A stretch of 64,000 nucleotides of DNA from Pseudomonas sp. N040 (GTDB lineage Bacteria > Pseudomonadota > Gammaproteobacteria > Pseudomonadales > Pseudomonadaceae). Location: contig NZ_JADOBE010000004.1 of assembly GCF_015637705.1 (NCBI RefSeq), forward strand, positions 248,001-312,000, written 5' to 3'. How positions within the stretch are numbered: position 1 is the first letter of the stretch; every line of letters starts with the position of its first letter. Of this stretch, positions 1-64,000 are shown piece after piece. The notes beneath the pieces were generated by a model. It made no database searches and was not told the DNA's origin. It saw only the letters and a list, made by a program, of their open reading frames with translations. Position numbers and translations under genes: made by a program.

Positions 1-272
1 ACAGCGCCGAACTCGAGCACCAGTTGCAGCGCCTGGCCAGCCGCGGTCTGGCCTGCCTGTTGCCGCGCCAGCCGGGACAGCGCGAAGAACGCTACATGCA
101 CCTGCTCGGTACTGCGGCCGACCTGCAGGCGACCCTCAGCGCCAGCCCGGGCGAGCGCACCGCCAGCCGCGAGCATGCCGACCAGCGCCTCACCCAGCTG
201 GAAGCGCGCATCAGCGCACTGGAAGCGCGTCTGGCGCGGCTCGAGTCGAGCGACGGCGAAGACCCGGAGTAA
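1..272 (+). CDS. yceH: YceH-family (DUF480/UPF0502) protein, C-terminal part
   Basis: The 5' end lies outside the window; the frame is open from base 3 to the TAA at 270-272. The visible part has the family's winged-helix end ('LPRQPGQREERYMHLL') followed by a low-complexity helical tail rich in L, E, A and R (about residues 60-88), which reads as a short coiled coil. YceH proteins are about 210-220 residues, so roughly the last 40 percent is present. Their function is not firmly established; the fold suggests DNA binding. The recognition rests on the RExRYMHL block and tail. An internal TTG at 24 is not the real start because the frame continues upstream of it. Confidence 0.8.
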   Translation, partial: SAELEHQLQRLASRGLACLLPRQPGQREERYMHLLGTAADLQATLSASPGERTASREHADQRLTQLEARISALEARLARLESSDGEDPE

Positions 273-341
273 CCCCCCTGGTCTTTACTGCTCGTGGCCA
301 ATGACTTCTAATCGCCGCTCATTTTGCCCAGGAACCTTGCC

Positions 342-1304
<963 letters not shown>

Positions 1305-2034
1305 GGCCCGGGGAAAAATGGTGGATGGTTGCGGATTGGAAATCCGGTGCTGATTTGTTGGCTGGCGCAAGCTTCGAGTCTGGCCGAAACACAGCTTTTC
1401 GCCCTGATGGCGAGTTACTTTCTCTTTGCTTGTGCAAAGAGAAAGTAACCAAAGAGAAAGCACCCCCGGCATCCGGCCCCGAGCGCTGCGCCCTCGGGGT
1501 GCGTTCGCTCCATCGGCGCTCCAGGGGCCCGCTGCGATGGGCCGTCCATGGCCCAGCGCAGCTTTCGCGGCATCCATGCCGCTCAACCCCTTCCACACCG
1601 ATTCCGCTCACCCTCCTGACGGGACTGTCAGTCCGTGCAAATCAGGAAATTCATCGATCGGTTTGGTAGGGCGGGTGCAACCCGCCCTACACCAGCGGTG
1701 CGGCTGGCGACCGGCCCCGTCAGGAGGCCGAGCAGAGGTGTTGCGCAGCAGGTTTCGAGGCAGGACGCCGAGAAAGCTCCGATGGACCATGGATGGTCCT
1801 TCGGAGCGTGCCTGCGGAGAAGCGCCGGCGCGAGGGAAGTCTCGCGTAGCGAGACCCGTATGCCGGGGGGGTGTTTCTTTTGCTTACTTTTCTTTGCACA
1901 AGCAAAGAAAAGTAAGGCGCCCGGCGGGGCGCAACCAAATCTGCCCAGCAATCTCAATAATCAGCTAGTACACAACGCAACAACATCTTCGGATTTCCAA
2001 TCCGTGAGAAATCAGCCCCCACAATTCCCCAACA
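1305..2034. repeat. Inverted pair of related palindromic repeat elements
   Basis: This 0.73 kb gap holds no convincing gene. Two versions of the same modular element lie head to head. Copy A (about 1332-1623) and copy B (about 1712-2004, opposite strand) share, in the same order from the outside in: a 15-base palindrome-like word CGGATTGGAAATCCG (1332-1346; complement at 1990-2004), a long palindrome built on TTTGCTTGTGCAAAG (1415-1448 and 1883-1916), a CACCCCC/CGGCAT block, a CCATGG block followed by AGCTTTC, and an inner CCTCCTGACGGG (1612-1623; complement at 1715-1726). Near the centre is a perfect short hairpin, GTAGGGCGGG/CCCGCCCTAC (1666-1690). Such elements are widespread intergenic repeats in Pseudomonas; I see no transposase. 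Confidence 0.75.
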
Positions 2035-2060
2035 TAAAAAAACCGCCCGAAGGCGGTTTT
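2035..2060 (-). terminator. Rho-independent terminator of pckA
   Basis: AAACCGCC (2040-2047), a CGAA loop and GGCGGTTT (2052-2059) form an 8-bp stem. On the minus strand the stem is followed by a run of seven or more T residues (complement of the A run at 2035-2042). It lies 17 bases past the pckA stop codon, as expected for an intrinsic terminator. Confidence 0.9.
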
Positions 2061-2076
2061 CCTGAAACGCGGACCC

Positions 2077-3615
2077 TTACAGCTGCGGGCCGGCGTTCTT
2101 GATGGCGTCAGACACATCGAACTTCTTGAAGTTGTCGATGAACTGCTGGGCCAGGACTTTCGCCGCAACATCGTAGGCCGACTTGTCTTCCCAGGTGTTG
2201 CGCGGGTTGAGCAGGTTGGTCTCGACGCCCGGCACAGCCTTGGGCACGTCCAGGTTGATGGTCGGCAGGTGCTCGGTTTCCACACCAATCAGCGCACCGC
2301 TCTGGATCGCGGCAATCACGCCACGGGTAGTCGGGATGTTGAAGCGCTTGCCGACGCCGTAGCCGCCACCGGTCCAGCCGGTGTTGACCAGATAGACCTT
2401 GGAGCCGAAGCCCTGGATGCGCTTGATCAGCAACTCGGCGTAGACGCCAGCCGGACGCGGGAAGAACGGCGCGCCAAAGCAGGTGGAGAAGGTCGACTTG
2501 ATGCCGCCGCCGCTGCCCATCTCTGTCGAGCCGACCAGTGCGGTATAGCCGGAGAGGAAGTGGTAGGCCGCCTGCTCTTCGTTGAGAATCGACACCGGCG
2601 GCAATACGCCGGTCAGGTCGCAGGTGAGAAAGATCACTGCATTCGGCTCGCCGGCACGGTTGGCCACGACGCGCTTGTCGATCAGTTCCAGCGGGTAGGC
2701 GGCACGGCTGTTCTGCGTCAGGCTGGCATCGGCATAGTCAGGCAGGCGGCTGTGCGGATCGAGCACCACGTTTTCCAGCACGGCGCCAAAGCGGATGGCT
2801 TTCCAGATCACCGGCTCGTTCTTTTCCGACAGGTCGATGCACTTGGCATAGCAACCCCCCTCGACGTTGAACACGGTGCCCACGCCCCAGCCGTGCTCGT
2901 CGTCACCAATCAGGTAACGGCTCTCATCGGCCGACAGGGTGGTCTTGCCGGTACCGGACAGGCCGAAAAACAGGGTGGTATCGCCGTCTTCGCCGACGTT
3001 GGCCGCACAGTGCATCGGCAGCACATCAACTTCCGGCAACAGGTAGTTCTGCACCGAGAACATGGCCTTCTTCATCTCGCCGGCGTACTGCATGCCTGCC
3101 AGCAGGACCTTCTTGGCCGCCAGGTTGATGATCACGCAGCCGTCGGAGTTGGTGCCATCGCGCTCGGGTACGCACTCGAAGAACGGCGCGTTGATGACCT
3201 GCCACTCACGCTTGGTGGATGGATTGAACTGCTCTGGATTGATGAACAGGCAACGACCAAACAGGTTGTGCCAGGCCGTTTCGGTGGTCATCTTGACCGC
3301 CAGGTAGTGTTCGGGGTGAGCACCTACATGCACGTGCGAAACGAAGCTGTCACGCCCCGCCACATAAGCCTCGACGCGCGCCCACAGGGCATCGAACTTG
3401 TCGGCCGGGAACGGACGGTTGATGCCACCCCAGCTGATCGAGTCCTTGGTGGTGGACTCCTCGACAATGAAGCGGTCTGCCGGAGAACGGCCGGTGCGAT
3501 GCCCGGTACGCACTACCAGCGAGCCGTTGGCGGCCAGCTGGCCTTCGCCACGACGAATGGCTTCTTCAGCCAACTGGGCTGCGCTGATGTCGATGTATTG
3601 AGTGGCTTGCGTCAT
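2077..3615 (-). CDS. pckA: Phosphoenolpyruvate carboxykinase (ATP)
   Basis: The 512-residue product decarboxylates and phosphorylates oxaloacetate to phosphoenolpyruvate with ATP, the entry step of gluconeogenesis, in the cytoplasm. The kinase-1a P-loop GLSGTGKTT sits at residues 218-226, followed by the metal-binding DDEHGWG segment near 238-244; the substrate-binding [10 protein letters not shown] block is at 40-49. Length matches the ATP-dependent family (about 510-540). The frame is open 11 codons further upstream, but the ATG at 3613-3615 is preceded by GAGGA at good spacing and gives the usual MTQA... start. It has its own promoter and terminator, so it is probably monocistronic, as in other Pseudomonas. 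Confidence 0.97.
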
Positions 3616-3691
3616 GTGGTCCTCGTCGGCGTGAGCCGAGTCCTCCAAGCAAAAGGTAGCAATCCGTGGCGAATCACTACAGCGAAAAAGA

Positions 3692-3727
3692 GCGCGCGAT
3701 TATGCCAGAACGCGCCTGTTTAGTAAA
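3692..3727 (-). promoter_or_regulatory. Putative sigma-70 promoter of pckA
   Basis: On the minus strand TTTACT (3722-3727) is followed 17 bases later by CATAAT (3699-3704), which carries an upstream TGG giving an extended -10. Transcription would start near 3692, leaving a leader of about 77 bases before the pckA start. Inferred from motif match only. Confidence 0.5.
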
Positions 3728-3733
3728 AAGGCC

Positions 3734-4624
3734 TCAATGCCGCGTGGCAGAGGGCTCCTGGCTACCGCCGCCGGAAAACAGCTGGGCAATGTCGGCCGCA
3801 TCGAAGGCATAGCGCTGGTTGCAGAACTGGCAGTCGATCACCACTTCGCCGGCGTGTTCCTGCAGCAGCGCCTCGGCATCCTCCCGGCCAAGACTGGCCA
3901 GGGCATTCAGCGAGCGTTCGCGCGAGCAGCTGCAGCGAAACTCCAGCGGTTGCGGCTCGAACAGGCGCACGTGCTCCTGGTGGTACAGCCGGTGCAGGAC
4001 GGTTTCGTTGTCCAGCCCGAGCATTTCTTCGGCACTCAGGGTGTCGGCCAGCGTGGTCAGGTGCTGCCAGCTGGCGGCGCGCTCCTCGGGATCACTCAGG
4101 CGCGCGGCCGGCAATGCCTGCAGCAGCAGGCCGCGGGCATGCCGGCTGCCATCGGCATACAGCCAGAAGCGGGTCGGCAGCTGTTCGGAATTGGCAAAGT
4201 AGTCGGTCAGGCACTCGGCCAGGGTTTCCCCGTCCAGCGCCACGATGCCCTGGTAGCGCTGGCCCTGCCGCGGGTCGACGGTCAGCGCCAGCACGCCGTC
4301 GGGCATCAGCTCGCGCAGGCTCGCCCCCTCGACCAGCTGCTCGGCGTCATAGCGGGCAATCGCGCGCACTTCGCGCGCGCTGGAGCACTCGACCATCAAC
4401 AGCGGCACCGCCCCCGATGAGCTCGCCTGCAGGACCAGCAGACCATCGAACTTGAGCGTACCGACCAGCAGGGTCGCCGCCGCCAGCAGTTCGCCGAGCA
4501 ACTGCGCGACCGCCGCCGGATAGCTGTGCTTGGCCAGCACGTGCACATAGCTCTGCTCAAGCGAGGTCAGCTCGCCGCGTACATCGCTGTCATCAAAGAG
4601 GAAACGCTGGGTGAAGTCGGACAT
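3734..4624 (-). CDS. hslO: Hsp33 redox-regulated holdase chaperone
   Basis: This 296-residue protein has the Hsp33 zinc centre: C231, C233 (CSC) and C265, C268 (CQFC), the CxC...CxxC pattern whose oxidation activates the chaperone under oxidative stress. The N-terminal domain begins [18 protein letters not shown], typical for the family, and length is normal (about 290-300). The start is the ATG at 4622-4624; an upstream extension of 26 codons in the same frame lacks family similarity. It lies downstream of hslR on the same strand, the usual pairing of two heat-shock genes. It works in the cytoplasm on unfolding proteins. Confidence 0.96.
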
Positions 4625-4717
4625 GCCGGATTCGCTGCCATCTGAAGGGAGGCCGATTTTAGGGGCAAAGCCGGCTGCGACCAAGGCCCGGTCGTCTATC
4701 AACGCACAAGGCTGACT

Positions 4718-5113
4718 CTATGAGTCCTGGCGGTCGCGAAAATGATGGATCTGCCGGCGCTGCTTCTTGCTCGGCCGGCCATCGGTCTGCAGGCCCAGCG
4801 CCCCGGCCTTGCGCAACGCCGCCGCGGCTTCGCGCCGGCTGAGGCTGTCCGCCGTCTCGGCATACAGCAACTGCGCCTGCGCGGCCCCGCGGCGCACCAC
4901 AGACAGCGCCAGCACAACCACGCTGCGCTCCTCGAAGCCCTGGCGGATCAGGTACTCGTCACCGATGCGCGGCTCCTTGCCCGGCTTGCAGCGCTCGCCA
5001 CGGCAATGCACCTTGCCGCCCTCGATGGCTTCCTTGGCCAGCGCGCGGGTCTTGTAGAAGCGTGCCGCCCACAGCCACTTGTCCAGCCGCACCTTGTCTT
5101 CGCTGTCGTGCAT
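4718..5113 (-). CDS. hslR: Hsp15, S4-domain RNA-binding heat-shock protein
   Basis: The 131-residue product has an S4 RNA-binding fold at its N terminus (VRLDKWLWAARFYKTRALAK, about residues 8-27, then AIEGGKVHCRG) and a basic tail (KKQRRQIHHFRDR). Hsp15 binds 50S subunits carrying a stalled nascent chain with peptidyl-tRNA and helps recycle them. The length fits (E. coli Hsp15 is 133 residues). I chose the ATG at 5111-5113; a TTG codon directly in front is an alternative that adds one residue. It is about 95 bases upstream of hslO on the same strand. Confidence 0.95.
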   Translation of the reverse strand: MHDSEDKVRLDKWLWAARFYKTRALAKEAIEGGKVHCRGERCKPGKEPRIGDEYLIRQGFEERSVVVLALSVVRRGAAQAQLLYAETADSLSRREAAAALRKAGALGLQTDGRPSKKQRRQIHHFRDRQDS

Positions 5114-5181
5114 CAATTGCTCACCCCGTCCAGAGTCTCAGTGCAGTTGCCCGCACGTCCATCTAGAATGCCGCGAAAGCC

Positions 5182-5673
5182 GTGCGGATAACCACCTTGA
5201 AAACCTTCGAACAACTTGGCGTGATCGGCCTCAGCGAATGGATCGCCCTGCCGGAACTGGGCATGGTCGGCCTGCGCGCCAAGATCGACACCGGCGCCAG
5301 CACCTCCAGCCTGCACGCCAGCGATATCCAGCCCTTCGAGCGCAAAGGTGAACGCTGGGTTCGCTTTACTGCGCACTTCGGCACACTGGTGCAGCGCGGC
5401 CACCGCTGCGAAGCCCGGCTGATCAGCGTCAAGACCATCCGCAGTTCGAATGGCCAGACCCAGAGTCGCTACCTGATCCGCACCACCCTGGCGCTGGGCG
5501 AGCGCGCCTGGCCGGTGGACTTCACCCTGGCCTGCCGCAAGACCATGCGCTTCCGCGTGCTGCTCGGCGCCAAGGCGCTGATCGACGGCCAGTGGCTGGT
5601 CAACCCGGCGCTCAACTACGCCCAGCAGCAACCCCTGATGCCCACCTTCGACTCCCCGGCCGGTGACTCATGA
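5182..5673 (+). CDS. rimB: RimB-type retropepsin-like protease (ATP-dependent zinc protease family)
   Basis: The 163-residue protein carries the aspartic-protease-like signature [14 protein letters not shown], with D36-T37-G38-A39 and a core of beta strands afterwards, and belongs to the family often annotated as ATP-dependent zinc protease. In Pseudomonas such a gene sits directly before rimK, and RimA/RimB have been proposed to modulate RimK-driven glutamylation of ribosomal protein S6. The GTG at 5182 is the start that gives a full-length family member; no rimA-like gene is visible here. Its TGA overlaps the ATG of rimK (ATGA at 5670-5673), so the two are translationally coupled. Confidence 0.85.
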
Positions 5674-6575
5674 AAATTGCCATCCTGTCGCGCAACCCGC
5701 GACTGTATTCGACCCGCCGGCTGGTGGAAGCCGGCAGCCAGCGCGGCCACGAGATGCTGGTGATCGACACCCTGCGCGCCTACATGAACATTGCCACCCA
5801 CAAGCCGCAGATCCATTACCGCGGCCAGGCTCTTGAGGGTTTCGATGCGGTGATCCCGCGGATCGGCGCCTCGGTGACCTTCTACGGCTGCGCGGTGCTG
5901 CGCCAGTTCGAGATGATGGGCGTGTTCCCGCTCAACGAGTCGGTCGCCATCAGCCGCTCACGCGACAAGCTGCGCGCGCTGCAACTGTTGTCGCGCAAGG
6001 GCATCGGCCTGCCGGTCACCGGCTTTGCCCACTCACCGGACGACATCCCCGACCTGATCCAGATGGTCAATGGCGCGCCGCTGGTGATCAAGGTGCTGGA
6101 GGGCACCCAGGGCATCGGCGTGGTGCTGTGCGAAACGCAGAAGGCCGCCGAATCGGTGATCGAAGCCTTCATGGGGCTGAAGCAGGACATCATGGTGCAG
6201 GAGTACATCAAGGAAGCCGGCGGCGCCGACATTCGCTGCCTGGTAGTCGGCGACAAGGTGATCGCCTCGATGAAGCGTCAGGCCAAGCCCGGCGAATTCC
6301 GCTCCAACCTGCACCGCGGCGGCACCGCCAGCCTGATCAAGATCACCCCGGAAGAACGCTCGACCGCGGTGCGCGCGGCCAAGGTGATGGGGCTACGGGT
6401 AGCCGGCGTGGACATCCTGCGTTCCGCCAACGGGCCGCTGGTGATGGAGGTCAACTCCTCGCCAGGGCTGGAAGGCATCGAAACCACCAGCGGGATCGAT
6501 ATTGCTTCTTTGGTTATCGAGTATCTGGAAAACAATGCCGAACCGGGAATGACGCGGACCAAGGGGTCGGGCTGA
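5670..6575 (+). CDS. rimK: Ribosomal protein S6--L-glutamate ligase (ATP-grasp)
   Basis: RimK adds glutamate residues to the C terminus of ribosomal protein S6 with ATP. The 301-residue product starts [18 protein letters not shown], the standard RimK beginning, and keeps ATP-grasp hallmarks: the ATP-binding [13 protein letters not shown] loop, the FIKEAGG...DIRCLVVG region (here [12 protein letters not shown]), and the Mg-binding [14 protein letters not shown] end (about residues 261-274). Length equals the E. coli enzyme (300). It overlaps rimB by 4 bases and is followed by a hairpin terminator; the next gene, envZ, converges on it. Confidence 0.96.
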
Positions 6576-6588
6576 GTCGGCGCGCGGT

Positions 6589-6614
6589 GGACGGATTGTC
6601 AATCCGTCCGTTTT
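6589..6614 (+). terminator. Hairpin between rimK and envZ
   Basis: GGACGGATT (6589-6597), loop GTC and AATCCGTCC (6601-6609) make a perfect 9-bp stem followed by GTTTTCT. It lies directly after rimK and probably terminates it. Its stem word GGATT/AATCC resembles the outer word of the 1332-2004 repeat, so it may also be a repeat-derived terminator. Confidence 0.65.
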
Positions 6615-7940
6615 CTACCCCTGTCCGTTGCTCGCCTCACGCGGCAACAACAACCCCAATGGCAGGCACACCCGTGCTTCCAGTCCACCGCCAGCACGGT
6701 TGCGCAACTCGACGCTGCCGCCATGCAGCGCTGCAATCCGCCGCACAATCGCCAGGCCCAACCCGGAGCCCTTGCCGCCACGGGCACTGTCGCCGCGGAT
6801 GAACGGATTGAACAACGCATCCAGTTCTGCCTCCCCCAGCCCCGGACCACGATCCAGCACGCTCAGCACCAGATAGGGCGCGGTGCGACCGCCCTCCACT
6901 GCCGCCGCGACCTCAACGCCCTGCCCGCCATAATGCAAGGCATTGTCGATCAGGTTGACCAGCAGACGCTTGATCGATACCCGCCGCAGCGACAGCTCCG
7001 GCAACGGTTCAAGGCACAAGCGCACCCGTTCGGCCGGCTGGTTGTACGGCGCCACCGCCTCACGGATCAGCGCCGCCAGGTCGAGCGGCTCCAGCGGCTC
7101 ATCACTGCCGTCACGGATAAACGCCAGGAACTGGTCGAGAATCGCGTCCATGTCTTCGATGTCGCGCACCATATCGGCGGCCAACTCCGGATCACTGCGC
7201 ATGAACTCGATGGCCAGGCGCAAGCGCGTCAAGGGTGTGCGCAGGTCATGGGAAACCCCGGCCAGCATCAGCTCGCGCTCGCGCGCTGCGCGCTCGACAT
7301 CCTCGGCCATCTGGTTGAAGGCCCGGTAGACCTCGGCCATTTCGTGCGGCGAGTCGGTCATCGGCAGCCTGACACTGCGGCCCTGACCAAACTCCCGCGC
7401 CGCCACCACCAGGCGCTTGAACGGAGCATTCAGCTGGCCGACAAAAATCCACGCCGCCGCCGTCGACAACAGGCCGATGCCGAGGAACCAGCCAAGCACG
7501 CCCAAAATCCGGTCGCCGCTCAGCGGAAACGGATACAGCGGCACCATCACCCAGTCGGCGCCCAGCGCCGGGGCATACACCCAGAGCGCCGACTGGCCAT
7601 GCATGCGCAGGCGAATCTGGGTATCCGGCCCCAACTCCGTGCGCATCTGCTGCAGGAACACGCGGCTGTAGGGAAAATGCTCTTCGGCCTTGGGTACCTC
7701 ATTCAACGGGGCCTGACGCAAGCCTGTGGCTGCGGCGATCTGGTCGCGCTGGTTTTCATCCGCCGCCCAGTAGGCGCGCAAGGTCAATGCGGCGCCGTGG
7801 GTGTATTGCCGGTCCACCAGCATCTCTTCATTGAGCATCAGGTAAGCCAGCGTCAGCGCCTTGGAAAACAGCACGACCAGCAACACCAGCAAAATGATCC
7901 GGGCAAAGAAGCTTTGCGGAAACCAGGAGGGCATTTTCAT
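6615..7940 (-). CDS. envZ: EnvZ/AmgS-type sensor histidine kinase
   Basis: A 441-residue inner-membrane sensor kinase. Residues about 12-34 form the first membrane helix and about 143-168 the second, enclosing a periplasmic sensor of roughly 110 residues. A HAMP linker follows, then the dimerisation/phospho-acceptor box AGVSHDLRTPLTRLRLAIE with H231, and a HATPase domain with N (LLVNLIDNALHYG), G1 (DRGPGLGE) and G2 (GKGSGLGLAIV) boxes. It pairs with the response regulator just upstream (gap 98 bases). In P. aeruginosa this pair at the same chromosomal position is called AmgS/AmgR and controls the envelope-stress response to aminoglycosides; transfer of that role here is inference. Confidence 0.93.
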   Translation of the reverse strand: MKMPSWFPQSFFARIILLVLLVVLFSKALTLAYLMLNEEMLVDRQYTHGAALTLRAYWAADENQRDQIAAATGLRQAPLNEVPKAEEHFPYSRVFLQQMRTELGPDTQIRLRMHGQSALWVYAPALGADWVMVPLYPFPLSGDRILGVLGWFLGIGLLSTAAAWIFVGQLNAPFKRLVVAAREFGQGRSVRLPMTDSPHEMAEVYRAFNQMAEDVERAARERELMLAGVSHDLRTPLTRLRLAIEFMRSDPELAADMVRDIEDMDAILDQFLAFIRDGSDEPLEPLDLAALIREAVAPYNQPAERVRLCLEPLPELSLRRVSIKRLLVNLIDNALHYGGQGVEVAAAVEGGRTAPYLVLSVLDRGPGLGEAELDALFNPFIRGDSARGGKGSGLGLAIVRRIAALHGGSVELRNRAGGGLEARVCLPLGLLLPREASNGQG

Positions 7941-8000
7941 CTAAGACTCAGCGCAGGGTGAAAAACGGCCGGAGGCCTTTTCCAGCAGATGGCTCTAACA

Positions 8001-8032
8001 GGTGGACAAGCCGCTAGCGGCGTTATCCACCC
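8001..8032. repeat. REP-like palindrome between ompR and envZ
   Basis: GGTGGA at 8001-8006 and TCCACC at 8027-8032 flank a CCGCTAGCGG core (8011-8020). This is the style of short palindromic repeat seen elsewhere in the window (43458-43535, 30918-30996). It lies within the two-component operon, where it may affect the relative level of kinase message. Confidence 0.55.
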
Positions 8033-8038
8033 TACTTG

Positions 8039-8773
8039 CTACGCCTTGGCACCATCCGGGACGAACACATAGCCAACCCCCCAAACCGTCTGGATATAGC
8101 GCGGCTTGGCCGGGTCCGGCTCGATCATGCGGCGCAGGCGCGAGATCTGCACGTCGATGGAGCGCTCCAGCGCATCCCACTCGCGGCCACGCGCCAGGCT
8201 CATCAGTTTGTCGCGGGTCAACGGCTCGCGGGCGTGCTGCACCAGCGCCTTGAGCACGGCGAATTCGCCGGTGGTGAGCATGTGCAACTCATCACCTTTT
8301 TTCAGTTCACGGGTGCCGAGAAACAACTGGTACTCGCCGAAGGTCACCACATCATCGTCACTGGTCGGCGCACCCGGCACTTGCGGTGCCTGACGGCGCA
8401 ACACCGCCTTGATCCGCGCCAGCAGTTCGCGCGGATTGAATGGCTTGGCCAGATAGTCGTCGGCACCGCCCTCCAGCCCCTGTATGCGGCTGGCCTCGTC
8501 GCCCTTGGCGGTGAGCATGATGATCGGCATCTGGTTGTCGCCGGCGCGCAAACGGCGGCAGGCGGACATGCCATCCTCGCCGGGGAGCATCAGATCCAGT
8601 ACCAGCAGATTGAAAATTTCCCGCGACAGCAGGCGATCCATCTGTTCGACGTTTTCCACCGAGCGCACCCGGTAACCTTCTTCGCTGAGAAAGCGGTCGA
8701 GCAGGCTACGCAACCGCGCATCGTCATCCACGATGAGGATCTTTTCACCTTCAGCCACTGCGGAACTGTTCAT
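8039..8773 (-). CDS. ompR: OmpR/AmgR-type response regulator
   Basis: A 244-residue cytoplasmic transcription factor of the OmpR/PhoB class: receiver domain (acidic triad around VDDDAR near residues 15-18, phospho-acceptor D60 in LLVLDLMLPG, conserved K in MLTAKGDE) and a C-terminal winged helix (about 145-240). Two starts are possible: GTG at 8779 or ATG at 8773. AAGGAG covers 8779-8784, so the GTG overlaps the ribosome site while the ATG is 5 bases from it; I chose the ATG. First gene of an operon with envZ. Confidence 0.95.
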   Translation of the reverse strand: MNSSAVAEGEKILIVDDDARLRSLLDRFLSEEGYRVRSVENVEQMDRLLSREIFNLLVLDLMLPGEDGMSACRRLRAGDNQMPIIMLTAKGDEASRIQGLEGGADDYLAKPFNPRELLARIKAVLRRQAPQVPGAPTSDDDVVTFGEYQLFLGTRELKKGDELHMLTTGEFAVLKALVQHAREPLTRDKLMSLARGREWDALERSIDVQISRLRRMIEPDPAKPRYIQTVWGVGYVFVPDGAKA

Positions 8774-8890
8774 GCGCACTCCTTGATTCGATAGGCGGGG
8801 GCATTATTACCCAAGGCTGGCGGCATCACCCCGATGCATTGTTAGCAGATTTTTCCCGACCGGGTGCAGTGCAGCCATTCTGTCGGTGCT

Positions 8891-8896
8891 TATAAT
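8891..8896 (+). promoter_or_regulatory. Putative -10 element of tex
   Basis: A perfect TATAAT at 8891-8896 lies 80 bases before the tex start, in the gap divergent from ompR. No clear -35 hexamer at the right spacing is visible, so the promoter is only half supported. Confidence 0.45.
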
Positions 8897-8975
8897 GCCC
8901 CGGCATTTTCACCGGCGTTCAGAACATGCCGGAATTCTTATTTATTTCAAGCAGTTAATTTACTTCGGGAAGCAC

Positions 8976-11312
8976 ATGGACAACATCAACCAGCGCATCG
9001 CCGCCGAACTCTCCGCTCTGGCCAATAGCCGGGTTCTACCGCAGCAGGTTGCGGCCGCCGTGGCGCTGCTCGACGAAGGCTCCACCGTGCCGTTCATCGC
9101 CCGTTACCGCAAGGAAGTGACCGGCAGCCTCGACGACACCCAGCTGCGCCACCTGGAAGAACGCCTGCGCTACCTGCGCGAACTGGACGAACGCCGCGCG
9201 GCGATCCTCGCCAGCATCGATGAGCAGGGCAAGCTGACCGCCGAGCTGACCCGCGAGATCAACCTCGCCGAGACCAAAACGCGCCTGGAAGATTTGTACC
9301 TGCCGTACAAGCAGAAACGCCGCACCAAGGGCCAGATCGCCCTGGAAGCCGGCCTCGGCGCGCTGGCCGATGCGCTGTTCAACGACCCGACGCTGAACCC
9401 GGAAGAACAGGCCGCGCGCTTCGTCGACGCCGAGAAAGGCGTGGCCGATGTGAAGGCCGCCCTCGAAGGCGCCAAGTACATCCTCATGGAGCGCTTTGCC
9501 GAAGACGCCACCCTGCTGGAGAAGCTGCGCAGCTTCCTCAAGCAGGAAGCCACCCTCAGCGCCAGACTGCTGCCGGGCAAGGAACAGGAAGGCGCCAAGT
9601 TCAGTGACTACTTCGAGCATGACGAGCCGCTGCGCAGCGTACCCTCGCACCGCGCCCTGGCCATCTTCCGCGGCCGCAACGAGGGTGTGCTCAGCGCCAG
9701 CCTGAAAGTCGGCGACGAAGCCCCGGGCAGCATGCACCCCGGCGAAGGCATGATCGGCGAGCGCTTTGGCATCACCAATCAAGGCCGCGCCGCCGACAAG
9801 TGGCTGAGCGAAGTAGTGCGCTGGACCTGGAAGGTCAAGCTCTACACCCACCTGGAAACCGACCTGTTCGGCGAACTGCGCGAGCAGGCCGAGAGCGAGG
9901 CGATCAACGTCTTCGCGCGCAACCTGCACGACCTGCTGCTGGCCGCCCCGGCCGGCCCGCGCGCCACCCTAGGCCTCGACCCCGGTCTGCGCACCGGTTG
10001 CAAAGTGGCGGTGGTGGATGCCACCGGCAAGCTGCTGGATACCGCCACCGTCTACCCGCACGTACCGCACAACCGCTGGGACGAAACGCTGGCTGTACTG
10101 GGCAAGCTTTGCGCCAAACACCGCGTCGAACTGATCGCCATCGGCAACGGTACCGCCAGCCGGGAGTCCGACAAGTTGGCCATCGAACTGATCAAACTGC
10201 TGCCGGAACTGAAAATGACCAAAGTCATGGTCAGCGAAGCCGGTGCCTCGGTGTATTCGGCCTCGGAACTGGCGGCCAGGGAATTCCCCGAGCTGGACGT
10301 ATCCATCCGCGGCGCCGTGTCCATCGCCCGCCGCCTGCAGGACCCGCTGGCCGAACTGGTGAAGATCGAGCCGAAATCCATCGGTGTCGGCCAGTACCAG
10401 CACGACGTCTCCCAGCTGCAACTGGCGCGCTCGCTGGATGCGGTGATCGAGGATTGCGTGAACGCCGTCGGCGTCGACCTGAACACCGCTTCCGCCGCGC
10501 TGCTGGCGCGCATCTCCGGCCTGAACAGCACGCTGGCGCAGAACATCGTCGCCCACCGCGATGCGCATGGCGCGTTCAGGACCCGCGATGCACTCAAGCA
10601 GGTGCCGCGTCTGGGTGAGAAAACCTACGTGCTGGCCGCCGGCTTCCTGCGCGTGATGAATGGCGACAACCCGCTGGATGCCTCGGCCGTGCACCCGGAA
10701 ACCTACCCGCTGGTGCAACGCATCGCCGCCGATACCGGCCGCGACATCCGTTCGCTGATCGGCGATTCCGGCTTCCTCAAGCGCCTCGACCCCAAGCAGT
10801 TCACCGACGAAAACTTCGGCCTGCCGACCGTCACCGACATCCTCAAGGAACTCGACAAGCCCGGCCGTGACCCGCGTCCGGAGTTCAAGACCGCCGAGTT
10901 CCAGGACGGCGTCGAGAGCCTCAAGGACCTCAAGCCGGGCATGATTCTCGAAGGCGTGGTGACCAACGTCACCAACTTCGGCGCCTTCGTCGACATCGGC
11001 GTGCATCAGGATGGGCTGGTGCATATCAGTGCGCTGTCGGAGAAGTTCGTCAAGGACCCCTACGAAGTGGTCAAGGCCGGCGATATCGTCAAGGTCAAGG
11101 TCATGGAGGTGGACATCCCGCGCGCGCGCGTCGGTCTGTCGATGCGCATGAGCGATACCCCCGGCGAAAAGGCCGAAGGCCCCCGTGGCGGCGCACAGAA
11201 CCGTGGCAATGCGCCACGCACGGAACGGCACTCGGCACAGGACAAACCGGCGCCGGTGAATGCCGGCATGGCCGCACTGTTCGCCGGCGCCAAGCAACTG
11301 AAGAAACGCTGA
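8976..11312 (+). CDS. tex: Tex transcription accessory protein
   Basis: A 778-residue nucleic-acid-binding protein related to eukaryotic Spt6. In order it shows the helical N-terminal region ([20 protein letters not shown], about 27-46), a YqgF/RNase H-like core ([17 protein letters not shown], about 330), helix-hairpin-helix units ([17 protein letters not shown] onwards, about 500-560) and a C-terminal S1 domain ([19 protein letters not shown], about 655-725), then a disordered basic tail. Length is typical of Pseudomonas Tex. The frame is open upstream to 8886, but the ATG at 8976 starts [12 protein letters not shown] as in relatives. A 5' leader of about 70 bases lies behind the TATAAT at 8891. 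Confidence 0.96.
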
Positions 11313-11325
11313 AGGAGAGCGCCCG

Positions 11326-11709
11326 ATGGAGATGCCGGACAGCTACAAGCACAGCGCCTTCACCGCCCTGCTCGGCTGCGAGCTGCTCAGTCTGGGCGAC
11401 GGCACTGCCGAACTGCGGCTGGGCATGCGCGAGGAACTGCGCAACCGCGGCGGCAAGCTGCACGGCGGGGCGATCTTCACCCTGGTCGACGTGGCCATGG
11501 GCCTGGCCTGCTCGGCCAGCCATGGCTTTGATGAACACAGCGTGACGCTGGAATGCAAGATCAACTACTTGCGTGGCGTGGCCGAGGGCGACGTGCTTTG
11601 CCGCGCCCGCGTGCTGCATGCCGGGCGGCGCACGCTGATGGTCGAGGCCGAGGTGCTGCAGGGCGGCAAGCTGGTAGCCAAGGCCACCGGGACGTTCGCC
11701 AGGGTCTGA
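11326..11709 (+). CDS. PaaI-type hotdog-fold thioesterase
   Basis: A 127-residue single hotdog-domain protein. The family signature [20 protein letters not shown] (residues about 43-62) contains the HGG and downstream Asp used by acyl-CoA thioesterases of the PaaI group. The physiological substrate cannot be read from sequence. The ATG at 11326 follows AAGGAGAG by 6 bases. It sits 13 bases after tex, probably in the same transcript, and the same neighbour pair occurs in other Pseudomonas. Confidence 0.88.
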
Positions 11710-11794
11710 AGCCACCGCCAGCCAACCCGCCCGGCAGGCTTGCAGACGCGAGCCTTCGCCCCCATATTGTTCGGCCATGTTCAAGGAGCTCACC

Positions 11795-13381
11795 GTGAGC
11801 GATCTCTACGCCCTTCGCCTTGCGCTGCTTAACGAGCCTGCCAACCTGCCCCTGCTGCGCCAGTGCCTGCACGGCATCGAGCGCGAGTGCCTGCGCGTCG
11901 ACAGCCATGGCCAGCTGGCCCTGACCCCGCACCCGCAGGCGCTGGGCTCAGCCCTGACCCATGCACAGATCACCACCGACTACTCGGAATCACTGCTGGA
12001 GTTCATCACTCCGGCCGAAGCCGACCCGGCGGAAACCCTCGCCGACCTGGAGCGCATCCATCGCTTCGCCTACAGCAAGCTCGGCGCTGAGTACCTGTGG
12101 AGCCCGTCGATGCCCTGCCCGCTGCCGGCCGAGGAAGACATTCCGATCGCCCGCTATGGCAGCTCGAATATCGGCAAGCTGAAGTATGTCTATCGCAAGG
12201 GCCTGGCCCTGCGCTACGGCAAGGCCATGCAGTGCATTGCCGGCATCCACTACAACTTTTCCCTGCCCAGCACCCTCTGGCCGCTGCTGCAGGCGGCCGA
12301 CGGCGACAGCGGCAGCAGCACCGACTACCAGTCGGCCAGCTATATCGCGCTGATCCGCAATTTCCGCCGCTACAGCTGGCTGCTGATGTACCTGTTCGGC
12401 TCCTCGCCGGTGCTCGACGCCGGCTTCCTGCGCGGCCGCCAGCACGAATTGCAGCAGCTCGACCGCGATACCCTGTACCTGCCCTGGGCGACCAGCCTGC
12501 GCATGAGCGACCTGGGTTACCAGAACAACGCCCAGGCCGGCCTGACCCCCTGCTACAACGACCTGGCCAGCTACACCAGCAGCCTGCGCGCGGCGGTCTC
12601 GACGCCCTACCCGGAATACGTGGCGCTGGGCACCAAGACTGCGGACGGTGAATGGCAGCAGCTGAACACCAACGTGCTGCAGATCGAGAACGAGTACTAC
12701 TCGAGCATCCGCCCCAAGCGCGTGACCAACAGCGGCGAGCGGCCGATCCAGGCCCTGCTCGCGCGCGGCGTGCAATATGTGGAAGTGCGCTGCCTGGACA
12801 TCAACCCGTTCCAGCCGCTGGGTATCGACCTGGAAGAGGCACGCTTCCTCGATGCCTTCCTGCTGTTCTGTGCCTTTGCGGAAAGCCCAAGCCTGGGTGG
12901 CGCGGAGTGCCGCGACTGCACGACGAACTTCCTCAAGGTGGTCAAGGAAGGTCGCCGGCCCGGCCTGCACCTGCAGCGCCAGGGTGAACCCGTGCTGCTG
13001 CAGGAGTGGGCTGGCCAGCTGCTCGACAGCATTGCCGACACGGCCCGCCTGCTCGACCAGGCACACGCCTCCACGGAACACGCAAGCGCCCTGCAGGCAC
13101 AGCGCGACAAGGTTGCCGATGCCGCGCTGACACCCTCGGCACAGGTGCTGGCCGTGCTCCGCCAACGCCAGGAAAGTTTCCAGCAGTTTGCCCTGCGCCA
13201 GAGCCAGGAGCATGCCCGCTACTTCCGCCGCCAGCCGCTGAGCAGCGACCAGCAGCAGGCCTTCGAAGCACTGGCCCGGCAGTCCCTGGCCGAGCAGGCC
13301 GCCATTGAACACAGCGATGCGCAGCCGTTCGATGCGTTCGTGGCCGCCTATCAGGCCAGCATCACTGGTCAGCCGGCCTGA
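11795..13381 (+). CDS. gshA: Glutamate--cysteine ligase
   Basis: The 528-residue enzyme makes gamma-glutamylcysteine from glutamate, cysteine and ATP, the first step of glutathione synthesis. It belongs to the gamma-proteobacterial class: [10 protein letters not shown] near residue 27, [14 protein letters not shown], the [12 protein letters not shown] block and [18 protein letters not shown] chose GTG at 11795 because AAGGAG lies 6 bases upstream and [12 protein letters not shown] matches the usual start; an in-frame ATG at 11777 would add six residues and overlaps the ribosome-binding site. Length matches the Pseudomonas enzyme. It seems to be a separate unit from the thioesterase gene 85 bases upstream. 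Confidence 0.95.
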
Positions 13382-13493
13382 GCGAAAAAACCAATAGGCC
13401 GTCACAGAATTGCCTGCCGGGCCACGCCGGCGGGTTACGGCTGGGGCGGCTGCGCGGCTATGCTCGGCGCATCGCCACTCGACGAGCCGCAAC

Positions 13494-13700
13494 ATGCCTC
13501 ACGCCCAGCGCGCAGAAGACCAGCAGTGGAGCCTGGAAAGCCTGAACAAGGCATACCAGCAGGGCTACATGGCCGGCCTCACCGGCCGCTCGCCGAGCCA
13601 GCAGCCTTATCCGGCAGAGGTGCTGGGCGCCGCCTGGGAAGCCGGCCTGGCTGACGGGCAGGAGCAGGCACTGCTCCTGCCCAAGGCGAAAAGTGCCTGA
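13494..13700 (+). CDS. Ribosome modulation factor-like small protein
   Basis: A 68-residue protein with the RMF pattern: LNKAYQQGYMAGLTGRS followed by PYP and a WEAGLADG end (about residues 17-58), parallel to the E. coli RMF signature with 'RGYQAGIAGRS' and 'WREAMED'. RMF dimerises 70S ribosomes in stationary phase. This copy is shorter of basic residues and longer at both ends than classic RMF, so it may be a paralogue with a different role. The ATG at 13494 is preferred over upstream codons whose extension has no similarity. It lies between gshA and the convergent argA. Confidence 0.75.
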   Translation: MPHAQRAEDQQWSLESLNKAYQQGYMAGLTGRSPSQQPYPAEVLGAAWEAGLADGQEQALLLPKAKSA

Positions 13701-13804
13701 CGGCGCCGATACCGATGCCGAACCGCTGCAGATAGCGACACGCTGGCTATCGCCACGCTCAACCCACCTTCACGCGGCGCAACCCCCATCCTGCGGATCC
13801 GGCG

Positions 13805-15103
13805 CTACAAGGCCTTCTCGAACACCTGCGAATTGCGCTGGAAGTTGTACAGCGAGGCCCGCGCCACCGGCAGGCGTTCCACCGAGCTGGGCTGGAAGCC
13901 GCGCTCGCGGAACCAGTGCGCGGTGCGCGTGGTCAGCACGAACAGGGTCTTCAGGCCCATCGCCCGAGCGCGCTGCTCGATGCGCTCGAGCAGCTCGTCG
14001 CCACGCCCGCCGTGGCGGTAATCCGCACTTACCGCCAGGCAGGCCAGCTCGCCCGAATCCGACTCGTTGATCCGGTACAGCGCGGCGCAGGCGATGATCA
14101 GCCCGTCGCGCTCGACGATGCTGAACTGGCCGATCTCGCGCTCGAGCACCTCGCGCGAACGGCGCACCAGGATGCCCTGCTCTTCCAGCGGAGTGATCAG
14201 GTCGATCAGGCCGCCGACATCCTCGATGGTCGCCTCGCGCAGCGACTCGAACTGCTCCTGGTCGACCAGCGTGCCGCTGCCGTCGCGGGTAAACAGTTCG
14301 GTGAGCAGCGAGCCGTCCTCGGCATAGCTGACCATGTGACTGCGCTTGACCCCGCCGCGACAGGCCTGCGCCGCCGCATCCAGCAACTCGGCCTGGTAGC
14401 TGCTGCCGAGCCGGGCCAGGTGGGCCGGCACCTGCTGCGGCCGCAGCTCGCGCACCAGCCGGCCCTGCTCGTCGAGCAAACCGGCTTCGCTGCCGAACAG
14501 CACCAGCTTGTCCGCCGCCAGCTCGATGGCCGCGCGGGTAGCCACGTCCTCGCAGGCCAGGTTGAAGATCTCCCCGGTCGGCGAATAGCCCAGCGGCGAC
14601 AGCAGCACGATGCTGCGCTCATCCAGCAGCCGGCTGATGCCCTTGCGGTCGATGCGCCGCACTTCGCCGGTATGGTGGTAATCCACCCCGTCGAGCACCC
14701 CGATCGGCCGTGCGGTAACCAGGTTGCCGCCGGCCACGCGCAGCCGCGAACCCTGCATCGGCGACGAGGCCATGTCCATCGACAGCCGCGCCTCGATGGC
14801 GATGCGCAACTGGCCGACCGCATCGATCACGCAGTCCAGGGTCGGCCCGTCGGTGATCCGCAGGTCGCGATGATAGTGCGCGGTCAGCCCGCGCTCGGCC
14901 AGGCGTGCCTGGATCTGCGGACGCGAGCCATGCACCAGCACCAGGCGCACGCCAAGGCTGTGCAGCAACACCAGGTCATGCACGATGTTGCCGAAATTCG
15001 GATGTTCGATACCGTCACCAGGCAACATGACCACGAAGGTGCAGTCCCGATGGGCGTTGATGTAGGGGGTGGCGTGACGCAGCCAGTTGACGTAGTCGTG
15101 CAT
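13805..15103 (-). CDS. argA: N-acetylglutamate synthase
   Basis: The 432-residue enzyme acetylates glutamate with acetyl-CoA, the first step of arginine synthesis. An amino-acid-kinase-like domain comes first (VLVHGSRPQIQARL, about 65-80; GDMASS-type loops; LGYSPTGEIFNLACEDVA), followed by a GNAT acetyltransferase domain (about 290-430; LAVSADYRHGGRGDELLERIE binds acetyl-CoA). The ATG at 15101-15103 gives MHDYVNWLRHATPYINAHR, the usual start; an upstream in-frame extension runs into the GC-rich repeat. Length equals the P. aeruginosa enzyme. argE lies just upstream on the same strand, so both arginine genes may be co-regulated. Confidence 0.96.
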   Translation of the reverse strand: MHDYVNWLRHATPYINAHRDCTFVVMLPGDGIEHPNFGNIVHDLVLLHSLGVRLVLVHGSRPQIQARLAERGLTAHYHRDLRITDGPTLDCVIDAVGQLRIAIEARLSMDMASSPMQGSRLRVAGGNLVTARPIGVLDGVDYHHTGEVRRIDRKGISRLLDERSIVLLSPLGYSPTGEIFNLACEDVATRAAIELAADKLVLFGSEAGLLDEQGRLVRELRPQQVPAHLARLGSSYQAELLDAAAQACRGGVKRSHMVSYAEDGSLLTELFTRDGSGTLVDQEQFESLREATIEDVGGLIDLITPLEEQGILVRRSREVLEREIGQFSIVERDGLIIACAALYRINESDSGELACLAVSADYRHGGRGDELLERIEQRARAMGLKTLFVLTTRTAHWFRERGFQPSSVERLPVARASLYNFQRNSQVFEKAL

Positions 15104-15127
15104 GGATAAACCTGTGTGGCGAGTCCT

Positions 15128-15222
15128 GAGTCTCCCCTCGCGCGCTGGCGGGAAAGGGGCCGGGGGAGAAGGCGCTGGCCACCCGCTCCCCAACCCTCTC
15201 CCGGGCATGGGAGAGGGGGTAG
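15128..15222. repeat. C/G-rich intergenic repeat between argE and argA
   Basis: The stretch is built from CCCTCTCCCGGG and GGGAGAGGG words that pair with each other (around 15195-15220). A near relative occupies 42931-43013 between gcvH and gcvP. It is a known kind of Pseudomonas intergenic repeat and contains no gene. Confidence 0.55.
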
Positions 15223-15269
15223 TCCGTAGTCATCGTCGCAACAAGGCAGACTCTCCGCTCATTTCGGGC

Positions 15270-16409
15270 TCACAGGCAGTAATGCTGTATCAGGTCACGC
15301 AACAGGCGCACGGTCGGTTCGATCCGCGCCATCTCCAGGTATTCGTCCGGCTGGTGGGCACAGGCAATGTCGCCCGGGCCGAGCACGATGGTCTCGCAGC
15401 CAAGCTGCTGAAGATACGGGGCTTCGGTGCCGAAGGCCACCGCTTCTGCGGCATGCCCGGTCAGCCGTTCGGCCAGGCGCACCAGCTCGCAGTCCGCCGC
15501 CTGCTCGAACGGCGGCACGCCGGGAAACAGCGGGGCATAGTCGATGCGCACCTGGTGGCGTTCGGCCAAGGGCTGCAGTTTGGCGCGGATGGCGGCCCGC
15601 AACTGCTGCGGATCCATGCCCGGCAGCGGGCGCAAGTCGAACTCCAGCGAGCACTGGCCACAGATGCGGTTGGGATTGTCGCCGCCATGGATGCAGCCGA
15701 AGTTGAGGGTCGGCTGTGGCACGCTGAACTGCGGATTATTGAACGCTTGCTGCCATTGCCGGCGCAGCGTCATCAGCTCGCCGATACTGGCGTGCATGGC
15801 CTCCAACGCACTGTGTCCAAGGCTCGGATCCGATGAGTGACCACTTTGCCCGTGGATATCGATGCGCTCCATCATCACCCCCTTGTGCAGGCGAATCGGG
15901 CGCAAGCCGGTGGGTTCGCCGATCACCGCCGCGCGTCCCAGCGGGCGACCGGCATCTGCCAGGGCGCGCGCGCCGGACATCGAGCTCTCTTCGTCGCAGG
16001 TCGCCAGAATCAGCAGCGGCTGGCGAAACGGGTGCTCCAGCAGGCCTTGCACGGCTTCGATCACCAGCGCAAAGAAGCCTTTCATGTCGCAACTGCCGAG
16101 ACCGTACCAGCGCCCGTCGCGCTCGCTCAGGCCCAGCGGATTGGAGCGCCACAGGGCCTCGTCAAACGGCACGGTATCGCTATGCCCGGCCAGCACCAGG
16201 CCACCCGGCCCCTGACCACGACTGGCGAGCAGGTTGAACTTGCCTGGCTGGACCTCTTGCAGTTCACAGGTAAAGCCCAGTTCGCCGAGCCAGCCGGCCA
16301 GCAATTCGACCACCGCCCGGTTGGACTGATCCAGCGCCGGCTGGGTGCAGCTGACCGAGGGCGCGGCGAGCAGCGCGGCAAAGCGTTGTGGCAATGAAGG
16401 AAGGGGCAT
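15270..16409 (-). CDS. argE: Acetylornithine deacetylase (M20 peptidase family)
   Basis: A 379-residue zinc/cobalt-dependent hydrolase that removes acetate from N2-acetylornithine in arginine synthesis. M20 signatures are present in order: metal-binding H in VLAGHSDTVPFD (about residue 79), GLGSCDMKGF (D ligand), the general-base/ligand pair in ATCDEESSMSG, and the C-terminal LGPGDIACAHQPDEYLE with the last metal His. A lid/dimerisation domain lies between (about 175-290). The ATG at 16407-16409 follows GGAG at normal spacing; the upstream frame extension is not conserved. Confidence 0.95.
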   Translation of the reverse strand: MPLPSLPQRFAALLAAPSVSCTQPALDQSNRAVVELLAGWLGELGFTCELQEVQPGKFNLLASRGQGPGGLVLAGHSDTVPFDEALWRSNPLGLSERDGRWYGLGSCDMKGFFALVIEAVQGLLEHPFRQPLLILATCDEESSMSGARALADAGRPLGRAAVIGEPTGLRPIRLHKGVMMERIDIHGQSGHSSDPSLGHSALEAMHASIGELMTLRRQWQQAFNNPQFSVPQPTLNFGCIHGGDNPNRICGQCSLEFDLRPLPGMDPQQLRAAIRAKLQPLAERHQVRIDYAPLFPGVPPFEQAADCELVRLAERLTGHAAEAVAFGTEAPYLQQLGCETIVLGPGDIACAHQPDEYLEMARIEPTVRLLRDLIQHYCL

Positions 16410-16575
16410 TACGCAACTCCACAAGAGCGCTGGCCCGGCATGCCGCCCGTCCAGCGCAAAATAAACACCAGGCAAGTCTTGCGGAATTGACCCGCGTCAG
16501 CAATCGCAGGCAGCGGAACCGTAACGATTCTGCCATAATTCGCCCCCCTACCCATCCCACGGTTAGTACTCCTTC

Positions 16576-18048
16576 ATGTTCGAGTTCATCAGCAGCCTTA
16601 ATCCCGCTCTGGTCATCAGCCTGGTTCTGGCCTTGGTCTTTGTCCTGACTTTCGAGTTCATCAACGGCTTTCATGACACCGCCAATGCGGTGGCGACGGT
16701 GATCTACACCAATGCCATGCCCTCCCACATCGCCGTGATTGCTTCGGGCATCTGCAATTTTCTGGGTGTATTGCTGGGTGGCGTCGGCGTGGCGTATGCC
16801 ATCGTCCACTTGCTCCCGGTCGAGCTGCTGATCAATGCCAATGCCACCTACGGCCTGGTCATGGTGTTCTCGCTGCTCAGCGCCGCCATTATCTGGAACC
16901 TCGGTACCTGGTATCTGGGCATTCCCGCTTCCAGCTCACACACCCTGATCGGCTCTATCCTCGGAGTCGGCCTGGGCAACGCACTGATCAGTGATATTGC
17001 CGTAGCCGATGGGGTCAACTGGCAGAAAGCCATCGACATTGCCATTTCGCTGGTCGCCTCGCCGCTGGCCGGTTTCCTGGTGGCGGGACTGGTGCTGCTG
17101 GGCCTGAAGTGGCTGCGCCAACATTCCAAGATGCACTTCAAACCCGACCAGCGACTGCAGGCTGATGGCAAGAAGCACCCGCCGTTCTGGAGTCGCGTCA
17201 CCCTGATCGCCTCGTCCATGGGCTTGAGCTTCGTGCATGGCTCCAACGACGGCCAGAAAGGCATCGGCCTGCTCATGCTGGTGCTGATCGGTATAGTCCC
17301 GGCGCAGTTCGTCCTCGATCTCGACAGCAGCACCTACCAGATCGAGCGCACCCGCGACGCCGCCGAGCACCTGCTGCAGTTCTACCAGCGGCATGACGAC
17401 TCGCTGGGCGAGTACCTCTCGCTGGGCAAGAATGGCAACACCGAGATGCCCAAGCAGTTTCGCTGCGATCCAGCCATGACCGGCCCGACCATCGCCGCAC
17501 TGCTCAATGACCTGAAGGGCGTCACTGACTACAAGCAGATGGCCCCCGAAGTACGCCCGCAAGTGCGCCGCTACCTGCTGTGCCTGGATGACACCGCGAA
17601 AAAGGTCGGCAAGCTGAGCAGCCTGGACTCGAAGGAAAAGGCCGATCTGGACAAACTGCGCAAGGACCTGGCCGCCACCACCGAATACGCCCCGACCTGG
17701 GTGATCTTCGCCGTGGCTCTGGCACTGGGCATCGGCACCATGGTCGGCTGGAAACGCGTGGTGCTGACCGTGGGCGAGAAGATCGGCCGCCAGGGCATGA
17801 CTTACGCTCAGGGCATGAGCGCCCAGATCACCGCCACCGCCGCCATCGGCCTGGCCACCGCCTACGGCCTGCCGGTCTCCACCACCCACGTACTGTCCTC
17901 GGGCGTGGCGGGCACCATGGTGGCCAACAAGAGCGGGCTGCAGTTTGATACAGTGCGCAACATCCTGATCGCCTGGGTATTGACCCTGCCGGTGACCATT
18001 GGCCTGGCGGCCGGGCTGTTCTGGATCAGCGTCCAACTCTTCGTCTAG
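16576..18048 (+). CDS. pit: PitA-type low-affinity phosphate transporter
   Basis: A 490-residue polytopic membrane protein of the PiT family. The duplicated family motif is visible as FEFINGFHDTANAVAT (about residues 27-42) and GLSFVHGSNDGQKGIG (about 216-231). Two blocks of about five helices are separated by a hydrophilic stretch of about 120 residues (about 250-380), longer than in E. coli PitA loops but usual in Pseudomonas members. It imports inorganic phosphate with a divalent metal, driven by protons. The DUF47 regulator gene that often accompanies pit is not next to it here. A hairpin terminator follows. Confidence 0.93.
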   Translation: MFEFISSLNPALVISLVLALVFVLTFEFINGFHDTANAVATVIYTNAMPSHIAVIASGICNFLGVLLGGVGVAYAIVHLLPVELLINANATYGLVMVFSLLSAAIIWNLGTWYLGIPASSSHTLIGSILGVGLGNALISDIAVADGVNWQKAIDIAISLVASPLAGFLVAGLVLLGLKWLRQHSKMHFKPDQRLQADGKKHPPFWSRVTLIASSMGLSFVHGSNDGQKGIGLLMLVLIGIVPAQFVLDLDSSTYQIERTRDAAEHLLQFYQRHDDSLGEYLSLGKNGNTEMPKQFRCDPAMTGPTIAALLNDLKGVTDYKQMAPEVRPQVRRYLLCLDDTAKKVGKLSSLDSKEKADLDKLRKDLAATTEYAPTWVIFAVALALGIGTMVGWKRVVLTVGEKIGRQGMTYAQGMSAQITATAAIGLATAYGLPVSTTHVLSSGVAGTMVANKSGLQFDTVRNILIAWVLTLPVTIGLAAGLFWISVQLFV

Positions 18049-18067
18049 TCGGTAGCACCAAATCTCA

Positions 18068-18092
18068 AGGCCGCCTCCGGGCGGCCTCGTCG
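18068..18092 (+). terminator. Terminator after pit
   Basis: AGGCCGCC (18068-18075), loop TCCG and GGCGGCCT (18080-18087) form a perfect 8-bp stem, followed by CGTCGTCTTT, a weak T tract. It lies 20 bases after the pit stop. Confidence 0.65.
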
Positions 18093-18109
18093 TCTTTGCG
18101 GAGCACCAA

Positions 18110-19474
18110 ATGCCCAAAGAAACTGAAATAAAACTGCGCGCCAGCCGGGCCACCCTGCTAGCCCTGCGTGAGCATCCGCTGCTGAAGAAGCGCAACAAAT
18201 CCGGCTGGCAGCAGCACGAATTGTTCAATCAGTACTTCGACACCCCGGCCCGCGACCTGGCCGGGGCCAAAGTGGCACTGCGCCTGCGCCGTGATGGCGA
18301 GCAGATCATCCAGACCCTGAAAAGCCGCGGCCAGAGCGTGGCCGGGCTGTCCGAGCGCAACGAATGGGACTGGTACCTGGACAAGGCCGAACTGGATCTG
18401 GGCAAGCTGGATGACAGCTGCTGGCCGGCCAGCCTGGCAAACCTCGACAAAGCCAGCCTGCAGCCGGTGTTTTCCACCGACTTCCTGCGCGAGAAAGCCG
18501 ATATTGCCTGGGGCCGTGGCAAGGCCAAAGTAGCCATCGAGGCCGCGCTTGACCTGGGCAAGGTGTGTACCGGCCCGCAGCAGGAAGAAATCTGCGAGCT
18601 GGAACTGGAGCTGCGCGAAGGTGAACCGGCAGCCCTGCTTGAGCTGGCCATCGAACTGGCCGCCGACCTGCCACTGATGCCGTGCGACATCAGCAAGGCC
18701 GAGCGCGGTTATCGCCTGTTTGACAGCAACAGCTACAGCCTGAGCTTGCCGGCAACCGAACTGCAGCCCGAGCAGGCGCTGGACGACGTGTTTGCCGCAC
18801 TGGCCTGGCAGCTGCTCGGCAACAGCCAGCGCCTGGCCGAGCAGTACCGCTTCAACAGCCACTGGAAACTGCTGGAACAGTGGCTGCAGCAACTGACCGA
18901 CTTGCGCGCCCTGCTCGCCAGCCTGGGCCAGGCCGCGCCACGCGCCAGCAGCCATGCCTTGCGTGAAGCACTGGATGCGCTGCTCAAGGATTGGCGTCCG
19001 TTGCTGCTGGCTGGCCAGCACGACGACCAGCTGCGCCAGCAGGCGCCTGAGCGCTTCGCCAGCGAACTGGACAACACGCGCTGGGGGCTGTTTTCCCTGC
19101 AGGCGTCACTCTGGCTGCTGCAACGCGGCTGGATCACTGCGCGCAATGCACGCGGTAACCGTCAGGGCCAGGCACCCATTGGCAAATGGCTGCCACGCCT
19201 GCTCGCCGAGGAGGCCAACGACCTGCAGCTCAGGCGCTATCAGCAGCAACCCGAAGACCTCGCCGAGCAACTGCCGCGCATCGAACGCCTGCTCGCCTGG
19301 CTGCGTCTGGCGCGCCAGATGCTGGAGCTGCCGGAAGTCGACCGCCTGTACGGCGAACTGCTCAAGCTGGAAGCGCTCGCGCAGCAGCCGCTCAACCCCG
19401 AGCAGTTGGCCGCACGCAGCCTGCAGGCCCATACTGTGAGCACGCTGCGCGCCTGGAAGAGCCTGGTGCGCTAG
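18110..19474 (+). CDS. CYTH (and CHAD-like) domain protein, putative inorganic triphosphatase
   Basis: The 454-residue product starts MPKETEIKLR, containing the ExExK motif (E4, E6, K8) of CYTH tunnel-fold enzymes. The N-terminal half (about 1-200) keeps the alternating charged strands (ALRLRRDGEQIIQTLKSRG; EWDWYL). The C-terminal half (about 220-450) is helical and rich in His/Arg/Lys and Leu, in the manner of CHAD domains that bind polyphosphate. E. coli YgiF (433 residues) has this architecture and is a tripolyphosphatase. The location directly after the phosphate carrier fits a role in polyphosphate metabolism, but that is inference. Confidence 0.85.
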   Translation: MPKETEIKLRASRATLLALREHPLLKKRNKSGWQQHELFNQYFDTPARDLAGAKVALRLRRDGEQIIQTLKSRGQSVAGLSERNEWDWYLDKAELDLGKLDDSCWPASLANLDKASLQPVFSTDFLREKADIAWGRGKAKVAIEAALDLGKVCTGPQQEEICELELELREGEPAALLELAIELAADLPLMPCDISKAERGYRLFDSNSYSLSLPATELQPEQALDDVFAALAWQLLGNSQRLAEQYRFNSHWKLLEQWLQQLTDLRALLASLGQAAPRASSHALREALDALLKDWRPLLLAGQHDDQLRQQAPERFASELDNTRWGLFSLQASLWLLQRGWITARNARGNRQGQAPIGKWLPRLLAEEANDLQLRRYQQQPEDLAEQLPRIERLLAWLRLARQMLELPEVDRLYGELLKLEALAQQPLNPEQLAARSLQAHTVSTLRAWKSLVR

Positions 19475-19510
19475 CGCTGCAACGTTGGCCGCAATGACCG
19501 AGGAAGCCCC

Positions 19511-21295
19511 ATGTCCGCTAGTGTTTCGTCAACCGAGGATCGCCAGCTCGAGCTCAACGAGATCCTGCGCAGCCTGGTCGGCAAGTCCCGGCTGAGCCAG
19601 GAAGCCGCCGAGCATGTGCTGGCGATCCGCCGCAGCGCGGTGACCAACCAGCAGCATCCCCTGGAATTCCTGGCCGCCCAGCAGGTCGACGACCTCGCCC
19701 GCCCCGGGCGCAAGCTGGACCTGGAAAGCCTGACCCAGTGGCTGGCGGAATACGCCGGCCAGCCCTACCTGCGCATCGACCCGCTGAAGATCAACGTGGC
19801 CGCCGTGACCCCGCTGATGTCGCATGCCTTTGCCCAGCGCCACCGGATCCTCGCGGTGGCCGTGGATCCGGATTCGGTCACCATCGCCAGCGCCCAGCCG
19901 TTTGTATCAGGCTGGGAAAGCAACCTGCTGCATGTGCTCAAGCGTCCGATCAGGCGCGTGGTGGTCAACCCGGCCGACCTGCAGCGCTTCACCAGCGAGT
20001 TCTACCGCCTGGCCCGCTCGGTCAGCGGGGCCAACGCCGGCGAGGCCAAGGTTGGCGGGGTCGGCAACTTCGAGCAGCTGCTCAAGCTCAGCGCCGGCGA
20101 CAAGGAGCCGGATGCCGACGATGCGCACATCGTCAATATCGTCGACTGGATCTTCCAGTACGCCTACCAGCAGCGTGCCAGCGACATCCATATCGAGCCG
20201 CGGCGCGAACAGGGCACCGTGCGCTTCCGCATCGACGGCGTGCTGCATAACGTCTACCAGCTGCCGCCGCAGGTGACCATGGCGGTGGTCAGCCGGCTGA
20301 AAAGCCTCGGCCGCATGAACGTGGCGGAAAAGCGCCGGCCGCAGGATGGCCGGGTCAAGACCAAGACTCCGGACGGCGGCGAAGTCGAGCTGCGCCTGTC
20401 GACCCTGCCGACCGCCTTCGGCGAGAAGATGGTGATGCGCATCTTCGATCCCGAAGTGCTGCTGAAAAATCCCGACCAGCTGGGTTTCTCCGCCGACGAC
20501 CTGCGCCGCTGGGTCAGCATGACCGGCCAGCCCAACGGCATCATCCTGGTCACCGGCCCCACCGGCTCGGGCAAGACCACCACCCTCTACACCACGCTCA
20601 AGCAACTGGCCACGCCCGAAGTCAACGTCTGCACCATCGAAGACCCGATCGAGATGATCGAGCCGGCCTTCAACCAGATGCAGGTGCAGCACAACATCGA
20701 CCTGACCTTCGCCAGCGGCGTGCGCGCACTGATGCGCCAGGACCCGGACATCATCATGGTCGGCGAGATCCGCGACCTGGAAACCGCCGAGATGGCGATC
20801 CAGGCCGCCCTTACCGGGCACCTGGTGCTGTCGACCCTGCACACCAACGACGCCCCCAGCGCCATCACCCGCCTGCAGGAGCTGGGCGTGCCCTACTACC
20901 TGCTCAAGGCCACCCTGCTCGGCGTCATGGCGCAGCGCCTGGTGCGCACCCTGTGCCCGCACTGCAAGGCGCCGGTGGACATTGATGAAGACGACTGGCA
21001 GGCCCTGACCCGCCCGTGGAGCGCGCCGCTGCCGACCCAGGCCCAGCGCGCCGTAGGTTGTCCCGAGTGCCGCGACACCGGCTATCGCGGACGTGCCGGG
21101 GTCTACGAAATCATGCTGCTGAATGACGACATCAAGCCGCTGATCAGCGCCGACACCGACCTCGTCGCCCTGCGCCGCCAGGCCTTCAAGGAAGGCATGC
21201 GCAGCCTGCGCCTGTCCGGTGCGCAAAAGGTCGCGAGCGGCCTGACCACCATCGAGGAAGTGCTGCGGGTGACCCCGCAGAGCGAGCAGAAATGA
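19511..21295 (+). CDS. Orphan GspE/PilB-type secretion ATPase
   Basis: A 594-residue type II secretion/type IV pilus assembly ATPase homologue. An N-terminal MshEN/GspE_N-like domain (about 10-190) precedes the ATPase core: Walker A GPTGSGKTT (349-357), Asp box (CTIEDPIE, 374-381), Walker B RQDPDIIMVGEIRD (409-422), His box (GHLVLSTLHTND). A zinc tetracysteine follows, C482/C485 and C517/C520. All catalytic residues are intact. No pseudopilin, GspF or secretin gene is in the window, so its partners must lie elsewhere. A homologue occupies the same neighbourhood in P. aeruginosa, annotated only as a secretion ATPase. It ends 107 bases before the diguanylate cyclase gene. Confidence 0.88.
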   Translation: MSASVSSTEDRQLELNEILRSLVGKSRLSQEAAEHVLAIRRSAVTNQQHPLEFLAAQQVDDLARPGRKLDLESLTQWLAEYAGQPYLRIDPLKINVAAVTPLMSHAFAQRHRILAVAVDPDSVTIASAQPFVSGWESNLLHVLKRPIRRVVVNPADLQRFTSEFYRLARSVSGANAGEAKVGGVGNFEQLLKLSAGDKEPDADDAHIVNIVDWIFQYAYQQRASDIHIEPRREQGTVRFRIDGVLHNVYQLPPQVTMAVVSRLKSLGRMNVAEKRRPQDGRVKTKTPDGGEVELRLSTLPTAFGEKMVMRIFDPEVLLKNPDQLGFSADDLRRWVSMTGQPNGIILVTGPTGSGKTTTLYTTLKQLATPEVNVCTIEDPIEMIEPAFNQMQVQHNIDLTFASGVRALMRQDPDIIMVGEIRDLETAEMAIQAALTGHLVLSTLHTNDAPSAITRLQELGVPYYLLKATLLGVMAQRLVRTLCPHCKAPVDIDEDDWQALTRPWSAPLPTQAQRAVGCPECRDTGYRGRAGVYEIMLLNDDIKPLISADTDLVALRRQAFKEGMRSLRLSGAQKVASGLTTIEEVLRVTPQSEQK

Positions 21296-21402
21296 CCGCC
21301 CTGCACTTGACCGCCGCAGCGGCAGGCCTTTCACCCACACCGGCAAGCGCAGCGCCACCGCGACACTGAGCCGCTTGCCAGGCCCAATCAGGAAAACACG
21401 CA

Positions 21403-23142
21403 ATGCAGCGGCTGTCGATCCGCCACGCAAAACCCGCGCCGAGCGTGCCGGGCAGTCTCGGCCACTGGCTGTCTGGCCTGCTGCTGATGCTTGCTTGCGG
21501 CCTGGCAACGAGCGCCGAGCCACTGCAGATCGACAACCTGCCCGCGGGCCAGCAGGGCCTGTACAGCACGCTGCTGCAGGAAGGCGACACCCCCATGGAC
21601 CTGCGCGAGGCGATGCAGGCCGCACAGGATGGCCGGTTCCGCCCCGGCCCGGCCCCGGTCCTGCACTTCGGCATCGGCAGTCGGCCGGTCTGGGTGCGCC
21701 TGGCGCTGCACAACCCGCACACTGAAGCGATCCAGGTCCGGGTGATCACCGGGATAACCTGGATCGATTCCCTGCAATTGAGCCTGGTCCGCGACGGGCA
21801 GCTGCTGCAGGAGTGGCGCGCCGGTGACAACCTGGCCGGGGCGCGCGACCTGGTACCCGGCATGGGTTTCATTGCCAGGCTGAGCATTCCCAGTGGCGAC
21901 AGCGAGCTCTATCTGCGCGCCGAAAGTCCCGATCCGCTGGTGCTGCCCATTGAAGTGCTGCGCGAGGAGAGCTTCCAGGCACGCCACCTCGAATACCGCT
22001 TCGTCTACGGCCTGATCTATGGCTTCCTGCTCTCGATGATCGTCTACAACGGCATGCTGTTCATCGGCCTCAAGGATCGCAGCTACCTGTATTACTCACT
22101 GTACCTGGGGCTGTTTGGCGTCCTCAATATTGCCTATACTGGCCACGGCCTGGCCTGGTTCTGGGAGGACTACCGGTGGCTGCAGGAGCATTGCATCCTG
22201 ATCAGCATGGTGCTGACCGGCTGCGCCGGCCTGGCGTTCACCAGCAGCTTCCTCGACCTGGCCAGGCGCGCGCCCGGCTCCCGCCACCTGTTGCAGGGCA
22301 TGGCCGCGACCAGCCTGGCCGGCCTGCTCCTCAGCCAGCTGCTGGGCAACCAGGCCGCCGAGGCCACGATCGCCTTCAGCTTTGCCCTGGTCTACTCGGC
22401 GAGCATGCTGTTCCTCGGCCTGACCACCCTGCGGCGCAACAGCCTGGCCGGCCATTACTACCTGGCTGCCACCCTGTGCGGCATGCTTGGCACGGTGATC
22501 ACCACACTCACCGTATGGGGCGCGCTGCCATTCACCGGCTGGAATTACGGCGCCATCAAGATCGGCCTGATGCTGCAGGCCGCGCTGCTGGCCCTGGCCC
22601 TGAGTCACCGGATCCGCCAGCAGCAATACGGCAGGTTGCGCGCCGAACGCCTGGCCGAGCGCGACCCGCTGACCGGCCTGCACAATCGCCGCGGCTTCAA
22701 CGAGCAGGCCGCGCCGCTGTGGAACAGCACCGTGCGCCACCAGCGCCCGCTCAGCCTGATCATGCTCGACCTGGATCACTTCAAGACCATCAACGACCTG
22801 CATGGCCATGCCGCCGGCGATCTGGCGCTGGTGCAGACGGCGAAGCTGCTGGCCAACAGCTGTCGCGGCGCCGACCTGCTGGCGCGCTGGGGCGGCGAGG
22901 AGTTCCTGCTGCTGCTGCCGGAAACCGGGCTGAATGAAGCCCGCGCGCTGGCCGAGCGGCTGCGCGCGGAAATCCAGGCGCTGAGCGGCACCGGCGAGCT
23001 GCAAAAACTGGCGCTGAGCGCCAGCTTCGGGGTGATCGAGCGCTCCGCCCAGCTGCAGCTGGAGCAGCTGATCAACCAGGCCGACCGGCTGCTCTATGTG
23101 GCCAAGCACAGCGGGCGCAACCGGGTCTGCGCCGAGGCCTGA
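21403..23142 (+). CDS. Membrane diguanylate cyclase with 7TMR-DISM sensor
   Basis: A 579-residue inner-membrane protein. It has a signal-like N terminus (about 22-38), a periplasmic DISM extracellular domain (about 45-190, [17 protein letters not shown]), seven membrane helices (about 198-400) and a GGDEF domain (about 415-575). The active site is GGEEF (497-501). An inhibitory I-site RGAD (488-491) lies exactly five residues before it, so product feedback is expected. It should make cyclic di-GMP in response to an extracytoplasmic ligand, often a carbohydrate in this sensor class; the ligand here is unknown. No EAL domain is present. Confidence 0.9.
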
Positions 23143-23240
23143 GCACAGCGCCGCGAGCACCGCCCGTGGCCAACCTTGACCGCAACGGCGGCCGCCGCGC
23201 ACCCTATGCCCATTGCCAAGTTCCGGTGCCCGCCCCGCCC

Positions 23241-24815
23241 ATGACCAGCCCCGCCGCCCCGCCGCCCGCCGAACAACCCGCCACCCTGCTGCTGCGCCGG
23301 GTCGCCATCGATACCTACCGCGAAAACGTGGCCTACCTGCACCGCGATTGCGCGATCTACCGGGCCGAGGGCTTTCAGGCCCTGTCCAAGGTCGAGGTGC
23401 GCGCCAATGGCCAGCGCATTCTCGCCAGCCTGAATGTGGTGGATGACGACTGCATCGTCGGCGCCGACGAACTGGGGCTTTCCGAAGATGCCTTTGCCCA
23501 GCTGAATGTGGCCAACGGCCATCCGGCCAGCATTGCCCAGGCGGAACCGGCCGCGTCGATTCCGGCCCTGCACCGCAAGATCGCCGGCGAGCGCCTGAAC
23601 CGCGAGGATTTCTACAACATCGTCCGCGACATTGCCGAGCACCGCTATTCGAAGATCGAGCTGACCGCCTTCGTGGTCGCCTGCAACCAGGGCGAGCTGG
23701 ACCGCGAGGAGGTGTACTTCCTCAGCGACGGCATGGCCCGGATCGGCCGCCGCCTCGACTGGCACGAACATCCGGTGGTCGACAAGCACTGCATCGGCGG
23801 CATCCCCGGCAACCGCACCTCGATGCTGGTGGTGCCGATCGTCGCCGCCCACGGCATGCTCTGCCCGAAGACCTCTTCGCGGGCCATCACCTCGCCGGCC
23901 GGCACTGCCGACACCATGGAAGTGCTGGCCGATGTCGAGCTGCCGTTCGCGCGCCTGGAACAGATTGTGCGCGAACACCGCGGCTGCCTGGCCTGGGGCG
24001 GCAGCAGCCAGCTGTCACCCGCCGATGACGTGCTGATCTCGGTGGAGCGGCCGCTGTCGATCGACTCGCCGGGGCAGATGGTCGCCTCGATCCTGTCGAA
24101 GAAGCTCGCCGCCGGCTCCACCCACCTGCTGCTGGATATCCCGGTCGGCCCCACCGCCAAGGTCCGCTCGATGCCCGAGGCGCAGAAACTGCGCAAGCTG
24201 TTCGAGTTCGTCGCCGCGCGCCTGGGGCTGGCCATCGATGTGGTGATCAGCGACGGCCGTCAGCCGGTGGGCAACGGCATCGGCCCGGTGCTGGAAGCCC
24301 GCGACGTGATGCGCGTGCTGGAAAACGACCCGCAGGCCCCCATCGACCTGCGCCAGAAAGCCCTGCGCCTGGCCGGGCGCATGCTCGAGTTCGACCCCGA
24401 CGTGCGCGGCGGCGATGGCTATGCGATTGCCCGCGACATCCTCGATTCCGGGCGCGCCCTGAGCAAGATGCGCGCGCTGATCGAGGCCCAGGGCAGCAAG
24501 GCCTTCGACTATCGCCAGGCGCCGCTGGCAGCACTGAGTTTCGACATCCATGCCGGCAACAGCGGCGTGGTCAGCGCCATCGACAACCTGCAACTGGCGC
24601 GCATCGCCCGCCTGGCCGGTGCGCCCAAGGTACAGGGCGCCGGGGTCGACCTGCTGCGCAAGCTGGGTGACCCGGTACAGGCCGGCATGCCGCTGTACCG
24701 GGTATATGCGGCCTACCCGGCCGACCTGGAATTCGCCCACCAGGCCTGCGCCCGGAGCAGCGGCTTCAGTGTCGGCCCGGCGGACAGCCTGGCGCCCTTG
24801 TTCGTGGAATTTTAG
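23241..24815 (+). CDS. Thymidine/AMP phosphorylase-family enzyme (type 2 DeoA-like)
   Basis: The 524-residue product belongs to the long DeoA family shared with archaeal AMP phosphorylases, not the 440-residue E. coli type. Family blocks are clear: [21 protein letters not shown] (about 180-200), [34 protein letters not shown] and [13 protein letters not shown]. The enzyme phosphorolyses a nucleoside or NMP to the base and a ribose 1-phosphate or ribose 1,5-bisphosphate; which one is not settled for bacterial members. The start is uncertain: the ATG at 23241 gives a normal length, and a GTG at 23166 would add 25 low-complexity residues. The next gene is a PRPP-synthetase paralogue. Confidence 0.85.
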
Positions 24816-24831
24816 GTTCGTGGAGTTTTAG
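24800..24831 (+). repeat. 16-bp tandem duplication across the phosphorylase stop codon
   Basis: GTTCGTGGAATTTTAG (24800-24815) is followed directly by GTTCGTGGAGTTTTAG (24816-24831), with one difference. The first copy encodes the last codons and TAG stop of the phosphorylase; the second lies just before the AGGGG ribosome-binding site of the next gene. Confidence 0.9.
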
Positions 24832-24839
24832 GGGCCCTG

Positions 24840-25736
24840 ATGGACACACTGCTGCTGTATTTTGCCGACGAGCGTACGCCGGCCCTGCGCCTGGCCGAAG
24901 CCCTGCAGTTGCAGGCGGCCGCGATCGAGCGCCACCGCTTTCCCGATGACGAGTTGCGCCTGCGCCTGCCGTTCGCTGCCGGTCAGGCGGTCCCGGCGCA
25001 GGTCTTGCTGTACCGCAGCCTCAACCGCCCCAACGACAAGCTGGTCGAGCTGCTGCTGGTGGCCGGCGAGGCGCGCGCCCTCGGCGTGCAGCGCCTGCTG
25101 CTGGTCGCCCCGTACCTGGCCTATATGCGCCAGGACATCGCCTTTCAGCCCGGCGAGGTGGTCAGCCAGACCATCGTCGGCGCCTTTATTGCCCAGCACT
25201 TCGACGCGCTGGTCACCGTCGACCCGCACCTGCACCGCATCGAGCGCCTGGAGCAGGCGGTCCCCCTGGGCAACGCCGCCGTCTGCCTGTCGGCGGCCCC
25301 CCTGCTCGCCCGGCTGATTGCCGAGCGCCGGCCGCAGGCACTGCTGATCGGCCCGGACGCCGAATCGGCGCAATGGATCGAAGCGGCTGCCCGCGACCAG
25401 GGGTTCGCCCATGGCGTGTGCAGCAAGCTGCGCAGCGGCGACCGGCAGGTCAGCATCGAACTGCCGGCCCTGGACTTCCGCAAGCGCCAGGTGGTGGTGC
25501 TGGATGACATCGCCAGCTCCGGCAGGAGCCTGGCCGCCGCGGCGGAGAAGCTGCTGGCTGCCGGCGCCGCGTCGGTGGATGTGGCGGTGACCCACGCGCT
25601 GTTTGCCGGCGATGCGCTGGAGGTGCTCAGGGCTGCCGGGGTCGGCGAGGTCTGGAGTAGCGACTGCATCGCCCATCCGAGCAATGCCATCGGCATGGCC
25701 CCGTTGCTGGCCGAAGCGCTGCGCAAACTGCTGTAG
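24840..25736 (+). CDS. Ribose-phosphate pyrophosphokinase paralogue
   Basis: A 298-residue relative of PRPP synthetase. It keeps the Prs order: FPDDEL (binding flag), the SLNRPNDKLVELL and APYLAYMRQD region, VTVDPHLHRIE (metal/ATP, about 121-131), and the PRPP-binding loop VVLDDIASSGRSL (about 219-231) with the expected acidic pair before a small-residue turn. It is shorter than housekeeping Prs (about 315) and lacks its N-terminal flag length, so it is probably not the main PRPP synthase. AGGGG lies 7 bases before the ATG at 24840. It is 24 bases after the phosphorylase and surely in one operon with it. Confidence 0.85.
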   Translation: MDTLLLYFADERTPALRLAEALQLQAAAIERHRFPDDELRLRLPFAAGQAVPAQVLLYRSLNRPNDKLVELLLVAGEARALGVQRLLLVAPYLAYMRQDIAFQPGEVVSQTIVGAFIAQHFDALVTVDPHLHRIERLEQAVPLGNAAVCLSAAPLLARLIAERRPQALLIGPDAESAQWIEAAARDQGFAHGVCSKLRSGDRQVSIELPALDFRKRQVVVLDDIASSGRSLAAAAEKLLAAGAASVDVAVTHALFAGDALEVLRAAGVGEVWSSDCIAHPSNAIGMAPLLAEALRKLL

Positions 25737-25771
25737 GGCGGCTGGAGGATTGACGCGCCGCAACCGGCAGA

Positions 25772-26491
25772 TCAGCTGCCGGCGTTTTCCGCGGCCAGGA
25801 TGCTGGCCACGCGCCGGGGCTTGCAGTTGAGGTAGGCCGAGCTCTGCAACCAGCGCCGGTCGGGGTACCAGGAGAACATGAACTGGCCGCCCTTGAGCTG
25901 GTCCACCACCATCCGCCCGACTTCCGGGCGTACCGCCGGGCAGCCCAGGCTGCGTCCGATGCGGCCCTGGCTGCGCACCAGGCGCGGGTCAACGTAGGCC
26001 GCCGAATGGATCACGATGGCACGCTCGCGGGCACGGTCATTGATCCCCGGCTCCAGGCCGTCCATGCGCAACGAATAGCCATGCTTGCCCTGATAGCTCT
26101 CGGCGGTGCGGAACAGGCCGAGGCTGGACTGGTGGCTGCCATCGCTGTTGGAAAACCGCGTGGCCAGGTTTTCCCCGGACTGCCGGCCATGGGCGACGAA
26201 ATCGCGCAGCAGCAGGCGGTTGCGCTGCAGGTCGAAGATCCACAGGCGGCGGGCGCTGGACGGCTGCGAATAGTCGATGACCGCCAGGCGCCGGGCCGGC
26301 TCCGCGCCATTGTTGAGTGCGCACTGCATGGCCGCCACGGCATGCGCCAGCGCCTGCTTGTTTAATCCGGGAGCGGCGCGCGACAATTTGTCCAGCAGCG
26401 GCTGGTAGGCCGGGCTGGCGGCCAGCACTGGCGGGGAAACAACGCCAACGACAGCGAGACACAGGCAGAGCCTGCGGACAAGGGTGAACAT
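25772..26491 (-). CDS. Exported murein L,D-transpeptidase-like protein (YkuD_2 family)
   Basis: A 239-residue protein with an N-terminal signal peptide (MFTLVRRLCLCLAVVGVVS, cut near residue 24). The catalytic motif of L,D-transpeptidase-type enzymes appears near the C terminus as H...SLGCPAVRPE, with an upstream conserved His in AIVIHSAAY. It would act on peptidoglycan in the periplasm. The long frame continues upstream, but the ATG at 26489-26491 puts the signal peptide at the start. It is divergent from a second, larger L,D-transpeptidase at 26631. Confidence 0.85.
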   Translation of the reverse strand: MFTLVRRLCLCLAVVGVVSPPVLAASPAYQPLLDKLSRAAPGLNKQALAHAVAAMQCALNNGAEPARRLAVIDYSQPSSARRLWIFDLQRNRLLLRDFVAHGRQSGENLATRFSNSDGSHQSSLGLFRTAESYQGKHGYSLRMDGLEPGINDRARERAIVIHSAAYVDPRLVRSQGRIGRSLGCPAVRPEVGRMVVDQLKGGQFMFSWYPDRRWLQSSAYLNCKPRRVASILAAENAGS

Positions 26492-26630
26492 GGGCTGGGG
26501 CAACCTCTGGAAGCGCTTGCTGCAGACATCCTGTCGCTGACTGGCTGCGTTGTTATGATCACCCCGCAACCGCTTGCAAGCGGGGGTCGTGCAGCCTTGC
26601 TTGGGCGGCATTCTATCTGGAGCGGCGCGA

Positions 26631-28217
26631 TTGTTCAAAAAATGCTCAATATTTCTCGGCATCCTGCTACTCGGCGCACAGCTTGCACCGCCCGCCGGCG
26701 CGGCCGACGCCTTGCAACAGCGCCTGCAGGGCTTGCCCGCCAGCTGCTTCGGCGAACCGGGCAATCTCGACAGTGCCGGCCTCGCCCGCCTGCTCGAGTT
26801 CTACCGGGCGCGTGCCTTTCAGCCCGCCTGGGAATCCGCCGCACAGCTCGACAGCCTAGCGCTGCAGCTGGAGCAACTGGCCGACGATGGTCTCAATCCG
26901 GCCAGCTACCAGCTTTCGGCGATTCGCCAGCTGGCCGCCCGGCCGGCCACCGACGCGCAGTCAGCGGACTGCGCCGATATTCGCGTCAGCCATGCCTACC
27001 TGCAGGCCCTGCATGACCTCAGCCGGGGCCGCCTGGCGCAGGACAGCATCGAGCCACTCTGGCATTCCACACTGACACCGCCACCCAGCCCGCTGCCACG
27101 CCTGTCGCCGCGCCAGCGCGCGCTGGACGACCTGCCCGGCGCATTCGCCGATGCCCGCCCCGGCACCCGCCAGTACCAGCAGCTGCGGCAGAGCTATGCC
27201 CGCCTGCGCCAGGCCGCACTGCCGGACTGGCCGCGGATCCCCGGCGGACCGCTGCTCAAGCCGGGCATGGCCGATCCGCGCCTGCCGCTGCTCGACCAGC
27301 GCCTGGCCGGCGAAGGCTATCTGCCGGCCGCCAGTGCCGACCCGGCCGACCTGCACTACAGCCCGCCGCGGGTCGCCGCCGTGCAGGCCTTCCAGCGCCA
27401 GCACGGCCTGCAGGCCGACGGCATCCTCGGCGCGGGCACCCTGAGCGAACTGAATATCAGTGCGGCGCAGCGCCGTGACCAGCTGCGCATCAACCTGGAA
27501 CGCTGGCGCTGGCTGAGCGCGAACCTCGACGCGGAAATCCTGCTGGTCGACATCAGTGCCGCCCGCCTGAACTATTACCGCGAGCACGTCCTGCTCTGGC
27601 AGACCCGTCTGCAGGTCGGCCGCGCCGCGCGGCCGACGCCCCTGCTCAAGTCGGTGCTGACCCGGCTGACGCTGAATCCTAGCTGGACCGTACCGCCGAC
27701 CATCCTGCAGAAGGACAAGTTGCCGGCGATTCGCGCCGACCTGAACTTCCTCGCCGAACACCGGCTGCGGGTCCTCGACCTGCAAGGCAATGAACTGGAT
27801 CCGGCCACCATCGACTGGCAACGTCCCGGCGCCATCATGCTGCGCCAGGACCCCGGCCCGCAGAACCCGCTGGGCAAGATGGCCCTGCGCTTTCCCAACC
27901 CGTTCTCGGTATACCTGCACGACACGCCGAGCATCGAGCTGTTCGAGAAGTCGCCGCGCACCTTCAGCTCCGGCTGTGTGCGCGTCGAAGGGGTGAGCCG
28001 GATCCTGGAACTGCTACTGAGCCCGGCCGAGCGGCTGCAGGTGGATGCGCTGCTGGCCAGCGGCAACACCGTGGAGTACCGCCTGCCGCGCCGGGTGCCG
28101 ATCCTGCTCGGCTACTGGACCGCGGAAGCCGACGCGGCCGGCCAGCCCCTGTACCGCCCGGACATCTACGGGCATGATGCCAGGCTGCTGGCGGCGCTTG
28201 ATGCGGCCACCCGCTAG
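26631..28217 (+). CDS. ldtD: YcbB/LdtD-type L,D-transpeptidase
   Basis: A 528-residue exported enzyme that forms 3-3 cross-links in peptidoglycan. Order: signal peptide (about 1-24), an N-terminal scaffold domain, a PG-binding domain (RVAAVQAFQRQHGLQADGIL, about 245-270), then the YkuD catalytic domain with FSSGCVRVEG and nucleophile C449; the conserved His lies in YLHDTPS before it. The TTG at 26631 is chosen because GGAG is 8 bases upstream and it begins directly at the signal peptide; the next in-frame TTG (26574) adds unrelated residues. Size and layout resemble E. coli LdtD (615), somewhat shorter. Confidence 0.88.
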   Translation: MFKKCSIFLGILLLGAQLAPPAGAADALQQRLQGLPASCFGEPGNLDSAGLARLLEFYRARAFQPAWESAAQLDSLALQLEQLADDGLNPASYQLSAIRQLAARPATDAQSADCADIRVSHAYLQALHDLSRGRLAQDSIEPLWHSTLTPPPSPLPRLSPRQRALDDLPGAFADARPGTRQYQQLRQSYARLRQAALPDWPRIPGGPLLKPGMADPRLPLLDQRLAGEGYLPAASADPADLHYSPPRVAAVQAFQRQHGLQADGILGAGTLSELNISAAQRRDQLRINLERWRWLSANLDAEILLVDISAARLNYYREHVLLWQTRLQVGRAARPTPLLKSVLTRLTLNPSWTVPPTILQKDKLPAIRADLNFLAEHRLRVLDLQGNELDPATIDWQRPGAIMLRQDPGPQNPLGKMALRFPNPFSVYLHDTPSIELFEKSPRTFSSGCVRVEGVSRILELLLSPAERLQVDALLASGNTVEYRLPRRVPILLGYWTAEADAAGQPLYRPDIYGHDARLLAALDAATR

Positions 28218-28331
28218 CAGGCCGTTGAAAAACCCCCTGGGTTGCCGCTGCCGTGTTGAAAACCGGCCCGCCTGGCGCAGCACGCGGCGCTCAACAACCC
28301 CGACTCAACCCGCCCATCCAAGGAGAGTTCC

Positions 28332-29252
28332 ATGCAAATCGGCAGTGTGATGTTCCTGTTCGTCGGCCTCGCGGTCGCCCTGCTGTTCATGGGTTTCAAG
28401 GTGGTGCCGCAAGGCTATGAATGGACCGTGGAGCGCTTCGGCCGCTACACCAACACCCTCAAGCCCGGCCTCAACATCATCGTTCCGGTGATGGACAAGA
28501 TCGGCCGCAAGCTCAACGTGATGGAAAGCGTGCTGGACATCCCGCCGCAGGAAGTCATCACCGCCGACAACGCCACCGTGCAGATCGACGCCATCTGCTT
28601 CTTCCAGATCATCAACTCGGCGCAGGCGGCCTACGAGGTGAACAACCTCGAGCACGCCATCCGCAACCTGGTGATGACCAACATCCGCACCGTGCTCGGC
28701 TCGATGGAACTGGATGCCATGCTCGGCCAGCGCGACGCGATCAACGAGAAACTGCTGAAGACCGTCGATGAAGCCACCGCGCCCTGGGGCATCAAGATCA
28801 CCCGCATCGAGATCAAGGACATCAGCCCGCCCGCCGACCTGATGGCGGCGATGTCCGGGCAGATGAAGGCCGAACGCATCAAGCGCGCGCAGATCCTCGA
28901 GGCCGAGGGCCTGCGCGCCGCCGCCATCCTCACCGCCGAAGGCAAGAAGCAGGCGCAGATCCTCGAGGCCGAAGGCCAGCGCGAGGCCGCCTTCCTCGAA
29001 GCCGAGGCCCGCGAGCGCGCAGCCCAGGCCGAAGCCGAGGCCACGCGCATGGTCTCGGAGGCGATCGCTGCCGGTAACGTGCAGGCGGTCAACTACTTCG
29101 TCGCGCAGAAATACATCGACGCGCTGGGCAAGCTGGCCAGCGCCGACAACAGCAAGGTGATCCTGATGCCGCTGGAAGCCAGCCAGATGATCGGCTCGAT
29201 TGGCGGCATCGGCGAAATCGTCAAGGCCACCTTCGGCGACAAGCAGGCCTGA
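28332..29252 (+). CDS. SPFH/paraslipin (QmcA-like) membrane protein
   Basis: The 306-residue product has one N-terminal membrane helix (about 5-22), an SPFH/band-7 domain (about 25-190, [22 protein letters not shown]) and a long Ala/Glu-rich coiled coil (about 190-260, with repeated ILEAEGxR units), ending in [13 protein letters not shown]. It is a stomatin-like scaffold thought to organise membrane microdomains. AAGGAGAG lies 6 bases before the ATG. An NfeD-family gene follows, the usual partner of bacterial stomatins. Confidence 0.92.
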
Positions 29253-29267
29253 ACATCCTCAGACCGC

Positions 29268-29360
29268 AGGTTGGGTTGAAGCGCACAGCGCTGACGCCCA
29301 ACGGCTTTTCGCATGGCCCGATGCTTTGCCCGTTGGGCTTCGCTACGCTCAACCCAACCT
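29268..29360. repeat. REP-like long hairpin between SPFH and NfeD genes
   Basis: AGGTTGGGTTGA (29268-29279) is exactly complementary to TCAACCCAACCT (29349-29360), and inside it CGCCCAACGG pairs with CCCGTTGGGC. The element fills most of the 150-base gap between two genes expected to be in one operon. Confidence 0.7.
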
Positions 29361-29405
29361 ACCCCGCACAGCAATGCACAGCAGACATGAAAAGGGTTCT
29401 TATCC

Positions 29406-29852
29406 ATGTGGGACTACCTGCAACATCTCACCTTCTGGGACTGGCTGGCCTTCGGCAGCCTGCTGCTGATACTCGAAGTGTTCGGTGCCGGCGGCTACCT
29501 GCTGTGGACCGGCATCGCCGCAGCCAGCGTCGGCGTGATCCTCTACCTGTTTCCCGCCCTGGCCTGGCCCTGGCAGTTCCTCCTGTTCGGCTGCCTGTCG
29601 ATCCTCACTGCGGTGTTCTGGTGGCAACGGCAGAAGGCTGCCGCCAAGCCATCCGACCAGCCGGGGCTGAACCAGCGCGGCAGCGAGTTTGTCGGACGCA
29701 GCTTTACCCTGCATGAAGCGATAGTCGGCGGCCGCGGCAAGATCAAGGCCGGCGACAGCGTGTGGCTGGTCAGCGGCCCGGATCTGCCGGCCGGCAGCCA
29801 GGTACGGGTCAGCGGCCAGGATGGCGTGCTGCTGAAGGTCGAACCGGCATGA
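29406..29852 (+). CDS. NfeD-family membrane protein
   Basis: A 148-residue protein with three hydrophobic segments at the N terminus (about 12-30, 32-52, 55-75) and a C-terminal OB-fold beta-barrel (about 95-145, GRSFTLHEAIVGGRGKIKAGDSVW). It lacks the ClpP-like protease domain of long NfeD proteins, so it is the short NfeD1b type that pairs with SPFH proteins such as the one just upstream. Its TGA overlaps the ATG of the DUF2804 gene. Confidence 0.88.
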   Translation: MWDYLQHLTFWDWLAFGSLLLILEVFGAGGYLLWTGIAAASVGVILYLFPALAWPWQFLLFGCLSILTAVFWWQRQKAAAKPSDQPGLNQRGSEFVGRSFTLHEAIVGGRGKIKAGDSVWLVSGPDLPAGSQVRVSGQDGVLLKVEPA

Positions 29853-30889
29853 GCAAACAGACGGAAATCCTCGCCCCGCTGCCCCTGCATGCCGCCAACG
29901 GCCGCCTGAGCGAGGAAGGCTGGGCGCGCCAACCCTTCTGGCGCTACCAGCGCAGTGCCGTCCCCGCCAGCGCCTGGCGGATCAAGGAATGGGACTACTA
30001 CGCGGTGATGTCCCCCGACCAGCAGTTCGCCATCGGCCTGACCGCCAGCAACCTCGGCTATGCCGGGCTGTATGCGATCTGCTTTGTCGACCTGGCCACT
30101 GGCCAGAGCTATCAGAGCGATGCGCTGCAGGTACTGCCGCTGGCGCGCCATGCATTTCCTGAACAGGCGGCCGACGGCGAAGTGCGTTTCGCCAGCAAGC
30201 AGCTCTCCCTGCACTTTATTACCGAAGCCGGACAACGCCGTCTGCGCTTTGCCAGCTCGGCCATACAGGGCCCGAACGGCCGTGGCATCGAAGGCGAGAT
30301 CCTGCTGAGCCAGCCGGCTGGCCTGGAGTCGATGAACATCGCCACTTCCTGGGCCGAAAACCGCAAGGCGTTCTACTACAACAGCAAGATCAACTGCCTG
30401 CCCGCCAGTGGCGGCTTCGACTTCGCCGGCCAGCACTATGCGCTCAAGCCCGAGCGTGACCTCGGCGTACTCGACTGGGGCCGTGGCGTCTGGACCTACA
30501 ACAACACCTGGTACTGGGGCTCGGCGTCCGGCTATCTGGATGGCGTACCGTTCGGCTTCAACCTCGGCTACGGCTTCAGCGACCGCAGCCCGGCCACGGA
30601 AAACCTGCTGCTGTACGACGGCCGCGCGCACAAGCTGGATCAGATCGAGTTCCACTTCGACTCCAGCGACTGGCTCAAGCCCTGGCGCGTCAGCAGCAAT
30701 GACCAGCGTCTGCAGCTGAACTTCCGCCCGGCGGTGGATCGCAACAGCCACTTCAACCTGCTGGCGATCACCTCGGAACAGCATCAGGTATTCGGCTATT
30801 TCAGCGGCACAGCGGTGCTGGATGATGGTCGCGTGCTGCAACTGCAGGACTTCCCCGGCTTCGCCGAAGAAGTGCGCAACCGCTGGTAA
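29849..30889 (+). CDS. DUF2804 protein
   Basis: A 346-residue cytoplasmic-looking protein of the DUF2804 family. Recognisable features are the N-terminal LHAANGRLSEEGWARQPFWRY block and the Trp/Tyr-rich RGVWTYNNTWYWGSASGY region (about 215-232), typical of lipocalin-like beta folds. No catalytic function is known to me. The ATG at 29849 overlaps the NfeD stop by 4 bases (ATGA), so translation is coupled. Confidence 0.85.
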   Translation: MSKQTEILAPLPLHAANGRLSEEGWARQPFWRYQRSAVPASAWRIKEWDYYAVMSPDQQFAIGLTASNLGYAGLYAICFVDLATGQSYQSDALQVLPLARHAFPEQAADGEVRFASKQLSLHFITEAGQRRLRFASSAIQGPNGRGIEGEILLSQPAGLESMNIATSWAENRKAFYYNSKINCLPASGGFDFAGQHYALKPERDLGVLDWGRGVWTYNNTWYWGSASGYLDGVPFGFNLGYGFSDRSPATENLLLYDGRAHKLDQIEFHFDSSDWLKPWRVSSNDQRLQLNFRPAVDRNSHFNLLAITSEQHQVFGYFSGTAVLDDGRVLQLQDFPGFAEEVRNRW

Positions 30890-30917
30890 CCGGAGGCGGC
30901 TGTCGGCAACCGCTTTG

Positions 30918-30996
30918 GTAGGGTGGTCAACGCCGAAGACTTGGCCACCATCAGAGCAGGAAGGTGGTCATTCGCTGCGCGAGATGACCACCCTAC
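30918..30996. repeat. REP-like long hairpin after DUF2804 gene
   Basis: GTAGGGTGGTCA (30918-30929) is the exact complement of TGACCACCCTAC (30985-30996), with a second inner pair around GGCCACC/GGTGGTC. It lies between convergent genes and could serve as a terminator for both. It resembles the repeats at 8001 and 43458. Confidence 0.7.
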
Positions 30997-31011
30997 ACCC
31001 GGGGAAACTGC

Positions 31012-32010
31012 TCAGGCCCAGAATGCCGCGATGCGTTCCAGCAGCCAATAGCTGGCCACCCCGCCGATCAGATAGGCCTGCAGTGGTGCCGCCCAGCGCG
31101 GTTCGCCTGCGCCCCTCAGCAGCCACCGAAGCAGCGCAGCGACAGCCAGCACTGCGCCGATAAAGGCCAGCTGGCCGAGCTCCACACCGACGTTGAAGAA
31201 CAGCAGCGCCAGCGGAATCGCGTTATGCGGCAGGCCGACTTCCGCCAGCGCCCCGGCAAAACCGAGACCGTGCAGCAAGCCGAAGGAGAACGCCACCAGC
31301 CACGGCTTGCGCGTTGCCAGCCCGGCATGACCGGCGCTACGGGCGAGGATTTCCTGTGCGACAAACACGATCGACAACGCAATCATTGCCTCCACCGGCG
31401 GCCCGGGCACCTGCACGATATCCAGCGTCGCCAGCGCCAGGGTAATGGAGTGGGCGATGGTGAAAGCCGTGACCGTGAGAATCAGCTGCCGCGGGCTGCG
31501 CACCAGCAGAATCAGGGCAAACACGAAGAGCAGATGATCAAGGCCAATGAGGATGTGTTCGAAACCCAGCACCGTGTAGGTACTCACCACTTCCAGCGGG
31601 CCCTGGCCGGGCTTGAGCAGGAAGGTCGGCTCAACCGGCAGGATGCGCGCCAACTGCTCGCTGCCATCCAGGCGCTCGGCACGCACCAGCACATCCAGGC
31701 CGAGTGCCGAGAGTCCGCTGAACGCGATGGGACGCCCTTCGAGACCGCCCGGCACTTCAATTTTCCAGCGCTGCACCAGCGCTCCGCTGGCAAAGCTGGA
31801 TGAGCGCGCACCCAGTTCACGGGTGCCCTCAGGAAACACCGGGCGCACCTTCAGCGTGGTCTGCTCATCCAGCGCGGGGACCTTCCACAGCACCTGATAG
31901 TTTTCCCCATCGACCTGCTTGAGCTGCAGGTACGCCGGGCGAAACACATCGGCCGTTGCCGGCATGACCAGCAGCGACACCAGCAATGGCAGCAGCCAGC
32001 GCAGCATCAC
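31012..32010 (-). CDS. HupE/UreJ-like membrane protein
   Basis: A 332-residue protein with a signal peptide (about 1-20), a periplasmic beta-rich domain of about 130 residues and seven membrane helices. The HupE/UreJ_2 signatures GFEHILIGLDHLLFVFALIL (about 150-170), TAFTIAHSITLALATL and FGLLHGLGFAGAL carry conserved His residues, consistent with metal (often nickel or cobalt) handling in relatives. No hydrogenase or urease gene is nearby, so the cargo is unknown. Its ATG overlaps the stop of the upstream PPIase gene (ATGA). Confidence 0.85.
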   Translation of the reverse strand: MMLRWLLPLLVSLLVMPATADVFRPAYLQLKQVDGENYQVLWKVPALDEQTTLKVRPVFPEGTRELGARSSSFASGALVQRWKIEVPGGLEGRPIAFSGLSALGLDVLVRAERLDGSEQLARILPVEPTFLLKPGQGPLEVVSTYTVLGFEHILIGLDHLLFVFALILLVRSPRQLILTVTAFTIAHSITLALATLDIVQVPGPPVEAMIALSIVFVAQEILARSAGHAGLATRKPWLVAFSFGLLHGLGFAGALAEVGLPHNAIPLALLFFNVGVELGQLAFIGAVLAVAALLRWLLRGAGEPRWAAPLQAYLIGGVASYWLLERIAAFWA

Positions 32011-32864
32011 TGCCGAGCCTCGCCGACCGGCGACACAGGCTCGATAATCACCTCGTATCGCTCACCCAGCTGCTCGTAGTAAGCCTGCTTGGCCTGCATG
32101 CGCCGCTCGTTTTCCCAGTCACGCTCGACGGCCTTGCGCACGTCCTTGAGACTGGCCGGGCGCGCTGGCGTGAGGCTCTGCAAGCGCACCAGGTGCCAGC
32201 CAAACCCGGATGCCACCGGGCCGGCCCAGCTGCCCAGCGGCAACTCCGGCAATGCCGCGGCAAACGGCTCGCCAAACTCGCGCGCCACCAGATCGGCCGG
32301 GGTGGCCTCGACCCGGGCGGGGAGCTGGGTTCTGTCGCCGACCTGCTCTGCCGCAGCCCCGGCCTGCAAGCGCTGCAGGCCACTGGCCAGATTGGCCTGC
32401 AGCTGTGCGCCATGCGTGTCCGGAGCAAACAGGACCTGCTCGAAGGCTACCTCGGCCGGCAGTGCATAGCGCTGGGCATTGCGCTGCAGGTAGCGCTCCA
32501 GCTCGGCATCATCGATTGCATCCGAGAGTGCAGACTCCTCCGCCATCACCTCGACCTTCTGCGCCACCCGCCGGCGGATCACCGGGTCATCCCGGTCCAG
32601 CCCGAGGGCAACGCCTTCGCGGTACAGCAACTCTTCACGCACCCGCGTATCCACCAGTGCCTTGAGTTCCTCCGGGGTTGGCGGACGCTGCCAGGTGGCC
32701 TGAAAACCCTGGGCCATCTCGTTGCTCATGGCCTGGCTGATGACAACGCGCCGCTCGCTGCCGCCCGGCGGGCCAGCGACCAGGTCAAACAGCCCGAACA
32801 ACAACAGTCCGAGAAACAGAAAATGCAGCAGTGGTTCACGCAGGATCTTGCTCAACAATGTCAT
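32007..32864 (-). CDS. Membrane-anchored parvulin-type peptidyl-prolyl isomerase
   Basis: The 285-residue product has one N-terminal membrane segment (about 10-30), a helical region and a PpiC/parvulin-like domain (about 135-245), with the end motif ASGFGWHLVRLQS. The parvulin core is partly degenerate, so catalytic activity is not certain. It would fold substrates at the periplasmic face. It overlaps the HupE-like gene by 4 bases, a pairing seen in other genomes, suggesting it helps fold that protein or its periplasmic domain. Confidence 0.8.
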   Translation of the reverse strand: MTLLSKILREPLLHFLFLGLLLFGLFDLVAGPPGGSERRVVISQAMSNEMAQGFQATWQRPPTPEELKALVDTRVREELLYREGVALGLDRDDPVIRRRVAQKVEVMAEESALSDAIDDAELERYLQRNAQRYALPAEVAFEQVLFAPDTHGAQLQANLASGLQRLQAGAAAEQVGDRTQLPARVEATPADLVAREFGEPFAAALPELPLGSWAGPVASGFGWHLVRLQSLTPARPASLKDVRKAVERDWENERRMQAKQAYYEQLGERYEVIIEPVSPVGEARQ

Positions 32865-33152
32865 TGCCCCAGATGAAAGCGGGCAGAAATGACGCTACCC
32901 GTCGACGGTGTGTACTTGCAGTGCCGGCGGCCGGTTTCGGCGCGAACCACAGACCGGCGCCACACAGCCCCTCGCACGGCGCGCCGATCATAGTGCGCGC
33001 ACCCTGCCCGAGCAAACCAGCGGACAGCTTTGCTGAGCGTTGTTTGTTGCTGCTTGTTGCTGCAGACAGGCTTGTGCCGGCCGGCCGGCGGCGACGGTGC
33101 AGGCCGCCTCGGAGTGCCACTGGAATGCCGGCAAGCCGTGATGTTCTCGCAT
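32865..33152. other. Intergenic region without recognisable gene
   Basis: Short open frames here have no signature, and none has a good ribosome-binding site. The stretch must hold the promoter of the minus-strand PPIase/HupE operon. I see no convincing hairpin other than the DUF2860 terminator at its right edge. Confidence 0.5.
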
Positions 33153-33187
33153 GAAAAAGGGCGCAGCCCGCCAGGAGATGCGCCCTT
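33153..33187 (-). terminator. Terminator of the DUF2860 gene
   Basis: AAGGGCGCA (33157-33165) pairs with TGCGCCCTT (33179-33187). On the minus strand the stem is followed by TTTTTC, the complement of the A run at 33153-33158. It lies 19 bases after the DUF2860 stop. Confidence 0.85.
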
Positions 33188-33205
33188 GCTGTACTCCCGA
33201 AGCAA

Positions 33206-34228
33206 TCAGAAGCTGTACATCATGCCCAGGTTGACGCTGGAAATACTGGTGTCGTAGAAGTCGATCTGGTTGTCCTGCTGGCCATAGGCAAACGTTCCCA
33301 GCGCCTTCCAGTCCTTCAGGCCGAACGGCTCGAGATAGGCCGCCGTGAGCGACACGCCATAGCTGTCCTGATCCTGCTTCTCGCCATAGACCGGGTTGTA
33401 GTCATCGCTGCTCATGGTCGCCAGAACCACGCTGGCGTTCAGCTGCCAGTCCTGCAGGCCGGTGTAGCCGTAGTCGAGCTGCATCATCGGGCCTGACATG
33501 GACATGGCATCGCCGTCCAGATCGTATTCCACATAGCTGTAGGTGGAGGTGAAAAGACTGTATGGGCTGAGTTGGGCCACATAGCTGAAATCAATCTTGT
33601 TGAAATCGCCGTTGCGGTCCAGATCATTGATTTGCTCTGCAGTCAGGCCCAGGCCGCCATTGAGTGGCGCCGTGCTGCCGCTGAGTTCCTTGTCGATATC
33701 GATCTTGCGGTGGGTATAGGTCAGCTCGAAATCCGACTCGAGGATGTGCTCCCAGCCCAGGCGCATGCCTTTGCTGGTCTGATCGGTCTTGCTGCGATCG
33801 ACGCCCACCACATAGGGATCCTTGTAGACTTCGCGCTCGGTCGAGGCGAGCAGGCTGGCGCGCAGGTTGCCGAGGCTGCCGATGCTCTGGCGCACGCCGA
33901 GGCCCAGCGAGGAATCCTGGGTGAGGAAGTCATCCAGCTCGGTACCGCCGAAGAACTGGGTGCGCGAGCCATCAAGGGTGTAGGACAGGTTGAAGGCCGG
34001 GGTAACGCGACCGTAGCTCTTGCTGTCCGGGGAATCACTCACCGAGTCAATGCGCTCGTCGCTGACCTCGGTGCCACCAACGGTCGCCAGAGTGTTGCTC
34101 TCCATCGAATTGGAGGAGGCCCCCAGAAAGACGTAGCCAGCGAGGCCGGCTGTCTGTGGAATCCGGTCGTAGGCTTGCGCGCCAAAGGCCATGGCACTGC
34201 CTACCGCAATACTGAGCAACCTTTTCAT
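33206..34228 (-). CDS. DUF2860-family outer-membrane protein
   Basis: A 340-residue exported protein: signal peptide (MKRLLSIAVGSAMAFGAQA, residues 1-19), then many alternating aromatic/hydrophobic strands and a final strand ending in F (MMYSF), the mark of an outer-membrane beta barrel. The N-terminal G-LGASSN and the strand pattern fit DUF2860. Function is unknown. The ATG at 34226-34228 starts the signal peptide; a 40-codon upstream extension in frame is rejected because it lies beyond a terminator. It is followed by its own terminator and appears monocistronic. Confidence 0.83.
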   Translation of the reverse strand: MKRLLSIAVGSAMAFGAQAYDRIPQTAGLAGYVFLGASSNSMESNTLATVGGTEVSDERIDSVSDSPDSKSYGRVTPAFNLSYTLDGSRTQFFGGTELDDFLTQDSSLGLGVRQSIGSLGNLRASLLASTEREVYKDPYVVGVDRSKTDQTSKGMRLGWEHILESDFELTYTHRKIDIDKELSGSTAPLNGGLGLTAEQINDLDRNGDFNKIDFSYVAQLSPYSLFTSTYSYVEYDLDGDAMSMSGPMMQLDYGYTGLQDWQLNASVVLATMSSDDYNPVYGEKQDQDSYGVSLTAAYLEPFGLKDWKALGTFAYGQQDNQIDFYDTSISSVNLGMMYSF

Positions 34229-34346
34229 ATTGTTCTTCCCCGTGGGTTCAAGATGATTGAACAGCGCCAGCCTGGACGGGCTGATCGGCTGATGATGACA
34301 GACCCTCGTGCCGCTGACCAACTGCAGCAAGAAAAATCCCGGGGAC

Positions 34347-34371
34347 AAAAAAGGCCGCCCGTTGGGCAGCC
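34347..34371 (-). terminator. Minus-strand terminator with no gene before it
   Basis: GGCCGCCC (34353-34360), loop GTT and GGGCAGCC (34364-34371) form a stem with one mismatch; the A run at 34347-34352 gives a T tract on the minus strand. It lies 119 bases before the DUF2860 start codon and about 230 bases after the cupin terminator, so it ends a transcript that has no ORF. Confidence 0.75.
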
Positions 34372-34600
34372 GTTTAATTTAAGCGCGGATAGAAGACCAG
34401 GCGGTTTGCCGCTGTACTGCAGGGGGACAGGCCCGCCCGGCGACCCGGTCTTCTTCTCACTCACCAAGCGCTTCGGCTCGACAAGCCTGCTCAAGGCAGG
34501 GCGGCGGGAGACCCAACAGACCACAGCTTGCCGGGCGCAGAACGCAGCTTCACGCAGGATCACTGCCACGTTAACCTTCCCACCAATCGTGCATGGTCAG
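34372..34600 (-). ncRNA. Candidate small RNA or structured leader
   Basis: The stretch lies between two minus-strand terminators and has no open frame with family similarity. It can fold: an 11-bp stem pairs 34391-34401 with 34444-34454 (one G-U pair), enclosing a GCGG/CCGC hairpin (34401-34412); a CCTGC/GCAGG hairpin lies at about 34487-34501. It could be an independent small RNA or a 5' leader of the DUF2860 gene whose terminator is conditional. I do not recognise a known RNA family. Confidence 0.35.
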
Positions 34601-34634
34601 GCTAAAAAGGCTGCCCTGCGCCAGCCTTTTTAGC
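34601..34634. terminator. Bidirectional-looking terminator after the cupin gene
   Basis: GCTAAAAAGGCTG (34601-34613) and CAGCCTTTTTAGC (34622-34634) are exact complements; the stem ends carry A/T runs on both sides. It lies 4 bases past the stop of the minus-strand cupin gene. Confidence 0.85.
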
Positions 34635-34638
34635 CAGC

Positions 34639-35187
34639 TTAGGCCGGGCGCTGCCAGAGGCCCGCTTCGATCATGCGCTCGACTGCGACAGGGGCAGCTT
34701 CAGCGGCTGGCGCATCCCCGACGATAATGGCCAGCAACAGCCCCTCGCTGGAACCTTCCGCCGCCTTCGCGCATTCAAAGCGGCGATGCACGCCGACCGG
34801 AATCGCGATGAAATCCAGGGGCGCAAGCAGCACATGCTCATTGCCTTTTTCGCCTTCCCACTCCAGCTTCCAGGTACCGTTGATGGCCATGAACGTCTCG
34901 ACCGTGTCATGGGCGTGCATCAGTACTCCCTTACCCGGCTCAGCCGCGATAAAGGACATGCCAAAGCCGGCTTTCAGATGGGATATGGGTGCCTTGACTG
35001 CATCACCGAACGGCGAGAACTGCCCGCCCTCGCTGGGCTGCTCAAAGCCGAGAACATTGTAAAAAGCGCGTTTCCCCTCCGGCAAAACCATGTCCGGCAG
35101 CCCCGTATCGCAACGCTTCAGATCTTTGAAACGCGCAACGCAGGCAAGCATTTCGGCGGTACTGGGTTTGATGATGGCGATTGACAT
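34639..35187 (-). CDS. Cupin-domain protein
   Basis: A 182-residue single-cupin protein. The first cupin motif is MHAHDTVETF (about residues 90-99; HxHxxxE) and the second is around PVGVHRRFE (about 131-139) with the remaining His ligand, so a metal site is likely intact. Enzymatic or binding role is not predictable. CAGGAG lies upstream of the ATG at 35185-35187. It is divergent from a LysR regulator 103 bases away, the classic arrangement of a regulated target, and ends at a strong terminator. Confidence 0.75.
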   Translation of the reverse strand: MSIAIIKPSTAEMLACVARFKDLKRCDTGLPDMVLPEGKRAFYNVLGFEQPSEGGQFSPFGDAVKAPISHLKAGFGMSFIAAEPGKGVLMHAHDTVETFMAINGTWKLEWEGEKGNEHVLLAPLDFIAIPVGVHRRFECAKAAEGSSEGLLLAIIVGDAPAAEAAPVAVERMIEAGLWQRPA

Positions 35188-35219
35188 GAGGAGACTCCTG
35201 TAAGTTGAAGGTAATCTAT

Positions 35220-35247
35220 TTGAGCACCGCTATTGGCGTATGCTCAA
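35220..35247. promoter_or_regulatory. Putative LysR operator
   Basis: TTGAGCA (35220-35226) and TGCTCAA (35241-35247) are perfect 7-base inverted half-sites separated by 14 bases, in the gap between the divergent cupin and LysR genes. LysR regulators usually bind such interrupted palindromes. Motif inference only. Confidence 0.5.
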
Positions 35248-35290
35248 TCAACCGCCATCAATACCTACATAACCCAAGCTGATTCCGTCT

Positions 35291-36232
35291 ATGAAGCGCA
35301 GCAACATCAATCTGCTCATTTGCCTGGACATGCTCCTCACGGAGAAATCCGTCACGCGCGCCGCCGAACGTCTGGAAATGAGTCAACCAGGCATGAGCAA
35401 TGCCCTGGCCAGGCTTCGCGAATTGACGGGTGACCCGTTACTGATCCGCTCTGGCAATGGTTTCATCCTGACCGAGCGCGCGCTGTCGCTGGCACAGAAG
35501 GTGCGCAGCGGCATCCAGCTGATGGAAGACATCTTCAGCAACGAGGGGCCGGTCAACCTCGCAAACGCGAAAGGAACCATCACACTGGCCGCCGCCGAAT
35601 CCACCTCGATGGCCTTTGTGCCGGCACTGGCTGAGATCCTCGGCAAAACCGCGCCTGGCATGTCACTGAATGTCCGGGCGCCTGACCCGGAACACATCCG
35701 CGAGTGGTTGAGCGAAGGGGAGTGCGACATAGCCCTGGGGTATTTCCCCGATCTGCATCCGGACCTGCGACGAGCCCCTCTGTTCCAGCAACCACTGTCC
35801 TGCATCAGTGCCCGCGAGCGGACGCCGAATGGCACGATTTCACGCTCCGAATACCTGGAGCGGCAGCATGTGGTGTTCGGCTCTCCGTTTTCACCACGCT
35901 CATCATTCGAGCAAATGCTCACGACTGAACTCGCGGCCGCTGGCTTCGAGCGCTTGCGCACGGTTCACGTATCGTCTGCGCTGCTGGCGCCGTACATAGT
36001 GTCCGGCTCCTCCCTCATCGCGACCATGCCGACCTGGTTCTGCCGGCACTATGCGAGTTTCCTCCCGCTGACCGTCTCGCCCTTGCCGTTCCAGGTCTCG
36101 CCGCTGGAGACGGACATGATCTGGCACGAGCGCACGCATCGCCAGGCCGTGCATGTCTGGTTGCGCGACACCCTGCGCAGCATCATTCCCGGTGCCGCGG
36201 CAACCGGCATGGATATCCGGATGGAAACCTGA
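35291..36232 (+). CDS. LysR-family transcriptional regulator
   Basis: A 313-residue LysR-type regulator. The helix-turn-helix is at about residues 17-40 (KSVTRAAERLEMSQPGMSNALARLREL), followed by a periplasmic-binding-protein-like effector domain. The effector is unknown. It is divergent from the cupin gene, with a palindrome in between, so it probably controls that gene and itself. Whether it also controls the peptide cluster 1.2 kb downstream is open. The ATG at 35291 lacks a strong Shine-Dalgarno sequence. Confidence 0.9.
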   Translation: MKRSNINLLICLDMLLTEKSVTRAAERLEMSQPGMSNALARLRELTGDPLLIRSGNGFILTERALSLAQKVRSGIQLMEDIFSNEGPVNLANAKGTITLAAAESTSMAFVPALAEILGKTAPGMSLNVRAPDPEHIREWLSEGECDIALGYFPDLHPDLRRAPLFQQPLSCISARERTPNGTISRSEYLERQHVVFGSPFSPRSSFEQMLTTELAAAGFERLRTVHVSSALLAPYIVSGSSLIATMPTWFCRHYASFLPLTVSPLPFQVSPLETDMIWHERTHRQAVHVWLRDTLRSIIPGAAATGMDIRMET

Positions 36233-36334
36233 TCAGGTGCGCCTATAGCTGAATGCAATGCCGGCATTGCGCCAACTTGATGGTTGTCCCGCACAAGAAT
36301 GACTACCGTCACTGCTCTTTTCAGGGGATGCAGC

Positions 36335-37081
36335 ATGTTTGACTGGACAGGTGAAGACAGTGTGCGCGACGGGGTGCGCTGCCGCACTTTTCGACCGCAA
36401 TCCGAAGGTGGCCTGGCGTCAGCCGCGTTGTTTGACCGCCCGCAAGCAGCCGCAGATAGCCGTGCGCCGATAATCCTGATGCAGCATGGCGGCAGCACCT
36501 GCAAGACCGGGCTGGATATATGGGATGTGGCGACCGAACTGGTCGGCCGCCAAGGCTTGCGCCTGATCGCCCTCGACGGCCCCGTGCACGGGGCGCGCGC
36601 AGTGGGCATTGATCCTGGCGATGGCGCCTTGGTGCGTGCGCGTTTCTTTGAACTCTGGGGCTCGGATCCCGGGCATGTGCTGCCGTACGTCCAGCGCTGG
36701 CAGGCGCTGCTTGACGAGATTCAGGAAGCCCTGAACGGTGTGCCATGCATGTGGCTTGGGCTGTCGATGGGCACAGCCTACGGTCTGCCGTTGCTGGCTA
36801 TCGACAAGCGCATCGCGCGCGCCGTAGTGGGCATGTGGGGCACCAGCTTCGTCAACTCCAGGCGCCTGGTCAGCGATGCGGCCGCGGTAAGCTGCCCGGT
36901 ACTCTTCCAGCAGAAGTGGGACGACGAACTGTTTTCCCGCGAAGGGCAGCTGGAACTGTTTGATGCGCTGGGCACTGCCGATAAGCGCCTGCACGTCTAC
37001 CCGGGAGGGCATGTCCGCCTGGGCACCGAGCAACTGCAGGATATTGCCCGGTTTCTGCATGCCGATCAGCTGCAATCCTGA
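36335..37081 (+). CDS. Alpha/beta-fold hydrolase
   Basis: A 248-residue alpha/beta hydrolase. The oxyanion segment is MQHGGST (about 49-55), the nucleophile elbow is GLSMGT with S144, the acid probably lies in KWDDELF (about 201-207) and the His in PGGHVRLG (about 225-232). Substrate is unknown. The ATG at 36335 follows AGGGGA at good spacing; an in-frame start 17 codons upstream is less likely. It follows the LysR gene by 102 bases on the same strand and may be co-transcribed or separate. Confidence 0.82.
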   Translation: MFDWTGEDSVRDGVRCRTFRPQSEGGLASAALFDRPQAAADSRAPIILMQHGGSTCKTGLDIWDVATELVGRQGLRLIALDGPVHGARAVGIDPGDGALVRARFFELWGSDPGHVLPYVQRWQALLDEIQEALNGVPCMWLGLSMGTAYGLPLLAIDKRIARAVVGMWGTSFVNSRRLVSDAAAVSCPVLFQQKWDDELFSREGQLELFDALGTADKRLHVYPGGHVRLGTEQLQDIARFLHADQLQS

Positions 37082-37093
37082 ATCACCGCTGAT

Positions 37094-37284
37094 TTACGGG
37101 GCATGACCGTGGTGACCGTTCGGCGCCACGGCGATCGCCCTGCAGCATTCATGCTCAAGCTTCGCGCGCGCAGCCGGCAGGTGATGCACAGCCAGCTGAT
37201 CGGCAGAGAGCCCCAACCCTGCAGAAGCTGGAGTGCCTTATCTGCTTGCTCGAATTGATCCAGCAAGCTGCTTGCGGGCTCCAT
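37094..37284 (-). pseudogene. Possible frameshifted small gene
   Basis: On the minus strand an ATG at 37284 opens a frame reading LLDQFEQADKALQLLQG, after which the coding-like reading moves to another frame: LGLSADQLAVHHLPAARAKL, ending at TAA 37094-37096 with a HHGH tail and a CC pair. A single missing base near 37215 would join them into one protein of about 64 residues. Both halves have GC-rich third positions and helical composition. No family is recognised and no good ribosome site is seen, so it may be a gene remnant or chance. Confidence 0.3.
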
Positions 37285-37398
37285 CGGCGCACAGCCGCGC
37301 CGGTCAGCGACGGCACCTGCAGGCATGGCAACAATTCTGCCGGATTTCACTCACTGCAGCGCCGGAAGCGCTTGACCGCTTCTGCAGGCAGGCTCGAC

Positions 37399-37426
37399 TT
37401 GCACTTCGAGGCGGGCAGTGTATTGT
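37399..37426 (+). promoter_or_regulatory. Putative sigma-70 promoter of the repeat-peptide gene
   Basis: TTGCAC (37399-37404) and TATTGT (37421-37426) are spaced by 16 bases. A start near 37433 would leave a short leader of about 22 bases containing the GAGGGA ribosome-binding site. Each hexamer matches consensus at four of six bases. Confidence 0.45.
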
Positions 37427-37454
37427 TTGCAATTCATCACCTGAGGGAATTCTA

Positions 37455-37583
37455 ATGACTGTCAAATTTGATATCGCCAAGCTACTGGGTTTCCGCATTT
37501 CTAGTGCGCATTCGGCCGGCGCAAAGACCGGGCTCAAGGCTGGAGTCAAGGTCGGCATGAAGGCCGGCGTCAAGCCCGTCTGA
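37455..37583 (+). CDS. Repeat-containing precursor peptide of a putative RiPP pathway
   Basis: A 42-residue peptide gene with a strong ribosome site: GAGGGA at 37443-37448, six bases before the ATG. Residues 1-20 (MTVKFDIAKLLGFRISSAHS) look like a helical leader. Residues 21-40 are five exact-register tetrapeptides of form xGxK (AGAK, TGLK, AGVK, VGMK, AGVK), followed by PV. The repeat is visible in DNA as a 12-base period with degenerate codons, so selection acts on the amino acids. The tail carries five Lys and no Cys, Asp or Glu. A terminator and then two peptide-modification-type enzymes follow on the same strand. Assignment as a RiPP precursor is inference from this layout; it could also act as a cationic peptide without modification. 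Confidence 0.75.
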   Translation: MTVKFDIAKLLGFRISSAHSAGAKTGLKAGVKVGMKAGVKPV

Positions 37584-37645
37584 AGCAGGCCGGTCGCGCC
37601 CTGCATAGCCGCGCTGCTGGATAAATCCGCTCAAATCAATTCCAG
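37584..37645. other. Short spacer after the peptide gene
   Basis: No further open frame with a ribosome-binding site is seen between the peptide stop and the hairpin. A second precursor copy is therefore not present here. Confidence 0.6.
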
Positions 37646-37680
37646 GCGACGCCGAAGGTCATTCGTCGTCGCTTTATTTT
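37646..37680 (+). terminator. Terminator/attenuator between peptide gene and modification genes
   Basis: GCGACGCCGAA (37646-37656), loop GGTCA and TTCGTCGTCGC (37662-37672) form an 11-position stem with a single C-T mismatch, followed by TTTATTTT (37673-37680). Placed 62 bases after the peptide stop and 40 bases before the next start codon, it would let most transcripts end after the peptide gene and a minority read through into the enzymes, as in many peptide-precursor operons. Confidence 0.8.
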
Positions 37681-37720
37681 GTGCACGCCGCAGAACCATC
37701 CTGCCGAGGCTGGAAGGGAT

Positions 37721-38704
37721 ATGACCCAGTTTGATTTCCATCCCGACGCCAGCCGCGCACTGTCCCTCGATCGCGGAATGCACCGCGAACTTGGCCTGAG
37801 CCTCAGGCACGTCTGCGAAGCCAGCAAAGACGCAATACCATTCGACCGGATCGGCATGACCCGGCTGACCGAGCAGTTATCGGGATCCGGCGTTGTTTCG
37901 CCAGCTGTGTTCGCCCGCTATTACGAGCTTGTCGAAGCCATAACAGGCGATCGGTTTGACGATGCGCGACGGCTGTTTGACGAGCTGGTCCGGGTCAAGC
38001 CGATGCCGCAGACCCTGCAGGTGGTTACGCTGGGCGACCCCGCGCTGGGTGAAGAATCAGAGCGCTACACCCGCTTGATGAATGCCGATACGAGTATCGA
38101 TCTGGGCTTCCTGCCGCCAGCCCCGGAGGTCGCCAGCGCTTTTCGTGAGCGCCTGGCTCGCGGCATGCAATTGCTGGATACCGCCCTGCCGGCGCTGGCT
38201 GGAGAGATTCGGGCGATCGTCCATCAGATTGTGATCGTTGGCAGCGATCCCGCGGCGAAATTTCAGTTCGACGGCGGCTCTCACTATCAACTCTGGGGCG
38301 CTCTGTTCCTCAACGGAAACTTCCACCCTGACGAGATCGCCGTTGCGGAAGTGCTGGCACACGAGTCCGCACATAGCCTGCTTTTCGGCTTCTGTACCCA
38401 TGAACCACTGGTCCGCAACGCCGACGAGGAACTTTTCAGCTCGCCACTGAGGGTCGACCAACGCCCCATGGACGGGATCTATCACGCCACCTATGTATCG
38501 GCGCGCATGCACTGGACCATGTCGCAACTGACCCACAGCGATGCGCTCGACGCCCGGCAGAAGGCGCGTGCCCATGCCGCCGCCGAAGCCGATGCCAGGA
38601 ATTTCGACGCCGGCTATGGCGTAGTGGCAGAACACGCCATCCTGAGCGACCTGGGGCGCAGCCTCATGGCATCAGCCAAGGCATACATGGACTCGGTCCG
38701 CTGA
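37721..38704 (+). CDS. HExxH-motif putative peptide hydroxylase
   Basis: The 327-residue protein carries HESAH (H214, E215, H218) preceded by EVLA, and about 25 residues later SPLR (241-244) and RPMDGIYHATYVSAR (248-262). This spacing and the second block match the family named HEXXH motif-containing putative peptide modification protein, now also called alpha-ketoglutarate-HExxH-type peptide beta-hydroxylase; H255 may be another metal ligand and R244/R248 may bind the co-substrate. The N-terminal half is helical. Despite HExxH it is not a typical protease. The ATG at 37721 is preceded by GGAAGGG, closely spaced; an in-frame GTG at 37679 is less likely because it lies in the terminator. Its target is presumably the repeat peptide just upstream. 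Confidence 0.8.
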   Translation: MTQFDFHPDASRALSLDRGMHRELGLSLRHVCEASKDAIPFDRIGMTRLTEQLSGSGVVSPAVFARYYELVEAITGDRFDDARRLFDELVRVKPMPQTLQVVTLGDPALGEESERYTRLMNADTSIDLGFLPPAPEVASAFRERLARGMQLLDTALPALAGEIRAIVHQIVIVGSDPAAKFQFDGGSHYQLWGALFLNGNFHPDEIAVAEVLAHESAHSLLFGFCTHEPLVRNADEELFSSPLRVDQRPMDGIYHATYVSARMHWTMSQLTHSDALDARQKARAHAAAEADARNFDAGYGVVAEHAILSDLGRSLMASAKAYMDSVR

Positions 38705-38746
38705 CCGCCAAACCGCAATGAAGCCATATCCGCATCTCGAGGCGAC

Positions 38747-39706
38747 ATGATCATTTTCGTGACCACCTGCAGCCATCGCGACACGCACCACGCAATCTCG
38801 AAGGCATTGCCGTTCGTCCGCCAGGCGGTCTATCCGCTCCTGTTCGCCAGGCGCAGCCTGCCCAGGGCAACCTATATCTTCAGTGACTTCGATCGTCTGA
38901 ACTTCTGGCAGCTGGAATACGCAGCGCACGTCTATCGACAGTTGCAGGCGGCCGGCTGCCGCGTACTCAATGATCCGGCGGCGGCCCTGCAGCGACTGCC
39001 ACTGCTTCGCCGACTGCGCCGGGCCGGCATCAACAGCTTCTCTGCCTGGCCGGCGGACGAACCGGAAGCGGTCGAGCGTTTTCCGGTGTTTATCCGCACG
39101 AAGTCGGCGCATCGCGGCAATCTCACCGACCTCCTGGGTGACGCTCAGGCAGTGCATGCGGAGCTGCGCCGCCTTGTCGCTGCCGGCTATCCCGTCAACG
39201 ACCTGATCATCGTCGAGTACCGAGCGGAGCCTGTGGGGAACGGCGTTTTCCGCAAATACTCGGTCTACCGGTTGGGCAACCGCTATGTGGCCGCGCCCAG
39301 CGTGCACGAAAGAAAATGGTCCGCCAAGATGGGCGAGGACGGCGTTGCCGGCGTCGAGGGTTACGCCGAAGACCTCGTCACGGTGCGAACCAACCCCCAT
39401 GAAGAAACGCTGCGCCGTGCATTCGAAATCGCGGCCATCGATTATGGACGTGCTGATTTCGGCGTGGTTGACGGACGCCCGGAGATCTACGAGATCAATA
39501 CCAATCCCATGATGCACGCTGCCGGATCACACCAGTTTGCCGATCGCGCCGAAGCATTGCGCATCTGCGTGGAAGCGCTGCATGCCGGTTTCCACGACCT
39601 CGACACCATCTCCAGCGGCCCGAAAATCCGGATTGCACCGCCGCACCTCCTGAGGAAGAAAGGCCGCAGGTACACACTGTTCCCGGGCTATCTCTGGCTG
39701 CCTTGA
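38747..39706 (+). CDS. ATP-grasp-like ligase of the peptide cluster
   Basis: A 319-residue protein with an ATP-grasp metal-binding end: ADFGVVDGRPEIYEINTNPM (about residues 236-255), giving D237, E249 and N251 in the order seen in ATP-grasp carboxylate-amine ligases. The segment VFIRTKSAHRG (about 114-124) may supply the ATP-binding Lys, and IIVEYRAEP (about 154-162) resembles the adenine-contact strand. The N terminus (MIIFVTTCSHRDTH) has no known domain. It follows the HExxH gene by 42 bases with GAGG before the ATG. I infer it activates a carboxylate with ATP and joins it to an amine, but the peptide core has no acidic side chain, so the carboxylate must be a C terminus or a small molecule. 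Confidence 0.75.
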   Translation: MIIFVTTCSHRDTHHAISKALPFVRQAVYPLLFARRSLPRATYIFSDFDRLNFWQLEYAAHVYRQLQAAGCRVLNDPAAALQRLPLLRRLRRAGINSFSAWPADEPEAVERFPVFIRTKSAHRGNLTDLLGDAQAVHAELRRLVAAGYPVNDLIIVEYRAEPVGNGVFRKYSVYRLGNRYVAAPSVHERKWSAKMGEDGVAGVEGYAEDLVTVRTNPHEETLRRAFEIAAIDYGRADFGVVDGRPEIYEINTNPMMHAAGSHQFADRAEALRICVEALHAGFHDLDTISSGPKIRIAPPHLLRKKGRRYTLFPGYLWLP

Positions 39707-39767
39707 GGTAGCGTCGCGCCGGCTTTCTCCGGCCGGCCTCCGCCAGCGGCCTCGCGCAGCAAACGCA
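39707..39767 (+). other. Spacer between ATP-grasp gene and possible small ORF
   Basis: It contains a GGCCGGCC-like inverted pair (GCCGG words at 39720-39737) but no T tract, so it is not clearly a terminator. The transcript of the peptide cluster may continue to the hairpin at 39950. Confidence 0.4.
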
Positions 39768-39944
39768 ATGTGGCGCCCGCAGTCTTGGTGGCTGAGTCAT
39801 TGGCCGCACCTGCTGGTAACAGGTGCCGGAGTCGCCCAGGCAGCGATCTCACAGCTGCATGCCCCGGCAGAGGTCATCGAAGGCACTGCAGAAGGCATTG
39901 CACTGCGCCAGAAATGCTTACGCAAACCACCCGCCGGGCCATAA
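39768..39944 (+). CDS. Possible 58-residue ORF at the end of the peptide cluster
   Basis: ATG at 39768 opens a frame of 58 codons to TAA at 39942-39944, 61 bases after the ATP-grasp gene and just before the cluster terminator. The product starts with a Trp-rich segment (MWRPQSWWLSHWPHLL), has a small-residue helix-like middle (VTGAGVAQAAISQL) and a basic tail with one Cys. Third codon positions are moderately GC-rich. There is no clear Shine-Dalgarno sequence and no recognised family, so it may be a chance ORF or an extra peptide of the cluster. Confidence 0.3.
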   Translation: MWRPQSWWLSHWPHLLVTGAGVAQAAISQLHAPAEVIEGTAEGIALRQKCLRKPPAGP

Positions 39945-39949
39945 ACGTC

Positions 39950-39980
39950 AAGGCCGCCCATTGGGCGGCCTTGGCTTTTA
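39950..39980. terminator. Strong hairpin between peptide cluster and gcvP
   Basis: AAGGCCGCCC (39950-39959) and GGGCGGCCTT (39963-39972) make a 10-bp stem with loop ATT, followed on the plus strand by GGCTTTTA. It separates two convergent units. The plus-strand T tract is better, but it lies only 20 bases after the gcvP stop and may serve both. Confidence 0.8.
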
Positions 39981-39992
39981 CTGCAGAAGCAC

Positions 39993-42866
<2,874 letters not shown>

Positions 42867-42930
42867 GGGAAACCTCAAAAATGACAAAGCCCCATCAGGC
42901 CAGGGGCTGGCGGAGCTTTTGATTTAGTTC

Positions 42931-43013
42931 CCTCGCCCCAGCGGGGAGAGGGCTAGGGAGAGGGGGCAATGCGCCACCCTCTCCCCTGCCCCTCTCCCGC
43001 CAGCGGGAGAGGG
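42931..43013. repeat. C/G-rich repeat between gcvH and gcvP
   Basis: CCTCTCCCGC (42991-43000) and GCGGGAGAGG (43003-43012) form a 10-bp hairpin with a 2-base loop; CCCTCGCCCC/GGGGAGAGGG words lie to the left. Related to the repeat at 15128. It occupies the 154-base gap inside the gcv operon. Confidence 0.65.
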
Positions 43014-43021
43014 AGGTTCGC

Positions 43022-43405
43022 TTAGGCGTCAGCAGCCGCCTGATAGGCAGCCGCGTCGAGCAGCTGGTCCAGATCGGATGCGGCAACCGGCTTGAGCTTG
43101 AAGAACCAGTTGGCGTAGGGGTCGGCATTGACCAGCTCGGGGCTGTCGGTCAGCGCTTCGTTGACCGCAATCACTTCACCGGCAATCGGTGCGTAGATAT
43201 CCGAAGCGGCCTTGACCGACTCGACCACTCCGGCTTCCTGGCCGGCAGCCAGGCTGGCACCGACTTCCGGCAGCTCGACGAAGACCACATCGCCCAGGGC
43301 TTCCTGGGCATGGTCGGAAATGCCTACGGTAACGCTGCCATCGGCTTCCAGGCGGGCCCATTCATGACTGGCGGCATAACGCAGATCAGCGGGTACATTG
43401 CTCAT
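43022..43405 (-). CDS. gcvH: Glycine cleavage system H protein
   Basis: The 127-residue carrier holds a lipoyl group on K65 in [10 protein letters not shown], the conserved lipoylation site, inside a barrel-sandwich fold. The start [18 protein letters not shown] is standard, and the length equals other bacterial GcvH. It shuttles the aminomethyl group from GcvP to GcvT. It lies between gcvT and gcvP with repeat-containing gaps on each side. Confidence 0.97.
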
Positions 43406-43457
43406 GTGTCATTCCTCAAACGTGATTGGCAGCGGGGACTGCCGGAAACTTTAACCT

Positions 43458-43535
43458 GTAGGGTAGACAACGCGCAGCTAGTCCACCCATTGACCGGGAT
43501 ATCCGGTGGACAACGCTGTGCGGTTGGCCACCTGC
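43458..43535. repeat. REP-like repeat between gcvT and gcvH
   Basis: GTAGGGTAGACAACGC and GGTGGACAACGC-type words with their partial complements GTCCACCC and GGCCACC fill this 135-base gap. The words match the palindromes at 8001 and 30918. Confidence 0.55.
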
Positions 43536-43539
43536 GCTA

Positions 43540-44622
43540 CTAAATCAGGGCCTTGCCGTGACGCACGAAATTCGGCTGCACCACGCGCACCGGGAACCAC
43601 TTGCCGCGGATTTCCACCTGCGCGCGGTCGCCGGTCGAAGCCGGTACGCGGGCCAGCGCGATCGACTTGCCGAGGCTCGGCGAGAAGCTGCCGCTGGTGA
43701 TTTCACCGTCGCCGACGCCCTCGACCCGCACGACCTGATGGGCGCGCAATACACCACGCTCTTCCAGCACCAGCCCGACCAGCTTGGGCAGGTTGCCGGC
43801 TGCCTGCTGCCGCTGCAGGGCGCTGCGGCCGATGAAGTTACGCGCGGCCGGCTCCCAGGCCAGGGTCCAGCCCATGTTGGCGGCCAGCGGCGAGACACTC
43901 TCGTCCATGTCCTGGCCATAGAGGTTCATGCCGGCCTCCAGGCGCAGGGTATCGCGGGCGCCCAGACCGATCGGGGCGATGCCGGCACCGACCAGCTCAC
44001 TGAGGAAAGCCGGGGCCTGCTCGGCCGGCAACATGATTTCCAGGCCGTCTTCACCGGTGTAGCCGGTGCGTGCAATAAACCAGTCGCCCTCGGGCAAGCC
44101 CTGGAATGGCTTGAGCTGGTTGATCAGTGCGGCGCGCGCCGGGGTCACCAGCTCGGCAGTCTTGGCCCGGGCATGCGGGCCCTGCACTGCGAGCATCGCC
44201 AGGTCGGCGCGCTCGTCGAGGCTGACGGCGAAGCCGGCAGCCTGCTGCCGCATCCAGGCCAGGTCCTTGTCGCGGGTGGAGGCATTCACCACCACGCGGT
44301 AACCGAAATCGGTCAGGTAGACGATCAGGTCGTCGATCACCCCGCCGTCCTGATTGAGCATGCCGCTGTACAGTGCCTTGCCCGGTGTCTTCAGGCGCTC
44401 GACGTCGTTGGCCAGCAGGTGCTGCAGGTAGGCCTTGGCCTGGCTGCCGCTGACATCGACCACGGTCATGTGCGACACATCGAAGACGCCGCAGTCACGG
44501 CGCACCTGATGGTGCTCCTCAACCTGCGAGCCATAGTGCAGCGGCATGTCCCAGCCGCCGAAGTCGACCATCTTGGCACCCAGGGCAAGGTGCTGGTCGT
44601 AGAGAGGGGTGCGTTGTCCCAT
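43540..44622 (-). CDS. gcvT: Aminomethyltransferase (glycine cleavage T protein)
   Basis: A 360-residue folate-dependent enzyme that releases ammonia from the lipoyl-bound aminomethyl group and forms 5,10-methylene-THF. Recognisable blocks are [14 protein letters not shown] (about 20-33), GVFDVSHM (about 50-57), and [14 protein letters not shown] in the middle. The ATG at 44620-44622 gives [15 protein letters not shown]; 18 upstream in-frame codons are not conserved. First gene of the gcv operon. Confidence 0.96.
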
Positions 44623-44663
44623 GAATGGCTCCGCAATGCGCTGGCATGTTTCGAGAGGCGCGC

Positions 44664-44692
44664 ATTGTAGCGGCAAGGGCGCCGGCGGTCAT
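44664..44692 (-). promoter_or_regulatory. Putative promoter of the gcv operon
   Basis: On the minus strand ATGACC (44687-44692) and TACAAT (44664-44669) are spaced by 17 bases, with a start near 44657 and a leader of about 35 bases. The leader is too short for a tandem glycine riboswitch, and none is visible. Confidence 0.5.
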
Positions 44693-44746
44693 CCCGGCAT
44701 TCACGGCCAGGCACGGCACAGCAGCACCTTCCGTCGGCGGAATGGA

Positions 44747-46363
44747 CTAACCCGGCCTTCTGGCCGAGCGCCGGATCAGCAGGATCATCGGCAACAGGCC
44801 GACCAGCACCAGGGTCAGGGCCGGTAGCGCAGCCCGCGCCCACTCGCCTTCACTGGTCAGCTCGAACACCCGCACCGACAGGGTATCCCAGCCAAACGGA
44901 CGCAGCAGCAGGGTAGCCGGCATTTCCTTGAGCACATCGACGAACACCAGCAGCACCGCGCTCAGGGTGCCCGGCAGCAGCAGCGGCAGATACACCCGGT
45001 GCAGTAGCTGGCGGCCGCTCACGCCGAGGCTGCGCGCGGCTTCCGGCAGCGACGGGCGGATCCGCGCCAGGCTGTTTTCCAGCGGGCTGTAGGCCACCGC
45101 CATGAAGCGCACCAGGTAGGCCAGCAGCACGGCCAGCAGGCTGCCGGTGAGCAACGGCTTGCCGACCGCGCCGAACGCCTGCAGCAGCGGAATCACCAGC
45201 TGATTGTCCAGGTAGCTGAAGGACAGCATGATCGCCACCGCCAGGATCGAGCCCGGAAAGGCGTAGCCGAGGTTGCCGATGCCGACCAGCACGCCCATGC
45301 GCCCCCCGGGCACCAGGCGCCGGGCGAACGCCAGCAGCAGCGCCAGGCTTACCGTCAGCAGGGCGGCCAGCGCGCCGAGATAGACGCTATGCAGGATCAG
45401 GTCGACGTAGCGCTCGTCCAGATCGAAACGGGCGCGCTGCCAGAACCACACCAGCAATTGCAACAACGGAATGACGAAGGCACAGGCGAACACCAGGCCG
45501 CACCAGCCGCTGGCAGCCAGCGCCCGCCAGCCCTTGAGCTGGTACAGCGCGCGGCTGCGCGCGCGCTCCTGCGCCGGCCTTTGTGCCCCGCGCGCGGCGC
45601 GCTCGCCATAGATCACCAGGATGACGAACAGCAGCAGCAGGCTGGCCAGCTGGGCGGCGCTGCTGAGGCTGAACAGGCTGTACCAGGTCTTGTAGATGGC
45701 CGTGGTAAAGGTGTCGAAGTTGAAGGCCGCCACCGCGCCGAAATCGGCCAGGGTTTCCATGGTTGCCAGCGCCAGGCCGGCACCGATCGCTGGCCGCGCC
45801 ATCGGCAGGGCTACCCGCCAGAACGCCTGCCACGGCGACAGGCCAAGCACCCGCGCCGCTTCCATCAAGCCCTTGCCCTGGGCCATGAAGGCGGCCCGCG
45901 CGAGCAGGTAGACATAGGGGTAGAACACCAGCACCAGCACCACGGTCACCCCACCGCTGGAGCGCACCCGCGGCAGGCGCAGGCCGCTGCCGAACCATTC
46001 GCGCAGCAGGGTCTGCAGCGGCCCGGCGAAGTCCAGCAGGCCGATGAAGACGAACGCCAGCACATAGGCCGGAATGGCGAAGGGCAGCATCAGCGCCCAG
46101 TCCAGCCAGCGCCGCCCGGGAAACTCGCAGAGCGCGGTGAGCCAGGCCAGACTGACCCCCAGCAGCACTACGCCGCAGCCAACCCCCAGCACCAGCTGCA
46201 GGGTATTGCCGAGCAGGCGCGGCAACTGGGTCTGCCACAGGTGTGCCCAGATCACCGTGTCCACCTGCTGCCAGCTGAGCAGCAGCACGCTCAGCGGCAA
46301 CACCACCAGGGCGGCAATGGCAGACGCCGGCAGATACCAGCGGCGCTGGATGGAATGGGACAC
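44747..46363 (-). CDS. fbpB: Ferric-iron ABC transporter permease
   Basis: A 538-residue permease made of two tandem six-helix BPD halves, as in FbpB/SfuB/HitB iron importers. The EAA loops that contact the ATPase read EAARVLGLSPWQAFWRVALP (about 195-215) and EAARSLGVSGRQLLHRVYLP (about 455-475). I chose GTG at 46361-46363 because AAGGAG lies 5 bases upstream. It brings Fe3+ (from the periplasmic binding protein at 48894) across the inner membrane. The ATPase gene is not in the window. Its binding-protein gene is separated by two plus-strand genes. Confidence 0.9.
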   Translation of the reverse strand: MSHSIQRRWYLPASAIAALVVLPLSVLLLSWQQVDTVIWAHLWQTQLPRLLGNTLQLVLGVGCGVVLLGVSLAWLTALCEFPGRRWLDWALMLPFAIPAYVLAFVFIGLLDFAGPLQTLLREWFGSGLRLPRVRSSGGVTVVLVLVFYPYVYLLARAAFMAQGKGLMEAARVLGLSPWQAFWRVALPMARPAIGAGLALATMETLADFGAVAAFNFDTFTTAIYKTWYSLFSLSSAAQLASLLLLFVILVIYGERAARGAQRPAQERARSRALYQLKGWRALAASGWCGLVFACAFVIPLLQLLVWFWQRARFDLDERYVDLILHSVYLGALAALLTVSLALLLAFARRLVPGGRMGVLVGIGNLGYAFPGSILAVAIMLSFSYLDNQLVIPLLQAFGAVGKPLLTGSLLAVLLAYLVRFMAVAYSPLENSLARIRPSLPEAARSLGVSGRQLLHRVYLPLLLPGTLSAVLLVFVDVLKEMPATLLLRPFGWDTLSVRVFELTSEGEWARAALPALTLVLVGLLPMILLIRRSARRPG

Positions 46364-46544
46364 ACAGGCTCCTTGACGAGACAGCGCCGCAGGCATTCGC
46401 TGGACGCGCGGGCAGTATAACGACTGCTCGCCGCCAGGGTCTCCCCCGGCAAGATCAAGCGCACTGATGCCGCCGTATTCAAGGCCGCGCGTGCCGCGGC
46501 GATGGATTACCCTGAGGCTCGCACCCCAGCCCGGAGCACCCAGC

Positions 46545-47798
46545 ATGACCCACTCGGCCTACCTGAACAGCCCATGGCCCGGCGAAGACGGCGGCCCGCA
46601 GCGCCTGCAGCGCCCCCGCAGCGGCAGCGGACTGGCCCTGCAGCCCGGCGAGACGCTCGGCTGCGTGACCCGCAACACGCTGCTGTCGACCATGACCGTG
46701 CTCGGCGCGCCCGGCGAGGTATACCTGCTGACCCACTCGGCACTGCGCGCCAACCTCGGCCTGCCGACCAGCGCCTGTGTGGAACTGATCGACCCGCTGA
46801 CCTTGCAGACCCGCTGCAAATCCCCGCGCTTGAAAGGCGGGCCGATGTGGCCGGGCGGCATGGCGATTCACGCTAATGGTGATATTTACGTGGTCTACGG
46901 CCGCCACGCCCATCGCCTGAACCGCGCCTGCGAACCGCTGGCCATGCAGCGCTTGCCGGTCGATCTGCCGTACAACTCGTTTGTCATTCTGGACAACGGC
47001 CTGCTGGTTACGAAAAACCTCTCGGACAGCGTAAAGGCCCGTATCAGCGTACTTGACCCGCAGACACTCAAGCCGGTGTGTGCCGACATTGAATGCGCCG
47101 AACCCTCGATTGCCCGCCTGAGCAGCAGCGGCAACACCCTGTATGTGGTCGGCGTGCGCTCGATCATGCGTTACCACTGGGATGCAACCCGGCACACGCT
47201 GCTGCGCGATCCTGACTGGCACTTCGACTACATCGGCGACAGCACCCAGACCTACGGCTGGGACGTGGTGCTGGATGGCGGGCACGCCTGGTTTATGGAC
47301 AACGGCAAGCATCGCTACCGCACCCGCATGATCGGCGCCGGGGTCAGCCCGACCGCCAACCGGCTGATCCGGGTCGCACTGGATGATTCGCGCAAGCAGC
47401 AGATCCTGCCGATCAGCGGGCTGGCCGGCGGCAGTGTCACCAACCCGCCGCTGTATGACCGCCAGCGCCAGATCGTCGTGGCTTACGACTCGGCGAACAG
47501 CTATCTGCGGGCCTGGCGTTTCAATGCGCAATCCCATGAACTGACCGCGCTGTGGGAGAAGCATGGCTTCGGCTGCGCCAGCCATATGATCAGCTACCCC
47601 GACAGCGGCGAACTAGTGGTCAATGACTACCGCCGGCGTGGCGAAGAAGTGGTGGTACTGAATATCGAAACCGGTGCCGAACTGGCGCGGGTGCGCAGCG
47701 GCGGTCCGACCCAGGGCGTGGTGTTCCCCAGCAGCGGCTGGAACCGCGATCTGTACTGGTCATCCATGGGCCGGCTGGCGCGCGTGTTTGTCCAATGA
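46545..47798 (+). CDS. Hypothetical beta-propeller-like protein
   Basis: A 417-residue protein with repeated strand units such as GGMAIHANGDIYVVYG, NSFVILDNGLLVTKN, and SGELVVNDYRRRGEEVVVLN, the style of YVTN/quinoprotein-type beta propellers. No signal peptide is present, so it is probably cytoplasmic. No catalytic signature is visible. The ATG at 46545 follows GGAG by 9 bases. Its stop overlaps the start of the GST-like gene (ATGA), so the two form a coupled pair, inserted between the iron permease and binding-protein genes. Confidence 0.75.
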   Translation: MTHSAYLNSPWPGEDGGPQRLQRPRSGSGLALQPGETLGCVTRNTLLSTMTVLGAPGEVYLLTHSALRANLGLPTSACVELIDPLTLQTRCKSPRLKGGPMWPGGMAIHANGDIYVVYGRHAHRLNRACEPLAMQRLPVDLPYNSFVILDNGLLVTKNLSDSVKARISVLDPQTLKPVCADIECAEPSIARLSSSGNTLYVVGVRSIMRYHWDATRHTLLRDPDWHFDYIGDSTQTYGWDVVLDGGHAWFMDNGKHRYRTRMIGAGVSPTANRLIRVALDDSRKQQILPISGLAGGSVTNPPLYDRQRQIVVAYDSANSYLRAWRFNAQSHELTALWEKHGFGCASHMISYPDSGELVVNDYRRRGEEVVVLNIETGAELARVRSGGPTQGVVFPSSGWNRDLYWSSMGRLARVFVQ

Positions 47799-48883
47799 AC
47801 GCGCCAGATCAGCGAGGATTGCTCAGGGTCCACGGGCTCGATCTGTCCTATTTCACCGGCAAGCTCGAAGGCTATCTGCGCGCCAAGGGGCTGGCCTACG
47901 AGTTGGTCGAAATGGGCACCCGCGCGTTCAGGCGTTGTGCACGGATCACCGGTGTCGCGCAGATGCCGCAACTCGAGTTACCTGATGGTCGCTGGCTGAC
48001 CGACAGCACGGCGATCATCGAGCAGTTCGAGCGCGAGTTCAGCGAACCCGCAATCTATCCAAGTGATCCGGTCCTGTGCTTCATCGCTGATCTGCTGGAA
48101 GACTTCGGCGATGAATGGCTATGGCGGCCGGCCATGTACTACCGCTGGGCCTTCGCCGAAGATGCGCGGCAGCTCAGCGAGGGTCTGGCGCGCGGCCTGC
48201 TGCGCGATGTGCCGCTGCCGCTGGTGCTCCGGCGCGGGTGGATCAAGCGCCGTCAGCGCCGCTTGTTTCTCAAGGGCGATGGCATCACCCGGCACACCGC
48301 TCCGCTGGTCGAGGCGCTGTATCCGCAAATCCTCGCTGCACTGCAAAGCGCATTGGCCGACCGGCCCTTTCTGCTGGGCCTGCGCCCGAGCCAGGCCGAC
48401 ATGGGCTTTTTCGGTTCGATGTTCCGCCACTTCTATAGCGACCCGACCGGCGCACGCATCATGCGCGAACGCGCCCCGCAGGTGTGCGCCTGGGTCGAAC
48501 GACTATGGCACCTGACACCAGAGCAATTCACCGATCAGCCAGCGCTAACCCGCATACCAGAAGGGCTGGAGAGTCTGCGGGAAACACTCTGCCGCGACTA
48601 CCTGCCCTACCTGCAAGCCAATGAGCAGGCCGTCGAGCGCGGCGAAAAGCACGTGCACTGGCAAGCACAGGGCGTCGGCTTCACTACCCCCAGCAGCCCG
48701 TATCAACGCCATTGCTGGCAGCGCTTACGCGCACGCTTCCAGGCTTTGCAGCCGCCGCAACAGCAACAGGTTTGCGCCTGGCTGGACGACCCGGCGGTCA
48801 GCGCCATGCTGCAACGAGCAGCGCCCGATGCCTGCAGCAAAGCGCCGATCAGCCGCAAGGTGCTTGATCAGCGCTGGCGCTAG
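47795..48883 (+). CDS. Glutathione S-transferase-like protein
   Basis: A 362-residue protein with an N-terminal thioredoxin-like GST domain (about 8-85): SYFTGKLEGYLRAKGLAYELV, the cis-Pro segment QMPQLELPDG and the DSTAIIEQFE helix. A long C-terminal helical domain follows (about 95-360), longer than in common GSTs (about 200-230 residues total). The catalytic residue is not obvious. Substrate unknown. Coupled to the upstream propeller gene by a 4-base overlap. Confidence 0.8.
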   Translation: MNAPDQRGLLRVHGLDLSYFTGKLEGYLRAKGLAYELVEMGTRAFRRCARITGVAQMPQLELPDGRWLTDSTAIIEQFEREFSEPAIYPSDPVLCFIADLLEDFGDEWLWRPAMYYRWAFAEDARQLSEGLARGLLRDVPLPLVLRRGWIKRRQRRLFLKGDGITRHTAPLVEALYPQILAALQSALADRPFLLGLRPSQADMGFFGSMFRHFYSDPTGARIMRERAPQVCAWVERLWHLTPEQFTDQPALTRIPEGLESLRETLCRDYLPYLQANEQAVERGEKHVHWQAQGVGFTTPSSPYQRHCWQRLRARFQALQPPQQQQVCAWLDDPAVSAMLQRAAPDACSKAPISRKVLDQRWR

Positions 48884-48893
48884 ACGCGGGCGG

Positions 48894-49895
48894 TCAATTC
48901 CAGCCGGCACGATCCATCAGCATGGTGGCCTCGGCCTGGCGCTTGCCGGCGACTTCCAGCGGGATGCTGTCGGCCTTGAACTCGCCCCAGGCCGCTACCT
49001 CGGCAGAGGGCTTGACTGCCGGATTGGCCGGGTATTCCTGATTGAGGCTGGCGAACAGGCCCTGCGCTTCCGTGCTGCTCATCCACTCCAGCAACGCCTG
49101 TGCCGCGGCGGGATGCGGCGCGTATTTGGTCACGCCGGCGCCGGACAGGTTGACGTGCACGCCGCGGTCATTCTGGTTCGGCCAGAACAGCTTGACCTTC
49201 AGGTCGGGGTCCTGCTTCTGCAGGCGGCCGAAGTAGTAGGTGTTGACCAACCCCACATCGCACTGGCCGGCGTCGATCGCCTGCAGCAGCGCGGTGTCGT
49301 CGGCAAACACGTCAGTGGCCAGGTTGCCGACCCAGCCCTTGATGATCTCTTCGGTCCTGGCCGCACCATGCGCTTCGATCAGGGTGGCGGTCAGCGACTG
49401 GTTGTAGACCTTCTTGCTGCTGCGCAGGCACAGGCGGCCTTCCCACTGGGCGTCGGCCAGCGCCTCGTAGGTGGACAGCTCTGCCGGCTTGACCCGCTCG
49501 GTGGAGTAGGCAATGGTCCGCGCGCGCAGCGACAGGCCGGTCCAGGCGCCGGTGGGCGAGCGGTACTGCGGCGGGATGTTGGCTTCGATGACCGGCGACT
49601 GCAGCGGCTTGAGCACACCCTGCTGCTCGGCCTGCCAGAGGTTGCCGGCATCCACGGTGATCAGCAGGTCGGCCGGGGTGTTCGCGCCCTCGGCCTGCAG
49701 GCGCGCCAGCAGCGGCGCCTCCTTGTCGGTGATGAACTTGACCGGCACGCCGGTCTTGGCGGTATAGGCATCGAACACCGGCTTGATCAGCTCGTCGATA
49801 CGCGCCGAATAGACGACGATTTCCTCGGCGGCAAACGCCGGTGCACTGAACAGGCTGACGGACAGGACGGCAAGCAAACGGTTGCGCAGCGACAT
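48894..49895 (-). CDS. fbpA: Ferric-iron-binding periplasmic protein
   Basis: A 333-residue periplasmic binding protein of the FbpA/HitA class: signal peptide ending FSAPAFA (about residue 23), then [21 protein letters not shown], the typical start of the mature form, and NTYYFGRL (about 222-229) with the paired tyrosines that ligate Fe3+. The ATG at 49893-49895 follows GAGG. A Fur-box-like site lies 32 bases upstream. It works with the permease gene at 44747. Confidence 0.93.
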
Positions 49896-49926
49896 GCGGA
49901 ATACCTCGGTGAATAATTTGTTTGCG

Positions 49927-49945
49927 AATGATAGCAAATATCATT
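49927..49945. promoter_or_regulatory. Fur-box-like site upstream of fbpA
   Basis: AATGATA (49927-49933), GCAAA and TATCATT (49939-49945) form a perfect 7-1-style palindrome resembling the Fur consensus GATAATGATAATCATTATC. It sits directly upstream of the iron-binding-protein start, so iron repression by Fur is expected. Confidence 0.75.
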
Positions 49946-49988
49946 TACCCGAAAAAGGCCCTGTGACGCCCTGTCGCGCCGGAGGCCT

Positions 49989-51206
49989 TCAGACGCGCGC
50001 CAGCGCCGGCAGATCGCCACTCAGGCCCAGCGCCTGGCGCACGAACAGCGCTTTGGCCTCGGGCAGGCCGTTGACCAGGCTCAACCCGGCGTTGCGCAGC
50101 CAGCGCAGCGGCGGCGGAGTGGCCTGGAACAGCCGTTCGAAGCTCTCCATCGCCGCCATCATGGCCAGGTTGTGCGGCATGCGCCGGCGCTCGAAGCGGC
50201 TGAGCACGCGCTCAGCGGCCAAGCGTTCGCCACGCTGCTGCGCATGCAACAGCACTTCGGCGAGCACCCCAGCATCGAGGAAGCCGAGGTTGACGCCCTG
50301 CCCGGCCAGCGGGTGGATGGTGTGCGCGGCGTCGCCGATCAGCGCCAGGCCGGCCTCGACATAGCGCTTGGCGTGCCGTTGGCGCAGCGGGATGCACAGG
50401 CGCGGATCGACTTCCAGCACCGCGCCCAGGCGCTGTTCGAAGGCCTTGCCCAGTTCGTCGGCAAACCCCGCGGCATCCAGCGCCATCAGGTGCTCGGCCT
50501 GCTGCGGCACGCAGGACCAGACGATCGAGCACCAGTGCTGGTCGCCATCGCGGGCCAGCGGCAGGAAGGCCAGCGGGCCGTCATCGGTGAAGCGCTGCCA
50601 GGCGGTGCGCTGGTGCGGCTGGGCACAGCGCACGCTGGTGACGATCGCATGGTGCAGGTAATCCCATTCGCGCGTGGCGCAACCGGCCAGCCGGCGCACC
50701 GCCGAATTGGCCCCGTCGGCGGCAACCAGCAACGGCGTGTGCAGCTCGCGGCCATCAGCCAGGCGCAACTGCCAGCCGCTGGCGGTGCGCTGCAATGCTT
50801 CCAGGCTGGCGCCGGGCAGAAGCTGCACGCGGCTGGCCAGCAGGGCCTCCAGCAGGGCGTCCTGGATCACCCGGTTCTCGACAATATGCCCGAGCAGCTC
50901 GGCATGCACGCTGCTCGCGGCAAAGTGGATATTGCCGGTACCGCTACCGTCCCACACCTGCATTTCTGCATACGGGCTTGAGCGTCTGGCCAGGATGCCG
51001 TCCCAGGCACCCAGACGCTCCAGAATGCGCTGGCTGGCCATCGACAGGGCACTGACGCGCGGCTCGAACGCCGACTGCGGATCGAAGGGCTTGAGCGTCA
51101 GCGTGCCGCTGTCGAGCAGCAGGATGTTCAGCCCGCTGTCCTTGAGCGCCAGCGCCAGTGCGCTGCCGACCATGCCGGCACCCACAATGATCAGATCGGC
51201 TTGCAT
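49989..51206 (-). CDS. ubiI: FAD-dependent ubiquinone hydroxylase UbiI/VisC type
   Basis: A 405-residue flavoprotein monooxygenase of the UbiH/UbiI/UbiF family. The dinucleotide fold IIVGAGMVGSALALAL is at about 6-21, and the second FAD motif ALIGDAAHTIHPLAGQGVNLG at about 288-308. It hydroxylates the aromatic ring of ubiquinone precursors. The ATG at 51204-51206 follows AGGAG. It lies 8 bases after ubiH in the pepP-ubiH-ubiI order, a conserved ubiquinone operon. Confidence 0.9.
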   Translation of the reverse strand: MQADLIIVGAGMVGSALALALKDSGLNILLLDSGTLTLKPFDPQSAFEPRVSALSMASQRILERLGAWDGILARRSSPYAEMQVWDGSGTGNIHFAASSVHAELLGHIVENRVIQDALLEALLASRVQLLPGASLEALQRTASGWQLRLADGRELHTPLLVAADGANSAVRRLAGCATREWDYLHHAIVTSVRCAQPHQRTAWQRFTDDGPLAFLPLARDGDQHWCSIVWSCVPQQAEHLMALDAAGFADELGKAFEQRLGAVLEVDPRLCIPLRQRHAKRYVEAGLALIGDAAHTIHPLAGQGVNLGFLDAGVLAEVLLHAQQRGERLAAERVLSRFERRRMPHNLAMMAAMESFERLFQATPPPLRWLRNAGLSLVNGLPEAKALFVRQALGLSGDLPALARV

Positions 51207-51214
51207 CGAAGCTC

Positions 51215-52399
51215 CTATTCGGGACGGATGCCCAGGCCCATGGCCTGACGGGCAAACCAGCGCTTGGCTGGCGGAAACAGGTCGAGGCCGAGCAGGCCCA
51301 GATTGCGCCCGGCCGCCAGCAGCGGCTGGTCATTGGAAAACAGCCGGGTGACCCGGTCGGAAAAGCCCACGGTCAGGTCCTGGTCCAGCGCCTGCCGGCG
51401 CAGGTAGGCCTGCAGGGTGGTGAAGTCGCCGAGCGGCGCGGAACTGCCCAGCAGGGTCTCGGCCAGGCTCATGGCATCGCGCAGCGACAGGTTGTAACCC
51501 TGTCCCGCTATCGGATGCAGGCTGTGCGCGGCGTTGCCGAGCAGGACCAGGTGCGGGCGCACCTGTTCGCAGGCCTCGATCAATTGCAGCGGATACAGAT
51601 GGCGACTGCCCACTTGCGTGAGCGCACCCAGCCGATAGCCGAACACGTCCTGCAATTCAGCGAGAAACGCGCGGTCGCCGAGCTTGAGCAAACGCTCGGC
51701 ATCCTTGCCCGGCCGGGTCCAGACCAGCGCGCAGCGGTTGTCCGGCAGCGGCAGCAGGGCCAGCGGGCCTTCTTCGGTGAAGCGCTCGAAGGCCTGCCCG
51801 GCGTGCGGCTCGGCCGGAGTGATATTGGCGATCAGCGCGGTCTGCCGGTAGGGCGTTGACTGCACCTCGATGCCCAGTTGCTCGCGCAGGCCGGAGCGCC
51901 CGCCATCCGCCAGCACGGCCAGCTCGCAATCCAGCTGCGAACCATCGTTGAGGCTCAACCGATAGCCGTCATCCAGCGCCTGCAACGCCGTCACTTCCGC
52001 CGGGCAGCGCCACTCGACCACTGCCGGGTCCAGGGCGCGCCACAGGCACTGGCCGAGCCAGGCGTTCTCCACCACGTAGCCCAGCGCCGGCACGCCCTCT
52101 TCCGCGGCACTCAGGCGGGTAGCGCCAAAGCGGCCGCGCTCGGACACGTGAATCTGCGCAATGGCTGCCACGTGCTGGCTGAGTTCCGCCCACACGCCCA
52201 GGCGCTGATAGATCTGCTGGGTGCCGTACGACAGCGCCGAGGAGCGCGCGTCATAGCTGGGCTGATAGCTGCTGCCGGGGGCAAACGGCTCGATCAGCAC
52301 GATGCGCCAGCCGCGGGTGCGGGCGCCGTCCTGCAACGCCAGCGCCAGGCTGGCGCCGACCAGGCCGCCACCGATGATCGCCAGCTGCACCCGGCTCAT
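51215..52399 (-). CDS. ubiH: 2-octaprenyl-6-methoxyphenol hydroxylase
   Basis: A 394-residue paralogue of the next gene. FAD motifs: AIIGGGLVGASLALAL (about 7-22) and LLGNAAHSLHPIAGQGYNLS (about 283-302). It introduces a ring hydroxyl group late in ubiquinone synthesis. The ATG at 52397-52399 overlaps the pepP stop by 4 bases (ATGA), so translation is coupled. The much longer open frame upstream is an antisense-like extension through pepP and is rejected. Confidence 0.92.
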   Translation of the reverse strand: MSRVQLAIIGGGLVGASLALALQDGARTRGWRIVLIEPFAPGSSYQPSYDARSSALSYGTQQIYQRLGVWAELSQHVAAIAQIHVSERGRFGATRLSAAEEGVPALGYVVENAWLGQCLWRALDPAVVEWRCPAEVTALQALDDGYRLSLNDGSQLDCELAVLADGGRSGLREQLGIEVQSTPYRQTALIANITPAEPHAGQAFERFTEEGPLALLPLPDNRCALVWTRPGKDAERLLKLGDRAFLAELQDVFGYRLGALTQVGSRHLYPLQLIEACEQVRPHLVLLGNAAHSLHPIAGQGYNLSLRDAMSLAETLLGSSAPLGDFTTLQAYLRRQALDQDLTVGFSDRVTRLFSNDQPLLAAGRNLGLLGLDLFPPAKRWFARQAMGLGIRPE

Positions 52400-53742
52400 G
52401 CGCCAAGCACCGCGGGCGCGGGTGCCGGCGGCGCCATCAGCGCCTCGATGGCGGCCACGCTCTTGGGCACGCCGTCGGTGAGAATCTCGCAGCCGGTCCT
52501 GGTCACCACCACGTCGTCCTCGATGCGCACGCCGATGCCGCGCCACTTGCGGGCCACATCGTGGTTGTCGACGGCGATATAGATGCCCGGCTCGACAGTC
52601 ATCACCATGCCCGCTTCGAGTACCCGCCACTCACCGCCGACCTTGTATTCGCCGACGTCGTGCACGTCCATGCCCAGCCAGTGGCCGGCACGGTGCATAT
52701 AGAACGGCTTGTAGGCCTCGCCGGCGATCAGCTCGTCGACCTCGCCCTCGAGCAGGCCCAGCTCGACCAGGCCGGCGGTGATCACCCGCACCGTGGCCTC
52801 GTGGGCCTCGTTCCAGTGCTTGCCCGGGGCGATGTGCCTGAATGCCTCCTGGTTGGCCTTGAGCACCAGCTCGTAGATGGCCTTCTGCTCCGGGGAGAAC
52901 TTGCCGTTGACCGGAAAGGTGCGGGTAATGTCGCTGGCGTAGCAGTCGATCTCGCAGCCGGCGTCAATCAGCACCAGGTCACCGTCCTTGAGCACGGCGT
53001 CGTTCTCGCGGTAGTGCAGGATGCAGGCATTGCGGCCGCCTGCGACGATCGAGCCATAGGCCGGCATCTTCGCCCCGCCCTTGCGGAACTCGTAATCCAG
53101 TTCGGCTTCCAGATGGTACTCGAAGAGCCCGGCGCGGCTGGTCTGCATGGCACGCACATGGGCGCGGGAACTGATCGCAGCCGCTTCCTTCATCACCTTC
53201 ACTTCCGCAGCGCTCTTGTACAGGCGCATGTCGTGCAGCAGGTGGTCAAGGGCGACGAACTCGTTCGGTGGCTGCGCGCCCTGGCGCGCCTTGGAGCGGA
53301 TCACGTTGATCCATTCCATCAGGTGGCGGTCGAACTCGGGGTTGGCGCCGAGGGCGTAGTACACCCGCTCGCGCCCCTCGATCAGGCCCGGCAGGATGTC
53401 GTCGATGTCACCGATCGGAAAGGCGTCATCCGCGCCGTAAGTGCTGATCGCGCCATCCTGGCCGGCGCGCAGGCCGTCCCACAGTTCGCGCTGCGGGTCG
53501 CGCTCGCGGCAGAACAGCACATATTCGCCATGCGCCCGCCCGGGAATCAGGGCCAGCACCGCTTCCGGCTCGGGAAAGCCGGAGAGGTACTGGAAGTCGC
53601 TGTCCTGGCGGTAGACATGTTCCACATCGCGGTTGCGGATATGCACCGGCGCCGCCGGCAGGATGGCGATGCTGTTGGGTTCCATCTGCGCCATCAGCGC
53701 CTTGCGCCGACGGGCATATTCGGTCCTGGGGATGCGCGACAT
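52396..53742 (-). CDS. pepP: Xaa-Pro aminopeptidase P
   Basis: A 448-residue metallopeptidase that removes N-terminal residues preceding proline. An N-terminal AMP_N domain (about 1-135) is followed by the pita-bread M24 domain. Metal ligands lie in LIDAGCEIDCYASDITRTFP (two Asp), HRAGHWLGMDVHD (His) and VEPGIYI (Glu), with the last Glu in IRIEDDV-type motif, here VRIEDDVVV. First in the operon with ubiH and ubiI apart from ygfB upstream. Confidence 0.95.
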   Translation of the reverse strand: MSRIPRTEYARRRKALMAQMEPNSIAILPAAPVHIRNRDVEHVYRQDSDFQYLSGFPEPEAVLALIPGRAHGEYVLFCRERDPQRELWDGLRAGQDGAISTYGADDAFPIGDIDDILPGLIEGRERVYYALGANPEFDRHLMEWINVIRSKARQGAQPPNEFVALDHLLHDMRLYKSAAEVKVMKEAAAISSRAHVRAMQTSRAGLFEYHLEAELDYEFRKGGAKMPAYGSIVAGGRNACILHYRENDAVLKDGDLVLIDAGCEIDCYASDITRTFPVNGKFSPEQKAIYELVLKANQEAFRHIAPGKHWNEAHEATVRVITAGLVELGLLEGEVDELIAGEAYKPFYMHRAGHWLGMDVHDVGEYKVGGEWRVLEAGMVMTVEPGIYIAVDNHDVARKWRGIGVRIEDDVVVTRTGCEILTDGVPKSVAAIEALMAPPAPAPAVLGA

Positions 53743-53754
53743 GGGAGACCGCCG

Positions 53755-54309
53755 TCAGTGTAGGGAGGGCTTGGACTGCGCCGGAGCGGTCTTGCCGCAC
53801 TCGGTGAACAACAACAAGGGAGCAACCCGCAGGTACTCCATCACCTCCATGTAATCGCTCTCGCCGTCTTCCGACTCTTCCAGGGCACCCTGCACCTGGG
53901 CGATCGAGGCGAGGTCCTGCAGCACTTCGATGGCTTCGGCACTCAGGGCCTCGTCGCCGATGGTCATGCCGAAGCCGTCGAGAAAGCCCTGGCACCACTG
54001 CCCCAGCGCCAGCGCGCGTTCCGCCAGCGGCACGTCATCCGCTGGCAGCAGCACCACCACCGCCATGTCGGCGCCGGTCAGTTCGCCGCGGACCATCTCC
54101 TGCAGGCCGATCAGCGCCTGGCGCAGGTTTTCCGGGAGGCTCTCGCCGAGCAGTTCGGCGGCATCGGCGATCCAGGGCTCCGGCTCGAAGCCGGCCCCGG
54201 CACAGCTGCGGCCGAGCAGCAGGCCGTGCAGTTCGGCGGGCGAAACGGGCTGACCGCTGGTGGCGAGCAGGGTGGCGAAGGCAGTGTAGGGCGAACGGCT
54301 GATAGGCAT
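53755..54309 (-). CDS. ygfB: YgfB/UPF0149 family protein
   Basis: A 184-residue all-helical protein. Family features are the N-terminal [10 protein letters not shown] and the [10 protein letters not shown] segment (about 104-113). In P. aeruginosa YgfB has been linked to control of ampDh3 and beta-lactam resistance through AlpA; whether this holds here is inference. It precedes pepP by 12 bases on the same strand. Confidence 0.9.
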
Positions 54310-54467
54310 GGGCGGCTAGGCGCAACGAGGCGCACTGTCTAGAATGAAGGGCTGGTATCCTAGCACCGGCAGGCGCGCCAAGACTATCCAAGGCCGCCGC
54401 CAGGTTTGACCCAGCCCCGCAAGCAGCCTATATATCGCGAACACGCAACGGCCAGATAAGAGAGCCC

Positions 54468-54677
54468 ATGGAAGACGCCGACCTGCAAAAACTCACAGCC
54501 AAGTTCGAGCAGTTGATCCAGCGCATCGAGCAGCTGAAGGCGCACAACCGGCAGTTGCTGGCCAACGACAAGGCCTGGCGCGAAGAGCGCGGACACCTGA
54601 TCGAGAAAAACGAACTGGCCCGGCAGAAGGTGGAATCGATGATCCTTCGCCTGAAAGCCCTGGAGCAGGACACATGA
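54468..54677 (+). CDS. TIGR02449-type coiled-coil small protein
   Basis: A 69-residue protein almost entirely coiled coil (ADLQKLTAKFEQLIQRIEQL, with heptads to residue 66). It resembles the small protein found beside zapA in Pseudomonas, sometimes compared with the division protein ZapB. No domain beyond the coil. Its stop overlaps the zapA start by 4 bases (ATGA), supporting a joint role in cell division. Confidence 0.85.
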   Translation: MEDADLQKLTAKFEQLIQRIEQLKAHNRQLLANDKAWREERGHLIEKNELARQKVESMILRLKALEQDT

Positions 54678-55003
54678 CCCAGACCAAGACTGTCACCGTG
54701 CATATTCTCGACAAGGAATACTGCATCGCCTGTCCGGACGACGAACGCGACAACCTGGAAAACGCGGCGCGCTACCTGGACGGCAAGATGCGCGAGATCC
54801 GTTCCAGCGGCAAAGTCATCGGCTCCGACCGGATCGCCGTGATGGCCGGCCTGAACATCACCCACGAGCTGCTGCACAAGCAGGAACGCCAGGAAAAACA
54901 GGTCAGTGTCGCCCGCGACCAGGTGCGCAACCTGCTGGACCGGGTCAACGATGCGCTGGCCACCGACAGCGGTCCGGACCTGTTTTCGCCGCACAGCAGC
55001 TGA
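54674..55003 (+). CDS. zapA: Cell division protein ZapA
   Basis: A 109-residue FtsZ-ring stabiliser. The N-terminal globular part (VTVHILDKEYCIACPDDERD, about 6-25) and the conserved AARYLDGKMREIRSSGKVIG block (about 34-53) are followed by a C-terminal coiled coil that dimerises. It promotes bundling of FtsZ filaments at mid-cell. It is coupled to the upstream coiled-coil gene and followed by 6S RNA, as in many gamma-proteobacteria. Confidence 0.94.
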   Translation: MTQTKTVTVHILDKEYCIACPDDERDNLENAARYLDGKMREIRSSGKVIGSDRIAVMAGLNITHELLHKQERQEKQVSVARDQVRNLLDRVNDALATDSGPDLFSPHSS

Positions 55004-55047
55004 CCAATCCGGTTACAGAGTGGACACTGCGCTGCGCCTGGCGGCAA

Positions 55048-55075
55048 TTGCCGGACGCCGGATTGGGCGTATACT
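55048..55075 (+). promoter_or_regulatory. Promoter of 6S RNA
   Basis: TTGCCG (55048-55053) and TATACT (55070-55075) are spaced by 16 bases; transcription from about 55082 would give the 6S 5' end. Confidence 0.7.
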
Positions 55076-55081
55076 CGCCAC

Positions 55082-55262
55082 AGCTCCCTGGTGTGTTTGC
55101 CAGTTGGTGATGTCCCTGAGCCGATACGCACAACCACGGGGGTTGCACGTTGGGGCCGGTGTGCATGTCCGCCTGACGGAAAGCCTTAACGCCTCCTGCA
55201 ACCTCCACCTTGAACTTTCGGGTTCAAGGGCTAAACCGACAGCGGCACCTCCGGGGAGTCTT
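55082..55262 (+). ncRNA. ssrS: 6S RNA
   Basis: About 180 nt lying between zapA and the formyl-THF cyclo-ligase gene. The ends GCTCCCTGGTGTG (55083-) and CTCCGGGGAGTC (about 55250-55260) pair to close the long rod. Inside are GTCCCTGAGCCGAT, GGGGTTGCACGTTGGGGCC, CCTTGAACTTTCGGGTTCAAGG (an internal hairpin, about 55207-55228) and GCTAAACCGACAGCGGC, which agree with remembered Pseudomonas 6S sequences. 6S RNA mimics an open promoter and holds RNA polymerase-sigma70 in stationary phase. Confidence 0.95.
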
Positions 55263-55267
55263 ACTTG

Positions 55268-55885
55268 ATGATCTGCGCCGGCAGCCTTTCCCGCCCGGCA
55301 CTGCGTCGGCAACTGCGCCAGGCCCGGCGCAACCTTTCCGCCACCGAACAGAAAAATGCCGCCCGCGCGCTGTACCGGCAACTGGCGCAGCATCCGCTGT
55401 TCCGTCGCGCCCGCAGCATTGCCCTGTACCTGCCGAGTGACGGCGAAATCGATCCCCGTCCTTTGCTCGAGGAAGCCTGGCAACGCGGCAAGCGCGTGTA
55501 CCTGCCGCTGCTGCGGCGCTGGCCGGCAACCCACATGGTGTTCCAGCAGATCAAGCCCGGCGAGGCCTTGCAGCGCAACCGCTTCCGCATTCCCGAGCCG
55601 GCGCCGAGAACCGCGCGGCAGCGCCGCTGCTGGTCACTCGACCTGATCCTGCTGCCGCTGGTGGGCTTCGACGAGTTTGGCGGACGCCTGGGGATGGGCG
55701 GTGGCTTCTATGACCGCAGCCTGGAATGCCTGACGCGGCGCCAGGACTGGCGCACGCCGGTACTGCTCGGCCTGGCCCATGAGTGCCAGAAAGTCGACCG
55801 CCTGCTGCTGGGTCCGCTGGATGTGCCGCTCGCGGCGTGCGTGACCGACCGGCGCTGGTACCAGGCCAGCGCCGCGGCTCAGTAG
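55268..55885 (+). CDS. fau: 5-formyltetrahydrofolate cyclo-ligase
   Basis: A 205-residue enzyme that converts 5-formyl-THF to 5,10-methenyl-THF with ATP. Motifs: basic N terminus LRRQLRQARRNLS, YLPSDGEIDP (about 58-67), LILLPLVGFDEFGGRLGMGGGFYDRSL (about 131-157; cut here as VGFDEFGGRLGMGGGFYDR) is the ATP/substrate loop. I use ATG 55268 rather than the TTG in front; its ribosome site GGGGAG is within the 3' end of 6S RNA, the usual cotranscription. Also called ygfA. Confidence 0.93.
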   Translation: MICAGSLSRPALRRQLRQARRNLSATEQKNAARALYRQLAQHPLFRRARSIALYLPSDGEIDPRPLLEEAWQRGKRVYLPLLRRWPATHMVFQQIKPGEALQRNRFRIPEPAPRTARQRRCWSLDLILLPLVGFDEFGGRLGMGGGFYDRSLECLTRRQDWRTPVLLGLAHECQKVDRLLLGPLDVPLAACVTDRRWYQASAAAQ

Positions 55886-56010
55886 GCTCTGGTGTGGCTG
55901 GCCGGCTCGCTGGCCTGACGTTCCCAGAACGTCTGCGTATAGCCGGTGGTGACCACCCCCAGGCCGAACAGAACAACCAGCACCCACAGTAGATCAGGCT
56001 TGCGTTTCAT
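55879..56010 (-). CDS. Small single-pass membrane protein, 43 residues
   Basis: An ATG at 56008-56010 opens a 43-codon frame to TGA at 55879-55881. The peptide starts MKRKPDLLWVLVVLFGLGVV, a basic start followed by one hydrophobic helix (about residues 7-23), then TTGYTQTFWERQ and a polar tail. The charge pattern suggests the C terminus is outside. The composition and position look like the short unnamed membrane peptides of Pseudomonas; I do not know a function. The gene ends inside the last codons of fau on the other strand. Confidence 0.7.
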   Translation of the reverse strand: MKRKPDLLWVLVVLFGLGVVTTGYTQTFWERQASEPASHTRAY

Positions 56011-56199
56011 CGATGCATCCAAAGCAGTTCCGCGGCCCCCCAGAGAGGCTCAGCACAGGCGGGCGCGGAGTTTATTGTTTTAATTGCCTTGCGTTACGTT
56101 AGAGCATACAGATCAAGAACAACTGGCAACGTGAGTAGCCGCACAATTGGCGCCAGAATATTGGCCCGCAATCCTACCCCGAACGGAGAGGCCGCATCA

Positions 56200-56667
56200 A
56201 TGCCCCACTGGCTGATGAAATCGGAACCCGCCGAACTGTCGATTCACGACCTGCAGCGCCTCGGCCGGGCGCGTTGGGACGGCGTGCGCAACTACCAGGC
56301 ACGCAACTTTGTCCGCAGCATGCAGGCGGGTGAACTGTTCTTCTTCTACCACTCCAGCTGCCCGGAGCCGGGCATTGCCGGCATTGCGCGGATCCTGGGC
56401 GAGGCCTACCCCGACCCGACCGCCCTCGACCCGCACAGCCACTACTTCGATGCCAGGGCCAGCGCCGCCAACAACCCGTGGAGCGCGCGCGACGTCGAAT
56501 TCGTCGAAGCCTTCCCCGCCGTGATCCGCCTGGCCAGCCTGAAAGCCTGCCCGGCGCTGAGCGAACTGCCGCTGGTGCAAAAAGGCACGCGGCTGTCGGT
56601 GATGCCGGTCAGCGCCGCGCAATGGCAGGCGGTGCTGGCCCTGGCCGCACCGGCGCCACAGCGCTGA
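56200..56667 (+). CDS. EVE-domain protein
   Basis: A 155-residue EVE (PUA-like) domain protein. The start MPHWLMKSEPAELSIHDL and the WDGVRNYQARNF and FFFYHSSC blocks are typical of YTH/EVE-fold proteins thought to bind modified nucleotides in RNA or DNA. Length is that of a single EVE domain. The ATG at 56200 follows GGAGAGG; a 37-codon upstream extension is rejected. The substrate modification is unknown. Confidence 0.9.
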   Translation: MPHWLMKSEPAELSIHDLQRLGRARWDGVRNYQARNFVRSMQAGELFFFYHSSCPEPGIAGIARILGEAYPDPTALDPHSHYFDARASAANNPWSARDVEFVEAFPAVIRLASLKACPALSELPLVQKGTRLSVMPVSAAQWQAVLALAAPAPQR

Positions 56668-56775
56668 GCCTGCATCCGGCCTTATGCCGGCTCATCAGGC
56701 CAGCCCATGCTGATTGACCCTCGCGGCCGCTGCCCTACACTGCTGCGGCCCATCCGCCCAAAGGAAGCCCTGTCG

Positions 56776-57753
56776 ATGAAAGCCGTACTCTGCAAGAACT
56801 TCGGCCCTGCCGAGAACCTGGTGCTGGAAGAAATCGCCAGCCCGGAACCGAAGAAGAATGAAATCCTGCTGGAGGTGCATGCCGCCGGCGTCAACTTCCC
56901 CGACACGCTGATCATCGAAGGCAAGTACCAGTTCAAGCCACCCTTTCCCTTCTCGCCGGGCGGAGAAGCGGCCGGCGTGGTGGCCGCCGTTGGCGAGAAG
57001 GTCACCCATGTCCAACCGGGTGACCGGGTCATGGCGCTTACCGGCTGGGGCAGCTTCGCCGAGCAGGTGGCGGTGCCGGCCTACAACGTCATGCAGATTC
57101 CCAAGGGCATGGATTTCAACACGGCCGCAGCCTTCGGCATGACCTACGGCACCTCGATGCACGCACTGAAAGACCGCGGCCACCTGCAGCCGGGGGAAAC
57201 CCTGCTGGTGCTCGGCGCTTCCGGCGGGGTTGGCCTGGCGGCGGTGGAGATCGGCAAGGCCCTCGGCGCGCGGGTGATCGCTGCCGCCAGCAGCGCGGAA
57301 AAACTCGCCGTGGCCAAGGCGGCCGGCGCCGACGAGCTGATCAACTACAGCGAGGAAAGCCTCAAGGAGCGCATCAAGGCACTGACCGGCGGCCAGGGCG
57401 CCGACGTGATCTACGACCCGGTCGGCGGCGACCTGTTCGATCAGGCCATTCGCTCGATCGCCTGGAATGGCCGCCTGCTGGTGGTCGGCTTTGCCAGCGG
57501 GCGGATTCCCGAGCTGCCGGTCAACCTCACCCTGCTCAAGGGCGCGGCGGTGGTCGGGGTGTTCTGGGGTTCCTTCGCCCAGCGCCAGCCGCAGGACAAC
57601 CTGGCGAACTTCCAGCAGCTGTTCGTCTGGTATGCCGAAGGCAAGCTGAAACCACTGGTCTCGCAGACCTTCCCGCTGGCACAGGCAGCCGCGGCGATCA
57701 ACGCCCTGGGCCAGCGCAAGGCGGTCGGCAAGGTCGTGGTGGAAGTGCGCTAG
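56776..57753 (+). CDS. NADPH:quinone oxidoreductase (zinc-free MDR family)
   Basis: A 325-residue medium-chain reductase of the QOR type. GroES-like N-terminal domain (ILLEVHAAGVNFPDTLIIEG, about 28-47), then a Rossmann fold with VLGASGGVGLAAVEIGKALG (about 147-166). The zinc ligands of alcohol dehydrogenases are absent. It reduces quinones or enoyl groups with NADPH. AAGGA lies 10 bases before the ATG at 56776. A strong terminator follows, so it may be monocistronic or share the EVE promoter. Confidence 0.9.
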   Translation: MKAVLCKNFGPAENLVLEEIASPEPKKNEILLEVHAAGVNFPDTLIIEGKYQFKPPFPFSPGGEAAGVVAAVGEKVTHVQPGDRVMALTGWGSFAEQVAVPAYNVMQIPKGMDFNTAAAFGMTYGTSMHALKDRGHLQPGETLLVLGASGGVGLAAVEIGKALGARVIAAASSAEKLAVAKAAGADELINYSEESLKERIKALTGGQGADVIYDPVGGDLFDQAIRSIAWNGRLLVVGFASGRIPELPVNLTLLKGAAVVGVFWGSFAQRQPQDNLANFQQLFVWYAEGKLKPLVSQTFPLAQAAAAINALGQRKAVGKVVVEVR

Positions 57754-57773
57754 AGCAGCACCCCACCGCCCCC

Positions 57774-57812
57774 AAAAAGCCGCCCCGGCAGACTCTGCCC
57801 GGGCGGCTTTTT
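57774..57812 (+). terminator. Terminator after the quinone oxidoreductase gene
   Basis: AAAAAGCCGCCC (57774-57785) pairs with GGGCGGCTTTTT (57801-57812), with the inner CGGCA and TGCCC adding pairs. The T run on the plus strand completes an intrinsic terminator 21 bases past the stop. Confidence 0.9.
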
Positions 57813-57975
57813 GCTGGCCGCCAGAGCTGCTGCGGTTGCCGACCGGCCACGGATAACGACTAAGCTGCAAGGCGGATGCTGGCTTGACCTGCATCAACCG
57901 CCAACACCTGCCAGCTCCGCACAATAAAGCGGGTTCCCGGCCTTTCCCCCACTCCCATCGCGCAGAAGGACTTTC

Positions 57976-59049
57976 ATGGCTACGCGCAATATCTGGATCA
58001 CCCGCCTCGGCCTGGCCACGCTGCTGCTTGCCGGGGCTGCCGGCCTGCTCTGGTATGAACTGCACCCGCGCGGCCCGGGCGAAGGTTTCGCCAGCGGCAA
58101 CGGACGCATCGAGGCCACTGAAGTCGACGTCGCCAGCAAACTCGGCGGACGCATCGCCAGCATCGCGGTCGATGAGGGCGACTTCGTGCAGCCGCAGCAG
58201 ATAGTCGCGCGGATGGACACCCAGGCGCTCGAAGCGCAGCTGGCCCAGGCCCAGGCCCAGCTGCGCCAGGCGCAGAACAGCCAGCTGACCGCCAGCGCGG
58301 TGGTCAGCCTGCGCGAAAGCGAAAAAGTCACCGCCGAAGCGGTGGTACGCCAGCGCGAGGCGGAGGTTTCCGCTGCGCAAAAGCGCCATGCGCGCACCGC
58401 CATACTGGTCAAGCGCGACGCCATGGCCCGCCAGCAACTGGATGACGACTTGGCGCACTTGCAGAGCGCCGAGGCGGCCCTGGCCGCGGCGCGCTCGCAG
58501 GTCAACTCGGCGGCCGCCGGCATCGTCGCCGCGCAGTCGCAGGTGATCGAAGCGCAATCGGCGATGGAAGCGGCCAAGGCCAGCGTCGCCCGCCTGCAGG
58601 TCGACATCGACGACAGTTTGCTCAAGGCGCCGCGCGCCGGCCGCGTGCAGTACCGGGTGGCCCAGCCGGGCGAGGTGCTCGGCGCCGGCGGCAAGGTGCT
58701 CAACCTGGTCGACCTCGGCGATGTCTACATGACCTTCTTCCTGCCTGAACGCCAGGCCGGCCGGGTCGCTCTCGGCAGCGAGGTGCGCCTGGTGATCGAC
58801 GCCGCGCCGCAGTATGTGATTCCGGCCAGGGTCAGCTATGTGGCCAGCGTCGCCCAGTTCACCCCGAAGACAGTGGAAACCGCCAACGAGCGCGAGAAGC
58901 TGATGTTTCGCATCAAGGCGCGCATCGATCCCGAACTGCTGCAGCGCCACCTGGCACAGGTCAAGACCGGCGTACCGGGCATGGCCTACCTGCGCCTCGA
59001 CCCGGCGCTGGCATGGCCTGAACAGCTGGCGATCAAGGTTCCGCAATGA
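57976..59049 (+). CDS. HlyD-family membrane fusion protein
   Basis: A 357-residue periplasmic adaptor (YhiI type) anchored by an N-terminal helix (about 9-27). It has lipoyl halves ([21 protein letters not shown], about 43-63; [18 protein letters not shown]), a long Ala/Gln-rich coiled-coil hairpin (about 80-210) and a beta-barrel domain. It would link the ABC pump encoded next to an outer-membrane channel. Its stop overlaps the ABC gene start (ATGA-type, 4 bases). Confidence 0.92.
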
Positions 59050-61781
59050 GCGCAGTGGCGGTGCCGGTGGCGCGAGTGACCGGGGTCAGCCTGCGCTATG
59101 GCAAGACCTGCGCGCTGGATGCGGTCAGCCTGGAGATCCCGGCACAGTGCATGGTCGGCCTGATCGGCCCGGACGGTGTCGGCAAGTCCAGCCTGCTGGC
59201 CCTGCTCGCCGGTGCGCGCAGGATCCAGCAGGGCCAGATCGAGGTGCTCGGCGGCGACATGGCCAGCAGCAGTCATCGCCGGCGCACCTGCCCGCATATC
59301 GCCTACATGCCCCAGGGCCTGGGCAAGAACCTCTACCCGACGCTGTCGGTATTCGAGAACCTCGACTTCTTCGGTCGCCTGTTCGGCCAGGACGCGACCG
59401 AGCGCGCGCAACGCATCGACCAGCTGCTGCACAGCACCGGCCTGGCGCCGTTTCGCCAACGCCCGGCGGGCAAGCTGTCCGGCGGCATGAAGCAGAAGCT
59501 CGGGCTGTGCTGCGCACTGATCCACGACCCCGATCTGCTGATCCTCGACGAGCCGACCACCGGGGTCGACCCGCTATCGCGCAACCAGTTCTGGGAACTG
59601 ATCGGCCGCATCCGCGCCCAGCGCCCGCAGATGAGCGTGCTGGTGGCCACCGCCTACATGGAGGAGGCCGAGCGTTTCGACCACCTGCTGGCCATGGATG
59701 GCGGGCGTATTCTCGCCACCGGCAGCCCGCAGCAGCTGCGCGAGCGCACTGCCTGCAGCAGCCTCGAGGAGGCCTTTATCGCCCTGCTGCCGGAAGCCAG
59801 GCGCAAGGGCCATCTCGCCCTGCAGATCCCTCCGCGCGCGCCGGGGCAGCAGGACATCGCCATCGAGGCGCGCGGCCTGAGCATGCGCTTCGGCGATTTC
59901 GTCGCGGTCGAGCGGGTGGACTTCCGCATCGAGCGCGGCGAGATCTTCGGCTTTCTCGGCTCCAACGGCTGCGGCAAGTCGACCACCATGAAGATGCTCA
60001 CCGGCCTGCTGCCGGCCAGCGAGGGCCAAGCCCTGCTGTTCGGCCAGGAAGTGCAGCCGAAGGACATGGCGACGCGCAGGCGGGTCGGCTACATGTCGCA
60101 ATCGTTCTCCCTGTATGGCGAGCTGACGGTGCGGCAGAACCTGGTGCTGCACGCCCAGCTGTTCCATGTGCCAAGCGCGCAGATCGCGGCACGGGTGGCC
60201 AGGATGGCCGCGCGCTTCGATCTCGGCGCGGTCATGGAGATGCTCCCCGAGCGCCTGCCGCTGGGCCTGCGCCAGCGCCTGTCGCTGGCCGTGGCGGTGA
60301 TCCACCAGCCGGAACTGCTGATCCTCGACGAGCCCACCTCCGGGGTCGACCCGGTAGCGCGCGACGGCTTCTGGCAGCTGATGCTCGACCTGTCGCGCCA
60401 GGACGGGGTGACCATCTTCATCTCCACCCACTTCATGAACGAGGCCGAGCGCTGCGACCGCATCTCGCTGATGCACGCCGGCAAGGTTCTCGCCAGCGAC
60501 ACCCCGCGCGGGCTGATGGCCGGGCGCGGCCTGCCGACCCTGGAAGCCACCTTCATCGCCTATCTCCAGGATGCCGTCGCCCAGGATCCGGCAGCCAGCA
60601 CCGACAGCCCCCCGGCAGCGCCGCGGCGGGCCGAACCGCGCCCGGCGCAACCCCAGCGCTTCAGCCTGCGCCGGCTGTTCAGCTACACCCGCCGCGAGTC
60701 CCTCGAGCTGCGCCGCGACCCGATCCGTGGCGGCATGGCCCTGCTCGGCACCGTGCTGCTGCTGTTCATCATCGGTTTCGGCGTCAGCCTGGACGTGGAA
60801 GACCTGACCTTCGCCGTGCTCGACCGCGACCAGACCACCACCAGCCAGGAGTACCACCTGAACCTGGCTGGCTCGCGCTACTTCGTCGAACAGCCGCCGC
60901 TGCATGATTACGCCGAACTGGAGCGGCGCATGCGCAGCGGCGAGATCAGCCTGGCGGTGGAAATCCCGCCGCACTATGGCCGCGACCTCAAGCGCGGCGA
61001 CAGCCCGCAGATCGGCATGTGGATTGACGGCGCCATGCCGACCCGCGCGGAAACCATCAAGGGCTACGTGCTGGGCATGCACCAGGACTACCTGCAGGCA
61101 CTGGCACGGCGCTCTGCCCAGCCGCAGGCCGCCAGCCCGGCCACGCTGGAAATCCGCTACCGCTACAACCCGGACGTGGAGAGCCGCCAGGCCATGGTGC
61201 CGGCCATGATCCCGCTGCTGCTGATGCTGATCCCGGCCATGCTTACCGCCCTCGGCGTGGTGCGCGAGAAGGAACTGGGCTCGATCATCAACCTCTACGT
61301 GACCCCGGTGACCCGTCTGGAATTCCTGCTCGGCAAGCAGCTGCCCTACATCGGCCTGGGCATGCTCAACTTCGCCCTGCTGGTGCTGCTGGCGATCAGC
61401 GTGTTCGGCGTCCCGCTGAAGGGCAACCCGCTGACCCTGCTGGTCGGCGGCCTGCTCTACCTGGGCTGCTCCACGGCACTCGGCCTGCTCATGTCGACCT
61501 TCACCAGGAGCCAGATCGCCGCCGTGTTCGGCACCGCCATTGCCACCCTGCTGCCAGCCATCCAGTTCTCCGGACTGATCTATCCGGTGTCTTCACTGGA
61601 AGGCATCGGCGCCCTCATCGGCCAGCTCTATCCGACCTCGCATTTCCTGGTGATCTCCCGCGGCGTGTTCTCCAAGGCGCTCGGTTTCGCCGATCTGTCG
61701 GCATACTTCGTCCCGTTGCTGATCACCATTCCGCTGCTGCTGGCGCTGTGCGTGGCTTTCCTGAAGAAGCAGGAGGCCTGA
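59046..61781 (+). CDS. RbbA-like ABC transporter: two ATPase domains fused to a permease
   Basis: A 911-residue protein with ATPase 1 (Walker [10 protein letters not shown] near 38-46; signature LSGGMKQK; Walker B LLILDEP), ATPase 2 (Walker [10 protein letters not shown] near 308-316; Walker B LLILDEP) and an ABC-2 permease (about 560-905) with a large extracytoplasmic loop. In ATPase 2 the signature reads [12 protein letters not shown], a degenerate LSGGQ. The layout matches E. coli YhiH/RbbA. It probably exports drugs or another small compound with its HlyD partner and the second permease. Part of a three-gene coupled operon. Confidence 0.92.
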
Positions 61782-61782
61782 G

Positions 61783-62907
61783 ATGGAGCGCCTGGCGAAC
61801 ATCTTCCATCTCGGCCTCAAGGAACTGCGCAGCCTGCAGCGCGACATCGCCCTGGTGATCCTGATCGTCTGGGCCTTCAGCCTGGGCATCTACTCGGCGG
61901 CGACCAGCATCCCGGAAAGCTTGCACCATGCCTCCATCGCGGTGGTCGACGAAGACCGCTCGCAGCTCTCGGAACGCCTGATCAACGCCTTCCAGCCACC
62001 CTACTTCCGTACCCCGCAGCGCATCGGCCTGGGCGAGATGGACCGCGGCATGGATGCCGGGCGCTATACCTTCACCCTGAACATTCCGCCAGACTTCCAG
62101 CGCGACGTGCTGGCCGGACGCAGCCCGGCGATCCAGCTGAATGTGGATGCCACCCAGGTCAGCCAGGCCTTCACCGGTTCCGGCTATATCCAGAACATCG
62201 GCATCAGCGAGGTCGCCGAGTTCGTCCGCCGCTACCGCGGCGACCTGCCGCAACAGGCCGAACTGGAGGTGCGCGTGGCATTCAACCCGAACCTGACCCG
62301 CACCTGGTTCGGCTCGGTGATGGAGGTGATCAACCAGATCACCATGCTGTCGATCATCCTCACCGGTGCCGCCCTGATCCGCGAGCGCGAGCACGGCACC
62401 ATCGAGCACCTGCTGGTGATGCCGGTGACGCCGCTGGAAATCATGCTGGCCAAGGTCTGGTCGATGGGCCTGGTGGTTCTGCTGGCAACCAGCCTGTCAC
62501 TGCTGCTGGTGGTCCAGGGCTGGCTGCAGGTACCGCTCAGCGGCTCGCTGGCGCTGTTTCTCGGCGGCGCCGCGCTGCACCTGTTTGCGACCACCTCGAT
62601 GGGCATCTTCTTCGGCACACTGGCGCGCTCGATGCCACAGCTGGGCCTGCTGGTGATCATCGTGCTGATCCCGCTGGAGATCCTTTCCGGCGGCACCACG
62701 CCACGCGAGAGCATGCCGAAACTGATCCAGCACCTCATGCTGGTGGCACCCACCACCCACTTTGTCGACCTGGCCCAGGCCATCCTCTACCGCGGCGCCG
62801 GGCTGTCGATCGTCTGGCCGCAACTGCTGGCGATTGCCGGAATCGGCTCGCTGTTTTTCCTCGGCGCGATGACCCGCTTCCGCAAGACCCTGGCGCAAAT
62901 GGCCTGA
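61783..62907 (+). CDS. ABC-2 type permease (YhhJ-like)
   Basis: A 374-residue permease with the ABC-2 layout: one helix at the N terminus (about 23-42), a large extracytoplasmic domain (about 45-175) and five helices after it, with the motif REREHGTIEHLLVMPV (about 206-221). It completes the exporter with the preceding fused ATPase/permease. AGGAGG lies 6 bases before the ATG. The third and last gene of the operon; the next gene converges. Confidence 0.92.
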   Translation: MERLANIFHLGLKELRSLQRDIALVILIVWAFSLGIYSAATSIPESLHHASIAVVDEDRSQLSERLINAFQPPYFRTPQRIGLGEMDRGMDAGRYTFTLNIPPDFQRDVLAGRSPAIQLNVDATQVSQAFTGSGYIQNIGISEVAEFVRRYRGDLPQQAELEVRVAFNPNLTRTWFGSVMEVINQITMLSIILTGAALIREREHGTIEHLLVMPVTPLEIMLAKVWSMGLVVLLATSLSLLLVVQGWLQVPLSGSLALFLGGAALHLFATTSMGIFFGTLARSMPQLGLLVIIVLIPLEILSGGTTPRESMPKLIQHLMLVAPTTHFVDLAQAILYRGAGLSIVWPQLLAIAGIGSLFFLGAMTRFRKTLAQMA

Positions 62908-62931
62908 GCCGGCGCGAAACAAGCCGGCGCG

Positions 62932-63900
62932 TCAGCTGCGGGGTGCGTAGGCAAACACGTCGGCGCGCATCTGGCTGGGATCCATGCCGGCCTCGACCAG
63001 CGCATCGAGGGTGGCATAGATCATCGCCGGCGAACCGCTGGCATACACGTGCAGGCCTGCCAGATCGGCAAAATCCTCACGCACCGCCTGGTGCAGCAGG
63101 CCGCAGCGCCCGCCCCAGCCACACTGGTCGCTGACCACCCGGTGCAGGTGCACGTTGGCCATCTGCTCCCAGTCGGCCCAGTGCGCCAGCTGGTAGAAAT
63201 CCTCCGGCCGGCGGGCACCCCAGTACAGGTGTACCGGATGGCGGAAGCCGCTGGCGCGGCAATGCTCGAGCAGGCTGTGCATCTGCGCCATGCCGGTACC
63301 GGCGGCCAGCAGCAGCAGCGGGCCATCCGGCAGCTCGGCGAGGTGCGTGTCGCCGAACGGCAGCTGCACCCGCGCCACCTGCTCGCGCTGCAGTTGTTCG
63401 AGCAACACCTGGGTGCCCGGCTCGCGGGCCAGGATGTGCAGCTCCAGTTCGCGGCCAGTGTGTGGCGCCGAAGCCAGGGAGAATGCCGACAGCTCGCCAT
63501 CCGCACGCTCGAGCAGCAGGTACTGCCCGGCATGGTAGCGCGGCAGCTTGCCGGCCGGCGCCCGCAGGCGCACGCGCCAGACATCGCCACCCACCGCGCA
63601 ACAGTCGATCAGCTGGCAAGCCAGGCGCCGGCGCGGCAGTTCTCCGGGCGCCAGCACGCCATACCATTGCAGCACGCTGTCGCTCAGCGGTTCGGCCAGG
63701 CAGGTCTGCAGCTCGCCATGCTCGAGCTCGACCCCGGCCTGGCGCGCACGCCCCTGCAGCAGCAAGGCCGAGCAGATATGGCAATTGCCGTTGCGGCAGC
63801 TCTGCGGGCAGTCGTAGCCGAGGCGCCGCGCGCCATCGAGGAAGCGTTCACCGGGCTGCAGCTCGAGGACCGCACCGGAGGGTTGCAGGGTGATCCGCAT
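62932..63900 (-). CDS. Ferredoxin-flavin reductase (CDP-deoxyhexose reductase-like)
   Basis: A 322-residue oxidoreductase: N-terminal plant-type 2Fe-2S ferredoxin (C35, C40, C43 and C67), FAD-binding barrel (about 95-190; RYHAGQYLLLE, FSLASAP) and NAD(P)-binding domain (about 195-320; LLLAAGTGMAQMHSLL). It resembles phenol-hydroxylase/ascD-type reductases. In Pseudomonas such a gene follows ubiD and has been named for hydroxylase or flavin-reductase activity; its role in ubiquinone synthesis is inference. Its ATG overlaps the ubiD stop by one base (TGATG at 63898-63902 on this strand). Confidence 0.88.
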   Translation of the reverse strand: MRITLQPSGAVLELQPGERFLDGARRLGYDCPQSCRNGNCHICSALLLQGRARQAGVELEHGELQTCLAEPLSDSVLQWYGVLAPGELPRRRLACQLIDCCAVGGDVWRVRLRAPAGKLPRYHAGQYLLLERADGELSAFSLASAPHTGRELELHILAREPGTQVLLEQLQREQVARVQLPFGDTHLAELPDGPLLLLAAGTGMAQMHSLLEHCRASGFRHPVHLYWGARRPEDFYQLAHWADWEQMANVHLHRVVSDQCGWGGRCGLLHQAVREDFADLAGLHVYASGSPAMIYATLDALVEAGMDPSQMRADVFAYAPRS

Positions 63901-64000
63901 CAATCGATCCCCAGCTCGGCCCACAACGCATCGACGCGCTGCTTGACCGCCTCGTCCCGGACGATCACCCGGCCCCATTCGCGGCTGGTTTCGCCCGGCC
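63900..64000 (-). CDS. ubiD: UbiD decarboxylase, C-terminal end
   Basis: Only the last 32 codons are in the window. The reading ends [20 protein letters not shown] then LWAELGID and TGA at 63900-63902, which agrees with the C terminus of 3-octaprenyl-4-hydroxybenzoate decarboxylase UbiD, a prenyl-FMN enzyme of ubiquinone synthesis. The gene continues beyond the right edge. Confidence 0.85.

Follow-up and report, generated by a model that had tools for sequence, protein, structure and literature searches.

The question raised by this locus is what a HExxH protein and an ATP-grasp protein do beside a short gene encoding a lysine- and glycine-rich repeat peptide. The window, by which we mean the whole stretch of 64,000 nucleotides of Pseudomonas sp. 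N040 DNA that was analysed, carries the three genes on one strand, as the first-pass annotation had described them (Table 1). That annotation proposed a cluster for a ribosomally made, modified peptide (RiPP); what it had observed is confirmed by the window sequence and by the models, and its interpretation is supported by the conserved small ORF at related loci. It also knew of no described pathway with this combination, and our full-text paper searches for a HExxH/ATP-grasp/repeat-precursor set likewise gave none. Since related gene sets recur in distantly related bacteria, the locus likely makes a chemically modified peptide, and one that is likely of a kind without a description in the papers searched.

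Table 1. Features of the locus (positions in the window)
Feature	Position	Strand	Remarks
Three-gene set: precursor, HExxH hydroxylase, ATP-grasp-fold protein	37455-39706	+	
Ribosome-binding-site-like GAGGGA	37443..37448	+	6 nt before the precursor ATG; sequence, by eye
Precursor peptide gene, 42 aa	37455..37583	+	relatives at 20/21 clade loci
Hairpin with TTATTTTG after it, in the precursor-enzyme gap; may act as a partial terminator (attenuator)	37645..37681	+	
aKG-HExxH-type peptide hydroxylase, 327 aa	37721..38704	+	TIGR04267, predicted fold, ChlH motif
ATP-grasp enzyme (predicted), 319 aa, family without Pfam match	38747..39706	+	predicted fold
Intrinsic terminator, 13-pair stem then TTTT	39947..39979	+	fold -28.1 kcal/mol, z -6.6

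The 42-codon gene and its ribosome site were both recovered. The encoded peptide consists of a leader, MTVKFDIAKLLGFRI, and a core, SSAHSAGAKTGLKAGVKVGMKAGVKPV, containing four overlapping K-x-G-x-K units, and the leader/core border probably lies between these two segments. In six frames, this ORF is the sole stop-to-stop segment of the window with at least two K-x-G-x-K units. Neither NCBIfam nor Pfam gave a match for the window precursor, and no known precursor model of NCBIfam was matched by 20 precursors. Seven close orthologues, picked by eye, retain without exception all five lysines and four of the five glycines found in the core of the window peptide, with variation at the intervening positions; the glycine in K-x-G-x-K is conserved to much the same degree as the lysines. 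The motif occurs 49 times in the 25 precursors from genomes, whereas 1000 shuffles averaged 2.8 and never exceeded 9, although such counts are partly circular because the precursors were partly retrieved by K/G or LLG patterns; it is missing in six of the 25 (L029, L031, L066, L067, L068 and L070), where looser K/G units are found. As in RiPP precursors, the leader is conserved, with five clade precursors deviating from its consensus, and the core is variable and repeated. A profile of 20 precursors found 139 proteins at E<=10 in 5.8 billion sequences, at least 59 of them at E below 1e-6 among the 120 matches listed. Searches of papers for the K/G motif strings gave, among the matches listed, only unrelated coronavirus papers.

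Conservation of the gene set was followed in a HExxH clade of 21 loci in 19 genomes. Checking relatives for a conserved small ORF beside HExxH/ATP-grasp pairs, as the first-pass annotation had suggested, revealed one upstream at 20 of the 21 loci, whose peptide combines a leader of LLG type with a lysine/glycine core; the contig breaks off within the remaining locus. This makes it very likely that the trio forms a RiPP pathway. A short precursor beside modifying enzymes is thus conserved as a unit, and the neighbouring genes differ between loci while leader and core persist. The same ATP-grasp protein is present at 17 of the 21 loci and a cyanophycin-synthetase-like ATP-grasp at three, and L046 has no adjoining ATP-grasp. 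Among the 14 largest clusters listed for the clade loci, no other sense family occurred in more than three loci, and these were syntenic. No protease, transporter or immunity gene family recurs across loci; any export or removal of the leader would therefore have to rely on different machinery. HExxH and ATP-grasp distances co-vary (Mantel r 0.86 over 36 pairs, not reached in any of 2000 permutations), and 20 of the 35 HExxH proteins on contigs of at least 10 kb (out of 120 among the matches listed) share their exact contig size with one of the 120 ATP-grasp proteins among the matches listed. One locus, L043, combines one hydroxylase and two ligases with five tandem precursors, which are alike in leader and GxK units and differ in their tails (LPA, IER, GGF, LPQ, EIR).

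The pathway is spread sparsely over distant bacteria. On plasmids, HExxH matches were distant only (4 records, 23.7-26.9% identity), and two ATP-grasp relatives were found, on Deinococcus and Paracoccus plasmids, with no HExxH match within 6 kb. A defence or phage origin was rejected, as there was no PADLOC or PHROGs match; in viral contigs eight stretches fitted a pattern and none of them codes for a relative.

Concerning the boundaries of the locus, the strong terminator reported at the right edge was borne out, its stem spanning 39947-39975; it also sits immediately past the 3' terminus of gcvP, a gene of the opposite strand. The attenuator-like element between precursor and enzymes held up in part. 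When a 60-nt stretch was shuffled 300 times, 8 shuffles folded as well as its stem-loop at 37645-37673, but longer stretches fold ordinarily (z -0.2 and -0.7), and the support is therefore moderate. The promoter-like sequence claimed at the left edge was not found, since a consensus scan of 37050-40020 gave one site, at 39600, at chance level. An Rfam scan of 36000-41000 gave no match to an RNA element.

The HExxH protein belongs, by sequence, to the aKG-HExxH-type peptide beta-hydroxylase family, as TIGR04267 of NCBIfam is matched with 119.5 bits (cut-off 40), so the HExxH assignment stands; no Pfam match was obtained at E<=1. HESAH occupies residues 214-218 and SPLRVDQRPMDGIYH ends at H255, and H214, E215, H218 and H255 are invariant in 16 relatives. 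The nearest structure to the predicted fold is the ChlB HExxH domain (8s5f, E 7.5e-12), the record of which is titled as an alpha-ketoglutarate-dependent oxygenase. When aligned with ChlH, the window protein shares the HE..H and SPxRxDxRP..G..HA block.

The third protein had been called an ATP-grasp protein, and its predicted fold agrees. The AlphaFold2 model (pLDDT 87.1) has an ATP-grasp fold and is nearest to RimK, ArgX and LysX. No Pfam match was seen at E<=1, nor did the RimK models PF08443 and TIGR00768 match at that threshold, and a D-Ala-D-Ala ligase model reached only 17.1 bits against a cut-off of 489. Relatives of this protein without a HExxH gene were encountered at L028, L058 and L059, one of them within a polysaccharide cluster. 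A further ATP-grasp match (G139, E 1.6e-7) lies at L016, the surroundings of which were viewed over 2.9 kb.

Of ten HExxH loci further removed from the clade, three also have an upstream small ORF with an LLG-type leader, namely L048 (KLDTSKLLGFDV), L049 (KLDTGKLFGFSQ) and L050 (IDLKKLLSLKV). The leader family therefore extends beyond the 21-locus clade, which leaves these distant loci unsuitable as a clean negative control. A K/G-pattern scan of seven distant loci (L048-L054) gave no K/G precursor, and at L052-L057 no small ORF with an LLG-type leader was seen. L051 carries a repeat peptide of a different kind (LDTT...TGK units); the repeat units of both L049 and L051 differ in kind from K-x-G-x-K. 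The enzyme partner is exchanged as well, for the cyanophycin-synthetase-like ATP-grasp in L030, L031 and L067, another ATP-grasp in L048, an AMP-binding + carrier + thioesterase protein in L049 and an AMP-binding enzyme in L050. The replacements in L030, L031 and L048 match PF08443, unlike the window ligase. The partner thus varies, yet it remains a carboxylate-activating enzyme.

Our preferred reading, held at slightly better than even confidence, is a two-enzyme RiPP pathway of putative lysine hydroxylation followed by acylation of the modified residues. In this scheme the HExxH enzyme, directed to the precursor by the short KLLGFR leader, would first hydroxylate the lysines of the repeats; the hydroxylated lysines would next be acylated by the ATP-grasp ligase with an outside acid, for example an amino acid. 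Both enzymes probably act on the core units. Whether lysine is the hydroxylated residue is an evenly balanced matter, with glycine as the main alternative; the reported targets of the HExxH family, His, Asp, Phe, Gln and Pro in the portion of the source available, do not include lysine (PMC13060819). Attachment of an outside acid to the peptide by the ligase seems an even bet, up from somewhat below it, because AMP-forming acid-activating enzymes replace the partner in two related loci. AMP-binding enzymes activate free acids, and an outside acid is therefore favoured.

A further reading is that the ATP-grasp enzyme activates the C-terminal carboxylate of the precursor, extending it by an amino acid, and that hydroxylation of the repeats by the HExxH enzyme is a separate event. 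RimK and LysX/ArgX work on a carboxylate that belongs to the polypeptide; this counts against lysine acylation and would favour C-terminal extension. The precursor C-termini are nevertheless not conserved, even among the five of L043, and the last residues include G, V, S, R, A, D, T and nine others among 120 precursors in the matches listed. Moreover, the AMP-binding partners in L049 and L050 misfit activation of the peptide's own end. On account of these and the L043 tails we lowered C-terminal targeting, which we regard as improbable.

Somewhat less plausible is cleavage, with the HExxH enzyme hydroxylating the alpha-carbon of Gly/Ala and cutting the backbone into short amidated lysine peptides, which the ATP-grasp would join to something else. 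The comparable conservation of glycine and lysine agrees with it, and PosC of Pseudomonas is described in the part of the source at hand as alpha-hydroxylating and cleaving the backbone at Ala, partly Gly, and as beta-hydroxylating larger residues (PMC12636437). Invariance of the lysines would then be unneeded, however, and the PosC and PflC clusters, with different partners and core, are set apart by their descriptions. We consider ring closure by the ligase as such equally unlikely, and the graspetide-like scheme, in which lysine side chains are linked to a carboxylate of the same peptide to give macrolactams with hydroxylation as tailoring, a shade more doubtful. Known ATP-grasp RiPP enzymes do form side-chain-to-carboxylate links, most cores hold some Asp or Glu (95 of 120 among the matches listed, 21 of 25 genomic), and L043 has Asp/Glu ahead of its GxK units. 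On the other hand, 25 of the 120 cores among the matches listed and 4 of the 25 genomic ones, the window's included, contain neither residue, which rules out a standard graspetide link as a general feature; the window ligase also matches no Pfam model. Finally, a chance or housekeeping basic peptide, with both enzymes acting elsewhere, would suit the lack of recurring transporter, protease and immunity genes and the ATP-grasp relatives without HExxH gene, but it is very improbable in view of the leader and core kept at 20 of 21 loci in differing surroundings, the five tandem precursors of L043 and the many proteins found by the precursor profile.

Returning to acylation of hydroxylated lysines, we tentatively extend it to a new RiPP superclass with an LLGF leader, in which hydroxylated K-x-G-x-K lysines would bear acids supplied by a tRNA-free acid-activating enzyme; members of two or more ATP-grasp families, or AMP-forming enzymes including carrier-domain ones, would be interchangeable in this slot. 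Its products would be branched polycationic peptides with amino acids or other acids on their lysines. Elongation factor P carries a hydroxylated, aminoacylated lysine, of which these peptides would, by analogy, be the ribosomal-peptide counterpart. The pathway is compact, with three genes, a precursor without model match and a ligase below the cut-off of every model. If our reading is true, the substrate range of the HExxH oxygenases, a young family, grows by lysine (or glycine), and an unnamed ATP-grasp family gains a role on a small, readily testable substrate. The natural partner swap across unrelated enzyme families and the five-precursor locus with its single enzyme set make specificity directly testable.

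Among known systems, the pfl/pos clusters of Pseudomonas (PflC, PosC) share with the window the large HExxH family and a RiPP precursor with N-terminal leader. They differ, according to the portion of the source available, in their partners (MNIO-nitroreductase fusion, GNAT, transporters), in a nitrile-hydratase-like leader and a core of poly-Gln plus ARMD, and in that no ATP-grasp is reported there (PMC12636437); the window precursor and its neighbours show neither an MNIO-nitroreductase partner nor a poly-Gln/ARMD core. The ChlB/ChlH HExxH domain (8s5f) and SjiH (22ob) resemble the window enzyme in predicted fold and in the HE..H and SPxRxDxRP..G block at about 17-19% identity, whereas ChlB, in the same partial source, is a radical-SAM fusion needing a preinstalled cyclophane (PMC12636437). 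The nitrilobacillin cluster pes likewise pairs a HExxH hydroxylase with an ATP-dependent carboxylate-activating enzyme, but in the text available the latter is asparagine-synthetase-like and makes a C-terminal nitrile, an MNIO is present, and Pro and Asp are hydroxylated (PMC13060819). Graspetides (PsnB and relatives) also combine an ATP-grasp with a short precursor, but the window differs in its HExxH partner, in a ligase without Pfam match and in a core without Asp/Glu, and thus without an acidic side chain as link donor. RimK, LysX and ArgX, which ligate amino acids to proteins, share 14-17% identity with the window ligase, the substrate of which would instead be a small repeat peptide.

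The trio in the window is composed of a precursor gene, a HExxH gene and an ATP-grasp gene, all read in one direction, with a ribosome-site-like sequence before the precursor and a strong terminator at the right edge, in agreement with the first-pass annotation. Across the six frames of the whole window, only the stop-to-stop segment of the precursor holds at least two K-x-G-x-K units. The start of the HExxH gene was set to the ATG at 37721 and not to the TTG at 37679, which yields a protein of the size of several close relatives (e.g., P0003 to P0005). The attenuator-like terminator claimed between the precursor and the enzymes is present as a hairpin with a T-run, but it stands out only moderately: among 300 shuffles of the 60-nt stretch, 8 fold equally well, and its stability in longer stretches is ordinary (z of -0.2 and -0.7). 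The promoter-like sequence claimed at the left edge was not detected by our scan. The terminator stem separates the trio from the 3' end of gcvP, with its T-run on the + strand, and could serve the trio strand and the gcvP strand alike.

Features of the window trio and of loci carrying related genes
Feature	Location	Strand	Remark
alpha/beta-hydrolase gene	window 36284-37081	same direction as trio	upstream of trio
GAGGGA	six bases 5' of precursor ATG	+	ribosome-site-like
precursor gene	window 37455-37583	+	42 codons, MTVKFDIAKLLGFRISSAHSAGAKTGLKAGVKVGMKAGVKPV
HExxH gene	window 37721-38704	+	327 aa
ATP-grasp gene	window 38747-39706	+	319 aa
terminator	window 39947-39975	+	strong
cyanophycin-synthetase-like ATP-grasp	L030:8185-10005
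cyanophycin-synthetase-like ATP-grasp	L031:8885-10387
cyanophycin-synthetase-like ATP-grasp	L067:4598-6414		two overlapping frames
tandem precursor genes	L043:8236-9372		five genes
leader-peptide locus	L049:4773-8542
HExxH and leader-peptide locus	L050:6332-8849
LDTT/TGK repeat peptide	L051:7190-7483		4 nt before HExxH gene
ATP-grasp relative	L028:7321-8406		HExxH absent
ATP-grasp relative	L059:4229-5278		annotated hypothetical

Loci scoring at least 249 bits to the HExxH profile, together with the window, amount to 21 in 19 genomes (repeat fetches of one place counted once; G917 and G1121 with two loci each). The small ORF that the first-pass annotation proposed to look for upstream of HExxH/ATP-grasp pairs, with leader and core, was found at 20 of these 21 clade loci; in the remaining one, L069, the contig starts inside the region and leaves only ...RIGNKTGNKGD of the precursor. 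Including that of the window, there are 25 genomic precursors, two in L044 and five in L043, the latter in tandem next to a single HExxH gene and a pair of ATP-grasp genes, with putative phage- and integrase-like ORFs nearby. A window-type ATP-grasp gene is carried by 17 of the 21 loci (two copies in L029 and in L043), while L030, L031 and L067 have a cyanophycin-synthetase-like ATP-grasp protein instead (PRK14016 scores of 265 bits, 260 bits, and 99 and 47 bits in two pieces, respectively; cut-off 877). L046 has neither type, and its genome also carries L043. Among the 14 largest ORF clusters listed, only HExxH, ATP-grasp and ORFs overlapping them, which we read as antisense, recur beyond three loci; the remaining clusters reflect synteny (L007/L009/L010 and L008/L045/L047).

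Contig sizes provided a check independent of the locus survey. With the best 120 of 620 HExxH matches set against the best 120 of 588 ATP-grasp matches, 35 of the HExxH proteins lie on contigs 10 kb or longer, and 20 of these share the exact contig size with an ATP-grasp protein; at 5 kb or more, 24 equal pairs and one pair a single base apart were found among the matches listed. Equal sizes with the precursor list occurred for 3 of 35, the window included, among the matches listed. Furthermore, HExxH and ATP-grasp distances are correlated over 36 linked pairs (r 0.86, reached in 0 of 2000 permutations), namely the window, the 20 contig-size pairs and 15 loci, leaving out L010 and using one ligase where two occur.

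The ATP-grasp query against genome contigs yielded four loci, from two Burkholderiales MAGs (L007, L010), Harenicola maris (L008) and a record titled Rubrivivax sp. (L009, highly similar to L010), all four with a HExxH gene that is directly preceded by a small ORF encoding an LLGFK leader and K/G units. The ATP-grasp profile was matched in 6 of 398 genomes of the phylum. The HExxH profile was matched at E<=1e-20 in 7 of 385 genomes in the class of genome G406; at E<=1e-40, matches came from family f158 (2 of 10 genomes), family f92 (10 of 248) and the window's class (5 of 229). A search of 115 relatives of the window gave a full-length match in its own genome only, with partial ones (22-31% identity) in five others.

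Regarding the precursors, most share the leader hydrophobic-[DE]-x-x-K-[LM]-[LFM]-G-[FY]-[RK]-[ILV], with departures in L029 (RMLGLR), L031 (DLIGFR), L046 (KLLGYW), L068 (KLLGSQ) and L070 (KLLGNT), and with N or E in place of D, or R in place of K, in some. K-x-G-x-K occurs 49 times in the 25 genomic precursors (1000 shuffles: mean 2.8, maximum 9) and at least once in 19 of them, counts that are partly circular, some precursors having been recognised by K/G or LLG patterns and others by similarity or reading frames; L029, L031, L066, L067, L068 and L070 have looser units only (e.g., GAKIGKAP). A precursor profile search returned 139 proteins at E<=10, with Histidinibacterium lentulum and a Phycisphaeraceae MAG represented, and K-x-G-x-K is present in 114 of the best 120, a figure biased by the query. 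Around this unit in the 120 listed proteins, G stands two residues before the first lysine in 74%, A directly before it in 36%, and V or I follows lysine in 51%. KLLGFRIS is kept in seven close orthologues picked by eye (60-74% identity; excluding P0285, which carries a long N-terminal extension), as are 5/5 core lysines and 4/5 core glycines of the window peptide; the residues between these vary, and three orthologues have extra repeats or insertions. No NCBIfam match was found for 20 precursors scanned, nor a Pfam match for the window precursor, the one scanned.

The trio was absent by tblastn from all seven 8.4-9.3 kb stretches 3' of gcvP in relatives (gcvP 79-83% identical), and the upstream alpha/beta-hydrolase and LysR genes had no match there either, thus placing the trio in a variable region. 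Both enzyme genes have a G+C content of 0.62, with 0.57 in the precursor and 0.65 in the window; the LysR (0.62) and hydrolase (0.63) genes are similar to the trio enzymes. The hydrolase, a possible peptidase of the pathway, has a full match in its own genome only and weak partial matches in three others (24 genomes searched), and is not a recurring neighbour at other loci by ORF clustering.

Ten more distant HExxH loci (L048-L057; 199.5 bits or less) were also inspected. An upstream ORF with an LLG-type leader is present in L048, L049 and L050, and none was seen upstream of HExxH in L052-L057. The L048 core is rich in K/G (...GANKVGDIKPSGVAKAAGVGKAVGLVK), and the adjoining ATP-grasp protein matches PF13549, PF07478 and PF08443. 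In L049, the core repeats [DE]LGRLFSKRG[QV]VE twice and the partner protein combines AMP-binding, carrier and thioesterase domains; this locus is a hybrid in which ribosomal-peptide parts meet those of nonribosomal type. In L050 the HExxH gene is accompanied by an AMP-binding enzyme and by a KLLSLKV-leader peptide containing GAAKVG, with another peptide frame of similar type directly upstream. In L051 a different repeat peptide precedes the HExxH gene. The ATP-grasp family is broader than this pathway, with relatives lacking HExxH in L028 and in plasmid loci L058 and L059. That of L028 adjoins an apparently P450-like ORF; that of L059 (Paracoccus plasmid NZ_CP067229.1) lies within a polysaccharide cluster, with no HExxH match within the stretch examined.

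As for the hydroxylase, one study describes Gln beta-hydroxylation and backbone cutting at Ala by Pseudomonas HExxH enzymes, its authors inferring alpha-hydroxylation and cleavage at small residues and beta-hydroxylation at larger ones (PMC12636437). Another reports Pro as a target and lists His, Asp, Phe and Gln as earlier ones (PMC13060819), and biphenomycins appear as the subject of two more (PMC12257519; PMC12707348). The residue-size rule would predict beta-hydroxylation for lysine and cleavage for glycine; because both are near invariant, we put the chance that lysine is the hydroxylated residue at about even.

The partner enzyme may acylate the repeat lysines with an outside acid, our preferred reading, which the distant loci moved from somewhat doubtful to evenly balanced; the AMP-binding enzymes that replace the partner in L049 and L050 fit free-acid activation. 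Activation of a peptide carboxylate would fit the predicted RimK/LysX-like fold and the cyanophycin-like replacements, and yet a C-terminal extension of the peptide is unlikely, the five L043 precursors having unlike tails. Ring closure by the partner seems quite improbable: Asp and Glu are absent from the window core, from 25 of 120 listed cores and from 4 of the 25 genomic ones, counting the window's, so a standard graspetide link is not a general rule.

The first-pass annotation knew of no described pathway with this combination, and our full-text literature search likewise gave no title or abstract joining a HExxH enzyme, an ATP-grasp protein and a lysine-glycine repeat precursor (supplements and most subscription papers lie outside the search). 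The trio is filed as of RiPP kind, with a combination not found described, and its hydroxylase belongs to a known family.
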